Shown here piece by piece: positions 1 through 43,065 of a stretch of 43,065 bases of DNA. A program made the translations under genes and the position numbers. The notes below the pieces were generated by a model that ran no database searches, had not been told where the DNA came from, and saw only the letters and a program-made list of their open reading frames with translations. The DNA lies in the IMG/VR virus record IMGVR_UViG_3300012944_000014, positions 1 to 43,065 of that record; one strand, written 5' to 3'. The number at the start of each line of letters is the position of its first letter. The stretch's first letter is position 1. Origin of the DNA: a virus.

Positions 1-123
1 CGGACGTGAAGGGGTCGAGCACATCGAGGCGCGTGCGGCCAGTGCGGTAGTAGCGGTTGGCCACGTCGAGCGCACGTTCGGCGCTTGGCTGTGGCTGCAA
101 GAGCCCTGCGGCGACGCCAGCAC
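1..123. repeat. Terminal direct repeat, left copy
   Basis: The first 123 bases match 42943-43065 exactly and lie inside one protein gene that reads through the junction without a frame change. That is what a circular assembly with an untrimmed overlap looks like. A physical direct terminal repeat inside a coding region would be unusual. The window is therefore best read as a complete circular map with 42942 unique bases. Confidence 0.95.
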
Positions 124-1585
124 TGCGTTGCTGGTCCAGGCGTTGCGCCGTGGCGCGCATGTCGTCGGACAGCGCGGCGTAGGCTGGCGCGAGCTTGCTG
201 GCCGGAATGTCGGTCGTCAACTGGTTTTCGGCGAGCTTGTCACCGATGAAGGTGCGCAGTTTCTTCACGCCTTGGAACGGCGCAGTGTCAGCCGTCACGC
301 TGGTGGGCGAGCCGGCTGGCACGGGGGTTGTGATGGGCGCGTTCGGGGCGTTCATGAGCCCGCTGCCTGCGAGCAACGGCGGAGGTGTCACCATCTGGCC
401 GGGTGGTGTGCCGGGCGTGGTCTTGGTGAGGTCGCTGGTCAGACTGCCTTCGATGCGTTTGAGTGTCGGGTTCTGGAACACTTGCGACGTGAGCGGCAAG
501 CCCGGAATCGGCGCATTGAGGTCGCCGAGCTTTTGCAGCGTGAGTTTCAAGTCGGCCGGCGTGTCGGGTGGAATGGCTGCATCGACGGCGCGATAAGCGC
601 GCCCGCCCAAGTTCGCTTTGAACTGATCGCGCCAGTCGCCAAAGTCCTTCTGAATGTTCTCGCCGACCTGGAAGTTGGCGGTGGGCCGGCCATTGGCCGC
701 GAGCAACGCCGTCGCCCGCGCCTTGGCCTGCATGCCAGCATTGGCGGCATCGCGGTTTTGCATCATCACGCTCTGTGCGCCCAGGGTGTTTGTCAACAAG
801 TTCTCCGCACCCCCCACCCATGGCGTGCCGGTGGCAAGGCCGAGCGATGGGTTGGCGACGCCGGCTGCATTCAGGTCGGAGACGCGCTGCACCATGGCTT
901 GCCGGCCCGCTTCGTCGCCGCGCACACTGCGTGCGAACAGTTCCTGCACGGCCGGCTTCGCAACAAGCGAGGGCGACAGGCCCGCTGCGATGGCGTAGGC
1001 CGGATTGCCTGTGGCGTCCCCTACAGCTTTGCCCACATTGCCACTGAACAGGTTCGAGAGCGCGTGGCCGGTGAGTGCCGTGCCGGAGGCGGGCAAGCCC
1101 TTGGCACCGAGCGGAATCAGGCCAGAGAGCGCGCTGCCGCTGTTCTGCAGGTAGCCGCCCTCATAGTCGGGGTTCGAGGCGTCGAGCAACTTGCGCCCTA
1201 TGTCGGTTTGCCGCGCACGGTCCATGAGCCAGTCGCTGGTGCCCGGAATCTTCGTGCGATCGGTGAGGTCGAGCCATGAAGGTGGGGCCTTGCCCGTTGC
1301 CGCGATGTAAGGGGCGCCGATGGCTGCTTTGCCCAGGTCGAGCATGTTGACAGCGGCGTCGGGGATCGAGGCTGCGAGGTTCACCAGACCGCGATTGAAG
1401 CCGGTGCCCAAGGCGTTGGCCGAGTCGACCAGCACGCCATTGCTTCGGCTGGGTTTGATGCCCAGGTCGGGCACGTCCTTTGGCGCGGTGAAGACCGTGT
1501 TGTCGTACAGCGGTGCGCCGCTCTCGGTGTTGGCGCTGGCGGTCGAGGGCGGCTTGAAAATGCTTTCGTCAAAGAGTTCGGCCAT
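1..1585 (-). CDS. Large internal virion / DNA-ejection-type protein, N-terminal part (gene cut by the window edge)
   Basis: This reading frame starts with ATG at 1585, where TGATG overlaps the stop of the upstream gene, and runs off the left edge. It continues in frame at 43065 and stops at 42260, so the whole protein is 755 residues. This part is rich in Ala, Gly and Leu and shows no catalytic motif. Its N-terminus is acidic and is followed by long stretches that look alpha-helical. It is one of four consecutive virion genes downstream of the adaptor, nozzle and fibre genes, where podoviruses carry internal proteins that enter the host with the DNA. The role comes from position and composition, not from a recognised domain. 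Coding potential is very clear; function is moderately sure. Confidence 0.8.
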   Translation of the reverse strand, partial: MAELFDESIFKPPSTASANTESGAPLYDNTVFTAPKDVPDLGIKPSRSNGVLVDSANALGTGFNRGLVNLAASIPDAAVNMLDLGKAAIGAPYIAATGKAPPSWLDLTDRTKIPGTSDWLMDRARQTDIGRKLLDASNPDYEGGYLQNSGSALSGLIPLGAKGLPASGTALTGHALSNLFSGNVGKAVGDATGNPAYAIAAGLSPSLVAKPAVQELFARSVRGDEAGRQAMVQRVSDLNAAGVANPSLGLATGTPWVGGAENLLTNTLGAQSVMMQNRDAANAGMQAKARATALLAANGRPTANFQVGENIQKDFGDWRDQFKANLGGRAYRAVDAAIPPDTPADLKLTLQKLGDLNAPIPGLPLTSQVFQNPTLKRIEGSLTSDLTKTTPGTPPGQMVTPPPLLAGSGLMNAPNAPITTPVPAGSPTSVTADTAPFQGVKKLRTFIGDKLAENQLTTDIPASKLAPAYAALSDDMRATAQRLDQQRSAGVAAGLLQPQPSAERALDVANRYYRTGRTRLDVLDPFTS

Positions 1586-3384
1586 CACGAACCCCGCTTT
1601 CCATACAAGGGGTACTTCTCCGACCACGCAGCCAGTTGCCCGTAAAAGTCATCGTTGATCGGCTTGTTGTTGGCCTTCTCCCATGCGCGCGCCATCGTGG
1701 CGACCTGTTGGCTGCGCTGCTCCAACAGGATGCGGTCGTGAATGATCTGCGCGCGGCCAGCGGCCGATTGCTCCAGGTTCGGCGTCATGGTGGCCAAGTA
1801 GTCGCGGTCGCTGTTGGAGAGTGACCCCGGCATGCCCGCGCCGCCGGCCGGATTGCGCAGTTGGAGTGCCATCTCGCGGCTCATGGCGATGGCCGCTTCC
1901 TTGTTGGGCAAGTTCTTGTCGAGCTTGATGCCGAGCGAATTCGCCGAGCTTGCGATGTCGAAGCCGGTTTGCGACAACTTGCCCCCATCAAAATCACCGT
2001 ACAACTGGCCCAGGCGCTGGAACTTCGCAACCTGTTGCGGTGCGTTCATGGCATCGGCCATGATGCTGCTGCGCATTTTTTGCTGGTCGCCCGCACGCGC
2101 CGCGACCGAGGCGGCATCGGCCGCATCTTGCGCGGCTTGCTGCGGTGACACTTTGACCAACCGCTCGCCCGGTGCCAAGTTCTGCTCGGGGTTGGCCGGT
2201 GTCGTGGTTGTAGCGGTTGTTGCGGCCGGTGCCGATGCGGCGGATGCGCTGCCGGCGCTGCCACGCAGGTACTTCACGTTGGTGCCTTCGCGGCCGATCT
2301 GCTCAGACAGCGCCGCCATCGCGTTGGAACGCTCTTGCGGGTCGTTGAGGCCGGCGATGCTCGCTGCGATCTGCGCGGGGTCGCCCACGAAGTTGCCTTT
2401 GGCGCCGGCCACGGGTGGCGGCAGGTTCTGCATGGCGCCCGGTGCGCCCATGCCGGCACCGCCACCGACAGCGGGTGGCGCCGCTGGCGCGGCGGTCGAC
2501 CCGTCCATGGTGCGTGCGGGCGTGATGGGTGGGCCATTGGCAGCACCCCCGGGACCATAGAGGGGCGGTGGCATCAGCAAGGGGCCGCGCACGGTCGAGC
2601 CACCTTTCAGGTATTCCTCGCGCCCATACTGCACGTCGAGCTTCTTGTCGGCTTCTTTCACCTGACCGTACAAGTTGACACCACCGGGGTCCACCTGGAG
2701 TGTCCACTGCTGTGTTTGGGGATCGAAGACACGCTTCTGGTTGACGCCTCCGGGGCCGGGTTGCCACTTCGGCTCGGTGGCTTCCTTGATGATGCCGCCC
2801 AACCCTTTGGCTTGGTTGAAAGCCGTGTCCATAATCATTGCGTCCAGATCGGCGCCCGTGCGCTCATGGATCAATTGCAGGCGCGATTTCTGCTCGGGCG
2901 CCAAGGCTTGCGCAGCGGCAGCGGCTTGCGGTGTAGAGGGGCCAGTGGCGGTGCCCACGGGGGCCGAGGTGATGCCGCCTGCGCCACCGGGCACGGGTTG
3001 ACCGCCATAACTCATCAGGCCCCCACTGGGGGCGGACGGAGGCGCCAGCAATCCGCCACCCCCGCCCATATCGGCGGATGGTGCGGCACCCGGCGCCGCG
3101 CCGCTACCGGGTGCGGTGAGGCCGATGCGCCAAGCCTGCTCTTGTGCCTTCAATGCCAATTCTTGCCGGCGTGCATCGGCCTGTGCGCTGGTGTCAGCGA
3201 TCTGGGACTGCAGGTACTGGTTTTGCAGTGCTGCGCGCTTGCGCGCATCCGCTTCGGCCATGGCCGACTGCAACGCATTGCCAAAGCCGGTCTTGGTCGG
3301 ATCGGTCTGCGGGCCGGCGGCAGCGAGCAAGCCGATGCCGAGCCGGGCGTCGTCGTTGTTCAAGAAGTCGAGCAAACTTGGCAT
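1585..3384 (-). CDS. Internal virion / ejection-type protein (599 aa)
   Basis: The start is ATG at 3384, with a good ribosome-binding site (TAGGAG, 7 nt away); the stop forms TGATG with the next gene. The N-terminus (MPSLLDFLNN, then LGIGLLAAAGPQTD) is a type I associate with virion proteins of short-tailed phages. It is followed by an Ala/Gln-rich, probably coiled-coil segment around residues 40-90. The middle (about 95-410) is low complexity, rich in Gly, Pro and Ala. The last 190 residues look alpha-helical and better conserved. No lysozyme or transglycosylase motif was seen. Its position between other virion genes supports a structural or internal role. The exact function is unknown. Confidence 0.75.
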   Translation of the reverse strand: MPSLLDFLNNDDARLGIGLLAAAGPQTDPTKTGFGNALQSAMAEADARKRAALQNQYLQSQIADTSAQADARRQELALKAQEQAWRIGLTAPGSGAAPGAAPSADMGGGGGLLAPPSAPSGGLMSYGGQPVPGGAGGITSAPVGTATGPSTPQAAAAAQALAPEQKSRLQLIHERTGADLDAMIMDTAFNQAKGLGGIIKEATEPKWQPGPGGVNQKRVFDPQTQQWTLQVDPGGVNLYGQVKEADKKLDVQYGREEYLKGGSTVRGPLLMPPPLYGPGGAANGPPITPARTMDGSTAAPAAPPAVGGGAGMGAPGAMQNLPPPVAGAKGNFVGDPAQIAASIAGLNDPQERSNAMAALSEQIGREGTNVKYLRGSAGSASAASAPAATTATTTTPANPEQNLAPGERLVKVSPQQAAQDAADAASVAARAGDQQKMRSSIMADAMNAPQQVAKFQRLGQLYGDFDGGKLSQTGFDIASSANSLGIKLDKNLPNKEAAIAMSREMALQLRNPAGGAGMPGSLSNSDRDYLATMTPNLEQSAAGRAQIIHDRILLEQRSQQVATMARAWEKANNKPINDDFYGQLAAWSEKYPLYGKRGS

Positions 3385-3393
3385 GGCCGTCTC

Positions 3394-4260
3394 CTAGAAC
3401 ACGCCCGCATTGCCGCCACCGCTGCCATCCCCTGCGGGCGAGCCGCTGACGCTGGCGCCGCTGTTGCCGCCCATGTAGCCCAGCCGGTTGGCGTAGGGGT
3501 TCGCGGGGTTCTGGTAGCCGGAAAACGGCGTGGATTGCGACGGTGCGCGGCCGTAGTAGTTCAACGGGTCGTTGCCGCCATACTGGAAATAGTCAGCCAT
3601 GTCCTTGTAGGCTTGGGTGCCCGCTTGTGGCATGGCGTCTCCGTACTTGAACGAGCCGTAGCCGCCGTTCATGCCGCTCGGGCGCGTCAAGCCGGTGGAC
3701 GACTGAATCTGCGTCGGATCGGCGTTCATGCGCAGCACGCTCCAGTACTGGCTCATCGGATCGGAGATGTTGGCGTCCTGTTGCGTGAAGTCACTCTTGG
3801 CCGGCTTCTTGTTGCGGTTGGCCGCGTCGATGGTGTCTTGGGCCTGTTGCGCGGCGGTCATGCTGCCGGTGGCAGTGCCACCGGCCCCACCCGTGCCGAG
3901 CAAGGCATCCCAGTTGAAGGCCGAGGCTTTGGTGTTCGGCTTGGTCGGGTCATAGCCCAACGGCTCGCCCTGCATCTGCGTCAAGAGGCTCGGCACCAGA
4001 TTGCGCATGTAGTCGCTTTGCGCGTACTGGTTGGCGTAGGCTTGCTGCTGCTGTGCATTGAAGGGCTGCGCCGCGTACTGCTGTTGCAAGGCTTGGCCTT
4101 GCGCCATGTTGTTCATGATCCAGGGCTGCGCTGCGGCCCACGGGGTCTTGGTGTCGGTGGTGGTACCGGCACCGCCTCCGGTTGTGCTGCCTTTGTTGCT
4201 GTTGGCAATGGCGCCCCCCACGACGCCCACGGCTGCGGCTCCGACGGCTGCCCAGGTCAT
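3394..4260 (-). CDS. Virion structural protein with hydrophobic glycine-zipper N-terminus (288 aa)
   Basis: The first 20 residues (MTWAAVGAAAVGVVGGAIAN) form a hydrophobic Gly/Ala segment that could be a membrane anchor or an insertion helix. A Ser/Thr/Gly linker and a Gln-rich helical region with many QQQ and NQ pairs follow, then a Gly/Ser-rich tail. The ATG at 4260 overlaps the stop of the cupin-like gene. Phage internal proteins often combine such an N-terminus with Gln-rich helices. A role in the virion is inferred from composition and neighbours; no enzyme motif is visible. Confidence 0.75.
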   Translation of the reverse strand: MTWAAVGAAAVGVVGGAIANSNKGSTTGGGAGTTTDTKTPWAAAQPWIMNNMAQGQALQQQYAAQPFNAQQQQAYANQYAQSDYMRNLVPSLLTQMQGEPLGYDPTKPNTKASAFNWDALLGTGGAGGTATGSMTAAQQAQDTIDAANRNKKPAKSDFTQQDANISDPMSQYWSVLRMNADPTQIQSSTGLTRPSGMNGGYGSFKYGDAMPQAGTQAYKDMADYFQYGGNDPLNYYGRAPSQSTPFSGYQNPANPYANRLGYMGGNSGASVSGSPAGDGSGGGNAGVF

Positions 4261-4811
4261 GATGGCACCTCGATTCTTTGCTGCTGTTCGGCAAGCACGA
4301 ACTGCTCGTACTCGTCGTATGTCTTTGCAATAACCTCGTTTTCGATTTCTTCAAGGTCTGTGCTTTGAACAAGATGGATCGTGGTCCAGGTCACATCGGT
4401 GAGCGCGAGCAACGCGCGCTTGGTGCCGGGGTCCGACACCATGGTGAGTGGCCCGCGCAAATACTCCACGCCCCCGGACTCGGTGAGCACGTGGACCTCG
4501 CCTTGCGACAGGATGTTCAGGTGCCGGTGCTTGTGAATCTTGCCCACCACGAAGGTGCCGGCCGGAATGAAGATGGTGCGTGCATAAAGCCCCGGTGCGT
4601 GCACGTGTTGCAGCGGCATCTCCACCTCGGGCAAGTGCGCTGCGGCTTCCTGCAGTGCATAGAGTTGCGCGCGCACGCTGGTCGGGTCCATGAGCGGGCG
4701 TTGTGCGCGCGCGTCCTGGATCGCGTCGCCGCTCTTGCCCACCGAATCGCCGTGCGTGAAAGGCACGATGGCTTGGCCTTGGTCGAGTGGGTCCAGTGCG
4801 AGTTCGATCAT
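4257..4811 (-). CDS. Cupin-like virion-associated protein (184 aa)
   Basis: The ATG at 4811 overlaps the upstream stop as TGATG. The centre of the protein, about residues 85-150, resembles a cupin beta-barrel. It contains YARTIFIPAGTFVVGKIHKH, HRHLNILSQGEVHVLT and then a GPLTMVSDPGTKRAL segment. The HxHxH-type cluster (IHKHRH) fits the first cupin metal-binding motif. Small single-cupin proteins occur in virion operons of podoviruses, but their function is not known to me. Position between two Gln-rich structural genes suggests a virion component or assembly factor. Confidence 0.75.
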   Translation of the reverse strand: MIELALDPLDQGQAIVPFTHGDSVGKSGDAIQDARAQRPLMDPTSVRAQLYALQEAAAHLPEVEMPLQHVHAPGLYARTIFIPAGTFVVGKIHKHRHLNILSQGEVHVLTESGGVEYLRGPLTMVSDPGTKRALLALTDVTWTTIHLVQSTDLEEIENEVIAKTYDEYEQFVLAEQQQRIEVPS

Positions 4812-5569
4812 CACGCGCCTGCCGTGTAGGTCGGGTCAAAGTACTGCCCGATGGTCTGTTGCTGACTGCTGCTCACGGGCGCCGGCACACCCTGGTTTTG
4901 TTGCTGGTTCCACCAGTTGTAGGCCGAGTTGCCCAGTTGCGCGCCGCCCAGCATGGCGGCGAACGGGTTGCTGGTGGTGCCCTTCACGCTGGTGTCGGTG
5001 CCATAGCCTTGGCCCATGCTGTTGGCGGCGTTGGAGAACTGCGACCAGTAGTTGAGCGGTGCGTTCTGCTGTGCGTTGGCGTTGGTGAGGTCGTTGGCGT
5101 TGTAGGTGCCCAAGGTGCCCAACAGGCCGATGCCGGTTGTCAGGTTGTTCATGTTCTGCGAGTAGGCATCGTTGAAAGTCTGCCGCCCGAAGCCCAGGTT
5201 GAACTGGCGCTGGTTCTCGGCCTGCGTGGTGTTGTACTGCCCCTGTTGCTGCAACTGCTGCTGCTGCCAGTTGTACTCATTCATCTGGTTGGAGTAGTCC
5301 TGCGAGCGAAACTGGTTGCTCAATTGGCCCAGGTTCTTTTGCAACATGTTCTGTGCTTGGGCGTTCATCTGCGAGACGCCTTCGTTGCCGAAGCTGCCGC
5401 TGTTGACCATCTGAGCATTGAAGGCCGGCTGCGTCGTCAGGTTGTAGTTGTTGACGACATCCTGGCTGGCGTTGTCGATCTGCGACTGCAGGTAGGGGTT
5501 GCTCTGCCCCAGGAATGGGTTCGCGCCCATGCCCAAGTTGGCCGTTTGCGCGGCGGTGAGGTCTGCCAT
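4811..5569 (-). CDS. Gln/Asn-rich virion structural protein (252 aa)
   Basis: The start is set at ATG 5569 because AGGAG lies 7 nt upstream; an in-frame TTG 15 bases earlier contains that ribosome-binding site itself. The protein is unusually rich in Gln and Asn (QQQQLQQQGQ near residue 100) and has no clear domain. It begins MADLTAAQTANLGMGANPFL, and its N-terminal third has regular NNASQDVVNNYN-like patterns that look helical. It lies in a run of four internal or structural genes, so a tail or ejection-protein role is likely. Function was not identified directly. Confidence 0.7.
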   Translation of the reverse strand: MADLTAAQTANLGMGANPFLGQSNPYLQSQIDNASQDVVNNYNLTTQPAFNAQMVNSGSFGNEGVSQMNAQAQNMLQKNLGQLSNQFRSQDYSNQMNEYNWQQQQLQQQGQYNTTQAENQRQFNLGFGRQTFNDAYSQNMNNLTTGIGLLGTLGTYNANDLTNANAQQNAPLNYWSQFSNAANSMGQGYGTDTSVKGTTSNPFAAMLGGAQLGNSAYNWWNQQQNQGVPAPVSSSQQQTIGQYFDPTYTAGA

Positions 5570-5612
5570 GTGGGGCTCCTTCAAGTGCGCATCACGCGCA
5601 TGTCGTTGGGCT

Positions 5613-7160
5613 TTAAGCGGCTCTCAGTTGGCTCACTTCGGTTTCAAGTGCCATGACTCTGGCAAGCAATTCGCCAATGGCCTGCGCACTCAGGGCATTC
5701 ATCGCTCCGAGGTCGAGGCGGCGCAGTGGTTCGGGGTCATCGGGCATCGGGGCGTATTGCAATACCGCCATGGGCATGCCCTGTTGAATGTCCTGCGCGA
5801 TCAGCCCCACCTCATGCACGGGGGTGCCGTCGAGGTTTTCAAGCGCCACGCGGTCGTACTCGAAAGCTTGACAGTTGGCGAACATCGCGGCGGCATCCGC
5901 GATGGGTTGCAGGTTCGTCTTGGTGCGCGCATCGCTGGTCAGCACCACGCCATTGCAACTGACTTGGCCGGAGTTGTTGAAATCGAAGGTGGCACCACCG
6001 ATATTGAATCGGTGCCCAGCCCACACACCGGGGTAATGCAACGCTTGCATGTAGCAAGGATTCCAATTCGGATTGGCATTCGTGATGGCGCACGTATACG
6101 GATTGCTGCCGGTGTAGCTGTTGACATTCATGCCATAGGGGGCTTGAACCTGGACGCCACCGTTCGATGCATTGAGTGCCGCTGGCTCGCTACCACCCGC
6201 TGTCACGCGCCCAGTGGCGCTGACATTGCTGGTGTTGAAGCTGGTCGCTGCGTTGGCATTGCCTGCACCATCCACAGAAAATAAAGATTGCGATGCTGAC
6301 CCCAGCCAAGTCAGCATCCCGTTGCTGCGGTTCCACTGCCAACTCCAAGTAGTGGTTGCGAGTCCCGTCCCCATGGCGAGAAAATTTGCATTCGCACCGT
6401 CATAGCGAAACCCCATGCCGCTGGCAGCGGCGACTTGGTTGCTGACGGTCAAACCGCCGATACCCTTTGCCTGCACGGCGCCATTGGCACGCAGGATGCT
6501 GAATACGCTGGTGAGCATCACGCCACTGTCGTCGTAGCTGTAAATTTCAAAGTCGCTGCCGGCGTTGCTGCCGGTTTCGGCTGAGGCATTGCCCAAGCGC
6601 ATCAGCCAACGGGTTTTGCTGGCGACACTGCCCACGATGTCGCAGGCATAGCCGCTGGCCGGTGCGTTGAGGGTAAGGGTTGCGTTGTTGCCGGGTGCGG
6701 GCGTGATGCTTACGCCACTGCCAAAATTGATGGCTCCAGAAGCACGGTTGATCGTCAGCGTCGAGGGCAGCACCGCACCGGCATCGTTGAATCGGTAAAG
6801 TATGAAATTGCTGCCGGCGTTGCCGCCGGTTTCGGCCGTCTTGTCACCCATGACCATCCGCCAGCGCATCACGTTGTTCTTGCTGGCGTTGATGTAGTCA
6901 CCGCCACTGGTGCCGAGCGCGCTGTCCAACGCCAACACGGCCATGCCGGTGTAGGGGACCGGCTTGACCGTCAGATAGGTCGAGCCATCGGTGGGGAGGT
7001 TGGGCTGGGTGACGGTCACGCCTACGAAACTCGCCGTCCAGTCCACGATGGGGTTCACGATGGAAGCGAGCGTGCGGAAAATCCGCGCCAGCGTGGTGTT
7101 CAGGTTGGCGACATCGAGCGGCAAGACCGGATTGGTTTCCAGCTTGATCGGGTTCGTCAT
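5613..7160 (-). CDS. Tail fibre with C-terminal Peptidase S74 intramolecular chaperone (515 aa)
   Basis: The start is ATG 7160, overlapping the upstream stop. The N-terminal segment (MTNPIKLETNPVLPLDVANL) is probably the virion-attachment region. The middle (about 70-390) is Gly/Asn/Ser/Thr-rich with repeated beta-strand patterns such as SNFILYRFNDAGAVLPSTL and SDFEIYSYDDSGVMLTSVF, typical of trimeric fibre shafts. The last ~118 residues match the S74 endosialidase chaperone: TSDARTKTNLQPI, FEYDRV and VGLIAQDIQQ, with the Ser-Asp-x-x-x-Lys spacing expected for self-cleavage, ending in a coiled coil (ALETEVSQLRAA). The family trimerises the fibre and then cuts itself off. The receptor is unknown. 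A second, unrelated S74 fibre lies at 41091-42251. Confidence 0.88.
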   Translation of the reverse strand: MTNPIKLETNPVLPLDVANLNTTLARIFRTLASIVNPIVDWTASFVGVTVTQPNLPTDGSTYLTVKPVPYTGMAVLALDSALGTSGGDYINASKNNVMRWRMVMGDKTAETGGNAGSNFILYRFNDAGAVLPSTLTINRASGAINFGSGVSITPAPGNNATLTLNAPASGYACDIVGSVASKTRWLMRLGNASAETGSNAGSDFEIYSYDDSGVMLTSVFSILRANGAVQAKGIGGLTVSNQVAAASGMGFRYDGANANFLAMGTGLATTTWSWQWNRSNGMLTWLGSASQSLFSVDGAGNANAATSFNTSNVSATGRVTAGGSEPAALNASNGGVQVQAPYGMNVNSYTGSNPYTCAITNANPNWNPCYMQALHYPGVWAGHRFNIGGATFDFNNSGQVSCNGVVLTSDARTKTNLQPIADAAAMFANCQAFEYDRVALENLDGTPVHEVGLIAQDIQQGMPMAVLQYAPMPDDPEPLRRLDLGAMNALSAQAIGELLARVMALETEVSQLRAA

Positions 7161-8614
7161 CGCCGGCCTGCCGGACGCGGCTGGGCGTCGTAAGCGGTTT
7201 CGATGTGGGCGCCGGTCATGTCGATGCGAAACCGGTGAAAGCGCGCGCTCTGGCGGATGTCGAACTTGCCGTCGTTCAGCGCGTTGACCGGCCCCGGCAC
7301 GAGTGCGGCACCCTCGCTCATCTTGTAGAAGCCACTGCACACCGCTGTGGCCGGCCAGAGCGAATAACGCACCCGCACACGGTCGATCATCGAGACGCCA
7401 TCGTCGTCTCCGACATCGCCGGTCATGACGTAGCTGGCGCCTGTGACGCCGTTCAGGTTCCAGAGCTTGCCGGTCTTGTCGAAGTAGCTGGCCGCTTCGC
7501 CGCCCGCGCTCCAGAACGGCGAGTCCACCGGCACGTTGGGCAGCGCATTGATGGTGGCCGCGTAAGTGTTCAGGCCATCAATCGTCGTGCCCGGTTGCAC
7601 GAAGTTCAGGAATGTGGCGATGTTCAGGTCGTCGCGGCTCCACATCTTGGTGGCGATGTTGTAGGTGAGGGTGGCGTCGAGCGCGCCCGTGCTCTGCGTC
7701 GAGGGGTAGGCCACGCGCACCAGCTTGTGAATCTTGTCGTAGATGGCTTGCGTGCGATAGCGCCAAGCGGGGTTCGAGTTCTGGTAGAACCAGTCGCGCG
7801 TCTCGCCCACGCCCACATACTGCGGGCGCGTGCCATCGAAGGTCCACATCATGTCGGGGCCGACCACGAAGTGCGCGCCGCCGATGTTGCACCACGCGTC
7901 CTGGCCGATGCAGCCGGCCGTGCCCCCGGGAATCATGTTCCATTGCCAGACCACCGGGCTTCCGACAAACGAGCCCAGGAAAATCGCCTGATTCTTGTAG
8001 GCGACCACATAGTCCCCCAGCGTGCCAGCGGCTGTGATGGGGCCCTGGTTGGCGATCAGCCGCCCGGTGTTGGCGCTGGTGGAAACGTTGGGCGCCCAGT
8101 CGTCCTGGTTGTTTTGCGCGCAGCACCACCAGCGGTCCGGCGACACGCCGTAGGTCGCCTCGTTGGTGTAGAAGGCCAGCACGAAGTTGTTGTTGGCTGT
8201 GACGATCAGCTTGGCCTTCGGCGCCGTGGGCACGTCGGCAAACTTGCTGGCACCTTGCTTGAATTCCTGCATCGGGTCGGCCAAGTTGCTGGCCAGCGTG
8301 GTGTTGCCGAACTGGGCAAAGGACCAGCGGCTTTCACTTGACCCCACATAAGCGGCCTTGCTGACGTTGCTCCAGGCGCCCGAGGCCAGCAGGTTCAACG
8401 CGGTTTGCGTGCCGGCATAGATCGAGCGGTTGCCGTTCAGGTCGGTGGCCACGATGGCACCGCGCGCATCGGTCCCCAGGCTGGCGACGGCTGCGGCGAT
8501 GGGCGCGGGCGCCCCGGCATAACCCGCGACGCTGGAAATGACGTGCTGGCAGTCGGTGAAGAGGCCGGGTGTGGTCGGGTCGGCATCCGGCAGCCACCCT
8601 TTGAGCGGTGTCAT
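7157..8614 (-). CDS. Tail nozzle / hub-like protein (485 aa)
   Basis: The start is ATG 8614 (ATGA overlap with the adaptor gene). The protein begins MTPLKGWLPDADPTTPGLFT and contains recurring strand-turn patterns with W, G and D (for example RWWCCAQNNQDDWAPNVS, WQWNMIPGGTAGCIGQDAW and TFDGTRPQYVGVGETRDWFY). These suggest a beta-propeller. In phages with SU10- or P22-like head genes, a propeller protein directly after the adaptor forms the tail nozzle or hub. The assignment rests on order and fold impression, so it is moderately sure. An alternative is another tail-tip protein. Confidence 0.65.
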   Translation of the reverse strand: MTPLKGWLPDADPTTPGLFTDCQHVISSVAGYAGAPAPIAAAVASLGTDARGAIVATDLNGNRSIYAGTQTALNLLASGAWSNVSKAAYVGSSESRWSFAQFGNTTLASNLADPMQEFKQGASKFADVPTAPKAKLIVTANNNFVLAFYTNEATYGVSPDRWWCCAQNNQDDWAPNVSTSANTGRLIANQGPITAAGTLGDYVVAYKNQAIFLGSFVGSPVVWQWNMIPGGTAGCIGQDAWCNIGGAHFVVGPDMMWTFDGTRPQYVGVGETRDWFYQNSNPAWRYRTQAIYDKIHKLVRVAYPSTQSTGALDATLTYNIATKMWSRDDLNIATFLNFVQPGTTIDGLNTYAATINALPNVPVDSPFWSAGGEAASYFDKTGKLWNLNGVTGASYVMTGDVGDDDGVSMIDRVRVRYSLWPATAVCSGFYKMSEGAALVPGPVNALNDGKFDIRQSARFHRFRIDMTGAHIETAYDAQPRPAGRR

Positions 8615-9240
8615 CGCGGGCGTTGCCTCCACATCGAGCCGGAATGCAGGGCTTTGGCATTCTTGGCGTTGAGCGTTTGCACGGCTGCATCGAACAAGCC
8701 CCCGTTGGCCGCTGCGCGTTGCTCGTCCAGCAAGTACTGCCAACCGGAAACGAGTGCGCCGTACAGATAGGTTTCGGGGTGCGAGGTCAACAGCCACAAG
8801 TCGCTTGACGTGCTGGCCGTGGCCACCGGCACCATGCGCGCGTAGTAGGTGGCGTTGAGCGTCACTGTGGGCTGGCCGGTGGGAATCGCGCCCACGGTGT
8901 AAAGCAGACTCCCATCCATCGTGTAGGTGGCGATGTTGGTCGAGTAGTTGTTGGTGTCCAGGTCATCGCTCCACTGGCGATAGGTGACGTACTCCAGCGC
9001 TTCGTCGTTGCCGCTCATGTAGAGCGCATCCCATTCGAGCCAGTCGGTGGGGAGCGCGACGGAAGCGGTGCCCGCGAGTTGCGTGAGCGTGACGGGCTTG
9101 ACCATCTGGCGCGTGCGCAACACCATCGCCATGCGGCTTTCGGCAATCGTGATGAAGTCGGGAATGACCGCAGCGAGGTCGGTGCGGTTGAGCCATTGCG
9201 CCACCGAAGCCTGCAGGTCCTGGTAGGTCTGGATCGTCAT
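8611..9240 (-). CDS. Head-tail adaptor protein (SU10/P22 gp4-type, 209 aa)
   Basis: The protein begins MTIQTYQDLQASVAQWLNRT and contains IPDFITIAESRMAMVLRTRQ. Its C-terminal part has LTSHPETYLYGALVSGWQYL followed by a helix with DEQRAA. This layout, a helical start, a beta-rich middle and a final helix carrying HPE-YLYGAL, is characteristic of phage adaptors that bind below the portal ring and carry the tail. It overlaps both neighbours by 4 bases. The gene order capsid, small protein, adaptor, nozzle supports the call. Confidence 0.82.
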   Translation of the reverse strand: MTIQTYQDLQASVAQWLNRTDLAAVIPDFITIAESRMAMVLRTRQMVKPVTLTQLAGTASVALPTDWLEWDALYMSGNDEALEYVTYRQWSDDLDTNNYSTNIATYTMDGSLLYTVGAIPTGQPTVTLNATYYARMVPVATASTSSDLWLLTSHPETYLYGALVSGWQYLLDEQRAAANGGLFDAAVQTLNAKNAKALHSGSMWRQRPR

Positions 9241-9572
9241 GCGCGGCCTTTCGCGGTGCGCAGTGCGCGCGTGTAGCCCACGAACAGCGGGTTCTCACGC
9301 AGCCAGCGCCACATCGCCTTGTGGCGTTCCGCACGCCCGGGGAACGCCATGATCTGTGCGAGTGCCGTGGGCGGGATGTGGCAGATGAACTTGCCCTCGC
9401 CCCATCGCTGGCCGTCCTGTGCGTCGCGCATGGCGCGCGCATGCTCCAGGTGCGGCTCGGCATCCCAGGTCTTTTGCGCGGTCAGCGTGTCGCCCTCGAA
9501 GTGCAGGCGCGTCACCACGCCGTCTTGCACATCGTGGATGAACGAGACGTTCTCTGAATAGCCTTTTGGCAT
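9237..9572 (-). CDS. Small conserved virion-region protein of unknown function (111 aa)
   Basis: The start is ATG 9572, preceded by AAGGAA at a good distance; a longer frame upstream overlaps nothing and lacks such a site. The product begins MPKGYSENVSFIHDVQDGVV and contains TWDAEPHLEHARAMRDAQDG and a C-terminal helix GRAERHKAMWRWLRENPLFV. No domain is recognised. It lies between an HNH protein and the adaptor and overlaps the adaptor start by 4 bases, so a late or virion role is likely. Confidence 0.7.
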   Translation of the reverse strand: MPKGYSENVSFIHDVQDGVVTRLHFEGDTLTAQKTWDAEPHLEHARAMRDAQDGQRWGEGKFICHIPPTALAQIMAFPGRAERHKAMWRWLRENPLFVGYTRALRTAKGRA

Positions 9573-9612
9573 GGGCTGTTCCTTTACAGGGTCAGCGGTG
9601 TGTAGCGTCGTT

Positions 9613-9924
9613 TCACGTGAAGTCCTCTCGGTGCAAAGCCAAGTGGCACTCACGGCACAGCCATTTAATATTCAGAGGCTGTGAGTAGTCCTCATGGTGC
9701 ATTTCGCTGTCGGCGTTGTTGCAACGGGCGCAAGGTTGTTGGAGGAGCTTGCCGCGCCGCTTGTAGACGTTGGCGTGCGAACGTGCGATGCCCTTGCGGC
9801 ACTGCTCCTCGGAAACCTCGTGGGTCTTTGTCCACACCCTTTGATAGCGCGCGTGGCAAGCACGGCATGTCCTCTGGCCGGGGCGGCGCTTCGCACCACA
9901 TGCGCAGAATTCGGAAATGGGCAT
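9613..9924 (-). CDS. HNH-type zinc-binding protein, possible free-standing endonuclease (103 aa)
   Basis: The start is ATG 9924, with GAGGG upstream. Cys and His residues come in groups: C7, C9, C20 and C23 in an N-terminal zinc ribbon; then CARC at 65-68, HHED at 76-79 and C90/C93-H94 with H98, the layout of a short HNH fold. HNH proteins of this size in phages include homing-type endonucleases that sit between structural genes. Here it lies just downstream of the capsid terminator, between the capsid gene and the adaptor cluster. Nuclease activity is inferred and not certain. Confidence 0.7.
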   Translation of the reverse strand: MPISEFCACGAKRRPGQRTCRACHARYQRVWTKTHEVSEEQCRKGIARSHANVYKRRGKLLQQPCARCNNADSEMHHEDYSQPLNIKWLCRECHLALHREDFT

Positions 9925-9940
9925 ATGTGAAACCCTCGCA

Positions 9941-9968
9941 AGAAAAGGCCCCACCGAAGTGGGGCCAA
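9941..9968 (-). terminator. Intrinsic terminator after the major capsid gene
   Basis: On the minus strand, GGCCCCAC and GTGGGGCC pair over 8 bp (9947-9954 with 9959-9966) around a TTCG loop and are followed by TTTTCTT. It starts 11 bp past the capsid stop codon and precedes the HNH gene. It should stop or attenuate transcription of the genes beyond the capsid. Confidence 0.88.
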
Positions 9969-9976
9969 GGTTGCGC

Positions 9977-10945
9977 TCAGGGTGTCAGGTCGGCGATCTT
10001 GCCGAACGCCTTTTCGGTGTCCACGCGCAGACACGCATCTGCCGTAATCATCACCTTGTCGCTGTCGCCGGTCTTGCCCATTTCCTCGGAGCGAAAGCCG
10101 TCCAGGAATGCGAGTTCGGCGTACTCGGTGTTGATGAGAAACACGTCCGTGGCACCGGCCATGATGTAGTGCGGCATGATGGTCAACTCACCGAAGTCGG
10201 ACATGTAGACATCCGCACCGCCGATGATGTGGGTCTGCTTCGCGTCCTTCACTTCGTAGCGCGTTTGCGCGATGCCGGTGAAGGCCGAGAACAGCGTCTT
10301 GTGGTGCGGGCTCATGACCGCGATTTCCGGCATGTCGCTGGAGTTCGTGTAGACCATGCCCACCACATCCTTCAACAACTGTTCGGTGAAGGCTCTCGGG
10401 GTGCCAGCCGTGGGCCCCACCAGTTGCGCACCACTGATGTGCGCGGGCGTGGAGCCACCGACACCCGAAGACACATTGGTGTAGACCATCGAGCCCAGCG
10501 CCGAGGATTTGCTCGGCGTGGTCGAGTTGCCGGCCACGGCCGGGTTCTCCGAGAGCGTCATGGCCTCCATGTCGCGGCGCATCTCGATCAGCATCTTGGC
10601 CTTCTGGTAGGCCATGGCATTGCCCTGGCCCGCCTTCTTCACGATGTTGGCGCGCCGGGAGACGGCGGGCCGCTTCGAGAAAATCTGGCAGTAGTTGCCG
10701 ATGCGTTCGGTGGGCGTGATCGCTTGCGCGGCAAAGTCATCGCCATCGATCATGGCGTTGTCCTTGTTGGGCGTGGCGAGGTTGTCGCGTTGCCACTCGT
10801 GGTAGGTGTTGGTCGCAGTGCCCTTGCCGAACGCCGATGTGATGGGCGTCTTCTCCGGGGTCACGCGAAAAATCTTGTCGATCAGGTCTTCACGCACGCT
10901 CGGGTTGATGTCGTAGCGGTCGTAAAGGTTGGCCGGTTGTGTCAT
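9977..10945 (-). CDS. Major capsid protein (SU10-type, DUF5309-like, 322 aa)
   Basis: The start is ATG 10945, preceded by AAAGGAA. The N-terminus (MTQPANLYDRYDINPSVRED, then KTPITSAFGKGTATNTYHEW) and segments such as DNAMIDGDDF, RIGNYCQIFSKRPAVSRRAN and GFRSEEMGKTGDSDKVMITA match the SU10-like capsid family (HK97 fold), which I know as DUF5309. The length fits. It follows a scaffold-like gene and is followed by a strong terminator, typical for the most highly expressed head gene. Confidence is high. Confidence 0.88.
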   Translation of the reverse strand: MTQPANLYDRYDINPSVREDLIDKIFRVTPEKTPITSAFGKGTATNTYHEWQRDNLATPNKDNAMIDGDDFAAQAITPTERIGNYCQIFSKRPAVSRRANIVKKAGQGNAMAYQKAKMLIEMRRDMEAMTLSENPAVAGNSTTPSKSSALGSMVYTNVSSGVGGSTPAHISGAQLVGPTAGTPRAFTEQLLKDVVGMVYTNSSDMPEIAVMSPHHKTLFSAFTGIAQTRYEVKDAKQTHIIGGADVYMSDFGELTIMPHYIMAGATDVFLINTEYAELAFLDGFRSEEMGKTGDSDKVMITADACLRVDTEKAFGKIADLTP

Positions 10946-10959
10946 GGCGGCGATTCCTT

Positions 10960-12036
10960 TCAGAACTTGTGCAGCGAAAGGTAGGCCGCGAGGTCGTCCA
11001 TCTTGGCGCGACCCCCGTTGAAGCGAGCGTCCAGTTGCTTGGACAGGCGCTCGTTCTTCGGTGCGGCCTGACGTTGTTTGGGCAGCGGCGGGGCGGCTTG
11101 GGCCTGTTTCGTGACGCTCGCGGTTTTCACCTTGAGGTCGCGGTAGGCTTTGGCGTCCTGCATCAACAGCACCAGCTTGGGGTTCGTCACGCCCGCGAAG
11201 TCGTCTTCGGTGAAGCCGTAGTTTTTTGCGGTGGCATCGAAGATCGCGCGCAGCTTGGGCTTGTCGATGCCCTTCTGGCCCAAGACGCCCCACGCATGGG
11301 CCATCTCCTGGTCGGCCAACGCCTTCAACTGGCGCTGGCTTTCCGCGCGCTCGGCACTGATCTGCTGGTGCGTCTGATTGAGCACCCCCAGGATCACGTG
11401 CTGGCGAGCGGCTTCCTGCGTGTAGAGGGCCGGGTCGGTGTTGGCCAGATATTGCATTTCCTCGGCCGTGCGCAGACCCGCGATCTGTTGGATCGCGCGG
11501 ATGTTGACTTGAAGCGCTTCGGCGTGGCGCTGGCGCTGGGTTTCGAGCGCGGCGATGCCGCGTTGGGCGAAGTCCTGGCGCGAGGTTTCGCCAGCGGCGG
11601 TCTTGCGGGAGTAGTCCGCTTGGCGCATGTAGCCCTTGGTCAACTCGTCGAGCGTGACCGTGTGCTGTTCATCCTGCCCGTCTTCACCTTTGACGGTGAC
11701 GCGGTACGTCTTCTCGCTTGTCCGGTTCTCGTCGTCATCTTCCGCGTCGTCATCGTCGTCCTCGGGCTCGGCCTGCTTGGGCTTTTTTTCGGGCTCGGCT
11801 TCGTCGGTGTCGTCTTCGGTGTCGTTCGCGCCGGGTGCGCTTTGGGCATCGTCTTCGGCCGTGTCGTCATCGCTGGCGGTGGTCTTCGATGCGGGCTTGG
11901 CGGTGCCCTTGTCCGTGGCGGCATCTCTTTGCTTGCGCGATGGTTCCCCCTCACCTTCGATGGGGTTGTCCACCAGAAATGCAGCCAAGTCATCCAGTGT
12001 TTCGGGTGCCGAGTTGTCGGCTTGTCCGTCAGGCAT
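10960..12036 (-). CDS. Scaffolding-like head assembly protein (358 aa)
   Basis: The start is ATG 12036, with GGAAG upstream. The first ~110 residues are strongly acidic and low complexity, including DDDDDAEDDDEN. A small ordered part (TYRVTVKGEDGQDEQHTVTL, then LTKGYMRQADYSRKT) and long Gln/Glu/Ala helices with coiled-coil character follow. The C-terminal part is basic (RLSKQLDARFNGGRAKMDDL). Acidic-helical-basic architecture directly before the capsid gene is typical of scaffolds, whose basic end binds capsid subunits. No protease is seen next to it. Good confidence from composition and position. Confidence 0.8.
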   Translation of the reverse strand: MPDGQADNSAPETLDDLAAFLVDNPIEGEGEPSRKQRDAATDKGTAKPASKTTASDDDTAEDDAQSAPGANDTEDDTDEAEPEKKPKQAEPEDDDDDAEDDDENRTSEKTYRVTVKGEDGQDEQHTVTLDELTKGYMRQADYSRKTAAGETSRQDFAQRGIAALETQRQRHAEALQVNIRAIQQIAGLRTAEEMQYLANTDPALYTQEAARQHVILGVLNQTHQQISAERAESQRQLKALADQEMAHAWGVLGQKGIDKPKLRAIFDATAKNYGFTEDDFAGVTNPKLVLLMQDAKAYRDLKVKTASVTKQAQAAPPLPKQRQAAPKNERLSKQLDARFNGGRAKMDDLAAYLSLHKF

Positions 12037-12131
12037 GACCCACTTCCTTTCGTCAGGGCCGGCCCTTGAAAGCATCAGGGCCGGTCAGGGGACGCCTCAC
12101 GGCGGAGCCCGGTCGAGCGGATGCGCGCTCG

Positions 12132-12440
12132 TTAAATCACCTTGCGCAAGACCTTCCGAACACCCGACTCGTTGCGCGCTTCGTCCAGCGCAATGCGGTG
12201 CTCGGCCAGCTTGCCGTTTTCGATGTAGCCCACCAACAGGACCTCGAACTTTTCGGTGAGCTTGGCCAGTTGCAAAAGGAGGCGCTGGCCTTCGAGGTCA
12301 CGGATCGGGCAGTCGCGCCATGTGGCCACCACGTCGCCTCGCATCTGCGCCATCGCTTCCACGAAAGCCGTGTTGGCCAGCACGGCTTGCGCTTGCTGGC
12401 CGCGTGCGGCCTGGATCGAGTCGGGCGCGTCGCGTTTCAT
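12132..12440 (-). CDS. Small helical protein between portal and scaffold, unknown function (102 aa)
   Basis: This frame starts at ATG 12440, overlapping the portal stop by 4 bases (ATGA). It encodes a mostly helical, mildly basic protein (QAQAVLANTAFVEAMAQMRG, then LEGQRLLLQLAKLTEKFEVL) without a recognised domain. About 95 bases separate it from the scaffold start; they contain the palindrome AGGGCCGGCCCT (about 12055-12066) but no clear terminator. A minor head or assembly protein is possible by position only. Confidence 0.7.
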   Translation of the reverse strand: MKRDAPDSIQAARGQQAQAVLANTAFVEAMAQMRGDVVATWRDCPIRDLEGQRLLLQLAKLTEKFEVLLVGYIENGKLAEHRIALDEARNESGVRKVLRKVI

Positions 12441-15100
12441 GGCGCGGCTCCGGCGCCCCCGCCACCGTTAGGCTTGGGGCGCTTGGCCATGGCGGCGTTG
12501 CGGTCCTCGGCGGTCTTGGTCTGCGTTTGCGCGTTCAGGATCGCGATCTGTTGCTGCACCTGGGCCTGCATGGCGGCAATTTGTTTCTTCGTGTCGGCTT
12601 CCAGGTTGGCCTTCCACATCTCCATCTGCCGGTCCTGGTCGTCGGCTTGTTGCTGGTAGCTCGCCTTCATCGCTTCGCGTTGTGCGTCGCGCTGGTCGTT
12701 GGTGGCCTGCAGTGCCAACTGCGCCTTGGCGTTCTCGTTCTGGCCCGTGATGCGCAAGCCTTCGAGGCGCGCATCGTGGTCGGCCTGCATCGCGGCGAGT
12801 TGGGCGTCGTGTTGGGCGCGCAACTGTTGCGTTTGCTGGTCGGCCTGTGCCTTGAACTGGGTGGCCTGTGCGTCGCTTTGGGCCTTGATCTGCGCGACCT
12901 GGACCATCGGGTCGGGCGGTGGCGGCATTTTCGGCAGCGGCTGGCCCTGTGGGTTGGTCCAGTAGGTGTCGATGTCCTTGAAACCGGCCGTCTCGGTCAA
13001 CTTGGCCTGCGTCGCGTAGATGTTCTGCGGCGTGATGAGCAACTGGCCATAGGGCGACTGCGCGCACATCATCTGGTTGTTCAGCATCTGTTGCAGCATC
13101 GCGGCCTGTTGCTGCCGGTCGCCCGTGCCCAGGCCGACATTGATCGTCATGTCGTAGTGGTCGCGCCATTCGTTCGGGTCGTATTGCACGAACGCACCAC
13201 GCAGCCGGAATGCGATGGGCTGCATCTGGTTGCCGTCGGTGAGCAACTTCAAGAGGCCGGCAAAGATCGGCTTCATCAGGCATTCGGCCAAGATGCGCGC
13301 GATGAGCCGGATGCGCTGGCGCGCAGCGGTGGCGGTCATCTGGATTTCGGTGGCGGTGCGGTCCGGGCGCAGCGCGTTCGGGTCCAGGCCCTGCTGTTGG
13401 CGCGACGCGCCCGTGCGCTGTTCGCGCATGTTGTCGATGTACTCCAGCAGCGGGAACATGTTGCCGCCGATCCACGGCGTCTGGTCCACCGTGATGGCGT
13501 CGACTTGGCGTTGGCGCAACACGCCCCCGGGACGCCCGTCCAACAGGTCGTCGATGTTGGCGAGCGGGCTCCAGTTGACATCGGTCAGCACCTTCTTGCG
13601 CGGGTTGTTGGCCAAGTAGGCGTTGTTCAATATCTGGCGCGTCAACTCGGTCTTCACCTGTTGGATGTCACTCACCATCTCGGCAATCGACAGCCCATCC
13701 CAACGGTGCGGCACCAGCACGGGCGAAGCGGTGGCGATGGGCACTTGCCATGCTTCCTCGTTGGACAGGATGCGGTCTTTCAAGCGCATCACTTCGCGCC
13801 GCTCACTGATGCCGTCGCCGTCAAAGTCCACCAGCACGTATTCGATGCGCAGCCACCCGCGCGTCTGGCTTTCCTCGTCGGCGTCCACCAGCGCGTTGGC
13901 GTTGGACAGGTCCACGCCCCGGCGCCGGCTGTAGTAGGCCGCATCCCCCATCGTCGCGGCATCGTCGCTGGCCGCGAGTTCGCCCGCGTCCACATCGTCG
14001 AAGCCCATTTGCTGCAGGTCGGAGAGTGTCACTTCCATCTCGCGCGCGACATAAGCGCAGTCGTCCAGCAACGGGCTGGTCCAGTCACGCTGGATCAACA
14101 GGTCATCGGGCGAGAACGCTTCCACGCGGATGGTGGTCTTTTGCGTGTATTTCGCAATGCGCGCGTTGAACAGGATCGGCGGCGGCTCGGGCGGCGCCGT
14201 CGGCATCATCGGCGCGGGCATGCCCATCGGCGGGCCATCCATCGGCGGCATGCCTTGCGGCGGTGAGACAGCGATGCCTTGCGCTACTGGCGAGCGCGCC
14301 ATCGGTGGGCCACCGGGTGGCATGCCTGCACCCTGCATCGGTGGTGGCCCCTGCCGCGCCATGGGCGGGCCTCCAGGCATTGCGCCGGGGGGTGGCCCTT
14401 GGGGTGGTAGCCCACCCATAGGTTGAACGCCACCGGGGGCCATGTTGGGGGCAAAGCCACGCGCGCCGTTGGGGCCGGGAGGGCCACCCGAAGGGGCACC
14501 GGGTGGCATCGCGGGGCCACCACCAGAGGGGGCCGGCAGCGCGGGCCTTGCAATTTGCGGGGACGGGGATGGTTGCGGGGGCGGCGCCAGTTCGGCGGAT
14601 TCAATTTCCGCGTCGTCGCCCGCTTCGTGCAGCGCGAGCGTCAGCATCTCGGGGGTGGCGTTGCGCACCGGAATGATGGTCTTCACGCGCTCGGTGACCT
14701 TGCGCCACATCACGGCACAGTTCTTCGAGAGAAGCGCATCCTTGAACGCCGTGTAGAGCGTCACGAACCCGTTGTTCTGGCGATAGAAGATGTAGTTGCA
14801 GGTATCGGTGGCTTGCTGCGCGCCGGCCACGTCTTCGGCGCCTTGCGGGTCGAACTGCACCGCTTCGTCGGTCGAGGTGAAGATGTCCAGCAGGTCCGGC
14901 AGTATCCACTCCACGGTGTCTTGCACGTCACTCGTGACCACCATCGACCAGCCCTCTTCCTCGGTGCCGTAGGGCTCGCGGAAGTACTCGGCCAGCGCCG
15001 TTGCGCGTTCCGCGCCCAGCACCGAATTGGCGAACGAGGCCGAGTCTTGTTCGAGGCGTTGCAGGTAGTTCAGCAGATCGTCTTCGGACATGTCGGCCAT
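12437..15100 (-). CDS. Portal (head-tail connector) protein with a Pro/Gly/Met-rich insertion (887 aa)
   Basis: Recognisable portal parts are the N-terminal AEYFREPYGTEEEGWSMVVT with DVQDTVEWILPDLLDIF, the core HRWDGLSIAEMVSDIQQVKT with LTRQILNNAYLANNPRK, and GLDPNALRPDRTATEIQMTA, all typical of podoviral portals. Residues about 171-308 (14177-14590) are an almost pure Pro/Gly/Met/Ala segment inserted between two halves of what should be the wing domain. The C-terminal ~170 residues are Gln/Ala/Asp/Lys-rich with strong coiled-coil character. At 887 residues it is longer than many portals because of both additions. The protein forms the dodecameric DNA gate at one vertex. Identity is sure; the role of the insertion is unknown. 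Confidence 0.88.
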   Translation of the reverse strand: MADMSEDDLLNYLQRLEQDSASFANSVLGAERATALAEYFREPYGTEEEGWSMVVTSDVQDTVEWILPDLLDIFTSTDEAVQFDPQGAEDVAGAQQATDTCNYIFYRQNNGFVTLYTAFKDALLSKNCAVMWRKVTERVKTIIPVRNATPEMLTLALHEAGDDAEIESAELAPPPQPSPSPQIARPALPAPSGGGPAMPPGAPSGGPPGPNGARGFAPNMAPGGVQPMGGLPPQGPPPGAMPGGPPMARQGPPPMQGAGMPPGGPPMARSPVAQGIAVSPPQGMPPMDGPPMGMPAPMMPTAPPEPPPILFNARIAKYTQKTTIRVEAFSPDDLLIQRDWTSPLLDDCAYVAREMEVTLSDLQQMGFDDVDAGELAASDDAATMGDAAYYSRRRGVDLSNANALVDADEESQTRGWLRIEYVLVDFDGDGISERREVMRLKDRILSNEEAWQVPIATASPVLVPHRWDGLSIAEMVSDIQQVKTELTRQILNNAYLANNPRKKVLTDVNWSPLANIDDLLDGRPGGVLRQRQVDAITVDQTPWIGGNMFPLLEYIDNMREQRTGASRQQQGLDPNALRPDRTATEIQMTATAARQRIRLIARILAECLMKPIFAGLLKLLTDGNQMQPIAFRLRGAFVQYDPNEWRDHYDMTINVGLGTGDRQQQAAMLQQMLNNQMMCAQSPYGQLLITPQNIYATQAKLTETAGFKDIDTYWTNPQGQPLPKMPPPPDPMVQVAQIKAQSDAQATQFKAQADQQTQQLRAQHDAQLAAMQADHDARLEGLRITGQNENAKAQLALQATNDQRDAQREAMKASYQQQADDQDRQMEMWKANLEADTKKQIAAMQAQVQQQIAILNAQTQTKTAEDRNAAMAKRPKPNGGGGAGAAP
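14177..14590 (-). other. Low-complexity Pro/Gly/Met insertion inside the portal gene
   Basis: About 138 codons consist almost only of Pro, Gly, Met, Ala, Gln and Ser, with recurring GGPPM-AR and PPGGPP motifs. They are bounded by EIESAEL on one side and ILFNARIAKYTQ on the other, both of which look like ordinary portal sequence. At DNA level it is made of repeated GGTGGGCC/CCGGGTGGC-like words, suggesting growth by slippage. Confidence 0.85.
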
Positions 15101-15107
15101 GGCAGTC

Positions 15108-15305
15108 TCAGGCGGCGGGCGGCGTTACGGTGCCGTCCGGCGCCAGCGTCGTGCCGAACGGCACGGGCTCGCCCGTGGCCGGATCGGTGGCAATCGGCAC
15201 GGCCGGCCCGTCGATGTAGGTGCCCGGCGCCGTGTCGCTTGCGGGCGCCGGCAGTTCTTCGATGCCGTCGCCGGGGCTCGGGTAGATGTGGGGTAGACCG
15301 GCCAT
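15108..15305 (-). CDS. Small Pro-rich protein with YPSPG...DTAPGT motif (65 aa)
   Basis: ATG 15305 is preceded by AAGGAG at a good distance. The 65-residue product is rich in Pro, Ala and Asp and carries IYPSPGDG and DTAPGTYIDGPAVPI. The same pattern occurs inside the next upstream gene (VYPSPGVG, then DTAPGTWVGGPTTVP), so the two genes share a module. It may be a minor capsid or connector accessory protein. No known family was recognised. Confidence 0.65.
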   Translation of the reverse strand: MAGLPHIYPSPGDGIEELPAPASDTAPGTYIDGPAVPIATDPATGEPVPFGTTLAPDGTVTPPAA

Positions 15306-15308
15306 GGT

Positions 15309-16079
15309 TCAGGCTCCTTGGGGTGATGTCGTGCCGGCCGATTCCTGGTGCGCGGCATTCGTCGTGGTGGTCGAGGCATCGGTGGCGTAGTCGGGGTCCG
15401 GCGCGAACGTGGTGAGCGGGCCTTGCGCATCAGGGCCGGCCGCGCCCACGACGGTGGTGCGCGCGGCACGCGCGGCGATGTCGGCTGGCGCGTTGGCCAT
15501 CGCCTCGGCCCATTCGGGCGGCATGCTCGGTAGGGTGGGCGGATTCTGCAGCGACGCGGGCAATGCGGCGCCCAACGGTGCAGCCGGGTTCGGCACCGTG
15601 GTCGGCCCGCCCACCCAGGTGCCCGGGGCGGTGTCATCGGGGTTGGGCGCGACCGGCACCCCACCGACGCCGGGGCTGGGGTAGACCAGCGGCCCGATGC
15701 CGGGGCTCATGCTGGACATCTGATGGTCGGGAATCGGTGGGGGTGGCGGAGGCGGTGGGGGTGGCGGAGGCGGTGCGGGGGGGTCGGCCGACACCGTGCC
15801 GGTGGCCGTCATGCCGGTGGTGTCGATGGCCGAGAGGTCCAGGCCGTCCAGCGTGAAGTCGTTGCCGCTGATGTTGTTGACGACGCCCGACTGGCCGTTC
15901 AGCGCGTCGTTGGGTGCGGCAATGCCTGAGAGTGTCAACGTCTCGCCCAGGATCACCTTGGCGGCATCGGCGCCGTCACAGGTGGCCACGGTCGGATTGG
16001 CGGCGGTGAAGGCCGTGAGGGCAATCGTGTCGCCCACCGCCATCGGCGCGGGCGCGGGCTTGGTGTACTTGGTGGCCAT
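15309..16079 (-). CDS. Minor head protein with FCCH-like beta domain, polyproline hinge and YPSPG module (256 aa)
   Basis: The start is ATG 16079 after AAAGGA. Residues about 10-100 (GDTIALTAFTAANPTVATCD, then GETLTLSGIA, LNGQSGVVNNI and FTLDGLDLSA) resemble the small beta domain that databases label E1-FCCH-like in phage virion proteins. A run of some 14 prolines follows, then a Pro/Ala-rich C-terminal half carrying VYPSPGVG and DTAPGTW. Its place between terL and portal suggests a head-decoration or fibre-like role. The N-terminal fold assignment is tentative. Confidence 0.7.
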   Translation of the reverse strand: MATKYTKPAPAPMAVGDTIALTAFTAANPTVATCDGADAAKVILGETLTLSGIAAPNDALNGQSGVVNNISGNDFTLDGLDLSAIDTTGMTATGTVSADPPAPPPPPPPPPPPPPIPDHQMSSMSPGIGPLVYPSPGVGGVPVAPNPDDTAPGTWVGGPTTVPNPAAPLGAALPASLQNPPTLPSMPPEWAEAMANAPADIAARAARTTVVGAAGPDAQGPLTTFAPDPDYATDASTTTTNAAHQESAGTTSPQGA

Positions 16080-16092
16080 GGTCAGAATCCTT

Positions 16093-17382
16093 TCAGGCGA
16101 CGTAGCGTTTGCGGTAGACGATGGGTTCGGCCCGGTCGACATTGCCCATCAACTCCACGGCCATGGCTGCGTAGCGCAGCATGTCGGCGCCATGGCTGTG
16201 GGCATCGTGCAGCGGTGCGCCGGGCTCGTTGGTGACCAGCCCAATGACGCGTTGGTAGCGTTTCAAGTGTTCGAGCAACGGAGCGGCCTTCACCTCATCG
16301 AACCAGACACGCGGGAACATGAGCCGCGCACTCTTGATGCCTTCCTCCACGCTGCCCATCGGCAGGACCACCGGGTTGCGCCCCATGGTGGCCAAGTGTT
16401 CTTCGGTCGACTTGCCGGTCTTGAAGTCGCGGGCGCGCCCGTCGTGCGGGATGAAGTCGCTGCCCCAGCGCCATTTGCGCACTTCGATCTGCGCCACATA
16501 CCAGTCCAGCGTGCGATAGGTGTCTTCGATGTAATCGATGCAGCGCACCTCGCCGCCCTGGCGCTGCCAGAAGCCAATCGCCATCGAGTCGGCATAGCCC
16601 AGGTCCCATACGGTATGGACTTTCAGCAGCGGGTCGTAGGGCACCGGGCGCACGCGGTGTTCCTCGTAGACCTTGGTCATCTCGTAGCGGTAGATCGCGC
16701 CTTCGGCCACGCGCTTGGGCTTGCCTTCCCAGATGTTCTCGTAGGCCACCGGATCGCGGCGCAAGGTGGCTTGCCTTTCTTGTTCCAGTTCTTCGCTGAA
16801 CCACTGGTTCTGGTCCCAGTTGCAGTAGTGCACCCAGGCGTCGGCGGGCGGATGTTCGACGAAACGCTGGTAGGTGTCGTCGGTGTCCAGGTCTGGGTTC
16901 AGGGTCAACCAGATTTGCGAGCCTTTTTTACGGATGGTGGGCGTCAACACATCCCAGGAGCGTGCCGACACCAAGTGGCTTTCCTCAATCCAGCAGAGGT
17001 CGATGCCTTCATAGCTTTTGATCGAGTCCACCGTGTGCTGTGCCAGCCCGGAGAACACGAACATGCTGCCGGTGGTGCGGTGGCGAATTTCCAGTTCGGT
17101 GATGACGAAGCCCGCGCCCAGGCCCATCGCTTCGATCTGGTCGCAGAGCAAACGATGCACGGATTCGCGAATCGAGCGCTGGATTTCGCGTGCACACAGG
17201 ACGCGCACGCAGCGCTCGGCCGCGATCACCAGCAACGCGCGCGCCACCGCCCAGGACTTGCCCGAACCGCGCCCACCGTGCAGCACCTTGTAGCGCCCCT
17301 TGCGCACGAACAGCGGGCGTGCCCAACCGGGGAATGCCAGTTCAGCCGGCTTATTCGGACTTGGCGTCAGAACGGCGGACAC
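16093..17382 (-). CDS. terL: Terminase large subunit, PBSX-type ATPase/nuclease (429 aa)
   Basis: The start is GTG 17382, overlapping terS by 32 bases, with GGAG upstream; no ATG fits better. The ATPase half has the Walker A GGRGSGKS at residues 36-43, a hydrophobic Walker B strand GIDLCWIEES at 126-135, and the coupling-like WLTLNP at 158-163. The nuclease half has WDLGYADSMAIGF (D260), HDGRARDF (D314) and HSHGADMLRY (D400), the three acidic positions expected of the RNase H-like fold. It is the packaging motor and headful or site-specific cutter. The length is normal and no defect is seen. Confidence 0.93.
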   Translation of the reverse strand: MSAVLTPSPNKPAELAFPGWARPLFVRKGRYKVLHGGRGSGKSWAVARALLVIAAERCVRVLCAREIQRSIRESVHRLLCDQIEAMGLGAGFVITELEIRHRTTGSMFVFSGLAQHTVDSIKSYEGIDLCWIEESHLVSARSWDVLTPTIRKKGSQIWLTLNPDLDTDDTYQRFVEHPPADAWVHYCNWDQNQWFSEELEQERQATLRRDPVAYENIWEGKPKRVAEGAIYRYEMTKVYEEHRVRPVPYDPLLKVHTVWDLGYADSMAIGFWQRQGGEVRCIDYIEDTYRTLDWYVAQIEVRKWRWGSDFIPHDGRARDFKTGKSTEEHLATMGRNPVVLPMGSVEEGIKSARLMFPRVWFDEVKAAPLLEHLKRYQRVIGLVTNEPGAPLHDAHSHGADMLRYAAMAVELMGNVDRAEPIVYRKRYVA

Positions 17383-17815
17383 GCTTGCGCGCTCCAGGTT
17401 GGGTTGGGCCCGCGGTGGGGAGGGCTTCGAGCTTCACGCGGCTGGGGGCTTCCAGCGCGGGCGTGAGTGCGGGCGCTGACGGGGCGCGACCGTCCACGAA
17501 GGTGAGCGCGATCTGCGTCACCGGAGGCCCCTTGGTCGGGTCGTGCGGGTTCACATCGATGCGCGAATACTTGGGCGCGGCGTACTCGGCCAGTTTCCCG
17601 ATGATGTCGAGCGCCGCCTTCGGGTCGGCGGCTAAGCCCTTCCTGGCGCAGCCTTCGGCGACTTCGTGCAGCCAGCGCTCGACGTTGGGGATGTTGTTTT
17701 CGAGCAGGCGCCGAATGACATCGCGGAATTCATTGGCGACCTTGGCGCGACTGCGCGGCGCACCGGGGACAGGCTTGTTCTTTGGCTGGTAGGTTCGTGA
17801 GAATTCGCGCGGCAT
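17351..17815 (-). CDS. terS: Terminase small subunit candidate (154 aa)
   Basis: It lies immediately upstream of terL and overlaps it. The product starts MPREFSRTYQPKNKPVPGAP and has a helical core (RAKVANEFRDVIRRLLENNI, then PKAALDIIGKLAEYAAPKYS). A proline-rich C-terminal tail with a basic end (GARKRVRRSDAKSE) follows. The helical core with KLAEYAAPKY is typical of small terminases or related phage proteins. Position alone makes terS likely. The chosen ATG follows directly on the U-tract of an intrinsic terminator and has no ribosome-binding site; an in-frame ATG at 17995 would read through both terminator hairpins into unlikely protein sequence. Confidence 0.75.
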   Translation of the reverse strand: MPREFSRTYQPKNKPVPGAPRSRAKVANEFRDVIRRLLENNIPNVERWLHEVAEGCARKGLAADPKAALDIIGKLAEYAAPKYSRIDVNPHDPTKGPPVTQIALTFVDGRAPSAPALTPALEAPSRVKLEALPTAGPTQPGARKRVRRSDAKSE

Positions 17816-17849
17816 AAAAAAAGCCCGCACGGCGTGAAGACGTGCGGGC
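17816..17849 (-). terminator. Intrinsic terminator abutting the terS start codon
   Basis: On the minus strand a perfect 9-bp stem (GCCCGCACG with CGTGCGGGC, 17823-17831 and 17841-17849) is followed by seven T, which run directly into the ATG of terS at 17815. It is the second of two consecutive minus-strand terminators between the accessory genes and the late operon. Confidence 0.9.
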
Positions 17850-17916
17850 GGTGAATCGGCGCGGGAAAGAGTGCAGGGAGGCGGAGAAACCAGCGCCGGG
17901 GGTAGGTTGATGCCAA

Positions 17917-17944
17917 CAAAAAAGCCACCCTTGTGGGGTGGCTT
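17917..17944 (-). terminator. Intrinsic terminator upstream of the late operon (first of two)
   Basis: On the minus strand AAGCCACCC pairs with GGGTGGCTT (9 bp) around a 5-nt loop, followed by a T-run and GTTGG. With the terminator 70 bp further on, it forms a tandem stop between the promoter candidate near 18.05 kb and terS. Confidence 0.9.
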
Positions 17945-18037
17945 CTGGAGCGCTTCGAGGGGGCGATCTACCCGGGGGCGCCTCGCCCTCCGCATGGATC
18001 GTCGCTATATGCGTATTCGCGGGCGTCGGAGCGGATT

Positions 18038-18065
18038 CTAATATCGTGGCGGTATTAAATGCAAA
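18038..18065 (-). promoter_or_regulatory. Candidate late promoter
   Basis: On the minus strand TTTGCA (18060-18065) and TATTAG (18038-18043) are separated by 16 bp in an AT-rich gap of about 320 bp between the zinc-ribbon gene and terS. Each hexamer matches the sigma-70 consensus at 4 of 6 positions. It is followed at 100-220 bp by the tandem terminators, a PR'-tR'-like layout. Confidence 0.4.
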
Positions 18066-18135
18066 CACGCCATGTCACTGGCATCAAATCACAATAAATC
18101 GAAAAGCTGACGTACCCGCAATTTGTGTGAGCGGA

Positions 18136-18696
18136 TCACGCGGCGTGCTGGTTGGCTTCGGGTTCTTCCTTGGGCATCGGGAGTGCGGCGCGCGCCACCG
18201 CGAGGATGAACCAGTCACGCCCGCCGAGCGCTTCAAACTTCAAGCGCGTCTCATGGGGCACGCGAAAGGCGAGCGTCAGCATGCGCCCTTGCGGCACCAC
18301 CGGACGCCCGCGCGGGCGCTTGGGGGCTTCGGCTTTCATTTGGCGCACGGTCTTGCGCGGCGCTGGCGGCGTTTTCGGGGCTTTGGGAGCCTTCGCCTTG
18401 GGGGGCTTGCGGATGCGCGCCAGCGCGGCCGTTTGGCCCGGTGCGGGCGCATAGGCGGGTTCGCGCACCGGGTGCAGCACGCGCAGCGTCGAGCCATCGA
18501 ACTGGCCCCCCTTGGCCATCGCGGCCTCGCGCAGTTGGCGCGCGTAGTTGGCAACGATCAGGCGTTCATCGGGGTCGGTCATCTCGGCCAGTTGCGCGAG
18601 CGCTTCGAGACGGTGGTGGCATTCGGTGCAGATACGCACTTGGCGCGGCACGATGGTCAATGGCCGGTTGCATTGCTTGCAATGGACGTTGGACAT
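18136..18696 (-). CDS. Zinc-ribbon protein with Lys/Pro-rich linker, unknown function (186 aa)
   Basis: The start is ATG 18696, preceded by AAGGA. Residues C6, C9, C23 and C26 (CKQC and CTEC) form a small zinc ribbon. A helical region follows (ALAQLAEMTDPDERLIVANY), then a Lys/Pro/Ala-rich linker (KPPKAKAPKAPKTPPAPRKT) and a compact C-terminal part (GRMLTLAFRVPHETRLKFEA). The basic linker and zinc ribbon would suit nucleic-acid binding. It is the last gene before the late promoter/terminator region, so its promoter-proximal role could be regulatory. No family is recognised. Confidence 0.65.
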   Translation of the reverse strand: MSNVHCKQCNRPLTIVPRQVRICTECHHRLEALAQLAEMTDPDERLIVANYARQLREAAMAKGGQFDGSTLRVLHPVREPAYAPAPGQTAALARIRKPPKAKAPKAPKTPPAPRKTVRQMKAEAPKRPRGRPVVPQGRMLTLAFRVPHETRLKFEALGGRDWFILAVARAALPMPKEEPEANQHAA

Positions 18697-18697
18697 G

Positions 18698-18853
18698 TCA
18701 GTCCTTGCGCATGGGCGCACTCGCCTGCCAAGGGGGCGCGAGCGACAGGGAATGAACGGCGCGTGGCGCCGACGATTGCGGAGCGCTTGGCTCAGGGTGG
18801 CCGGGGGTCTGAGCGGGGGCGGCAGCGCGCTCGTTGTGAGGATCATTGCGCAT
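18698..18853 (-). CDS. Possible small Pro/Ala-rich protein (51 aa)
   Basis: A short frame from ATG 18853 (or 18862) ends just before the zinc-ribbon gene. It fills an otherwise empty 150-bp gap. The product begins MRNDPHNERAAAPAQTPGHP and has no visible domain or strong ribosome-binding site. It follows directly on a cluster of ATTGATG repeats. Its reality is doubtful. Confidence 0.3.
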   Translation of the reverse strand: MRNDPHNERAAAPAQTPGHPEPSAPQSSAPRAVHSLSLAPPWQASAPMRKD

Positions 18854-18890
18854 TGATGTCATGAATTGATGTAAGCAATAATTATTGATG
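18852..18890. promoter_or_regulatory. Degenerate operator cluster (three ATTGATG repeats)
   Basis: ATTGATG occurs at 18852, 18865 and 18884. The middle copy extends as TTGATGTAAGCAATAA, close to the operator TTGATG-N4-CATCAA found at 20849, 22240 and 22308 and sharing the TAAG spacer with 22240. It lies directly upstream of the last genes of the accessory block. Confidence 0.45.
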
Positions 18891-18936
18891 GAAATGCACA
18901 CCATCGCAAGCGGGATCGTGAGCCTTGATGCGGGTT

Positions 18937-19386
18937 TCAGCGTTCCAGTTCGAGCCGACACACCAGCGTGGTATGCGCCAAAAGATCATTTTCTGCTTTC
19001 AATAAATTGAAACCATCGGGACGTTTGGCGGGCAGCATGCGTTGCGCGTAGGTCAGCACCGATTGACGCAAACGCGCATCGCCCGCCTTGAGCGTGCCAG
19101 CGACTACTTCGCGGTTGGTTGCCGCATCGATGTCTTTTGCGCTCCAGCCATCGGCGAGCGAGTGAAACGTGGTCGCGGCTTGTTCGCCCATCCAGGTGCA
19201 GAGTTGGTGCACTTGTGCGGGTGGCATGGTGTGAAAGGTGATCGAGGGGTATTCGCGTACCACGTCGTGCAACAGTTCGTTTTCCGCAAACGGCAGCACG
19301 CCCGCGCCACCCGCGCCGGCAAGGCTGCAGGCAAGGCCCAGGATCGACGCCAGCGCGTTTCTTGAGAAGCGGGTGGGCATGGTCAT
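18937..19386 (-). CDS. Exported or periplasmic protein of unknown function (149 aa)
   Basis: The ATG at 19386 overlaps the upstream TAA (TAATG). Residues 1-31 form a typical signal peptide: a basic start (MTMPTRFSR), a hydrophobic core (ALASILGLACSLAGAGGAG) and a likely cleavage site before VLPFAENE. The mature part is helical (WMGEQAATTFHSLADGWSAK, then QSVLTYAQRMLPAKRPDGFN) with two Cys. A phage protein sent to the periplasm from an operator-controlled accessory block may act on the lysogen, for example in exclusion or envelope change. That is only an inference, and no family is recognised. Confidence 0.7.
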   Translation of the reverse strand: MTMPTRFSRNALASILGLACSLAGAGGAGVLPFAENELLHDVVREYPSITFHTMPPAQVHQLCTWMGEQAATTFHSLADGWSAKDIDAATNREVVAGTLKAGDARLRQSVLTYAQRMLPAKRPDGFNLLKAENDLLAHTTLVCRLELER

Positions 19387-19910
19387 TAGCCGAAGTAGAA
19401 GGTGCGGGCATAGGCCAGCAGCGCATCGCGGTCATGGTCGCCAAAGAATTCGGTCCATGGGGTGCCCCAGTCCTGGTATTCGATCCAGGCGCGCGCAGGC
19501 TCGTTGTAGCGGTCCAGCTCGCCGATGATGCGGACAGCCGGCCCACCCGTGCAGAGCAGAATTTCAAACTCGCTCGCCTCCATCTTGTCGCCGACGTTGG
19601 TCCAGGTGCTGCGCACTTGCACGCTCAACGGGTCTTCGTGGATGTGCTGGCGCGCATCGTCCTGCGTCTCGCAGTCGCCCGCCGTCGCTTCGAGCGCGGC
19701 GAGTTCGGCTGCGTCATCGGGGTTGTCGATGGCCCATTGTGCGGGCGTGTCCATTTCTGGCGGACCCTCGATGCTGTGCACATGGTTCGTGCGGTCTTCA
19801 CGCAGTTCGGACAGGCGGTCATAGTCAACGTCCAGGGCGGCGACCAACGTGCGGATGGAATCAAGTTGGGCTTGCGCCTGTTCGCGCGCGTGGTTCACTT
19901 CTTCGGTCAT
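19386..19910 (-). CDS. Conserved-type acidic protein of unknown function (174 aa)
   Basis: The start is ATG 19910, five bases past the upstream stop codon. The first half is helical and acidic (AREQAQAQLDSIRTLVAALD). The second half has a well-formed, probably beta-rich domain (EFEILLCTGGPAVRIIGELD, then AWIEYQDWGTPWTEFF). The latter looks like a plasmid- and phage-borne family whose name I cannot give. It is part of the accessory operon that reads leftward from about 20.8 kb. Confidence 0.7.
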   Translation of the reverse strand: MTEEVNHAREQAQAQLDSIRTLVAALDVDYDRLSELREDRTNHVHSIEGPPEMDTPAQWAIDNPDDAAELAALEATAGDCETQDDARQHIHEDPLSVQVRSTWTNVGDKMEASEFEILLCTGGPAVRIIGELDRYNEPARAWIEYQDWGTPWTEFFGDHDRDALLAYARTFYFG

Positions 19911-19917
19911 GGGGTGT

Positions 19918-20382
19918 TTACTCGTTGATGCCAAGGTCGTTGTTGAATTGGTTTGGGTCGATGGATTGGCGCTCGTTTGCAGCGTAGTAAATCCATTCGT
20001 ACAGGCCTTGAAGATGGGCGCCAGAGATGCGCTGTTTGCGCGCCTTGAGTGCGAGTGTTTGGGCGCCTTGTTGCAGGGTTTCCAATGCGCTCAAAAGTTC
20101 ATCGCGCTCGTTGGCAATCGCTTCCTGTTCGCTGACATAGCGGCGCAGTTCATTGGCATCGCTGACGCCATCGGGCAATGCGCCGCGAAGATGGTGCAGT
20201 TCGCACAGTTGGGCTTCGAGGTCTTGCGGCGTGTCGATGCCTTTCGTGTCCAATGCAATGTCTGCGAAGGCTTTGGCCCCTTCGAGTTCATCGGTTGCGT
20301 CATGCACGCATTGGGGGAAGGGTTGCCCGTTGATGTAGGCGAATCGTTCGGCATCGGCAAAGGTCAGGTTGCTCAGGTTCAT
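19918..20382 (-). CDS. Helical protein of unknown function (154 aa)
   Basis: The start is ATG 20382 (MNLSNLTFADAERFAYINGQ). The protein is helical, with coiled-coil-like stretches (DLEAQLCELHHLRGALPDGV, then EQEAIANERDELLSALETLQ). No motif is recognised. It lies in a compact leftward run of accessory genes; the longer in-frame extension upstream overlaps the preceding gene and is rejected. Confidence 0.65.
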   Translation of the reverse strand: MNLSNLTFADAERFAYINGQPFPQCVHDATDELEGAKAFADIALDTKGIDTPQDLEAQLCELHHLRGALPDGVSDANELRRYVSEQEAIANERDELLSALETLQQGAQTLALKARKQRISGAHLQGLYEWIYYAANERQSIDPNQFNNDLGINE

Positions 20383-20455
20383 AGGGTGGCTCGTTGATGA
20401 TGGTGAGAAGTGTTTCCTGCTGCGTCGACGCCAGCGGCGCAGGGTGGAAAGACTC

Positions 20456-20734
20456 TCAATGATTCGGTTGCGACTCCAGCGCACTGATACGCTTTTCCAG
20501 TTCTTCGTAGCGCGTGTCGGCACGGTCATTGCGTTCGGCCAGCATCGGGTAAAGCTGTGCGATGGTGGTGTTGATCTGGCGCAGTGCGCTCAGGTTTTCA
20601 TTGAGGCTCAACACACTGCGCGAAAGGCTCACCATCACTTCGTCATGCTGTGTCTGCTTGGCGCGGATCGCGCCCAGTTCGATCAGGATTTTGTCAATCC
20701 GCTCAAGGGTCAAGTCTGCGATGTTGTCGGGCAT
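20456..20734 (-). CDS. Small coiled-coil protein (92 aa)
   Basis: The start is ATG 20734, with GAAAGA upstream. The whole product looks like one long helix pair: LTLERIDKILIELGAIRAKQ, then RSVLSLNENLSALRQINTTI and RADTRYEELEKRISALESQP, with regular heptads. No family is named. It is 8 bp from a tiny upstream frame and belongs to the same operator-controlled operon. Confidence 0.7.
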   Translation of the reverse strand: MPDNIADLTLERIDKILIELGAIRAKQTQHDEVMVSLSRSVLSLNENLSALRQINTTIAQLYPMLAERNDRADTRYEELEKRISALESQPNH

Positions 20735-20742
20735 GGAATCTT

Positions 20743-20844
20743 TCAGTTCTGGTAATAGGCGATGTGGCAGCGGCCCAGGTTCGGGCACACGTAGTAAACG
20801 ATGGTGAGCGTGCCGACTTGCTGGGTGAGGTAGGTTTTCATCAT
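20743..20844 (-). CDS. Micro-protein directly behind an operator (33 aa)
   Basis: From ATG 20844 (or 20841) a 33-residue frame begins MMKTYLTQQVGTLTIVYYVC and ends CHIAYYQN, stopping 8 bp before the next gene. It contains two Cys, several Tyr and a short hydrophobic segment. The perfect operator palindrome at 20849-20864 lies 4 bp upstream of its start codon, so it is the first gene of the operon. Short but plausible. Confidence 0.5.
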   Translation of the reverse strand: MMKTYLTQQVGTLTIVYYVCPNLGRCHIAYYQN

Positions 20845-20848
20845 GGGA

Positions 20849-20864
20849 TTGATGTTAACATCAA
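20849..20864. promoter_or_regulatory. Operator, perfect 16-bp palindrome
   Basis: TTGATGTTAACATCAA is a perfect palindrome in the 45-bp gap between the 133-aa gene and the 33-aa frame. It is the best member of a TTGATG-N4-CATCAA family in this window. Next to it, TACAC-N5-GTGTA (20867-20881) forms a second, smaller dyad. Confidence 0.75.
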
Positions 20865-20886
20865 ATACACAAACTGTGTAGCTTTT

Positions 20887-21288
20887 TCAGTCGCCAATGT
20901 AGAAATAGATGCGCCCGTCGATGCCCTCGAACAAGCGCCCGGCGACGTTGCCGCGTTCACACTCTGCTTGATAGGCGCTCCAGTCGGGCGGGAAACGTTC
21001 GAGGGCATCGGATTCGCGGATGTCGCCGGCAATCCATTGCACGCACATGGCCTGCAATTCGTCGGCTGACATGGTGTGTATTTCGCTGTCGTCCCAGCCA
21101 CCGGAAGCGCGCACGAAAGTGCGGAAGGCGTCCAGGGCATCGCCATCCTTCAAGGGCACAAACTGCGCACCTGCCAGCATCGATGCGTTCCAGGTGAGCG
21201 CGCCTGCATGGTCGCCGAGTTCCGCGCGCGAGGCTGACAGGTCAGCGGGTTCAATCTGAAAGAACAGATCAGTGACATCAAGTTCCAT
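20887..21288 (-). CDS. Conserved phage/plasmid-type protein of unknown function (133 aa)
   Basis: The product starts MELDVTDLFFQIEPADLSAS and continues SRAELGDHAGALTWNAS, FVRASGGWDDSEIHTMSADE, LQAMCVQWIAGDIRE and AGRLFEGIDGRIYFYIGD. I recognise this pattern (AELG-DAG-LTW, then Q-IAGDIRE and a GRIYFYIGD-type end) from plasmids and phages of proteobacteria, but know no function. Length is complete. It ends just before the operator at 20849. Confidence 0.75.
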   Translation of the reverse strand: MELDVTDLFFQIEPADLSASRAELGDHAGALTWNASMLAGAQFVPLKDGDALDAFRTFVRASGGWDDSEIHTMSADELQAMCVQWIAGDIRESDALERFPPDWSAYQAECERGNVAGRLFEGIDGRIYFYIGD

Positions 21289-21292
21289 GTTC

Positions 21293-21538
21293 TTACATCC
21301 CTACCATGGCCGCGCGCACCGTCGTTGCGCTGTAGGGTGCACCGTCGGGGGTATGCGTTGCGCTCATCTCGTCGCGAAGAAAGTTGAGCATCCCTTGTGC
21401 TGCGGCAGTTAATCCGCCGCGTCCATTGCGGCAGAAAATCGCATAGTCGCGCGCCGTGCGATACAACCCTTCGTCGTTGTTCAGCCAAAGACTCACGTTC
21501 CAGTGATTCCAGTTCTTATGCCCGTTGTAGGTTGCCAT
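21293..21538 (-). CDS. Small conserved phage protein, YNGHKNWNHWNVSLW family (81 aa)
   Basis: The start is ATG 21538. The N-terminus MATYNGHKNWNHWNVSLWLN is highly characteristic of a small protein found in many phages (I think DUF7249, name uncertain). DEGLYRTARDYAIFCRNGRG and a short C-terminal helix follow. Its function is unknown to me. It lies 5 bp upstream of the 133-aa gene and likely shares its transcript. Confidence 0.75.
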   Translation of the reverse strand: MATYNGHKNWNHWNVSLWLNNDEGLYRTARDYAIFCRNGRGGLTAAAQGMLNFLRDEMSATHTPDGAPYSATTVRAAMVGM

Positions 21539-21625
21539 GGTGTTTGCTCTCAATGATGTTTTGGGGGTGCAGCGTCCAAGCACTGCCCATAACGCACGCG
21601 AGGCATGCGCTACAGGCAAGGCTTG

Positions 21626-21829
21626 TCAACGGACCAAGGCGCGCGCCTGCGTGTAGAAGTCGATGCGCGATTGCACAGCGCGCAGGGTGTGGCGTTCGTC
21701 GCGCAGGTAGCGCTCCAGCGTGGCGGCAATGGCTTCGCTGGCGTCACGCCGCAGAATGGTCGTATCGCGTGCGCCGTCTTGGAGGGTGACGAAATGCGCG
21801 CCGTGCGCGCTGTAGGTGTGGATGTCCAT
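21626..21829 (-). CDS. Small protein of unknown function (67 aa)
   Basis: ATG 21829 starts MDIHTYSAHGAHFVTLQDGA, followed by RDTTILRRDASEAIAATLER and a basic C-terminal helix. No recognised family. It lies in the row of small genes after the operator-controlled promoter near 22.26 kb; spacing of about 30 bp to the upstream gene suggests one transcript. Confidence 0.55.
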   Translation of the reverse strand: MDIHTYSAHGAHFVTLQDGARDTTILRRDASEAIAATLERYLRDERHTLRAVQSRIDFYTQARALVR

Positions 21830-21860
21830 GATGTGTTGCTCGTTGATGTCGCTGGAGTGG

Positions 21861-22010
21861 TCAGAGGATGGGTGCTTGCGACAGGTCAACGATGCGATGC
21901 ACATAGGCGCCCCAAGCGTTGTCGCGTTGGTCACGTGCGAGCCGTGCGCGCTGTCGGGTCAGGTAGGTGCCGACGACAGCGCCAGTCTTGCTGTTGATAA
22001 GTTGAAACAT
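21861..22010 (-). CDS. Small basic protein of unknown function (49 aa)
   Basis: ATG 22010 starts MFQLINSKTGAVVGTYLTRQ and continues RARLARDQRDNAWGAYVHRI. It reads like a small beta-hairpin plus helix. No family is recognised. It lies 10 bp after the stop codon of the upstream gene. Confidence 0.55.
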   Translation of the reverse strand: MFQLINSKTGAVVGTYLTRQRARLARDQRDNAWGAYVHRIVDLSQAPIL

Positions 22011-22020
22011 GGCGCGTGCC

Positions 22021-22221
22021 TTACTTCGCCAGATTCCAGCGTGCATCGCGCTGCACCTCTGCCATGGATGGGATACGGCCGTTGGTCCATTCGGGCAGGT
22101 AGTAGGCGAGTTGCTCGCCATCGCGGCGCACGATGCAGACAGCGTGCGCATGCTGGCCAGCAGCGAGGACGGTTTGCACCGTGACGGAGTTTGGGATGGT
22201 GTGGGTCTTGAGGGAAGCCAT
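22021..22221 (-). CDS. First gene of the accessory operon, unknown function (66 aa)
   Basis: ATG 22221 starts MASLKTHTIPNSVTVQTVLA, with later HAVCIVRRDGEQLAYYLPEW. The product looks beta-rich. It is the first gene after the promoter/operator pair at 22240-22283, so it and the following genes should be regulated there. There is no clear ribosome-binding site. Confidence 0.6.
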   Translation of the reverse strand: MASLKTHTIPNSVTVQTVLAAGQHAHAVCIVRRDGEQLAYYLPEWTNGRIPSMAEVQRDARWNLAK

Positions 22222-22239
22222 GTCAGTTACCGCGTTTAT

Positions 22240-22255
22240 TTAATGTAAGCATCAA
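22240..22255. promoter_or_regulatory. Operator overlapping the promoter start region
   Basis: TTAATGTAAGCATCAA differs from TTGATG-N4-CATCAA at one base. It touches the -10 hexamer of the promoter at 22255-22283 and covers the expected transcription start, so a bound protein would block initiation. Confidence 0.65.
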
Positions 22256-22283
22256 TTAGAACACACTCACGCGGAGTATGCAA
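22255..22283 (-). promoter_or_regulatory. Sigma-70-type promoter for the accessory operon
   Basis: On the minus strand TTGCAT (22278-22283) and TCTAAT (22255-22260) are exactly 17 bp apart. The -10 matches TATAAT at 5 of 6 positions. It lies 34 bp upstream of the first gene and between two operator palindromes. Confidence 0.6.
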
Positions 22284-22307
22284 TAGTCTTGCATCGCGCA
22301 AGGGTAT

Positions 22308-22323
22308 TTGATGTTTGCATCAA
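22308..22323. promoter_or_regulatory. Operator upstream of the promoter
   Basis: TTGATGTTTGCATCAA, extended to 8-bp arms as ATTTGATG-TTTG-CATCAAAT (22306-22325). Its centre lies 68 bp from that of the operator at 22240. A further half-site, TTGATGCAAAC, follows at 22346-22356 and is an inverted copy of part of this operator. Confidence 0.7.
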
Positions 22324-22690
22324 ATGCGGCGCGGAGAGGCTGGAATTGATGCAAACAAGTAATCGAGCAGACAAATCCATGCAAGGGATGAATGAGACAG
22401 AGACGCGGCGGAGGTGTCTTGCGTCTGTCGCTGGCGTGCTGTCATGTCCCTGGCAACGCGCGTGTGTGTGCCCTCGCCCTGCCCTTCACGCACCCTCGCG
22501 CGGTGCAGCATCTGTGCTATCCCAGGGCAGGCTTGACACACCCCCAAACCCACCGGATTCGCCTAAGTCGTTGATCTGTAGGGGTGTGATCGGATTGCGT
22601 GGCCGATGGCAGGTATCAGGCGAGGGGGTGGGGTGGTCTGCAGGTACCGGGAGGGGCACGCTCGCCGAAGGCACCCCGCACCGCTGTGGG

Positions 22691-22706
22691 GCAAGGAATT
22701 CCTTGC
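22691..22706. repeat. Perfect 16-bp palindrome GCAAGGAATTCCTTGC
   Basis: The palindrome lies in the noncoding island, directly after CCCCGCACCGCTGTGGGG, which can itself form a short stem. Two adjacent dyads in noncoding DNA suggest a protein-binding or structural role. Confidence 0.75.
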
Positions 22707-22789
22707 GATCCGCAGCCCAGGTGCGTCTGTGTCGTGAACGATGGCGCATTGCTGCCTTCACGCGATCCCACCGCCCCTTCGCGCCAACA

Positions 22790-22870
22790 GGTACCATCTG
22801 CCGTGCTGGCGCGGTACCCACCCCCCGGTGAAATGCGCCCGGTACCATCCGCCAGATCAGCGCGGTAGCC
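22790..22870. repeat. Two similar ~30-bp units bounded by GGTACC
   Basis: Units at 22790-22818 and 22841-22870 both start GGTACCATC(T/C)GCC and end GCGCGGTA(C/G)CC; the period is 51 bp. Each can fold back on itself through the self-complementary GGTACC ends. A further GGTACC lies at 22643. Confidence 0.7.
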
Positions 22871-22967
22871 GCGAGAGTGATGGCGCAAGGCGACCACTGG
22901 ATGGGCGGCGACGGGTGCTTCCCGCAAGAGGGCAGGCGGGAGAGATGCGGGAACCACTCCGCGCGAG

Positions 22968-23141
22968 TTAACAGGTGTAACCTCCTGGAATTATGAAGCC
23001 TTTGTAAAGGTAGGGTTTTGCAACCGGTTTCCTGTAGTGTTTGGTTTCATCTTTTTTACTTGCCGTCGTGCAGCCACCACCAGAGTGTGATCCAGACACA
23101 GCCACAGGACAGGAGGGCGCGATCCAGTCGCTGTCAGTCAT
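22968..23141 (-). CDS. Small Cys/Gly/Ser-rich protein of unknown function (57 aa)
   Basis: The ATG at 23141 overlaps the upstream stop (ATGA). The product starts MTDSDWIAPSCPVAVSGSHS and later has KKDETKHYRKPVAKPYLYKG, with three Cys. It is the last gene of the early leftward run before the noncoding island. No family is recognised. Confidence 0.5.
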   Translation of the reverse strand: MTDSDWIAPSCPVAVSGSHSGGGCTTASKKDETKHYRKPVAKPYLYKGFIIPGGYTC

Positions 23142-23299
23142 GGGGGCTTCCCGCCGATGACCCGGACGATTGCATGCATCATGGCAACGGCCTCGTTCAG
23201 TTTTTCGGCCAGCGTGGCAATCTGCTCGCCCTGCGCAAGCATCTCGCGCTGCAACTGCTCTACCGCCTGCGCAAACATGCGCGCGTCCTCGTCGGTCAT
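23138..23299 (-). CDS. Small helical protein of unknown function (53 aa)
   Basis: ATG 23299 overlaps the upstream stop; the product starts MTDEDARMFAQAVEQLQREM and is one long amphipathic helix (QGEQIATLAEKLNEAVAMMH). Stop-start overlaps on both sides support translation. Function unknown. Confidence 0.6.
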   Translation of the reverse strand: MTDEDARMFAQAVEQLQREMLAQGEQIATLAEKLNEAVAMMHAIVRVIGGKPP

Positions 23300-23943
23300 G
23301 GGGATTGCCCTTCCTTGCATTTGGCAGCGATGGCAGCGTGCATTTCTTCCTCGGTCCACCACTCGTCACCGGGCTGCACACCTACATAGGCGACTACTGC
23401 TTCGGCCAGTGCTTCACAGGTGTCTTCGATGGCTGCGCCTTCCCTGTAGCCGCCAGCGATAGGACAGTACGCCCAAAGAATCGCAGCGTCGATGACGGCC
23501 TGTGTCAGTGCTGCCGCTGGTGGCTGCGCGGAGGGCTCGGGCTTGATGGGGGCGGCGAAATAGGTCCCATCGGTGAGTCTTGCGCTTGGTGCTGCCTTCA
23601 CATCTGAGAGGGCGGCACGCTCGATTTCCGCGCAGATGGCGTGAATGTCGGGCAGCATCGCTTTCCAGTCGTCGACGCTCAGGTCTGCCGCGAGCAACGC
23701 GCTGATTCGGCCCATCGAAAACATGGCCGGCGTCCGCCGCTCGCTTGGCGCGCTAGGGGAGGGAGCCGGCGCGGCCATGTGCTCCAGCATCTCGGGCAGG
23801 GCTTGCGTGAGGGCGTGACTGCCCTGCACCGAAAAGCCGCTGCCCTGCGCGCCTGCCACGATGATGACCACCGCGCCCTCGGCGCTGGCGCATTCCCGCA
23901 CATGGGTGCACAGGTCGTCGTACTTGCCGGCACCGAGGCTCAT
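23296..23943 (-). CDS. Conserved phage protein of unknown function (215 aa)
   Basis: The product starts MSLGAGKYDDLCTHVRECAS and has AVVIIVAGAQGSGFSVQGSH within the first 45 residues, a pattern I associate with an uncharacterised family in phages of Pseudomonas and relatives. The remainder is Ala/Pro-rich and ends with a helical segment (DTCEALAEAVVAYVGV, then DEWWTEEEMHAAIAAKCKEG). It overlaps both neighbours by 4 bases. The C-terminal half may be a separate module. Role unknown. Confidence 0.7.
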   Translation of the reverse strand: MSLGAGKYDDLCTHVRECASAEGAVVIIVAGAQGSGFSVQGSHALTQALPEMLEHMAAPAPSPSAPSERRTPAMFSMGRISALLAADLSVDDWKAMLPDIHAICAEIERAALSDVKAAPSARLTDGTYFAAPIKPEPSAQPPAAALTQAVIDAAILWAYCPIAGGYREGAAIEDTCEALAEAVVAYVGVQPGDEWWTEEEMHAAIAAKCKEGQSP

Positions 23944-24365
23944 GGGCGCACCTTGGCCAGTGCCGGGTCATCGGGTGCCACGCCGTTGGCAAGCGCCATG
24001 GCCCGGTAGCTTTCATGCAATGCGTGCCCGCCATCGGAAACGTCCAGACATTCGCCGCGCGCCCACTTCAAGCGCATCGTGAGGTTGTGGGCGGCACCCC
24101 GCAAGATGAAACCGGCGCACGTGGCGGGTTTTTGCGCCCCTTGTTCATGACAGGCAAAGGTGCGCACTGCCATGTCCTGGGCTGTGCCCGCCGAATGGCA
24201 GAAGGCTTCGGCCGGGAACAATCCCACCGTGTCCACGCGCCACGGGCACCCCGTGCACGGCGTGCGGCGATGCCCGTTCGGGCCACTCTTGAGGGTGAGC
24301 ACTTCGTGGGCGTTGCCAGCCGAGCGGCGCGCTTCAATGGTGGCGGTTTGGCGCTTCTTGGTCAT
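23940..24365 (-). CDS. DUF6283-like Cys-rich protein (141 aa)
   Basis: Conserved features are C37-x2-C40-PWR, FPAEAFCHSAGTAQDM, FACH at 70-73 and KPATCAGFILRGAAHN with C83. This pattern (CPWR, then FACH, then ATCAGF) is that of the family I know as DUF6283, found in actinobacterial and proteobacterial phages. The grouped Cys and His suggest bound metal. The gene overlaps both neighbours. Function unknown. Confidence 0.75.
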   Translation of the reverse strand: MTKKRQTATIEARRSAGNAHEVLTLKSGPNGHRRTPCTGCPWRVDTVGLFPAEAFCHSAGTAQDMAVRTFACHEQGAQKPATCAGFILRGAAHNLTMRLKWARGECLDVSDGGHALHESYRAMALANGVAPDDPALAKVRP

Positions 24366-24694
24366 GGCATTTCCTCCAGTTTCGCATAGAGCACCGTGCC
24401 CAGCGGCAAGTCCTTGTAGGCCACGTGCAGTTGCGGTGCGACACGCAGCTTGCCCGTGGCAAAGTGGCGCGCACGCCCGACGACGCCCACCGCCACACCG
24501 TGGCGGGCGAGTGCCGCCACATACGCCTCCAGTGCGCTGTACGCAGCCACTGCCTCGCTGTACGGGCGCGCATTGCGATAGTTGAAAGCGAGCCGGTGCA
24601 ACTCGCTCATCTCGTCTTCGGTCATACGCGCGGGCTTCGCCGGCTCCACCTCGGGTGTGGCTTGCGTCTCGGCGGTTTCAGTGGTCTCGGTCAT
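24362..24694 (-). CDS. Protein of unknown function (110 aa)
   Basis: ATG 24694 overlaps the upstream stop. The first 30 residues are low complexity and acidic (MTETTETAETQATPEVEPAK). A helical part follows (MTEDEMSELHRLAFNYRNAR), ending in a beta-rich tail (VAPQLHVAYKDLPLGTVLYA). A longer upstream frame overlaps two other genes and is rejected. No family is recognised. Confidence 0.65.
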   Translation of the reverse strand: MTETTETAETQATPEVEPAKPARMTEDEMSELHRLAFNYRNARPYSEAVAAYSALEAYVAALARHGVAVGVVGRARHFATGKLRVAPQLHVAYKDLPLGTVLYAKLEEMP

Positions 24695-24906
24695 GCTTTT
24701 CTTTCTTCGGAGGTCGCTGCGTGGGGCTCCGGGTTGCCGGTGGCCAAGAATTCGTCGCGCAGGCCCAGGCCGTAGTTCAGGATGTGCTGAAAGCCGATCA
24801 GCTCGCTTTGGCGCAGCGTGAGCGTGCCGGCGAGTTCGCCATTCACGAAGACGGCCACGTCGCAGTTGCGCAAGGTGGGGCGGCGATAGTCCAGGTGGAT
24901 TTTCAT
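24691..24906 (-). CDS. Small protein of unknown function (71 aa)
   Basis: The product starts MKIHLDYRRPTLRNCDVAVF and continues VNGELAGTLTLRQSELIGFQ, a probable beta-sheet followed by a helix. ATGA overlaps link it to both neighbours, so it is translated as part of the chain. Function unknown. Confidence 0.65.
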   Translation of the reverse strand: MKIHLDYRRPTLRNCDVAVFVNGELAGTLTLRQSELIGFQHILNYGLGLRDEFLATGNPEPHAATSEERKA

Positions 24907-25154
24907 GGCAGGTCCGGGTGTTTGTCATACGGCGTGGTGGCGCGGATCGGCGCCATGGCGATCAGTGCAGCGTCCGCTGCCCGGTGGATCGGTGTGGCGA
25001 CTTCGTTGTATTCCTCGATGGTGGTAATCGTGGCGGCGGTGCCCGCCACTTCGGCCATCACCTGGTAGCAAACGCCTCGCGCGAGGTCGTAGCGCTCGGG
25101 GTCGTCCAGCGGGTCGAGCCACCACGGTCCTGGCGTGAATTGCAAATGGATCAT
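24903..25154 (-). CDS. Small conserved-type protein, FTPGPW start (83 aa)
   Basis: ATG 25154 starts MIHLQFTPGPWWLDPLDDPE; later come TITTIEEYNEVATPIHRAAD and AALIAMAP. The FTPGPW start and the A-DA-LIA-AP pattern are common in small phage proteins of unknown function. Stop-start overlaps on both sides. Confidence 0.7.
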   Translation of the reverse strand: MIHLQFTPGPWWLDPLDDPERYDLARGVCYQVMAEVAGTAATITTIEEYNEVATPIHRAADAALIAMAPIRATTPYDKHPDLP

Positions 25155-25297
25155 GGGGCGTGCCTTGCCAGCATCAATATCAGGGCGCTGGCCATGCTCA
25201 CGGCCACCACTATGGTCATGGGCACATGGGGTTGCAGCGCCATCCACAGCGCCAGTGCAAGCACCACCAGACCGGTGAACGCTCCGAGCCACCTCAT
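25151..25297 (-). CDS. Small membrane protein with two transmembrane helices (48 aa)
   Basis: ATG 25297 starts MRWLGAFTGLVVLALALWMA, a first membrane helix; the second is MTIVVAVSMASALILMLA, with a short loop containing QPHVP. It overlaps both neighbours by 4 bases. It could be an early membrane-acting protein or a holin-like one; position in the early operon favours the former. Not identified. Confidence 0.6.
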   Translation of the reverse strand: MRWLGAFTGLVVLALALWMALQPHVPMTIVVAVSMASALILMLARHAP

Positions 25298-25371
25298 GGT
25301 TCGTCCCTTGTCAGGGCGGCGTTCTCGCGCTCCACTTCGTCGGCCACCATGCGCAGGACGTGCAGGCTCAT
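25294..25371 (-). CDS. Micro-protein in the early operon (25 aa)
   Basis: ATG 25371 to TGA 25294 encodes MSLHVLRMVADEVERENAAL plus five residues. It fills the gap between two genes and has ATGA overlaps at both ends, the same coupling as its neighbours. That pattern is unlikely by chance. Function unknown. Confidence 0.5.
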   Translation of the reverse strand: MSLHVLRMVADEVERENAALTRDEP

Positions 25372-25595
25372 TGCAGAAACACCTTGGCAAACACCACGCC
25401 CAGCAAAAAAGTCGACGCGAAAGTGCCGGCCATCGTCCAGTTCCACCAGCCACTTTGAGTCTGGATGAAGACTTCCACGGCACAGATGCGCGCCACCAAC
25501 TCCGCGCGTTCTTCGGGTGTGAAGGGCCGCTCCGAATTCACCACATCGATCATGGTCTGCGCGGCCGAACGGATCGTCGCGTCCTCGGGCTTCAT
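25368..25595 (-). CDS. Small C-terminally membrane-anchored protein (75 aa)
   Basis: ATG 25595 overlaps the upstream stop as ATGA; ATG 25601 is an alternative. The soluble part (MKPEDATIRSAAQTMIDVVN, then RPFTPEERAELVARICAVEV) is helical. The last 25 residues (WNWTMAGTFASTFLLGVVFA) form one membrane helix with a short end. Likely an inner-membrane protein of unknown role. Confidence 0.6.
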   Translation of the reverse strand: MKPEDATIRSAAQTMIDVVNSERPFTPEERAELVARICAVEVFIQTQSGWWNWTMAGTFASTFLLGVVFAKVFLQ

Positions 25596-25852
25596 CGCCA
25601 TCCCCACAGGTTGTTCATGCCAAGCAGGTTGTTCTGGTTGTTCTGGTTGTTCTGGTTGTTCTGGTACGAGTTGCAGTTCTGTGCGTTTTGTTGATTGGCC
25701 AGATTCTGCAAACTGGCAGCGGTGTATTGCGCCATCAGTGCGCGCTCGTCGATTGCGGCCACGCGCGGGTCATGCGGGTACGCGCGCCGGCAATAGTCGC
25801 AGGCGACCAGCCGGGGCTTGATGGGGGCGCCGCAGCCTTCACAGTCGGCCAT
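25592..25852 (-). CDS. Zinc-ribbon protein with Asn/Gln repeat (86 aa)
   Basis: ATG 25852 starts MADCEGCGAPIKPRLVACDY with C4, C7, C18 and C21, a zinc ribbon. The C-terminal half contains QNNQNNQNNQNN, coded by four exact 9-bp DNA repeats (25628-25663), and ends LLGMNNLWGWR. The repeat could change length by slippage without changing frame. Function unknown. Confidence 0.65.
   Translation of the reverse strand: MADCEGCGAPIKPRLVACDYCRRAYPHDPRVAAIDERALMAQYTAASLQNLANQQNAQNCNSYQNNQNNQNNQNNLLGMNNLWGWR
25628..25663. repeat. Four perfect 9-bp tandem repeats (GTTGTTCTG)
   Basis: Four identical copies in a row inside the zinc-ribbon gene. The unit is three codons long (Gln-Asn-Asn on the minus strand), so copy-number change keeps the frame. 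Confidence 0.9.
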
Positions 25853-25853
25853 A

Positions 25854-26270
25854 TCACCACCAGCCACCCAGCCAGTTGTGCAAGCCACCGCGCGCGGCAA
25901 AGCCGCTGACCCAGAACATGGCCCACGCGCCCCAAGTCGTCCAGCGTTTGACGTTCGCCCACTTGTCGTAGATGCGCTCCATGCGCGCGTTGAAAGCGCG
26001 GTGGTCGTGGTCGATGCGCGCGCAGTATTCGGCGTGCGCGATGTGGATGCGCTGCTGTTCGCTCTCGATGCGCGCATCCATTGTCTTGATCTGCTGTGCG
26101 AGCGTGGCATTGCGCTGCTTGAAGGTGGCCACCAGCGTGTCGTGTTCTTCCGGCGTGAAGCAACGCTGCGCCATTGCCACGGCACTCTCGGCCATGCGCT
26201 GCGCCGCGTCGTCCATCAACGCAAACATCTGCTCGGGCGTTGGTTTGAATTTCGCGCTCATGTCAGTCAT
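25854..26270 (-). CDS. Helical protein with C-terminal membrane segment (138 aa)
   Basis: ATG 26270 is preceded by AGGAG at 7 nt. The product has a long helical part (MDDAAQRMAESAVAMAQRCF, then RNATLAQQIKTMDARIESEQ) and a Trp-rich hydrophobic end (WTTWGAWAMFWVSGFAARGG, then WLGGWW), probably a single membrane anchor. No family is recognised. The 27-bp gap to the upstream gene holds a 12-codon ATGA-coupled frame (26263-26301), too short to call. Confidence 0.65.
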   Translation of the reverse strand: MTDMSAKFKPTPEQMFALMDDAAQRMAESAVAMAQRCFTPEEHDTLVATFKQRNATLAQQIKTMDARIESEQQRIHIAHAEYCARIDHDHRAFNARMERIYDKWANVKRWTTWGAWAMFWVSGFAARGGLHNWLGGWW

Positions 26271-26297
26271 GCGCCTGCTCCTGGTTGGTGAGTGCGA

Positions 26298-26606
26298 TCA
26301 TGTCGGGTGGCACGCCTCGCCCCACGTCGAGTAGCGCGCCACCACCTCGCTCTCGCGGACCTCGCACATCAGAAGTGGCACGAACGTCTTCTCACCCGAG
26401 AACAACGCCGTCTCGAACAGCACAGGCGGACCATCACCCCATTGGTGATTGAGGCCCAGAAAAAACGTGCTGATTCTGCTGCCGTCAATGAGCGTTGTCG
26501 ACATCACTTTGCGTTCGGCCGTCTCGAACCATTGCGCCCATTCCAGAACGTCGGGCACGGCCACCACTTCGTGGCCCACGAGCTTGAACTTGTCGTTGAT
26601 GAACAT
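26298..26606 (-). CDS. Conserved phage protein, FLGLNH...PVLFET family (102 aa)
   Basis: ATG 26606 starts MFINDKFKLVGHEVVAVPDV; later parts are TLIDGSRISTFFLGLNHQWG, GPPVLFETALFSG and a final YSTWGEA. The pattern TxFLG(L/I)(N/D)H, then P-LFET(A/M)-F and Y-TW-EA is widespread in phages and host prophages; its function is unknown to me. It is complete and well formed. Confidence 0.78.
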   Translation of the reverse strand: MFINDKFKLVGHEVVAVPDVLEWAQWFETAERKVMSTTLIDGSRISTFFLGLNHQWGDGPPVLFETALFSGEKTFVPLLMCEVRESEVVARYSTWGEACHPT

Positions 26607-26608
26607 GG

Positions 26609-27276
26609 TCAGTCGCTCGATGACGATGAAGACGACGAATCGGATGACGATGAATCGCTCGCGGACGGCGACGGGGGCGGGGGCTCCGGTGCCGGCGCTG
26701 GTTCCGGTGCTGGCGGTGCCGCTTCCCAAGCCCCCGATGCGCCACCGCCTGCGAAGTCACCCCCACCACCAGAGCGAAACTCCGGTGTCGCATCGCCGCG
26801 CGTCCAGGTTCCGGGCTCGTCGTTGGGCGTCGGGACAAACACCGGGCTCGGTGCCGGCATGGACACCCCATCGTTGCTGTGCCAGCGGTCCTCGCGCACG
26901 GGCATCAGCTTGGGTCCGACCATGAGGCTGGGTGGCCGCGCCCACTCGTGGCCAATCTGGCGCCACAGGTGCAGCACGTACGGGTGAAAGTTCACCCAGT
27001 CCGCGCGTGGCACATGCAACTGCGCCACGCAGTCGGTGTCGTCCCAAAAACCCGCTTCACCGCGTCCATTTCTTCCCAGGTGGGCGTCGCGTCGCGACCC
27101 GGAATCGACACCGACACATGTTCCCAGCCAGCGCCTTCGCCACACAGGCAGTTGGCGACGACGCGATCCTCTCCCACGGGCAGACGAAACAGCCCATTGT
27201 TGCCGTAGCTGTCGTTGGAACAGTAGACGGCGGGCACGCCGTGGCGCACGCGCCATACATTGGGCACATGGAACAT
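26609..27276 (-). CDS. Conserved phage protein with an apparent -1 frameshift (about 222 aa if joined)
   Basis: ATG 27276 overlaps the upstream stop (TGATG) and has GGAGG at 7 nt. The first frame reads MFHVPNVWRVRHGVPAVYCS, GWEHVSVSIPGRDATPTWEE and MDAVKRVF, then leaves the expected pattern. The -1 frame continues WDDTDCVAQLHVPRADWVNF, HPYVLHLWRQ and PPSLMVGP, which completes a family I know from many phages (WEHVSVS, TW-EM--VK--F, then V-Q-H-P---YVN-HP--LHLWR). The switch falls on a run of five T (27046-27050 on the plus strand shows five A). The downstream part adds a Pro/Ala-rich tail ending in a nearly pure Ser run. It may be ribosomal slippage, a one-base deletion or a sequencing error. 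Confidence 0.65.
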
Positions 27277-27887
27277 CAGGCCACCTCCAGGTGCGGCTTC
27301 AATGCCTTTTGCAAGACCGGTGGCGTCTCGACCTTCTTGCGCACGCTGCCGCCCACGCGCTCGAAGCGGCGCGAATCGTAGATGAATTCCTGAATGCTGC
27401 TCGCATCGCCCTCGGGCGTCATGAAGGCGAGCGCGATGTCGTTGCACCACGCGGCCTGCGTCGAGGTGAGTTCATCGGTCTGGCGCAGCGGCGGCGCGAT
27501 CACTTGGCTCACGACACATTCCTCGCCGTCGGCGGGCCAGCTTGCGTTGCGCATGCCCGCGCGCCAGCGCACCCGGTCGCCCACTTTCAGGGGGGGTACC
27601 AGCGCACGGTTCAAATGCAGCACTTCGGCGGGTGTGGCGGCACGGCGCTCGGGCTCGCGGATCGAGGCCATGCCCGCCATCAGGCCGGCCATCAACGTGC
27701 TGGGTGTGTCGAGCACTTCGATGCGCGGGCCATGGGCGCCTTCTTCGCGGTCATCGGCCGGACGTGCCAAGCGCTCCATGATGTCCTGCACGGCTTCTTC
27801 GGGCAGGGTGCGCAGCAACGACAAGGCCAGACCGATGCGCGCAGCCGGCGGGACGTTCTTCAAGCGCTTGTGATTTTCACTGGTCAT
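27276..27887 (-). CDS. Protein of unknown function, phage early region (203 aa)
   Basis: ATG 27887 lies just after GAGAGG. The product has an N-terminal helical part (MTSENHKRLKNVPPAARIGL, then LRTLPEEAVQDIMERLARPA) and a C-terminal beta-rich domain (PPLKVGDRVRWRAGMRNASW, then ECVVSQVIAPPLRQTDE) that looks like a small KOW- or SH3-type barrel. No motif names a family. TGATG overlap with the next gene indicates coupled translation. Confidence 0.7.
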   Translation of the reverse strand: MTSENHKRLKNVPPAARIGLALSLLRTLPEEAVQDIMERLARPADDREEGAHGPRIEVLDTPSTLMAGLMAGMASIREPERRAATPAEVLHLNRALVPPLKVGDRVRWRAGMRNASWPADGEECVVSQVIAPPLRQTDELTSTQAAWCNDIALAFMTPEGDASSIQEFIYDSRRFERVGGSVRKKVETPPVLQKALKPHLEVA

Positions 27888-27914
27888 GGACACCTCTCTT
27901 GTTGAATGATGTTC

Positions 27915-29540
27915 TCAGGGGTTCGGGCTTTCCTTGGCCATCTCGTTGAGCGCCCATTCGGCGGCGGGCAGACTGTTGGCCACCATGCGCACGGGGATCG
28001 AGAAACGCCGCACGTACTGCTGCTGCTCGTGCGTCAGGCGCTTGCGCGACAGGATCACCGCGTCGGTGGACGCCGGAATGTCGGCGTTGCTGTTGAAGTG
28101 GTCCTGCTTCACGTAGGTGAAGCGGTACTTGCGCCCCTGGCTGCGCTCCAGTTCCTCAAACACACGCGGGTGCAGGCCACAGACGAGCACGCTCTTGCGC
28201 TTCACATGCTCCATGCCGAGCGCCTTGGCAGTGGCTTCCAACTGTTCGGTGATGTCGTGCGGTGCATGTGGGGCCACGTTGCGCGGTTTTTCGGTGACAG
28301 GGAGTGCCCAAGACTCACCTTCGAGCGCAAACGTCTCCACGGCGGGTGCCGCCACCTCCACGGACACGTGCACCACCTCGGGCGGCAACGCCGCGATGGG
28401 AGCGGGCGCCGGCTCGATGACGATTTCCGCCGTGTCAGCGATTTCGGCTACCTCAGTGATGGCTGGCGATGGTGGCGGCGCGACCGGCCCGCCCAGTGCT
28501 TCTTCCAGCAACGCGTTCACGCGGGCGTCCAGGCGCATCCCCAACGCATTTTCGAGGTCGGCGCGGGTCAACGGTTGCCCACGCTCGAAATAACGCGCCA
28601 CGGCCCGATCCATGGCCGCGTCGAGGCGCGCGTCGACCACCGCTGCCAGCGACATCTCCAGGGTGGCGCGGAAATACGCGCCCAAGGTCGCATCGGCGCT
28701 TTCCGGGACAGAAATGGGCAGAGTGGGCGCGTTGACTACGACGGGGGGCGTCGGTTCGGCTGCAGCGACAGGAACAGGCGCTGGTTCGGATGCGGGTTCA
28801 GGCTTGTTGACAGGGATGTTGGCCACCAAATCCTTCAAGACTTCGAGCGCGGTGGTGGGCTTGGCTTCGGACGCAGCCGCCACGCAATCCGATTCAGGCG
28901 CCGGGGGCGCGATCTTCGCGGTTTTGGCCCGCACAATGCTCAACAGGGTCTTGGGCGCGGCCACCAAGCCCACCGGACGCGCCTCAGTGGCCTGCAATGC
29001 GCGCAATTGTGCGGCGAAGCCGTGCGTGTAGAAGCTGTTGGCGATGGATTTGCGGGGTTTGCGCCGGGCCATGGGGAACTGGCGGATTTGCGCATTCACC
29101 ACCGCTTCGATGAGCGCGGCGAGGGCGCCACCCTTCACGTGTTCGTCCAGCGCTTGCATCACTTCGCCGTCGTTGGCAATCAGGGTGTTTTCGCGGGGCG
29201 TCCACCGGAGTTGGGCGCTCACGCTGGGTGCCGGCGTGCTTGGCATCTTGGCCTTGGCGCGTGCGATGAGCTTGTCAAATTGTTGCGGATCGTTGACCAC
29301 GCACACGTACAGCGAGTCGAAGGTGCGTTGGCGTGCCACTGGCAGGATGCCGGCCTGCGCCTCCAGCACCAATTTCAGCCGCTGGCGCGCGTCCTCGGTG
29401 TCAAGAATTTCGGGACAGTGCCGGAAAAGCCGCACCAGTTCGGCGTCATCCCAGCGAATCTGCGCGCCCAGTGTGGCCTGCACCCGGGTGTGCGGCTTGC
29501 GCTTCATGGGCGCATCAACGGCAGTGGTAGCGGCGGTCAT
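27915..29540 (-). CDS. Large early protein of unknown function, possible DNA-binding protein with Rossmann-like C-terminus (541 aa)
   Basis: ATG 29540 starts MTAATTAVDAPMKRKPHTRV. Two short W-x-E/D helical segments (IRWDDAELVRLFRHCPEI near residue 30 and LRWTPRENTLIANDGEVMQA near 115) look like Myb/SANT-type helices. They are followed by a basic stretch, MARRKPRKS. A long Pro/Ala/Val/Glu-rich linker leads to a C-terminal alpha/beta domain (KRKSVLVCGLHPRVFEELER, then DAVILSRKRLTHEQQQYVRR and IPVRMVANSLPAAEWALNEM) that resembles a DUF2325-like fold. It has its own promoter candidate at 29574-29602. It is the largest early gene after the helicase. Function is unknown; a nucleic-acid or regulatory role is a guess. 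Confidence 0.72.
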   Translation of the reverse strand: MTAATTAVDAPMKRKPHTRVQATLGAQIRWDDAELVRLFRHCPEILDTEDARQRLKLVLEAQAGILPVARQRTFDSLYVCVVNDPQQFDKLIARAKAKMPSTPAPSVSAQLRWTPRENTLIANDGEVMQALDEHVKGGALAALIEAVVNAQIRQFPMARRKPRKSIANSFYTHGFAAQLRALQATEARPVGLVAAPKTLLSIVRAKTAKIAPPAPESDCVAAASEAKPTTALEVLKDLVANIPVNKPEPASEPAPVPVAAAEPTPPVVVNAPTLPISVPESADATLGAYFRATLEMSLAAVVDARLDAAMDRAVARYFERGQPLTRADLENALGMRLDARVNALLEEALGGPVAPPPSPAITEVAEIADTAEIVIEPAPAPIAALPPEVVHVSVEVAAPAVETFALEGESWALPVTEKPRNVAPHAPHDITEQLEATAKALGMEHVKRKSVLVCGLHPRVFEELERSQGRKYRFTYVKQDHFNSNADIPASTDAVILSRKRLTHEQQQYVRRFSIPVRMVANSLPAAEWALNEMAKESPNP

Positions 29541-29573
29541 AGCGGGCGTTCTGAATGACGAACAAGAGTGTGG

Positions 29574-29602
29574 TTTGTACACGTCGCGTGGAGCTTGGTC
29601 AA
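29574..29602 (-). promoter_or_regulatory. Promoter candidate for the 541-aa gene
   Basis: On the minus strand TTGACC (29597-29602) and TACAAA (29574-29579) are 17 bp apart and end 34 bp before the start codon. The -35 matches at 5 of 6 and the -10 at 4 of 6. It lies in the 115-bp gap after the antiterminator-like gene. Confidence 0.5.
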
Positions 29603-29655
29603 CGTGAACAATGAATCGCTGCCGAAACAATGGTCATTCACAAAAATAAGTTGCG

Positions 29656-30054
29656 TCATTTGGGGTTCAACTCCTTGGCATGGTCCGAAAGCATATGATG
29701 CCTGACCAATTCGCGCGCGTCACTCACCAATTGAAACAATGTGGTGTAGCTGACATTCAACTTTCGCACGACCTTGGCCGGTGCGCAGCGCTCAACATAA
29801 CACCAACGCAGCGCCGTGCGGTGATAGGTGGGCAGGGTTGCCACCACGTGTTCCATGGCGTCCCCTTCTTGCGTGTCGATCTGGATCGGGATTTCCGGTG
29901 GGCTCCAGGACCGCGCGTTGGAGCGCGTGAAGCGCCACATCGGCGCGGGCTTGCTGGCGCGCGTGAGGCGCACGTACAGGCCCCAGTTTTCCAACAGGGC
30001 ATGCACCCGAAAGTGCTCCGGGGCGACGTAGTGAAAGTCAAGCTGCGCTTTCAC
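29656..30054 (-). CDS. Q-like late antiterminator / sigma-region-4-type regulator candidate (132 aa)
   Basis: The start is GTG 30054, overlapping the upstream stop as GTGA. The N-terminal half begins MKAQLDFHYVAPEHFRVHAL and contains LENWGLYVRLTRASKPAPMW. The C-terminal half has LPTYHRTALRWCYVERCAPA followed by KVVRKLNVSYTTLFQLVSDA and REL, a helix-turn-helix like sigma-70 region 4. Phage late regulators of the Q/ArpU type share this layout and length. It precedes the accessory block and late operon on the same strand. With the promoter and tandem terminators before terS, this makes it the best candidate for late control. Not proven. Confidence 0.6.
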   Translation of the reverse strand: MKAQLDFHYVAPEHFRVHALLENWGLYVRLTRASKPAPMWRFTRSNARSWSPPEIPIQIDTQEGDAMEHVVATLPTYHRTALRWCYVERCAPAKVVRKLNVSYTTLFQLVSDARELVRHHMLSDHAKELNPK

Positions 30055-30562
30055 CCGCGCGCCTGCGAAGCCTGTGAAGTTTGCGAATGGCGTTGATACG
30101 GCTCCAGCACCAGCCGGCGAAACAGCCGCGCCTTCTCGGGATCGGCGTCGAATTCCTTGCGGCTCGCGACCACGCAAATGCGCTTGATCCACTCGCCTGC
30201 GTCCCGGGCGTTGGTGACGCCGGCCCAGGCCCAAAACTCTGGCGCGGCGCCGATGGTGATCGCCGCTTTGGTGAGCGTGCCCAGGTCATCCCACCGCTCG
30301 GCTTGTGCGGCGGACATCTGCCGCGTGGGCTTGGCGGGTTCGGGCTCGGCCGACAGGCACGTGAGCGCGCCACGGCCGTCCCGCAAGCCTGCCACCACGA
30401 CCCCTTGGCCCGGTGTGCCAAAGAGGTGCCAAAGAGCGCGAACGCGGCCTGTGCCAGCGCCGGCTCGATGTCTACGGCAAGGCGCAACGTGCCGTCCGCC
30501 AACGTGCGGCAGTTGACGCTCACGCCCTCGATGACGCTGGTGGTCTGCGAGGGTTGCGCCAT
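30051..30562 (-). pseudogene. Conserved phage gene disrupted by an 11-bp tandem duplication
   Basis: ATG 30562 overlaps the upstream stop (TGATG) and starts MAQPSQTTSVIEGVSVNCRT, then LRLAVDIEPALAQAAFALFG. After this the frame is lost. In another frame the protein continues TPGQGVVVAGLRDGRGALTC, then SAAQAERWDDLGTLTKAAIT, EFWAWAGVTNARDAGEWIKR and KARLFRRLVLEPYQRHSQTS. The break is an exact tandem copy of an 11-bp word (30415-30436). Removing one copy restores one 166-residue frame ALFGTPGQGVVV. The intact type is known in phages (LRLT-DIEP, AFALFG-PG) without function. The duplication is either a true lesion or an assembly error. Confidence 0.65.
30415..30436. repeat. Perfect 11-bp tandem duplication
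   Basis: GTGCCAAAGAG occurs twice in a row (30415-30425 and 30426-30436). As 11 is not a multiple of three, it shifts the reading frame of the gene it lies in. Confidence 0.95.
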
Positions 30563-30891
30563 CACGGCTTCTCCCAGTTGCGCTCGATCCATTCCTGCAC
30601 TTCGGTGCCGGTCCAGTTCTTGCGCAGCGACACCGGAAAGCGCGGCGGTGTGGGCGGCGGGCGCGGTGCGTCATCGGCCGGGTGCACGCGCGCGTTCCAG
30701 CGCTCCAGCAACTTCTCGCGCGCCATCTCGATGCTGCCCATCTTGATGAGGATGGAAGACGCTCCGCAGCGCACGTTGTCGCACTCCACGTAGCTGCCAC
30801 CGCCGTGCGTGGTGCCGTTTTGCGGCACCAGATGGAAACTCGCCGTGGTGCCGCAAAACGGGCATGCGGCCAAGGTGTAGAGCGTTGCCAT
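30562..30891 (-). CDS. Lar-like restriction-alleviation protein (109 aa)
   Basis: The product starts MATLYTLAACPFCGTTASFH with CPFC at 10-13, then YVECDNVRCGASSILI with a second Cys pair, and ends the domain with EMAREKLLERWNARV. This is the pattern of the Lar family (a CPFC, then C--C-A, then A---WN-R), small zinc proteins that alleviate type I restriction. A Pro-rich linker and a helix (WTGTEVQEWIERNWEKP) follow. The link to anti-restriction is from family knowledge; many such proteins are untested. Confidence 0.75.
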   Translation of the reverse strand: MATLYTLAACPFCGTTASFHLVPQNGTTHGGGSYVECDNVRCGASSILIKMGSIEMAREKLLERWNARVHPADDAPRPPPTPPRFPVSLRKNWTGTEVQEWIERNWEKP

Positions 30892-30911
30892 GGGCGCAGT
30901 CCTTTCCAGTG

Positions 30912-31265
30912 TTATTTGACGAGCCGTACTTCGATGCCATGCACCGACTTCATCAGGTGCAACTTGATGCGAAACGCTTCCGTGACGACACCCTTCACGT
31001 CTTCCACCACGCGCACGCCACCGCGCGCGGCGTCGACGTACACAAAGTCAGCCACGTACCTGAGGGCGGGCTTCTGCCGCTGTACGGCGCCAAGCCGCAC
31101 GGGTGGTGCCAACTCGAACGCGACCTGACATTGGAGGTCGTGGATCACGCCGGCTCGCTCCATGAGTCGCAGACCCGCCCACCGCAGTGCTTCGCGCTTC
31201 GAGTCGAAGGTGCGGCCGTCGATCACCACCTTCTTGTTCAGGTATTTGCTGGTGCTGCGCGGCAT
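30912..31265 (-). CDS. DUF1064-type putative nuclease (117 aa)
   Basis: ATG 31265 follows AAGGGG. The protein has MPRSTSKYLNKKVVIDGRTF, DSKREALRWAGLRLMERAGV, RYVADFVYVD and VVEDVKGVVTEAFRIKLHLM. These are the family's conserved parts: F-S--EA--W near the start, then Y--DF-Y and VEDVKG-T---F--K. They form the E, D, and D/E-x-K residues of a PD-(D/E)xK-type nuclease core (E25, D73 region, E89-x-K). Such proteins lie next to replication genes in phages. Enzymatic activity is inferred. Confidence 0.8.
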   Translation of the reverse strand: MPRSTSKYLNKKVVIDGRTFDSKREALRWAGLRLMERAGVIHDLQCQVAFELAPPVRLGAVQRQKPALRYVADFVYVDAARGGVRVVEDVKGVVTEAFRIKLHLMKSVHGIEVRLVK

Positions 31266-31482
31266 CAAAACACCCCTTCACGAGCGCGTGGCCCGCTCTC
31301 CAGTCCTGCGGCCAGTTGGCCAGCAACAGGCGCTTGTAGGCATCCGTGATGCGGCCCAGGCGTTTCGCCGCATGGAACTGCGGCCCCTGTGCAATATCGC
31401 GTGCCGTGCAGGCGAGGCATGACGCCGTGAAGCGCGGCCAGTGCGGCTTGGTGGCAGCGATGTCGCAGTTCGCGCATGTCAC
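31048..31482 (-). CDS. Zinc-ribbon phage protein with an abnormal overlap at its C-terminus (144 aa as read)
   Basis: The start is GTG 31482, overlapping the upstream stop (GTGA). The first ~70 residues look conserved: CANC, then CLAC in a zinc ribbon, IAQGPQFHAAKRLGRITDAY and KRLLLANWPQDWRAGHALVK. After that the frame runs 220 bases inside the DUF1064 gene, into unlikely sequence. A +1 shift at the T-run near 31267-31270 would instead end it at 31265 with the TGATG overlap usual here, giving 72 residues. The true end is therefore uncertain. Confidence 0.6.
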   Translation of the reverse strand: MTCANCDIAATKPHWPRFTASCLACTARDIAQGPQFHAAKRLGRITDAYKRLLLANWPQDWRAGHALVKGCFDAAQHQQIPEQEGGDRRPHLRLEARSTAVGGSATHGASRRDPRPPMSGRVRVGTTRAAWRRTAAEARPQVRG

Positions 31483-31916
31483 AACATCTCCACTTGGCGC
31501 TCGTTCACCGGGCGCACGCGCGGTCCCAACTGGTAGCGGTAGAGGCCGCGCCCGACGTGTTCACGGTTGACTTGATAGCTGCCGAAGCGGGGCTTGCGCA
31601 GATGGCGCAACTGCGTACTCACGCTCGCGTGCGGGTCGCCCGTGGCGTCCGAGATTTCGCGCAGCGTGTGCCAGCGGCCATCCCGCATGAAGGACCAGAC
31701 CCGCAGCAACTGGCCGTGCAGGCGCGGGTCATCGCGTCCTGGCACATAGTCGGCGCCATTGAAGCGCGCGCGCGGCGGTGGTACGTCGCGATGTGACGGT
31801 GCCCTGCGCCAGCGCTTGTAGTCGGCCGCGATGAACTTGTCCACGCGCGGCGTGCCGTCCCCGAGGTCGAGGTTGAACTGTTCGACCACCTTAGAAGGGT
31901 TCTTCTTCGCTGGCAT
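31479..31916 (-). CDS. Winged-helix DNA-binding protein (145 aa)
   Basis: ATG 31916 starts MPAKKNPSKVVEQFNLDLGD. The C-terminal ~75 residues form a winged helix: HGQLLRVWSFMRDGRWHTLR, EISDATGDPHASVSTQLRHL, RKPRFGSYQVNREHVGRGLY and YRYQL. The first 60 residues are probably flexible. It overlaps the helicase stop by 26 bases. Proteins of this kind in phage replication operons may bind the origin or a promoter; the target is unknown. Confidence 0.75.
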   Translation of the reverse strand: MPAKKNPSKVVEQFNLDLGDGTPRVDKFIAADYKRWRRAPSHRDVPPPRARFNGADYVPGRDDPRLHGQLLRVWSFMRDGRWHTLREISDATGDPHASVSTQLRHLRKPRFGSYQVNREHVGRGLYRYQLGPRVRPVNERQVEML

Positions 31917-33747
31917 CGCGCGTCTCCGGTTCGGTGGATGCAGGGACGGGCGCGGGCTGGCCCTCGAAGTCGACATAGCGTGTTGCAGCGAACAGGCGCG
32001 GCGTGGTGCGAAACTGCATGCACGGCTGGTCGTACCAGAGCCAGACCTTGCGGGTTTGCACGTCGCCGTTGCGTTGCTTGAGCAATTGCAGCAATGCATG
32101 TGGCGCACTCGGATCGACAGCATCGTCCTTGGGGGCCTTCCACACCGCGAACAGGTTGTCGGCCTGATCGACGATCTTGGACGACCCGGCCACGTCCATC
32201 TTGCCGGGTGCGTCGGACTCGTCGCGGAACTTGCGCGGATGGGCCACCAGATGCACATGCGCGCTGTTCGCCTTGGCGAAGTCACAGAGACTTGCCATCG
32301 CGAGCTTTTGTGCGGTCAGGAACCGGGGGCCGTCTTCGGGCACGTCGGTGGTCATCAACGAGTCCACCACGAAGGTGGTGACGCCGTAGCGCCGACGTGC
32401 ATAGGCAAACACTTCGATGAGGCGTGCCATCGGGGCCGAGCCCTGCATGTCGAACACGTAGAGCCGCGCATCCAGGTAGTCGAACACGGCGTCGATGTAG
32501 CCCGGTGTGGCGCGGTCCAGGCCCGTGGCTTGCTTCACCATGCGCTTCAACAGGTACTTGGGCTGCATCTCACCGGAGAACACGCACACACGCTCGCCCT
32601 GGCGCATGAGCCCCAGTTGAACCTGCGACAAGGCGACACTCTTGCCGTGGCCGTTGATGCCAGTCCACACCGTCACCTCGCCGTAGCGAAATTCGATCCA
32701 GTCAAAGGTGCGGTCCAGTTCCAGCACGGGCGCATCGGTCGCTTCCGGCGCCGGCCAGAAGGCGGCTTTGACGACTTCGCGGTACTTGCCTGCGGACACC
32801 AGTTCGGTGGGATCCATCGGCTTGGCGTCATGGATCGCGAGACGAAAGTGCGATTGCGTGGCGCCGTCCGCCAACCACTGGTTGGCGTCCTTCGCGCCCA
32901 GTTGCGCACGCCGGCAACGCTCCAGGCCCAGACGCTTCATGACCTCGGCGGCGCCCTTGTCGCCGGCTTCGTCGTGGTCGAACGCAATCACGATGTCGCT
33001 GAACACCTCGAGCCGCGTCCAGTCGTTCTCGATCCATTGGTGGTTGCCCGCGCCCGCATTGACCGACAGCGTTGCAATGCCTTGCTGGTGCAGCGTCATC
33101 GCGTCGATTTCGCCTTCGCAAATCACGACGGCGCGTGCCGTGGGCGCGATCAGGTGCCAGCCGAACAGGCACGGTGCGCAGCCGGTTTCTTGCTGCATGT
33201 GACGCTTGTCCTTGGGGTCGCGGTACTTGACGGCCACGAGCACGCCGTCGCGCAGGTACGGGAAGACCGCACACAGGCGTTCTGCCTTCTGGCCGTCGAC
33301 CTCGAACACGCGCGGTGCCTGCCCAATGCGAAACGCCGCCAACGTGTCGTCGGTGAGCCCGCGCGAGACGAGCCAGTCGCGCACGCCAGCATAGGGGCGA
33401 CGCAGCCCCCGTGGACGCTCGGGTTTGCGGAACATTTTTCCCCGGGTGGCAAGGCCCGGCATCTGCGCCACGCCCAGGAATGCGCGCGCTTCGTCCATCG
33501 CCAGCACCAGCGATAAGCCCCGCACAGCGGCCCACAAGTCCAACAGGTCGCCTTTGGCGCCGCTGGCGAAGTCGCTCCACACGCCCGCTTTGTCGCCTTT
33601 CAGGTGCACGCCCAGGCTCTGCCCTTGCTCGCCGGCCAGTGAACCCGCGCGCCACTCATGGCCGACTTTTTTGCCATCGGGCAACAGGTGCTCCGCGATG
33701 GTTGCTGCCTTCATGGCCATGGCCTTGGAAAGTTCGGTGGCGTTCAT
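31891..33747 (-). CDS. Replicative primase-helicase with TOPRIM domain (618 aa)
   Basis: ATG 33747 overlaps the upstream stop (ATGA). The N-terminal part has GHEWRAGSLAGEQGQSLGVH with GVWSDFASGAKGDLLDLW. The TOPRIM domain shows VVICEGEIDAMTL (E211) and AFDHDEAGDKG (257-265). The C-terminal RecA-like helicase has Walker A TGINGHGKS (residues 362-370) and Walker B TTFVVDSLM (about 457-465), then VHLVAHPRK, the H4-like part. This is the gp4/Twinkle layout. No Cys zinc finger is seen at the N-terminus, so primase activity is less sure than helicase. It should unwind and possibly prime at the fork. Confidence 0.9.
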   Translation of the reverse strand: MNATELSKAMAMKAATIAEHLLPDGKKVGHEWRAGSLAGEQGQSLGVHLKGDKAGVWSDFASGAKGDLLDLWAAVRGLSLVLAMDEARAFLGVAQMPGLATRGKMFRKPERPRGLRRPYAGVRDWLVSRGLTDDTLAAFRIGQAPRVFEVDGQKAERLCAVFPYLRDGVLVAVKYRDPKDKRHMQQETGCAPCLFGWHLIAPTARAVVICEGEIDAMTLHQQGIATLSVNAGAGNHQWIENDWTRLEVFSDIVIAFDHDEAGDKGAAEVMKRLGLERCRRAQLGAKDANQWLADGATQSHFRLAIHDAKPMDPTELVSAGKYREVVKAAFWPAPEATDAPVLELDRTFDWIEFRYGEVTVWTGINGHGKSVALSQVQLGLMRQGERVCVFSGEMQPKYLLKRMVKQATGLDRATPGYIDAVFDYLDARLYVFDMQGSAPMARLIEVFAYARRRYGVTTFVVDSLMTTDVPEDGPRFLTAQKLAMASLCDFAKANSAHVHLVAHPRKFRDESDAPGKMDVAGSSKIVDQADNLFAVWKAPKDDAVDPSAPHALLQLLKQRNGDVQTRKVWLWYDQPCMQFRTTPRLFAATRYVDFEGQPAPVPASTEPETRDASEEEPF

Positions 33748-34577
33748 TTTTCGGCCTCCACGTTCATGGCTTCCCACGGGTTCTCAACACCTTGCTCACG
33801 CGCCAATTGCAGGCTTCGGCGTGTGGGTTTCAGTTGTGCGGCTGCGGTCTTGGCGAGTGGCTTGCCATTGGCCGTCACGTAGGACGGCAGATCGGTCGCG
33901 TTGTGCTCAATGGCTTCACGGAATAGGTACAGCACCTGTGCAGTGCCGAAGTCACGCTCCAGCTTGCCCACGAGACTTCTGGAGGCCGGCTCGGTACGAC
34001 CTTGACCCATCAGTGCTGGCAGGGCTTCGGCCCAAAGTTGATCCTTGGCGGCAAGCGCAGCATTGCCGGCCGTTTTTGGAACAAAAACGGAATCTCTCTC
34101 TACCTCTGTATCTAACTCTTCCTCTACCTCTTCCTTCGGTTTTGCTTTCGGTGTTGCTACTGCGTTGCTTCGGCGTTGTTTCGGTTTTGCTTCGGTTTTG
34201 CTTCGGTTTTGCTTGAGGTTTGCTTGCGACTTGCTGGAACTGGTCTTTCCACCCCGTGAACCGGCTTCGCGGCGGGCGTCGCGCAGTTCGTCGGAACGCG
34301 CGATGGCTTCGGCCATGAGGTCGTTGATCCAGCCATTAGGGGTCAACTCGAACGAATCCACGAGCGCGTGTTGCACGCACTGTTCGTCGGGTTCAGCCAA
34401 GCCCATCAGCCGGGTGAGGGAGGCGATGTCGTCGGGCAACGGCCGGCGATACAGCGCGATCAGCGCATGGGCCATGAAATAGGCCACTTGGTATGCCAGC
34501 GGCCGGCCGGTGCACTTGGCCAGCACATCGAGCGTGGCGATCTTGAACCACGGTACCGGGTCCGGCGCGGTGTGCAT
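33744..34577 (-). CDS. Replication-initiation-type protein with repeat-rich linker (277 aa)
   Basis: ATG 34577 follows AAGGG. The N-terminal domain (MHTAPDPVPWFKIATLDVLA, then LPDDIASLTRLMGLAEPDEQ and FELTPNGWINDLMAEAIARS) resembles DUF1376-like phage replication proteins. The linker KSQANLKQNRSKTEAKPKQR is coded by imperfect 11-bp repeats and is followed by an acidic stretch. The C-terminal helical part (GQGRTEPASRSLVGKLERDF, then VLYLFREAIEHNATDLPSYV) resembles a helicase-loader or DnaT-like end. It directly precedes the helicase, so loading it is a reasonable inference. Confidence 0.7.
   Translation of the reverse strand: MHTAPDPVPWFKIATLDVLAKCTGRPLAYQVAYFMAHALIALYRRPLPDDIASLTRLMGLAEPDEQCVQHALVDSFELTPNGWINDLMAEAIARSDELRDARREAGSRGGKTSSSKSQANLKQNRSKTEAKPKQRRSNAVATPKAKPKEEVEEELDTEVERDSVFVPKTAGNAALAAKDQLWAEALPALMGQGRTEPASRSLVGKLERDFGTAQVLYLFREAIEHNATDLPSYVTANGKPLAKTAAAQLKPTRRSLQLAREQGVENPWEAMNVEAEK
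34171..34225. repeat. 11-bp tandem repeats in the replication gene
   Basis: Three perfect copies of CGGTTTTGCTT (34182-34214) are flanked by one degenerate copy on each side. Eleven is not a multiple of three, so gain or loss of one unit would shift the frame. Confidence 0.9.
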
Positions 34578-34593
34578 GAGCAACCCTTGCCGG

Positions 34594-34854
34594 TCAGATG
34601 ATGCGCGCAGCCGCTTCGGCGCGGCGGCGCACCCAGTAGGTGGGCAGGGGTTGCTTTTTGTGGCGGTGGGCCAGCACGATATGTGCGGCTTGCTGCCACA
34701 TGTCCAGGTGTTCGAGCCGAACCTTGTAAGGGATTCCGCGCGTACTCCAGTTGCAGATGCGCTGCAGTCCATGGTCCACCGGCCAGCCGAGCCGTTTCAG
34801 GACTTCCATGGGTCCGCCCAGCGCGTCGATCAACTCGCGGTCGGAGATTTGCAT
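34594..34854 (-). CDS. Cro/YdaS-like helix-turn-helix regulator (86 aa)
   Basis: ATG 34854 starts MQISDRELIDALGGPMEVLK; then RLGWPVDHGLQRICNWSTRG and IPYKVRLEHL complete an HTH like those of Cro/YdaS proteins (the pattern ALGG---V---LG, then Q-I-NW--RGIP). A basic tail follows. It is transcribed away from the CI-like repressor across a 198-bp gap, the usual position of Cro, and is first in the early operon. No good ribosome-binding site is seen, so it may be weakly translated. Confidence 0.75.
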   Translation of the reverse strand: MQISDRELIDALGGPMEVLKRLGWPVDHGLQRICNWSTRGIPYKVRLEHLDMWQQAAHIVLAHRHKKQPLPTYWVRRRAEAAARII

Positions 34855-35052
34855 GGATGCATGCTACACCTGAACTGGAGCACGTTGCAAAATTTTTAGT
34901 GGTTCTGAGGGTTTCTTTGCGAAAGATGCAAATGTATGAGGCTATAACCAATAGAAACTGGTCGTATCAACAAGATTGCTATACAGTTTGTTTAGCGTGT
35001 AGCTATATCCACGGTTAAAGCATCAACGAGCATCCATGCGAAAGACATCAAC
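34855..35052. promoter_or_regulatory. Divergent switch region between the Cro-like and CI-like genes
   Basis: This AT-rich gap contains GCTATA at 34941, 34978 and 35002, a TATACA box near 34980, and CATCAA half-sites at 35021 and 35046 in the leader of the repressor. The CATCAA half-sites recall the operator family at 18.9-22.3 kb. Promoters for both genes should lie here, but no pair of hexamers is convincing enough to fix. Confidence 0.5.
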
Positions 35053-35826
35053 ATGACCACCAGCAAACGTTTGACACGAGACGAGATGCACCCCTCGCTC
35101 GGACGGCTTTACGAGCTTGCGCAAGAGCATCTAGGTATCTCAGGCCCCACCGCCTTGGCCAAGGCACTGCAGGAAACGACACAGGGCGTGAACAACTGGA
35201 GTCGTGGGCGAGGCGTCTCCAACAAGGGCGCCATGAAGGCGCAGAAGCTGTACGAATGGTCTGCCGCCTGGATCATGGAGGGCACGGGTCCACGACTCGT
35301 GAGGCCCACGATTTCCGAGTTGATTGAGGCCCCCGTGGTGATACCCAAAGAGATGGTGACTTACTCGGCTATCGTGGCTGAGTTGATGCCCTTTCCAGAG
35401 GGCAAAGGCGACGTTGACGTGGCGAAGCTGGAGCCCATCGACAAGGCGCGCGGGGGCTACGTCCTGGTCATCTTCCCCCACAAGAACGCCAAACTGGAAG
35501 CCTACTGCGTGGCCAAAAATGTGTTCACCCACAACAACCGACTCAATGCCGGCGAGTTCGTGGTGGTGGACCTCAATGCCGAGCCCCAGGTGGACGATGA
35601 AGTGCTGGTCGGCCGTGGCAAGGATGGCGCGCGGCGATGGGCGCTGGAGCGCTTCGCGTTCTGCCACGATGGCATGCACTACTTCTTTGATCCCAAGAGC
35701 GAATCGAAAGTGAAGTTCTACACCGATGTGTCCGATCTTCGCGTGATGGTCGCCATCAACTCACGCCATTCACTCATTCCAGCGGCGCCCATACCCATAC
35801 CTGCCGGTGTGCCGGAAAGCATGTAA
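35053..35826 (+). CDS. CI-like phage repressor, HTH plus S24/LexA-like C-terminal domain (257 aa)
   Basis: The N-terminus has an HTH (LGRLYELAQEHLGISGPTAL, then AKALQETTQGVNNWSRGRGV and SNKGAMKAQKL). After a linker the C-terminal half (KNVFTHNNRLNAGEFVVVDL, then DDEVLVGRGKDGARRWALER) follows the beta-fold of S24 peptidases. The usual Ser in the S-M-x-P motif is not visible, and no clear Ala-Gly cleavage site is seen, so self-cleavage is doubtful. It is the first gene on the plus strand, divergent from the Cro-like gene, and is closed by a terminator. It most likely keeps the prophage silent. Confidence 0.8.
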   Translation: MTTSKRLTRDEMHPSLGRLYELAQEHLGISGPTALAKALQETTQGVNNWSRGRGVSNKGAMKAQKLYEWSAAWIMEGTGPRLVRPTISELIEAPVVIPKEMVTYSAIVAELMPFPEGKGDVDVAKLEPIDKARGGYVLVIFPHKNAKLEAYCVAKNVFTHNNRLNAGEFVVVDLNAEPQVDDEVLVGRGKDGARRWALERFAFCHDGMHYFFDPKSESKVKFYTDVSDLRVMVAINSRHSLIPAAPIPIPAGVPESM

Positions 35827-35828
35827 CA

Positions 35829-35852
35829 GAACCCGCTTCGGCGGGTTTTTTA
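35829..35852 (+). terminator. Intrinsic terminator after the repressor gene
   Basis: AACCCGC-TTCG-GCGGGTTTTTT: a short GC stem (35831-35836 with 35841-35846), a UUCG loop and six T. It starts 3 bp past the repressor stop and separates it from the recombination operon. Confidence 0.9.
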
Positions 35853-35877
35853 ATGACCGGAACAGGGGCTCGCTGGT

Positions 35878-35910
35878 CATTTTGTTTACGCTCGGGCACA
35901 CATTTTGTTT
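35878..35910. repeat. 10-bp direct repeat upstream of the recombination operon
   Basis: CATTTTGTTT occurs at 35878-35887 and 35901-35910, 23 bp apart (about two helical turns), in the short gap between the repressor terminator and the first gene of the plus-strand operon. It may be a binding site for its regulator. Confidence 0.55.
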
Positions 35911-35954
35911 GCCATGGCCTTGCTTTCGGCATTTTTCAGCCGTAGAGTGACCAC

Positions 35955-36131
35955 ATGGCCGTGTCATTTTATGAGCATGTCAAGCGCGCAGTGCGCCGGC
36001 CAGGGCTGACCTACCGTACCAACAAGTTCGTCTTTGTCTCCAGCTACCGGCTGGAGCGCCACCGGGCGCGCAGCCGATGGTTCGCCCTCAAAGCAGGCGT
36101 GAAGGCGGTGCTTGAACCCTTGCCGTTCTAG
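35955..36131 (+). CDS. Small basic protein, first gene of the recombination operon (58 aa)
   Basis: ATG 35955 starts MAVSFYEHVKRAVRRPGLTY; then RTNKFVFVSSYRLERHRARS and RWFALKAGVKAVLEPLPF. The product is strongly basic and compact, and could bind nucleic acid. It ends 2 bp before the ERF start. No family is recognised. Confidence 0.6.
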   Translation: MAVSFYEHVKRAVRRPGLTYRTNKFVFVSSYRLERHRARSRWFALKAGVKAVLEPLPF

Positions 36132-36133
36132 TC

Positions 36134-36829
36134 ATGACCACTCCAGTTGCGGGCGTCTATCGGGCCATCCTTTCGGTGCAGGTTGCCATTGGGCACGCCG
36201 GCATCGGCAAGGATCGCAAAAACCTGCAGCAAGGCTTCATGTTTCGCGGCATCGACGACATTTACAACGCGGTGAGCCCGTTGCTGTCGGAAGCGGGCCT
36301 CTTGATCTTGCCGCGCATGGTCGAGCGCGAGCACGAAGAACGCATCACCAAATCGGGTGCGCCGATCCACTATGTGACGGTCGCCGCCGAGTTCGATTTT
36401 GTCTGCGTCGAGGATGGCAGCACGCATGTGGTTCGCACCTACGGCGAGGCGATGGATACGGCCGACAAGGCCACCAACAAGGCCATGAGCGCAGCCTACA
36501 AGTACGCCTGCATGCAAGCCTTTGCGATCCCCACCGAAGGCACGCCTGATGCCGATGAAGTGACGCCAGAGGCGAGCGCGGCGGTGCAGCGCAACATCGG
36601 CAACCCGGTCCTGTTGCCTGAACAGTTCGATGCCATGGACTCGATTTGCAAAGAGGTCGTGCAGTTCGTCAATGACGGTGCCCACGACGCGGCGCTGGAG
36701 TATGTGCAAGAGGTCCAGGACACCGAAGAAAAACGTTACCTGTGGTGGCGCCTTGGCCAGTTCGCGGGCGTGCAGGACGCATTGCGCAAGGCCGCAGAGC
36801 AACAACAACCTTCAAGGGGTACGACATGA
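36134..36829 (+). CDS. erf: ERF-family single-strand annealing protein (231 aa)
   Basis: The family's marks are present: GFMFRGIDDIYNAVSPLLSE, AGLLILPRMVE, then the conserved core TYGEAMDTADKATNKAMSAA, YKYACMQAFAIPTE. ERF proteins anneal complementary single strands in phage recombination and genome circularisation. The C-terminal part (ICKEVVQFVNDGAHDAALEY, then WWRLGQFAGVQDALRKAAEQ) is helical. It overlaps the SSB gene by 4 bases. Sure identity. Confidence 0.9.
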   Translation: MTTPVAGVYRAILSVQVAIGHAGIGKDRKNLQQGFMFRGIDDIYNAVSPLLSEAGLLILPRMVEREHEERITKSGAPIHYVTVAAEFDFVCVEDGSTHVVRTYGEAMDTADKATNKAMSAAYKYACMQAFAIPTEGTPDADEVTPEASAAVQRNIGNPVLLPEQFDAMDSICKEVVQFVNDGAHDAALEYVQEVQDTEEKRYLWWRLGQFAGVQDALRKAAEQQQPSRGTT

Positions 36830-37350
36830 TTCTGGCGTTTGGTGTGGCCCGGCTCGGGCGTGACGTAGAACTGCGCTACACCCAGGCCGGCGACCCGGTG
36901 TGTGGGCTGTCGCTTGCCTTCGAGCATGGGCGCAAGGGTCAGGATGGGCAGAAGCCCGTGATGTGGATCGACGCCAGCCTGTGGGGCAAGCGCGCCGAAG
37001 GGCTGTCGCCTTATTTGCTCAAAGGCATGAAAGTGAGCGTGACCCTGGAAGACTTGCACGTCGAAAAGTACACCGGACGCAACGGCGAGGCACAGAAGCT
37101 GGTGGCCCGCATCACCGACATCGACTTGGGGGCAGCGCCCGCCGCCCAGGACGACAACGTGGACGACAGCTACCAACCCCCGCCGCGCGAGCGGGCGAGC
37201 CCGCCAGCGCGCCCCCAAGCCCCGGCGCGGCCCCCTGCCGCCCGCCCCCCGCCGCCTCGCGCCGCCCCGTCCGGCAGTGGGTTTGACAACATGGATTCGG
37301 ACATCCCGTTTGCCCCGATGGGCCGGGGTGCGCTCTGCTTGGCGATGTAG
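36826..37350 (+). CDS. ssb: Single-stranded DNA-binding protein (174 aa)
   Basis: ATG 36826 follows AAGGGG. An OB-fold (MILAFGVARLGRDVELRYTQ, then GDPVCGLSLAFEHG, VMWIDASLWGKRAEGLSPYL and LKGMKVSVTLEDLHVEKYTG) is followed by a Pro/Ala/Arg-rich linker. The typical tip is DMDSDIPF, here followed by 12 further residues (APMGRGALCLAM), as in several phage and plasmid SSBs. It should protect single strands and cooperate with the ERF protein. Confidence 0.9.
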   Translation: MILAFGVARLGRDVELRYTQAGDPVCGLSLAFEHGRKGQDGQKPVMWIDASLWGKRAEGLSPYLLKGMKVSVTLEDLHVEKYTGRNGEAQKLVARITDIDLGAAPAAQDDNVDDSYQPPPRERASPPARPQAPARPPAARPPPPRAAPSGSGFDNMDSDIPFAPMGRGALCLAM

Positions 37351-37355
37351 ATGCG

Positions 37356-37877
37356 ATGACCGTCATGACCACGCTGCCTTCCCTCTACGTGCTGGCCGAT
37401 CAGTATGTGCAGTTGATGCACACGCTCGCCGATGGCGATTTCGATGCGCAGACCGTGGCCGACACGCTGGAGTCGGTGGGCATCGTGGACGACATCAAGG
37501 TGAAGGCGCAGAACATTGAAATGGTCGCGCGCAACTTGCTGCAATACGACGCGGCGCTGGACGCAGAAATTGAGCGCTTGAAGGCGTTGCAGGCGCGGCG
37601 CCGGGCCAATGCGGAGCGGCTTCGCCATTACCTCAAAATTGAGATGGAGCACATGGGCATCACGAAAATCGAGTGCCCCTTGTTTTCACTCTCGGTGCGC
37701 AAGAACCCGGCTGGCGTGGATGCCTACGAGCCCAAATTGATCCCCAAAAAGTATTGGCGCCAGAAGCCCGCACCACCAGCGGAGATTGATAAAACTTCTA
37801 TTCAAATCGCGTGGCGTGACGGTTATGAGGTCCCAGGGGCGAAGAAAAAAGAGACAACTCGGTTGGTGGTGTCATGA
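37356..37877 (+). CDS. Siphovirus Gp157-family protein (173 aa)
   Basis: The product has LPSLYVLADQYVQLMHTLAD, a long helix (VKAQNIEMVARNLLQYDAAL, then AEIERLKALQARRRANAERL) and a C-terminal beta part (LFSLSVRKNPAGVDAYEPKL, then IPKKYWRQKPAPPAEIDKTS). This is the Gp157 pattern (helical hairpin, then F-L-VRKNP--V and IP--Y). The family has been linked to phage resistance in streptococci and is usually next to annealing proteins, as here. Exact action is unclear. Confidence 0.85.
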   Translation: MTVMTTLPSLYVLADQYVQLMHTLADGDFDAQTVADTLESVGIVDDIKVKAQNIEMVARNLLQYDAALDAEIERLKALQARRRANAERLRHYLKIEMEHMGITKIECPLFSLSVRKNPAGVDAYEPKLIPKKYWRQKPAPPAEIDKTSIQIAWRDGYEVPGAKKKETTRLVVS

Positions 37878-37900
37878 GCATTCAATCTAAGGAGCAATCC

Positions 37901-38134
37901 ATGTCAGATGAGCAAACGTTCGGACAAAAGGCTGTCGGCTTGTCCTTCAATCCAAGTGGAGACGATGCTGTTGCGCAATGCAAGCAGGAATTCGCAACGG
38001 TCATTGATCGCATGAATCAACTTCGGGCGTCGAACGATAATGCCGACATGAAGCGTATGGCTTCCATCGCTATCACTGAGGCACAGACTGCACAAATGTG
38101 GGCCGTCAAAGCTATCACGTGGCGTGTAGCTTGA
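37901..38134 (+). CDS. Acb2/Tad1-hairpin-like small protein, candidate anti-CBASS sponge (77 aa)
   Basis: The start is set at ATG 37901 because AAGGAG lies 6 nt upstream; an earlier ATG at 37874 overlaps the Gp157 stop. The product reads MSDEQTFGQKAVGLSFNPSG, CKQEFATVIDRMNQLRASND, then MASIAITEAQTAQMWAVKAI. Two helices with AITEAQTAQMWAVKA at the end resemble the small hairpin proteins grouped with Acb2, which bind cyclic nucleotides and so disarm CBASS. I recall very similar phage proteins, but the assignment to Acb2 is from memory of the pattern. It lies in a counter-defence-type context. Confidence 0.55.
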   Translation: MSDEQTFGQKAVGLSFNPSGDDAVAQCKQEFATVIDRMNQLRASNDNADMKRMASIAITEAQTAQMWAVKAITWRVA

Positions 38135-38166
38135 TGTGAAAGACGTTGGATGTGTCGGAGTGAGTC

Positions 38167-38439
38167 ATGCCAGAAGTCGACTACACCGTGTTGAGCAAAG
38201 AGCAAGTCGCCGCCCTGCTCGCCTGTGAAGAAAACACCGTCGAAGAAAAGGCGCGCAACGGCGAATTGCCGGCCGTGAAAATCGGCCGCTCGTGGGTCTT
38301 TTTCCGGCACACCCTGTTCGCGCGACTCTTTGAAATGTCGCTGGAGCCCAAGCGCAGGCGCGAGGGTGGATCGGTGCACGCGCGCAACGTCACCGCCAAA
38401 GAAAACGCCGCCCGGTTGTTGGGGCGGCGTGTGAATTAG
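38167..38439 (+). CDS. Excisionase-like / MerR-type helix-turn-helix protein (90 aa)
   Basis: ATG 38167 follows CGGAG. The HTH reads VLSKEQVAALLACEENTVEE, then KARNGELPAVKIGRSWVFFR and HTLFARLFEM, the pattern of HTH_17 excisionase-family proteins. The tail is basic (EPKRRREGG, then RNVTAKENAARLLGRRVN). It ends by overlapping the end of the integrase gene, which faces it. An excisionase or directionality factor is likely. Confidence 0.78.
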   Translation: MPEVDYTVLSKEQVAALLACEENTVEEKARNGELPAVKIGRSWVFFRHTLFARLFEMSLEPKRRREGGSVHARNVTAKENAARLLGRRVN

Positions 38440-39674
38440 AGGTCGGCGGAAACGCGGCTGGCGCCAATCTCGGGTCGCCACTTTGACAGGTAGTGCGACA
38501 CCATCTTGTCGCTGGTCCAGCCCATCATTTTTTTCAAGTCCTCGCGGTTGTAGATGGCCTTGTCGTTTTGTTCCATTTCGATGTAGCGGATGGTGGCTTC
38601 GTGACGCAGATCGTGCTCGGTCAAGCCTTGCACATCGGCCGCTTTGTAGAGTGCGCGAAACAGGCCCGACAAATAACTGGAGGTCTTCTTGCGTGCTATT
38701 TTCCGCTCCGGTTTATGGAGTGACATGCAGTCGCCATCCCACCATCCTTCACGAAACAGATAGTCGTCGTTTTCCAGGTGGTTGGCCTTGATGTGGGCTT
38801 GCAATGACTCACGCACCACTTTGCGAATGAAGGTGTCGCGGTGCTTGATGACACCATGCCAGCCCTTGGAACCTTGGACATGGGCCACGAAATTCTTGAA
38901 GTCCAGGTCACTCACGCGCAGCAAATAGGCTTCTTGCAAGCGCATGCCGGTATTGGAGATGAGCGTGAAAAGCACTTCCAGTTGGGGGTCGCGCAATGAT
39001 GGCACGCTGTTCTTTGCAATTTCTGTCGCGCCTGAAAAAACAGCGCGAATGGCTGCTTCACGCTTGATCGTGAGTGGGCGTGCCGCAACTTTTTGCGGGG
39101 TGGTTTCTTCGGCCGCGTCCTGGTCGCGCCGCGCATAGTTCATTGGCAGTTGATCGCAGATGCTGGCGAATTTTGCATCTCCATCGCCTCCCAATAGTCG
39201 ACGTTTTGTGTACTCGTGGATCAGGGAGATGGTTTCAATGCGCTTGCGGATGGTGCCGGGCGCGTACTCTTTCACGTCCTTGTAATAGTCCAGGCGGTCG
39301 TGAATCCAGTCCATCGTGATTTCACGAAAGCCCACCTTGTCGATTTCTTTCAACAGGTTGCCCGCGATTTCCTTGAACGATGCGGAGATTTTGGCGTGGG
39401 GCTGTGACTCGTAGTCGCGCAGCATCTGGAAGAACGACGGGTTGCCTGTGGCATTGCGCTCACGCACGGTCTGCACGGCCACCAGCAACTCGGTGGGGAT
39501 CAACCCCTTCTTGAGCGCGGCTTCCAGCGGCACGGCCCAGGCCAGCGCCTTGTCGTAGGCGGTACCGAGGTGGTCGGTCTTGAACGTCTGGTTCTTTTCG
39601 CCGCCCGGAAGATTGATGTTCTTCACGCGCGCCTGGATGGACGCGGCGGCGGGATCGTTCGGTTTCAGTTGCAT
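38436..39674 (-). CDS. int: Tyrosine-type integrase (412 aa)
   Basis: The catalytic domain shows NTGMRLQEAYLLRVSDLDF with R245, a basic beta region with K270/K277 (GSKGWHGVIKHRD), LTEHDLRHEATIRY with H354 and R357, MMGWTSDKMVSHYLSKW with W386 and the nucleophile Y395. An N-terminal core-binding-type helical region precedes it. Length is normal. The gene reads away from the tRNA-like attP sequence, with ATG 39674 about 165 bp from it, and meets the excisionase-like gene tail to tail (4-bp overlap). It should integrate the phage at a host tRNA-Leu gene. Confidence 0.92.
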   Translation of the reverse strand: MQLKPNDPAAASIQARVKNINLPGGEKNQTFKTDHLGTAYDKALAWAVPLEAALKKGLIPTELLVAVQTVRERNATGNPSFFQMLRDYESQPHAKISASFKEIAGNLLKEIDKVGFREITMDWIHDRLDYYKDVKEYAPGTIRKRIETISLIHEYTKRRLLGGDGDAKFASICDQLPMNYARRDQDAAEETTPQKVAARPLTIKREAAIRAVFSGATEIAKNSVPSLRDPQLEVLFTLISNTGMRLQEAYLLRVSDLDFKNFVAHVQGSKGWHGVIKHRDTFIRKVVRESLQAHIKANHLENDDYLFREGWWDGDCMSLHKPERKIARKKTSSYLSGLFRALYKAADVQGLTEHDLRHEATIRYIEMEQNDKAIYNREDLKKMMGWTSDKMVSHYLSKWRPEIGASRVSADL

Positions 39675-39700
39675 GAGCGGGCTCGATGATTGGTAAACAG

Positions 39701-39730
39701 TGCGTGTAGTTTAACCCTGTTTTACACGCA
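39701..39730. promoter_or_regulatory. Inverted repeat upstream of the integrase gene
   Basis: TGCGTGTA (39701-39708) and TACACGCA (39723-39730) form a perfect 8-bp dyad with a 14-nt centre, 27 bp upstream of the integrase start and between it and the attP core. It may be an integrase or excisionase arm site or a repressor operator. Confidence 0.55.
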
Positions 39731-39754
39731 TGTCCTGAATCGATCCGCTGTTTT

Positions 39755-39768
39755 CGGGGGAACCCCCG
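39755..39768. repeat. Short GC-rich palindrome in the attP arm
   Basis: CGGGGG-AA-CCCCCG lies between the integrase gene and the attP core. It lacks a directly adjacent T-run, so a terminator role is unlikely. Confidence 0.6.
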
Positions 39769-39839
39769 GAAATGAGCTTTTTTGAGGTCTACCGAAGCAT
39801 CTTAAGTTAGTGGCTCCTTACCGTGTATACCGCATGAAA

Positions 39840-39896
39840 TGGTGCCCGGGGAGGGATTTGAACCCTCATGACCGTGAGGTCGGCAGATTTTAAGTC
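39840..39896 (-). other. attP: attP core: 3' half of a tRNA-Leu(UAA)
   Basis: On the minus strand this 57-bp sequence has an anticodon loop CTTAAAA (UAA), a long variable arm, the T-arm GAGGG-TTCAAAT-CCCTC, the acceptor strand CCCGGGC and ends ACCA. The 5' half of a tRNA is missing, so it is not a gene. Such a copy next to an integrase is the usual crossover site that rebuilds the host tRNA after integration. The left limit of the identity cannot be set without the host sequence. Confidence 0.85.
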
Positions 39897-39938
39897 CGAT
39901 AAAGCCGTTTAAAATCAACAACTTGGGCGGCTTAAAAC

Positions 39939-40000
39939 ACCCCACCCCCCGGAGTCGAGCTTTACCGAGAAAACACGTAGTCTAGCGAGGGGGGTGGGGT
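39939..40000 (-). terminator. Long GC hairpin, likely end of the late transcript
   Basis: ACCCCACCCCCC (39939-39950) and GGGGGGTGGGGT (39989-40000) pair perfectly over 12 bp with a 38-nt loop. On the minus strand the second arm is followed by GTTTTAAG. It lies after the last late genes and before the attP region, so it fits a late terminator, although the loop is long and the T-run is short. Confidence 0.5.
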
Positions 40001-40197
40001 ATTGGCGAGAGTGCCACGAACATGGGCCGTGAGCCCTCGGGGCAGTAGGGCAGAAACGTGCTCGATGGCACCTGTGCGCCATCGATGGCGGCGTACCGGG
40101 CGCAGGCCCAGTGCCGCTCACACATCACGCCCAGGCAGGGTGTCAGGGGGGACTCAGGCGGCACTGCTGGGTTGCTCGTCGATGGTGGGGTTGACAT
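39982..40197 (-). CDS. Possible small Cys-containing protein at the end of the late operon (71 aa)
   Basis: From ATG 40197 (GAGTTGGGTG before it) the frame contains TPCLGVMCERHWACARYAAI, which resembles small phage proteins with a C---C--H--CARY pattern. The stop at 39982 falls within the hairpin region. It overlaps the end of the 147-aa gene by 44 bases; a shorter start at 40125 would avoid this. Moderate to low certainty. Confidence 0.42.
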   Translation of the reverse strand: MSTPPSTSNPAVPPESPLTPCLGVMCERHWACARYAAIDGAQVPSSTFLPYCPEGSRPMFVALSPIPHPPR

Positions 40198-40597
40198 CAC
40201 CCAACTCGCGCAATTCGAGGTAGCCCCAGGCTTGCGCCTGATAGGTTTCGTTCGGGCTCACGCTGTAGTCGTGCACCCCGTCGCCCAGGATGACGCGCAC
40301 GGCTTGGGTGCCGCCGTTGGTGATGGCGACTTTGACGCCGGCTTCGCTCGCCTCATTCAAATTGTTGTTATGGGCCTGCCATGTCGCGATCAGTGCTTTC
40401 ACGGTTTTGGCAATGGTGGCCAAGCCCTGCTGAATTTGCTCGGTGACGCTCGGCTTGTTGCCAATGATGACCACGCTGCTGTCGATATAAGGCAGCGCCC
40501 AGGACACGCCCGGTTCCAGCGAAGCGGACCATCCGCCTTCGTCGGTCGACATGATCGGCACGGCATGCGCCGCCTGATTGGTAAGGGTCAAGATCAT
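40154..40597 (-). CDS. Protein of unknown function, late region (147 aa)
   Basis: ATG 40597 follows GAAGGAA. The product begins MILTLTNQAAHAVPIMSTDE and contains GWSASLEPGVSWALPYIDSS, a helical middle (QIQQGLATIAKTVKALIATW) and a beta-rich C-terminus (VKVAITNGGTQAVRVILGDG, then VSPNETYQAQAWGYLELREL). It may be a small virion or decoration protein. It follows two membrane proteins in the presumed lysis region, so a lysis role is not excluded. No family is recognised. Confidence 0.68.
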   Translation of the reverse strand: MILTLTNQAAHAVPIMSTDEGGWSASLEPGVSWALPYIDSSVVIIGNKPSVTEQIQQGLATIAKTVKALIATWQAHNNNLNEASEAGVKVAITNGGTQAVRVILGDGVHDYSVSPNETYQAQAWGYLELRELGDVNPTIDEQPSSAA

Positions 40598-40607
40598 GTG
40601 TATTCCT

Positions 40608-40688
40608 TCAATGAATGATTTGAACGACTGACAGCACCAATAGCACCAGCAGAATGCCGGCAATGAAAGAGGCAAAACCGATGTTCAT
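40608..40688 (-). CDS. Tiny single-helix membrane protein (26 aa)
   Basis: ATG 40688 overlaps the upstream stop (ATGA). It encodes MNIGFASFIAGILLVLLVLS plus VVQIIH, essentially one membrane helix. Its place beside a two-helix membrane protein and a lipoprotein suggests a lysis-related (holin or antiholin) peptide. Confidence 0.55.
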   Translation of the reverse strand: MNIGFASFIAGILLVLLVLSVVQIIH

Positions 40689-40831
40689 GGCAGGCGCCCC
40701 ACGAATTCAGCGGCGACCCACAAGGCCAGACCGACGGCAATCAGATTGATGCGCGGCAATAGAGCCGGCAGCGCGGTCGCTGCCACGAAGACGGCGAAAG
40801 CCAGGATCAGCAAAATGGCGGATGCACTCAT
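40685..40831 (-). CDS. Small two-helix membrane protein, holin candidate (48 aa)
   Basis: ATG 40831 follows GGAGAAAG. The product has two membrane helices (ASAILLILAFAVFVAATALP and INLIAVGLALWVAAEFVG) joined by a short basic turn (LLPR). Size and topology fit small class II holins. It overlaps the lipoprotein gene upstream and the tiny membrane protein downstream. Holin function is inferred. Confidence 0.6.
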   Translation of the reverse strand: MSASAILLILAFAVFVAATALPALLPRINLIAVGLALWVAAEFVGRLP

Positions 40832-41094
40832 GGCTTCTTTCTCCTTTTGAGTTTCATGTCGGTGCTCTCATGCAGCTTCACTTCACCACCCGCGCCATCG
40901 TCCTTTGGCAATGCAAGGTCGCCCTGATCGAAGTTCGCCGTGACGATGCAAATGATGATGCACGTTGAGGCAAAAGCGCCCAGGCCAATTGCACGCGGCA
41001 AAGAACCTTGTACGTCGATATCGCGCTTGAGTGAATTGGTGCCACAACCCGACAAGGCCAGCACGATCAAGCCAAGCCACCAGCCACGCTTCAC
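40828..41094 (-). CDS. Lipoprotein with membrane segment, possible spanin-type lysis protein (88 aa)
   Basis: The start is GTG 41094, overlapping the fibre stop (GTGA). A short signal (MKRGWWLGLIVLALSGCGTN) carries the lipobox LSGC with C17 as the lipidation site. A hydrophobic helix (GLGAFASTCIIICIVTANF) and a charged tail (VKLHESTDMKLKRRKKP) follow. A lipoprotein next to a holin-like gene could be an outer-membrane spanin subunit or an unrelated conversion protein. Lipoprotein status is sure, role not. Confidence 0.65.
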   Translation of the reverse strand: MKRGWWLGLIVLALSGCGTNSLKRDIDVQGSLPRAIGLGAFASTCIIICIVTANFDQGDLALPKDDGAGGEVKLHESTDMKLKRRKKP

Positions 41095-42251
41095 GGCGCC
41101 GCCATCGATTGAACCTTGGCCGTCAACACCCGCACCTGATCGGCCAATTGCTGGACGGCATGCATTGCGTCCATCAATAACGCATATTGGTGAGGCTGTT
41201 TGTAGCTGCCTTCATTGCTGATCCAGTCGGGATCGATTTGCTCGGCTTCCTGCGCGATCAAGCCGATGGGGTGCAAATGCCCATCATCAATCGGGATGCT
41301 GGTCACGTCATCGCGAAAGCGATAGCGCACGAAACGGATGCGCGCGATTTTGCCAAGCGAGTCCTCTTGCGTTGGCTCGATGTCTTTCTTGAGGCGAAGA
41401 TCGGACCCGGTGACGTTCCATGACACGTCGCCGTAGCCACTGATGCCTGTCACGAGAAAGGTGGTCCCGCTGTTGCGCAAATTCGTTGCAGCGCTGCCGG
41501 CGTTGTTGATCCAGTAGCTGGGTGGCTGCCCACCCAATGCGTTGGCATTGCTGGCCGTGTTGCAGGTGTTGGTGCTGCCGGCGCTGTTGGCGTAACTGAC
41601 ACTCAGGTTGGCCGGTGTCACCAGAAAATTGTCGCTGGCGACGCCGTTGGTGGCCCAGATATAAGCCGGATTGAAATTCAGGTTGGTGTAGCGCCACGGA
41701 CCGATGCCGCTGATTTGTCCTGAATTGTTGGCATAGACGGCGGTACCGGAACAGGCGCCAGCGGTGCCGGCGCTGGCCGCATAGTTCACGCTCAAGCGGC
41801 TCGGTGGCACCAAGCGTTGTTGAGCTGATGCTGAATTGCCGCCCCACAAATAGACAGGAACATCGCCGGGGTCGGTCCAGGCGAATGAGAGCTTTTCCGC
41901 TGCGGGGTTGGCGCTGTTGTAGATGTATTTTGCATTGTCGGCATCAATCGGCCATGTGTTGTTGAAGCCGTTGGCGTCCACCGAAATGAGAATTTTGCCA
42001 AGCGTGGCATTCCAGCCAATCGATACCGGATTGCCTTGTTGGTTGGGGCCGGTGCCTTGGCGCACGGGGGTATAGCCCAGGCTCGCCACCAATGCGCCGG
42101 CTGTAAAGCCCACACCGTCGCGCAGCATGGCGATGAACGAGCCCAAATAGCGATCCTGATCGTCCAGCGTATTGGGTGGATCGACCGTGCCATCGGGGCC
42201 ATTGAGTGCGGCGGTTTGCGACAGGTTCTTGATGTCGGTGATGATGGCCAT
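41091..42251 (-). CDS. Second tail fibre with Peptidase S74 chaperone (386 aa)
   Basis: ATG 42251 follows TAGGAG. The N-terminus MAIITDIKNLSQTAALNGPD differs from that of the first fibre. The middle has Asn/Ser/Gly-rich strands (YIYNSANPAAEKLSFAWTDP, then SVSYANSAGSTNTCNTASNA). The C-terminal domain has TGSDLRLKKDIEPTQ with the Ser-Asp-x-x-x-Lys spacing, RFVRYRFRDDV, HPIGLIAQEAEQIDPDWIS and a final helix (AVQQLADQVRVLTAKVQSMA). This is a complete S74 chaperone. It lies at the other end of the internal-protein cluster from the first fibre and probably adds another receptor-binding specificity. Confidence 0.85.
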   Translation of the reverse strand: MAIITDIKNLSQTAALNGPDGTVDPPNTLDDQDRYLGSFIAMLRDGVGFTAGALVASLGYTPVRQGTGPNQQGNPVSIGWNATLGKILISVDANGFNNTWPIDADNAKYIYNSANPAAEKLSFAWTDPGDVPVYLWGGNSASAQQRLVPPSRLSVNYAASAGTAGACSGTAVYANNSGQISGIGPWRYTNLNFNPAYIWATNGVASDNFLVTPANLSVSYANSAGSTNTCNTASNANALGGQPPSYWINNAGSAATNLRNSGTTFLVTGISGYGDVSWNVTGSDLRLKKDIEPTQEDSLGKIARIRFVRYRFRDDVTSIPIDDGHLHPIGLIAQEAEQIDPDWISNEGSYKQPHQYALLMDAMHAVQQLADQVRVLTAKVQSMAAP

Positions 42252-42259
42252 GGCATCTC

Positions 42260-43065
42260 CTATGGGGCATCGGCGCTGGTGCCACTGACTTCGATGCGGC
42301 GCGGCTGGTTCATCAGTCCCGTGCCCTGCAATGCGCGCAAGCTGCGCGTGAGCGTTTTCGGATCGACCTCCGTGCGCCCGGCCACGGCTTTGACGATGCC
42401 GGGGTTGGTGAGCAATTTGGATGCGGCGTAGGAGCCCACCATCGGTGAAGCCGTGCCCAACAAACCGCCTACGACGGCCCCCACGGGGCCACCTGTGAGC
42501 AAGCCAGTGCCCACGCCCCCCAAGCCCCCAAAGACGCCCCCAAAGGCCGCACGCGCCGCTGATGCGCCGGCCGTGCCCGAAGGGTTGGCAAGCAGACTGC
42601 CGGCATCGCGTGCCATCGATGTGCCTTTGGCAAGGCGGTCGACTTCGGCACGCACTTGATCGGAGTTCGGAAAGCCGGAGAACAATTGGTTCTTGCCTTC
42701 GTCGCTCAACTTGTTCCAGTTGGTCAAGAACGATTCGCTGCTCCACTTCGAGCCCGTTTCATCCTGCTTGCCAGCTTTCGCGGTGCCCAAGTTGTCAATG
42801 ACGTTGCCAGCGATTTGGCCCACGGTGCCGGGCTTGAGTGATGCCTTCGCAGCCGCGAGCAACGTGAGGTCGCCACTGTTCGGGTCTGCGAAGGATTTGT
42901 AGCGCTCCAATGCCGTCTCGCCGGCCACCCTGTTACCGGTGTCGGACGTGAAGGGGTCGAGCACATCGAGGCGCGTGCGGCCAGTGCGGTAGTAGCGGTT
43001 GGCCACGTCGAGCGCACGTTCGGCGCTTGGCTGTGGCTGCAAGAGCCCTGCGGCGACGCCAGCAC
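42260..43065 (-). CDS. Large internal virion / DNA-ejection-type protein, C-terminal part
   Basis: This is the C-terminal continuation of the gene whose N-terminal part occupies 1-1585. The first 123 bases of this segment (42943-43065) are the same sequence as 1-123. Residues near the end form a Gly/Ala-rich hydrophobic region (about 42420-42560) containing GGVFGGLGGVGTGLL and GGPVGAVVGGLLG. This glycine-zipper-like stretch could insert into or cross a membrane, as expected of an ejection protein. The stop at 42260 lies 9 bp before the start of the second tail-fibre gene. No enzymatic motif is visible. Confidence 0.8.
   Translation of the reverse strand, partial: AGVAAGLLQPQPSAERALDVANRYYRTGRTRLDVLDPFTSDTGNRVAGETALERYKSFADPNSGDLTLLAAAKASLKPGTVGQIAGNVIDNLGTAKAGKQDETGSKWSSESFLTNWNKLSDEGKNQLFSGFPNSDQVRAEVDRLAKGTSMARDAGSLLANPSGTAGASAARAAFGGVFGGLGGVGTGLLTGGPVGAVVGGLLGTASPMVGSYAASKLLTNPGIVKAVAGRTEVDPKTLTRSLRALQGTGLMNQPRRIEVSGTSADAP
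42943..43065. repeat. Terminal direct repeat, right copy
   Basis: This is the exact second copy of bases 1-123. See the left copy for the interpretation as a circular-assembly overlap. Confidence 0.95.

Follow-up and report, generated by a model that had tools for sequence, protein, structure and literature searches.

By gene content, the 43,065-base virus record analysed here (the window) belongs to a temperate tailed phage, with structural and packaging genes (terminase, portal, scaffold and tail), primase and helicase genes, an integrase and a Cro/YdaS-like protein, as well as ERF, Gp157 and an excisionase-like protein. Outside the CI-to-excisionase group (35–38 kb), every recognised gene is read leftward. 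A CI-like repressor is encoded at 35053–35826 on the plus strand and a Cro/YdaS-like DNA-binding protein (phrog_8008) at 34594–34854 on the minus strand. A small protein at 30562–30891 matched Lar restriction-alleviation proteins (E 5.5e-9), with an Ogr/Delta zinc finger below the cut-off, and the product of 29656–30234 gave a weak Sigma70 region 4/DUF1492 match and may be a late-transcription regulator.

Between the early-left genes and terminase lies an accessory block (18.1–22.2 kb) of three units, all on the minus strand. Unit A (20887–22221) comprises five small genes, at 22021–22221, 21861–22010, 21626–21829, 21293–21538 (DUF7249) and 20887–21288 (phrog_24784). Unit B (18937–20844) comprises genes at 20743–20844 (33 aa), 20456–20734, 19918–20382, 19386–19910 and 18937–19386, and the product of the last has an N-terminus that, judged by eye, resembles a signal peptide. 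Unit C (18136–18862) consists of a possible 54-aa ORF (18698–18862) and a 186-aa protein (18136–18696). Members of the DUF7249 family were seen in the early regions of Slopekvirinae phages, phiKDA1 among them; the phrog_24784 product has a homologue near the XacN1 genome end, and in three other viral contigs the gene at 19386–19910 has DUF7249 in its neighbourhood. For three block genes in all, relatives were found in other phages, most of them virulent, and for two of the three these lie in early or genome-end regions; this points to genes of the infection phase rather than of the lysogen phase. On the other side of unit A, about 570 bp (22400–22967) hold no clear gene and several GGTACC-containing repeats.

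The TTGATG-N4-CATCAA dyad and its promoters

Inspection of the block revealed five sites of a TTGATG-N4-CATCAA dyad, all in non-coding DNA ahead of leftward genes and inside 3.5 kb. Unit A has three: OA1 (TTAATGTAAGCATCAA, one mismatch; 22240–22255), which covers the -10 end and the +1 of the unit, OA2 (TTGATGTTTGCATCAA, perfect, with 8-bp arms ATTTGATG and CATCAAAT; 22308–22323), 68 bp upstream of OA1, and the weaker OA3 (TTGATGCAAACAAGTA, with a perfect left arm and 3/6 matches in the right; 22346–22361), 106 bp upstream of OA1. A perfect copy, OB (TTGATGTTAACATCAA, 20849–20864), lies before unit B, and a degenerate copy with two mismatches, OC (TTGATGTAAGCAATAA, 18866–18881), before unit C. 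The copies at 20849, 22308, 22240 and 18866 that the first-pass annotation had listed were thus all found in the sequence, the full ones in intergenic DNA as described there. Another dyad, ATGCAATAGTCTTGCAT, was noted over the unit A -35 (22278–22294), and GATGCAA/TTGCATC is common to it and the operators.

Counts of the dyad over the whole window were well above those in dinucleotide shuffles, both for perfect copies (2 seen vs 0.00 expected) and for copies with at most one mismatch (4 seen vs 0.10 expected per window); the fourth of the latter, at 29503, sits within an ORF. A control matched to the local AT-rich composition (509 bp) gave expectations of 0.000, 0.0055 and 0.07 against 2, 3 and 4 observed, the middle pair referring to copies with at most one mismatch. 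Since the motif was picked after inspection of the sequence, and about three gapped hexamer dyads are expected to recur twice by chance in such sequence, the two perfect copies are insufficient alone. Independent evidence comes from the third copy, the confinement to 3.5 kb of non-coding DNA, the promoter register and a score matrix built from the three best sites (20849, 22308 and 22240), with 18866 and 22346 held out. The held-out sites scored 28.0 and 19.4 bits, respectively, against a control maximum of 18.7 bits, so that 22346 stands only marginally above background. Of the half-sites claimed earlier, this marginal site was retained, and those at 18082, 35021 and 35046 were discarded, their other arms matching at 2/6. 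Lone TTGATG hexamers carry no weight, because the window contains 57 of them against 23 expected. The hexamer at 35021, taken earlier for a CI half-site, is part of a recurrent CATCAACGAG (19929, 20398, 21847, 32353 and 35021), which directly precedes gene starts in four of five cases and is possibly a shared ribosome-binding leader.

Analysis of the position of the dyads relative to promoter-like sequences revealed one register at 22240, 20849 and 18866, where the final base of a -10-like hexamer is also the first base of the 16-mer. The 17-bp-spaced promoter noted in the first-pass annotation is present. In PA (TTGCAT-N17-TCTAAT, 22255–22283, minus strand), the last T of the -10 is the first base of OA1 on that strand. 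PC (TTGCGA-N17-AATAAT, 18881–18909, minus strand) stands in the same register to OC, as does, more weakly, the promoter-like PB (CTGAAA-N15-TGTATT, 20864–20890, minus strand) to OB. The position of the dyad relative to the core promoter is thus fixed at PA, PC and the weak PB. As the 16-mer starts at the last -10 base, it covers the transcription start; the other two unit A copies have their centres about 66 and 104 bp upstream of that start. With 8–9 of 12 matches (PB 8 of 12, spacer N15), the promoter hexamers are weak, and the block is no richer in promoter-like sites than shuffles are. A recurrent dyad, commoner than chance and bound to promoters, is what a set of repressor operators would look like, and the dyads are placed as operators of the three units, a function read from this anatomy. 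The earlier proposal of an operator shared across the accessory block is borne out to this extent: the motif is non-random, clustered and held in one promoter register.

CI-type dyads in the window and in homologous loci

Eight homologues of the CI-like protein were found in Burkholderiaceae (genomes of the Delftia family), and all eight loci (L135–L142) carry a dyad of TAAAC-N5-GTTTA or TACAC-N5-GTGTA type at the CI start; the closest homologue, in L135, has TACAC-N5-GTGTA. Across these loci, 15 such sites fell in 1,368 bp near CI starts vs 8 in 23,654 bp elsewhere. The window contains three candidate operators of this type by pattern match: TATACAGTTTGTTTA in the CI-Cro intergenic region (34980–34994), TAAACAGTGCGTGTA, 20 bp ahead of where integrase starts (39694–39708), which suggests repressor control of integrase, and TACACAAACTGTGTA over the -10 and spacer of PB (20866–20880), abutting OB. 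TACACAAACTGTGTA and TAAACAGTGCGTGTA fit exactly the consensus drawn from the relatives only, TAMAC-N5-GTKTA, for which 0.00 matches were expected in 100 controls, and TATACAGTTTGTTTA has one mismatch to it. One base of the broader TAHAC pattern comes from the window itself, and a matrix built on all CI-family sites fails to separate the CI-type sites of the window from background (top 12.4 vs control maximum 16.4); these sites are therefore a good lead, not proof.

The CI-Cro region of the window has no TTGATG dyad, and none with at most one mismatch was found near CI in the eight homologue loci. The difference in type between it and the operators of homologous CI proteins argues that CI binds something other than TTGATG-N4-CATCAA.

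Candidate binders and control of the accessory block

These results bear on the binder suggested in the first-pass annotation, the phage's own CI-like or Cro-like regulator, which would control the accessory block through the dyads. Phage repressors can have scattered operators, the block would be a natural target, and some relatives have CI-type dyads outside the CI-Cro junction; the proposal is nevertheless unlikely, as that junction, in the window and in all eight homologous loci, has the TAMAC-N5-GTKTA type where the TTGATG dyad is missing. Binding by a host regulator, which would couple the accessory genes to host physiology, is still less probable. Dyads of 16 bp over +1 are common for host repressors, but such a regulator would be expected to have chromosomal sites of its own, and the exact motif occurred at chance level, once in 301 Delftia-family genomes and five times, always singly, among 185 from the class; all six chromosomal matches overlap ORFs of >80 aa and look like chance. 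No regulon thus appeared in about 485 genomes, a sample that may not cover the actual host or looser sites. The box of FNR/ANR is TTGAT-N4-ATCAA; its half-sites TTGAT/ATCAA are shared by the phage dyad, which spaces them by 6 and not by 4. IHF, FNR and replication iterons were rejected on sequence, spacing or position.

About as improbable as a host regulator is an activator, for example the possible late-gene regulator at 29656–30234, acting at the place of a late promoter upstream of terminase. The copy at 22308, at about -66 of PA, has a usual position for an activator site, and the block lies where such a promoter might be sought, between the early-left genes and terminase; the three best-registered copies, however, lie over +1, where binding would block RNA polymerase, and no convincing copy accompanies the terminase gene itself. 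Least credible of all is that no protein binds, the dyads being chance-alike AT-rich promoter sequence or weak RNA hairpins. The abundance of single hexamers, some of them part of gene-start leaders, would agree with this; the local control cited above does not, and in the weaker copies, at 18866 and 22346, only one arm is kept, so that a hairpin can no longer form.

We consider it probable (about 0.6) that the phage encodes a repressor dedicated to the accessory block and distinct from CI, and that the dyads are its operators. Protein binding, repression and the phage origin of the binder are what we infer from the sites. Because dyad copies sit over their start points, the three gene groups probably share an off-switch: a putative dimer would bind TTGATGYWWRCATCAA over the -10/+1 of the three leftward promoters and shut units A, B and C, and the two extra unit A copies might strengthen repression, perhaps by looping or cooperative binding. 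Control of unit B would be twofold, since the CI-type dyad also lies over its -10. The first-pass annotation saw the block as a good candidate for genes expressed in the lysogen, a reading that gained no support: operators over +1 imply repression, one promoter also has the CI-type dyad over its -10, and the phages among the relatives are mostly virulent.

The candidate binder is the product of 18136–18696, encoded behind the 18866 site, which would act also on its own promoter; this assignment is the weakest step of the scheme and is offered tentatively. The protein has weak N-terminal zinc-ribbon matches and a basic linker, and its C-terminus, which resembles small proteins with a GRP...LGG..W pattern, shares this pattern with a homologue (43% identity over 63 residues). 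Structure prediction was poor for the full-length protein; a low-confidence model of the C-terminus (pLDDT 67) has two helices after an extended stretch, with no strand in the monomer. This C-terminus is a possible ribbon-helix-helix, a domain for which the product gave no significant Pfam match, and a fold search returned no PDB match.

Taken one step further, two repressor circuits may meet at unit B, where CI-type and TTGATG-type operators abut, and a takeover-like block may be held off by both the immunity repressor and a dedicated zinc-ribbon/ribbon-helix-helix repressor; we regard this combined picture as rather doubtful. The regulation is otherwise ordinary for a phage, its notable feature being two operator types abutting at one promoter. 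On this reading the accessory block stands apart from the immunity circuit, and each promoter can be assigned the regulator to which it should respond. With virulent-phage relatives known for three block genes, control of the block in a temperate phage bears on how the lysogen is spared harm from such genes.

Known systems and relatives

A close analogy for a dedicated repressor may be Mnt/Arc of P22 (immunity I), ribbon-helix-helix repressors that form a second repressor circuit apart from the prophage repressor and act at a short dyad at a promoter. The candidate here would likewise be a second circuit of a temperate phage with a ribbon-helix-helix analogue; it differs in having three units and five sites and a regulator that is a candidate only, and no Mnt or Arc homologue was identified. 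The stoperators of mycobacteriophages, numerous asymmetric sites throughout the genome that are bound by the immunity repressor, resemble the dyads in being spread away from the immunity region (PMC9283540), whereas the present sites are few, symmetric, promoter-bound and restricted to one block. In phages that pair CI with a YdaS-like Cro (prophages of Lampropedia and other Burkholderiaceae; L087, L135–L142), the CI operators are likewise dyads at phage promoters, and the window has this type at 34980, 39694 and 20866; TTGATG-N4-CATCAA is another sequence.

Searches for relatives gave little for comparison. The TTGATG dyad was absent from the regulatory DNA of 84 terminase relatives; no promoter-bound set of it was found among these phages, but they do not share the block genes. 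No close relative of the accessory block was found, so conservation of the sites could not be shown. A paired-site scan of viral contigs gave no match, and an extended single-site scan gave 37 stretches, all of lower GC (0.33–0.50) and none with a comparable site cluster. Viral contigs contained no relatives of the CI-like protein or the 18136–18696 protein, and a literature search for the exact sites gave no match. As a by-product, the comparison yielded an operator consensus for the family of this CI/YdaS-Cro group. In two of its loci, L087 (751–801 and 1561–1611) and L138 (1433–1471 and 2461–2498), the CI-type dyads cluster twice, at the CI-Cro junction and again about 0.8–1 kb away.
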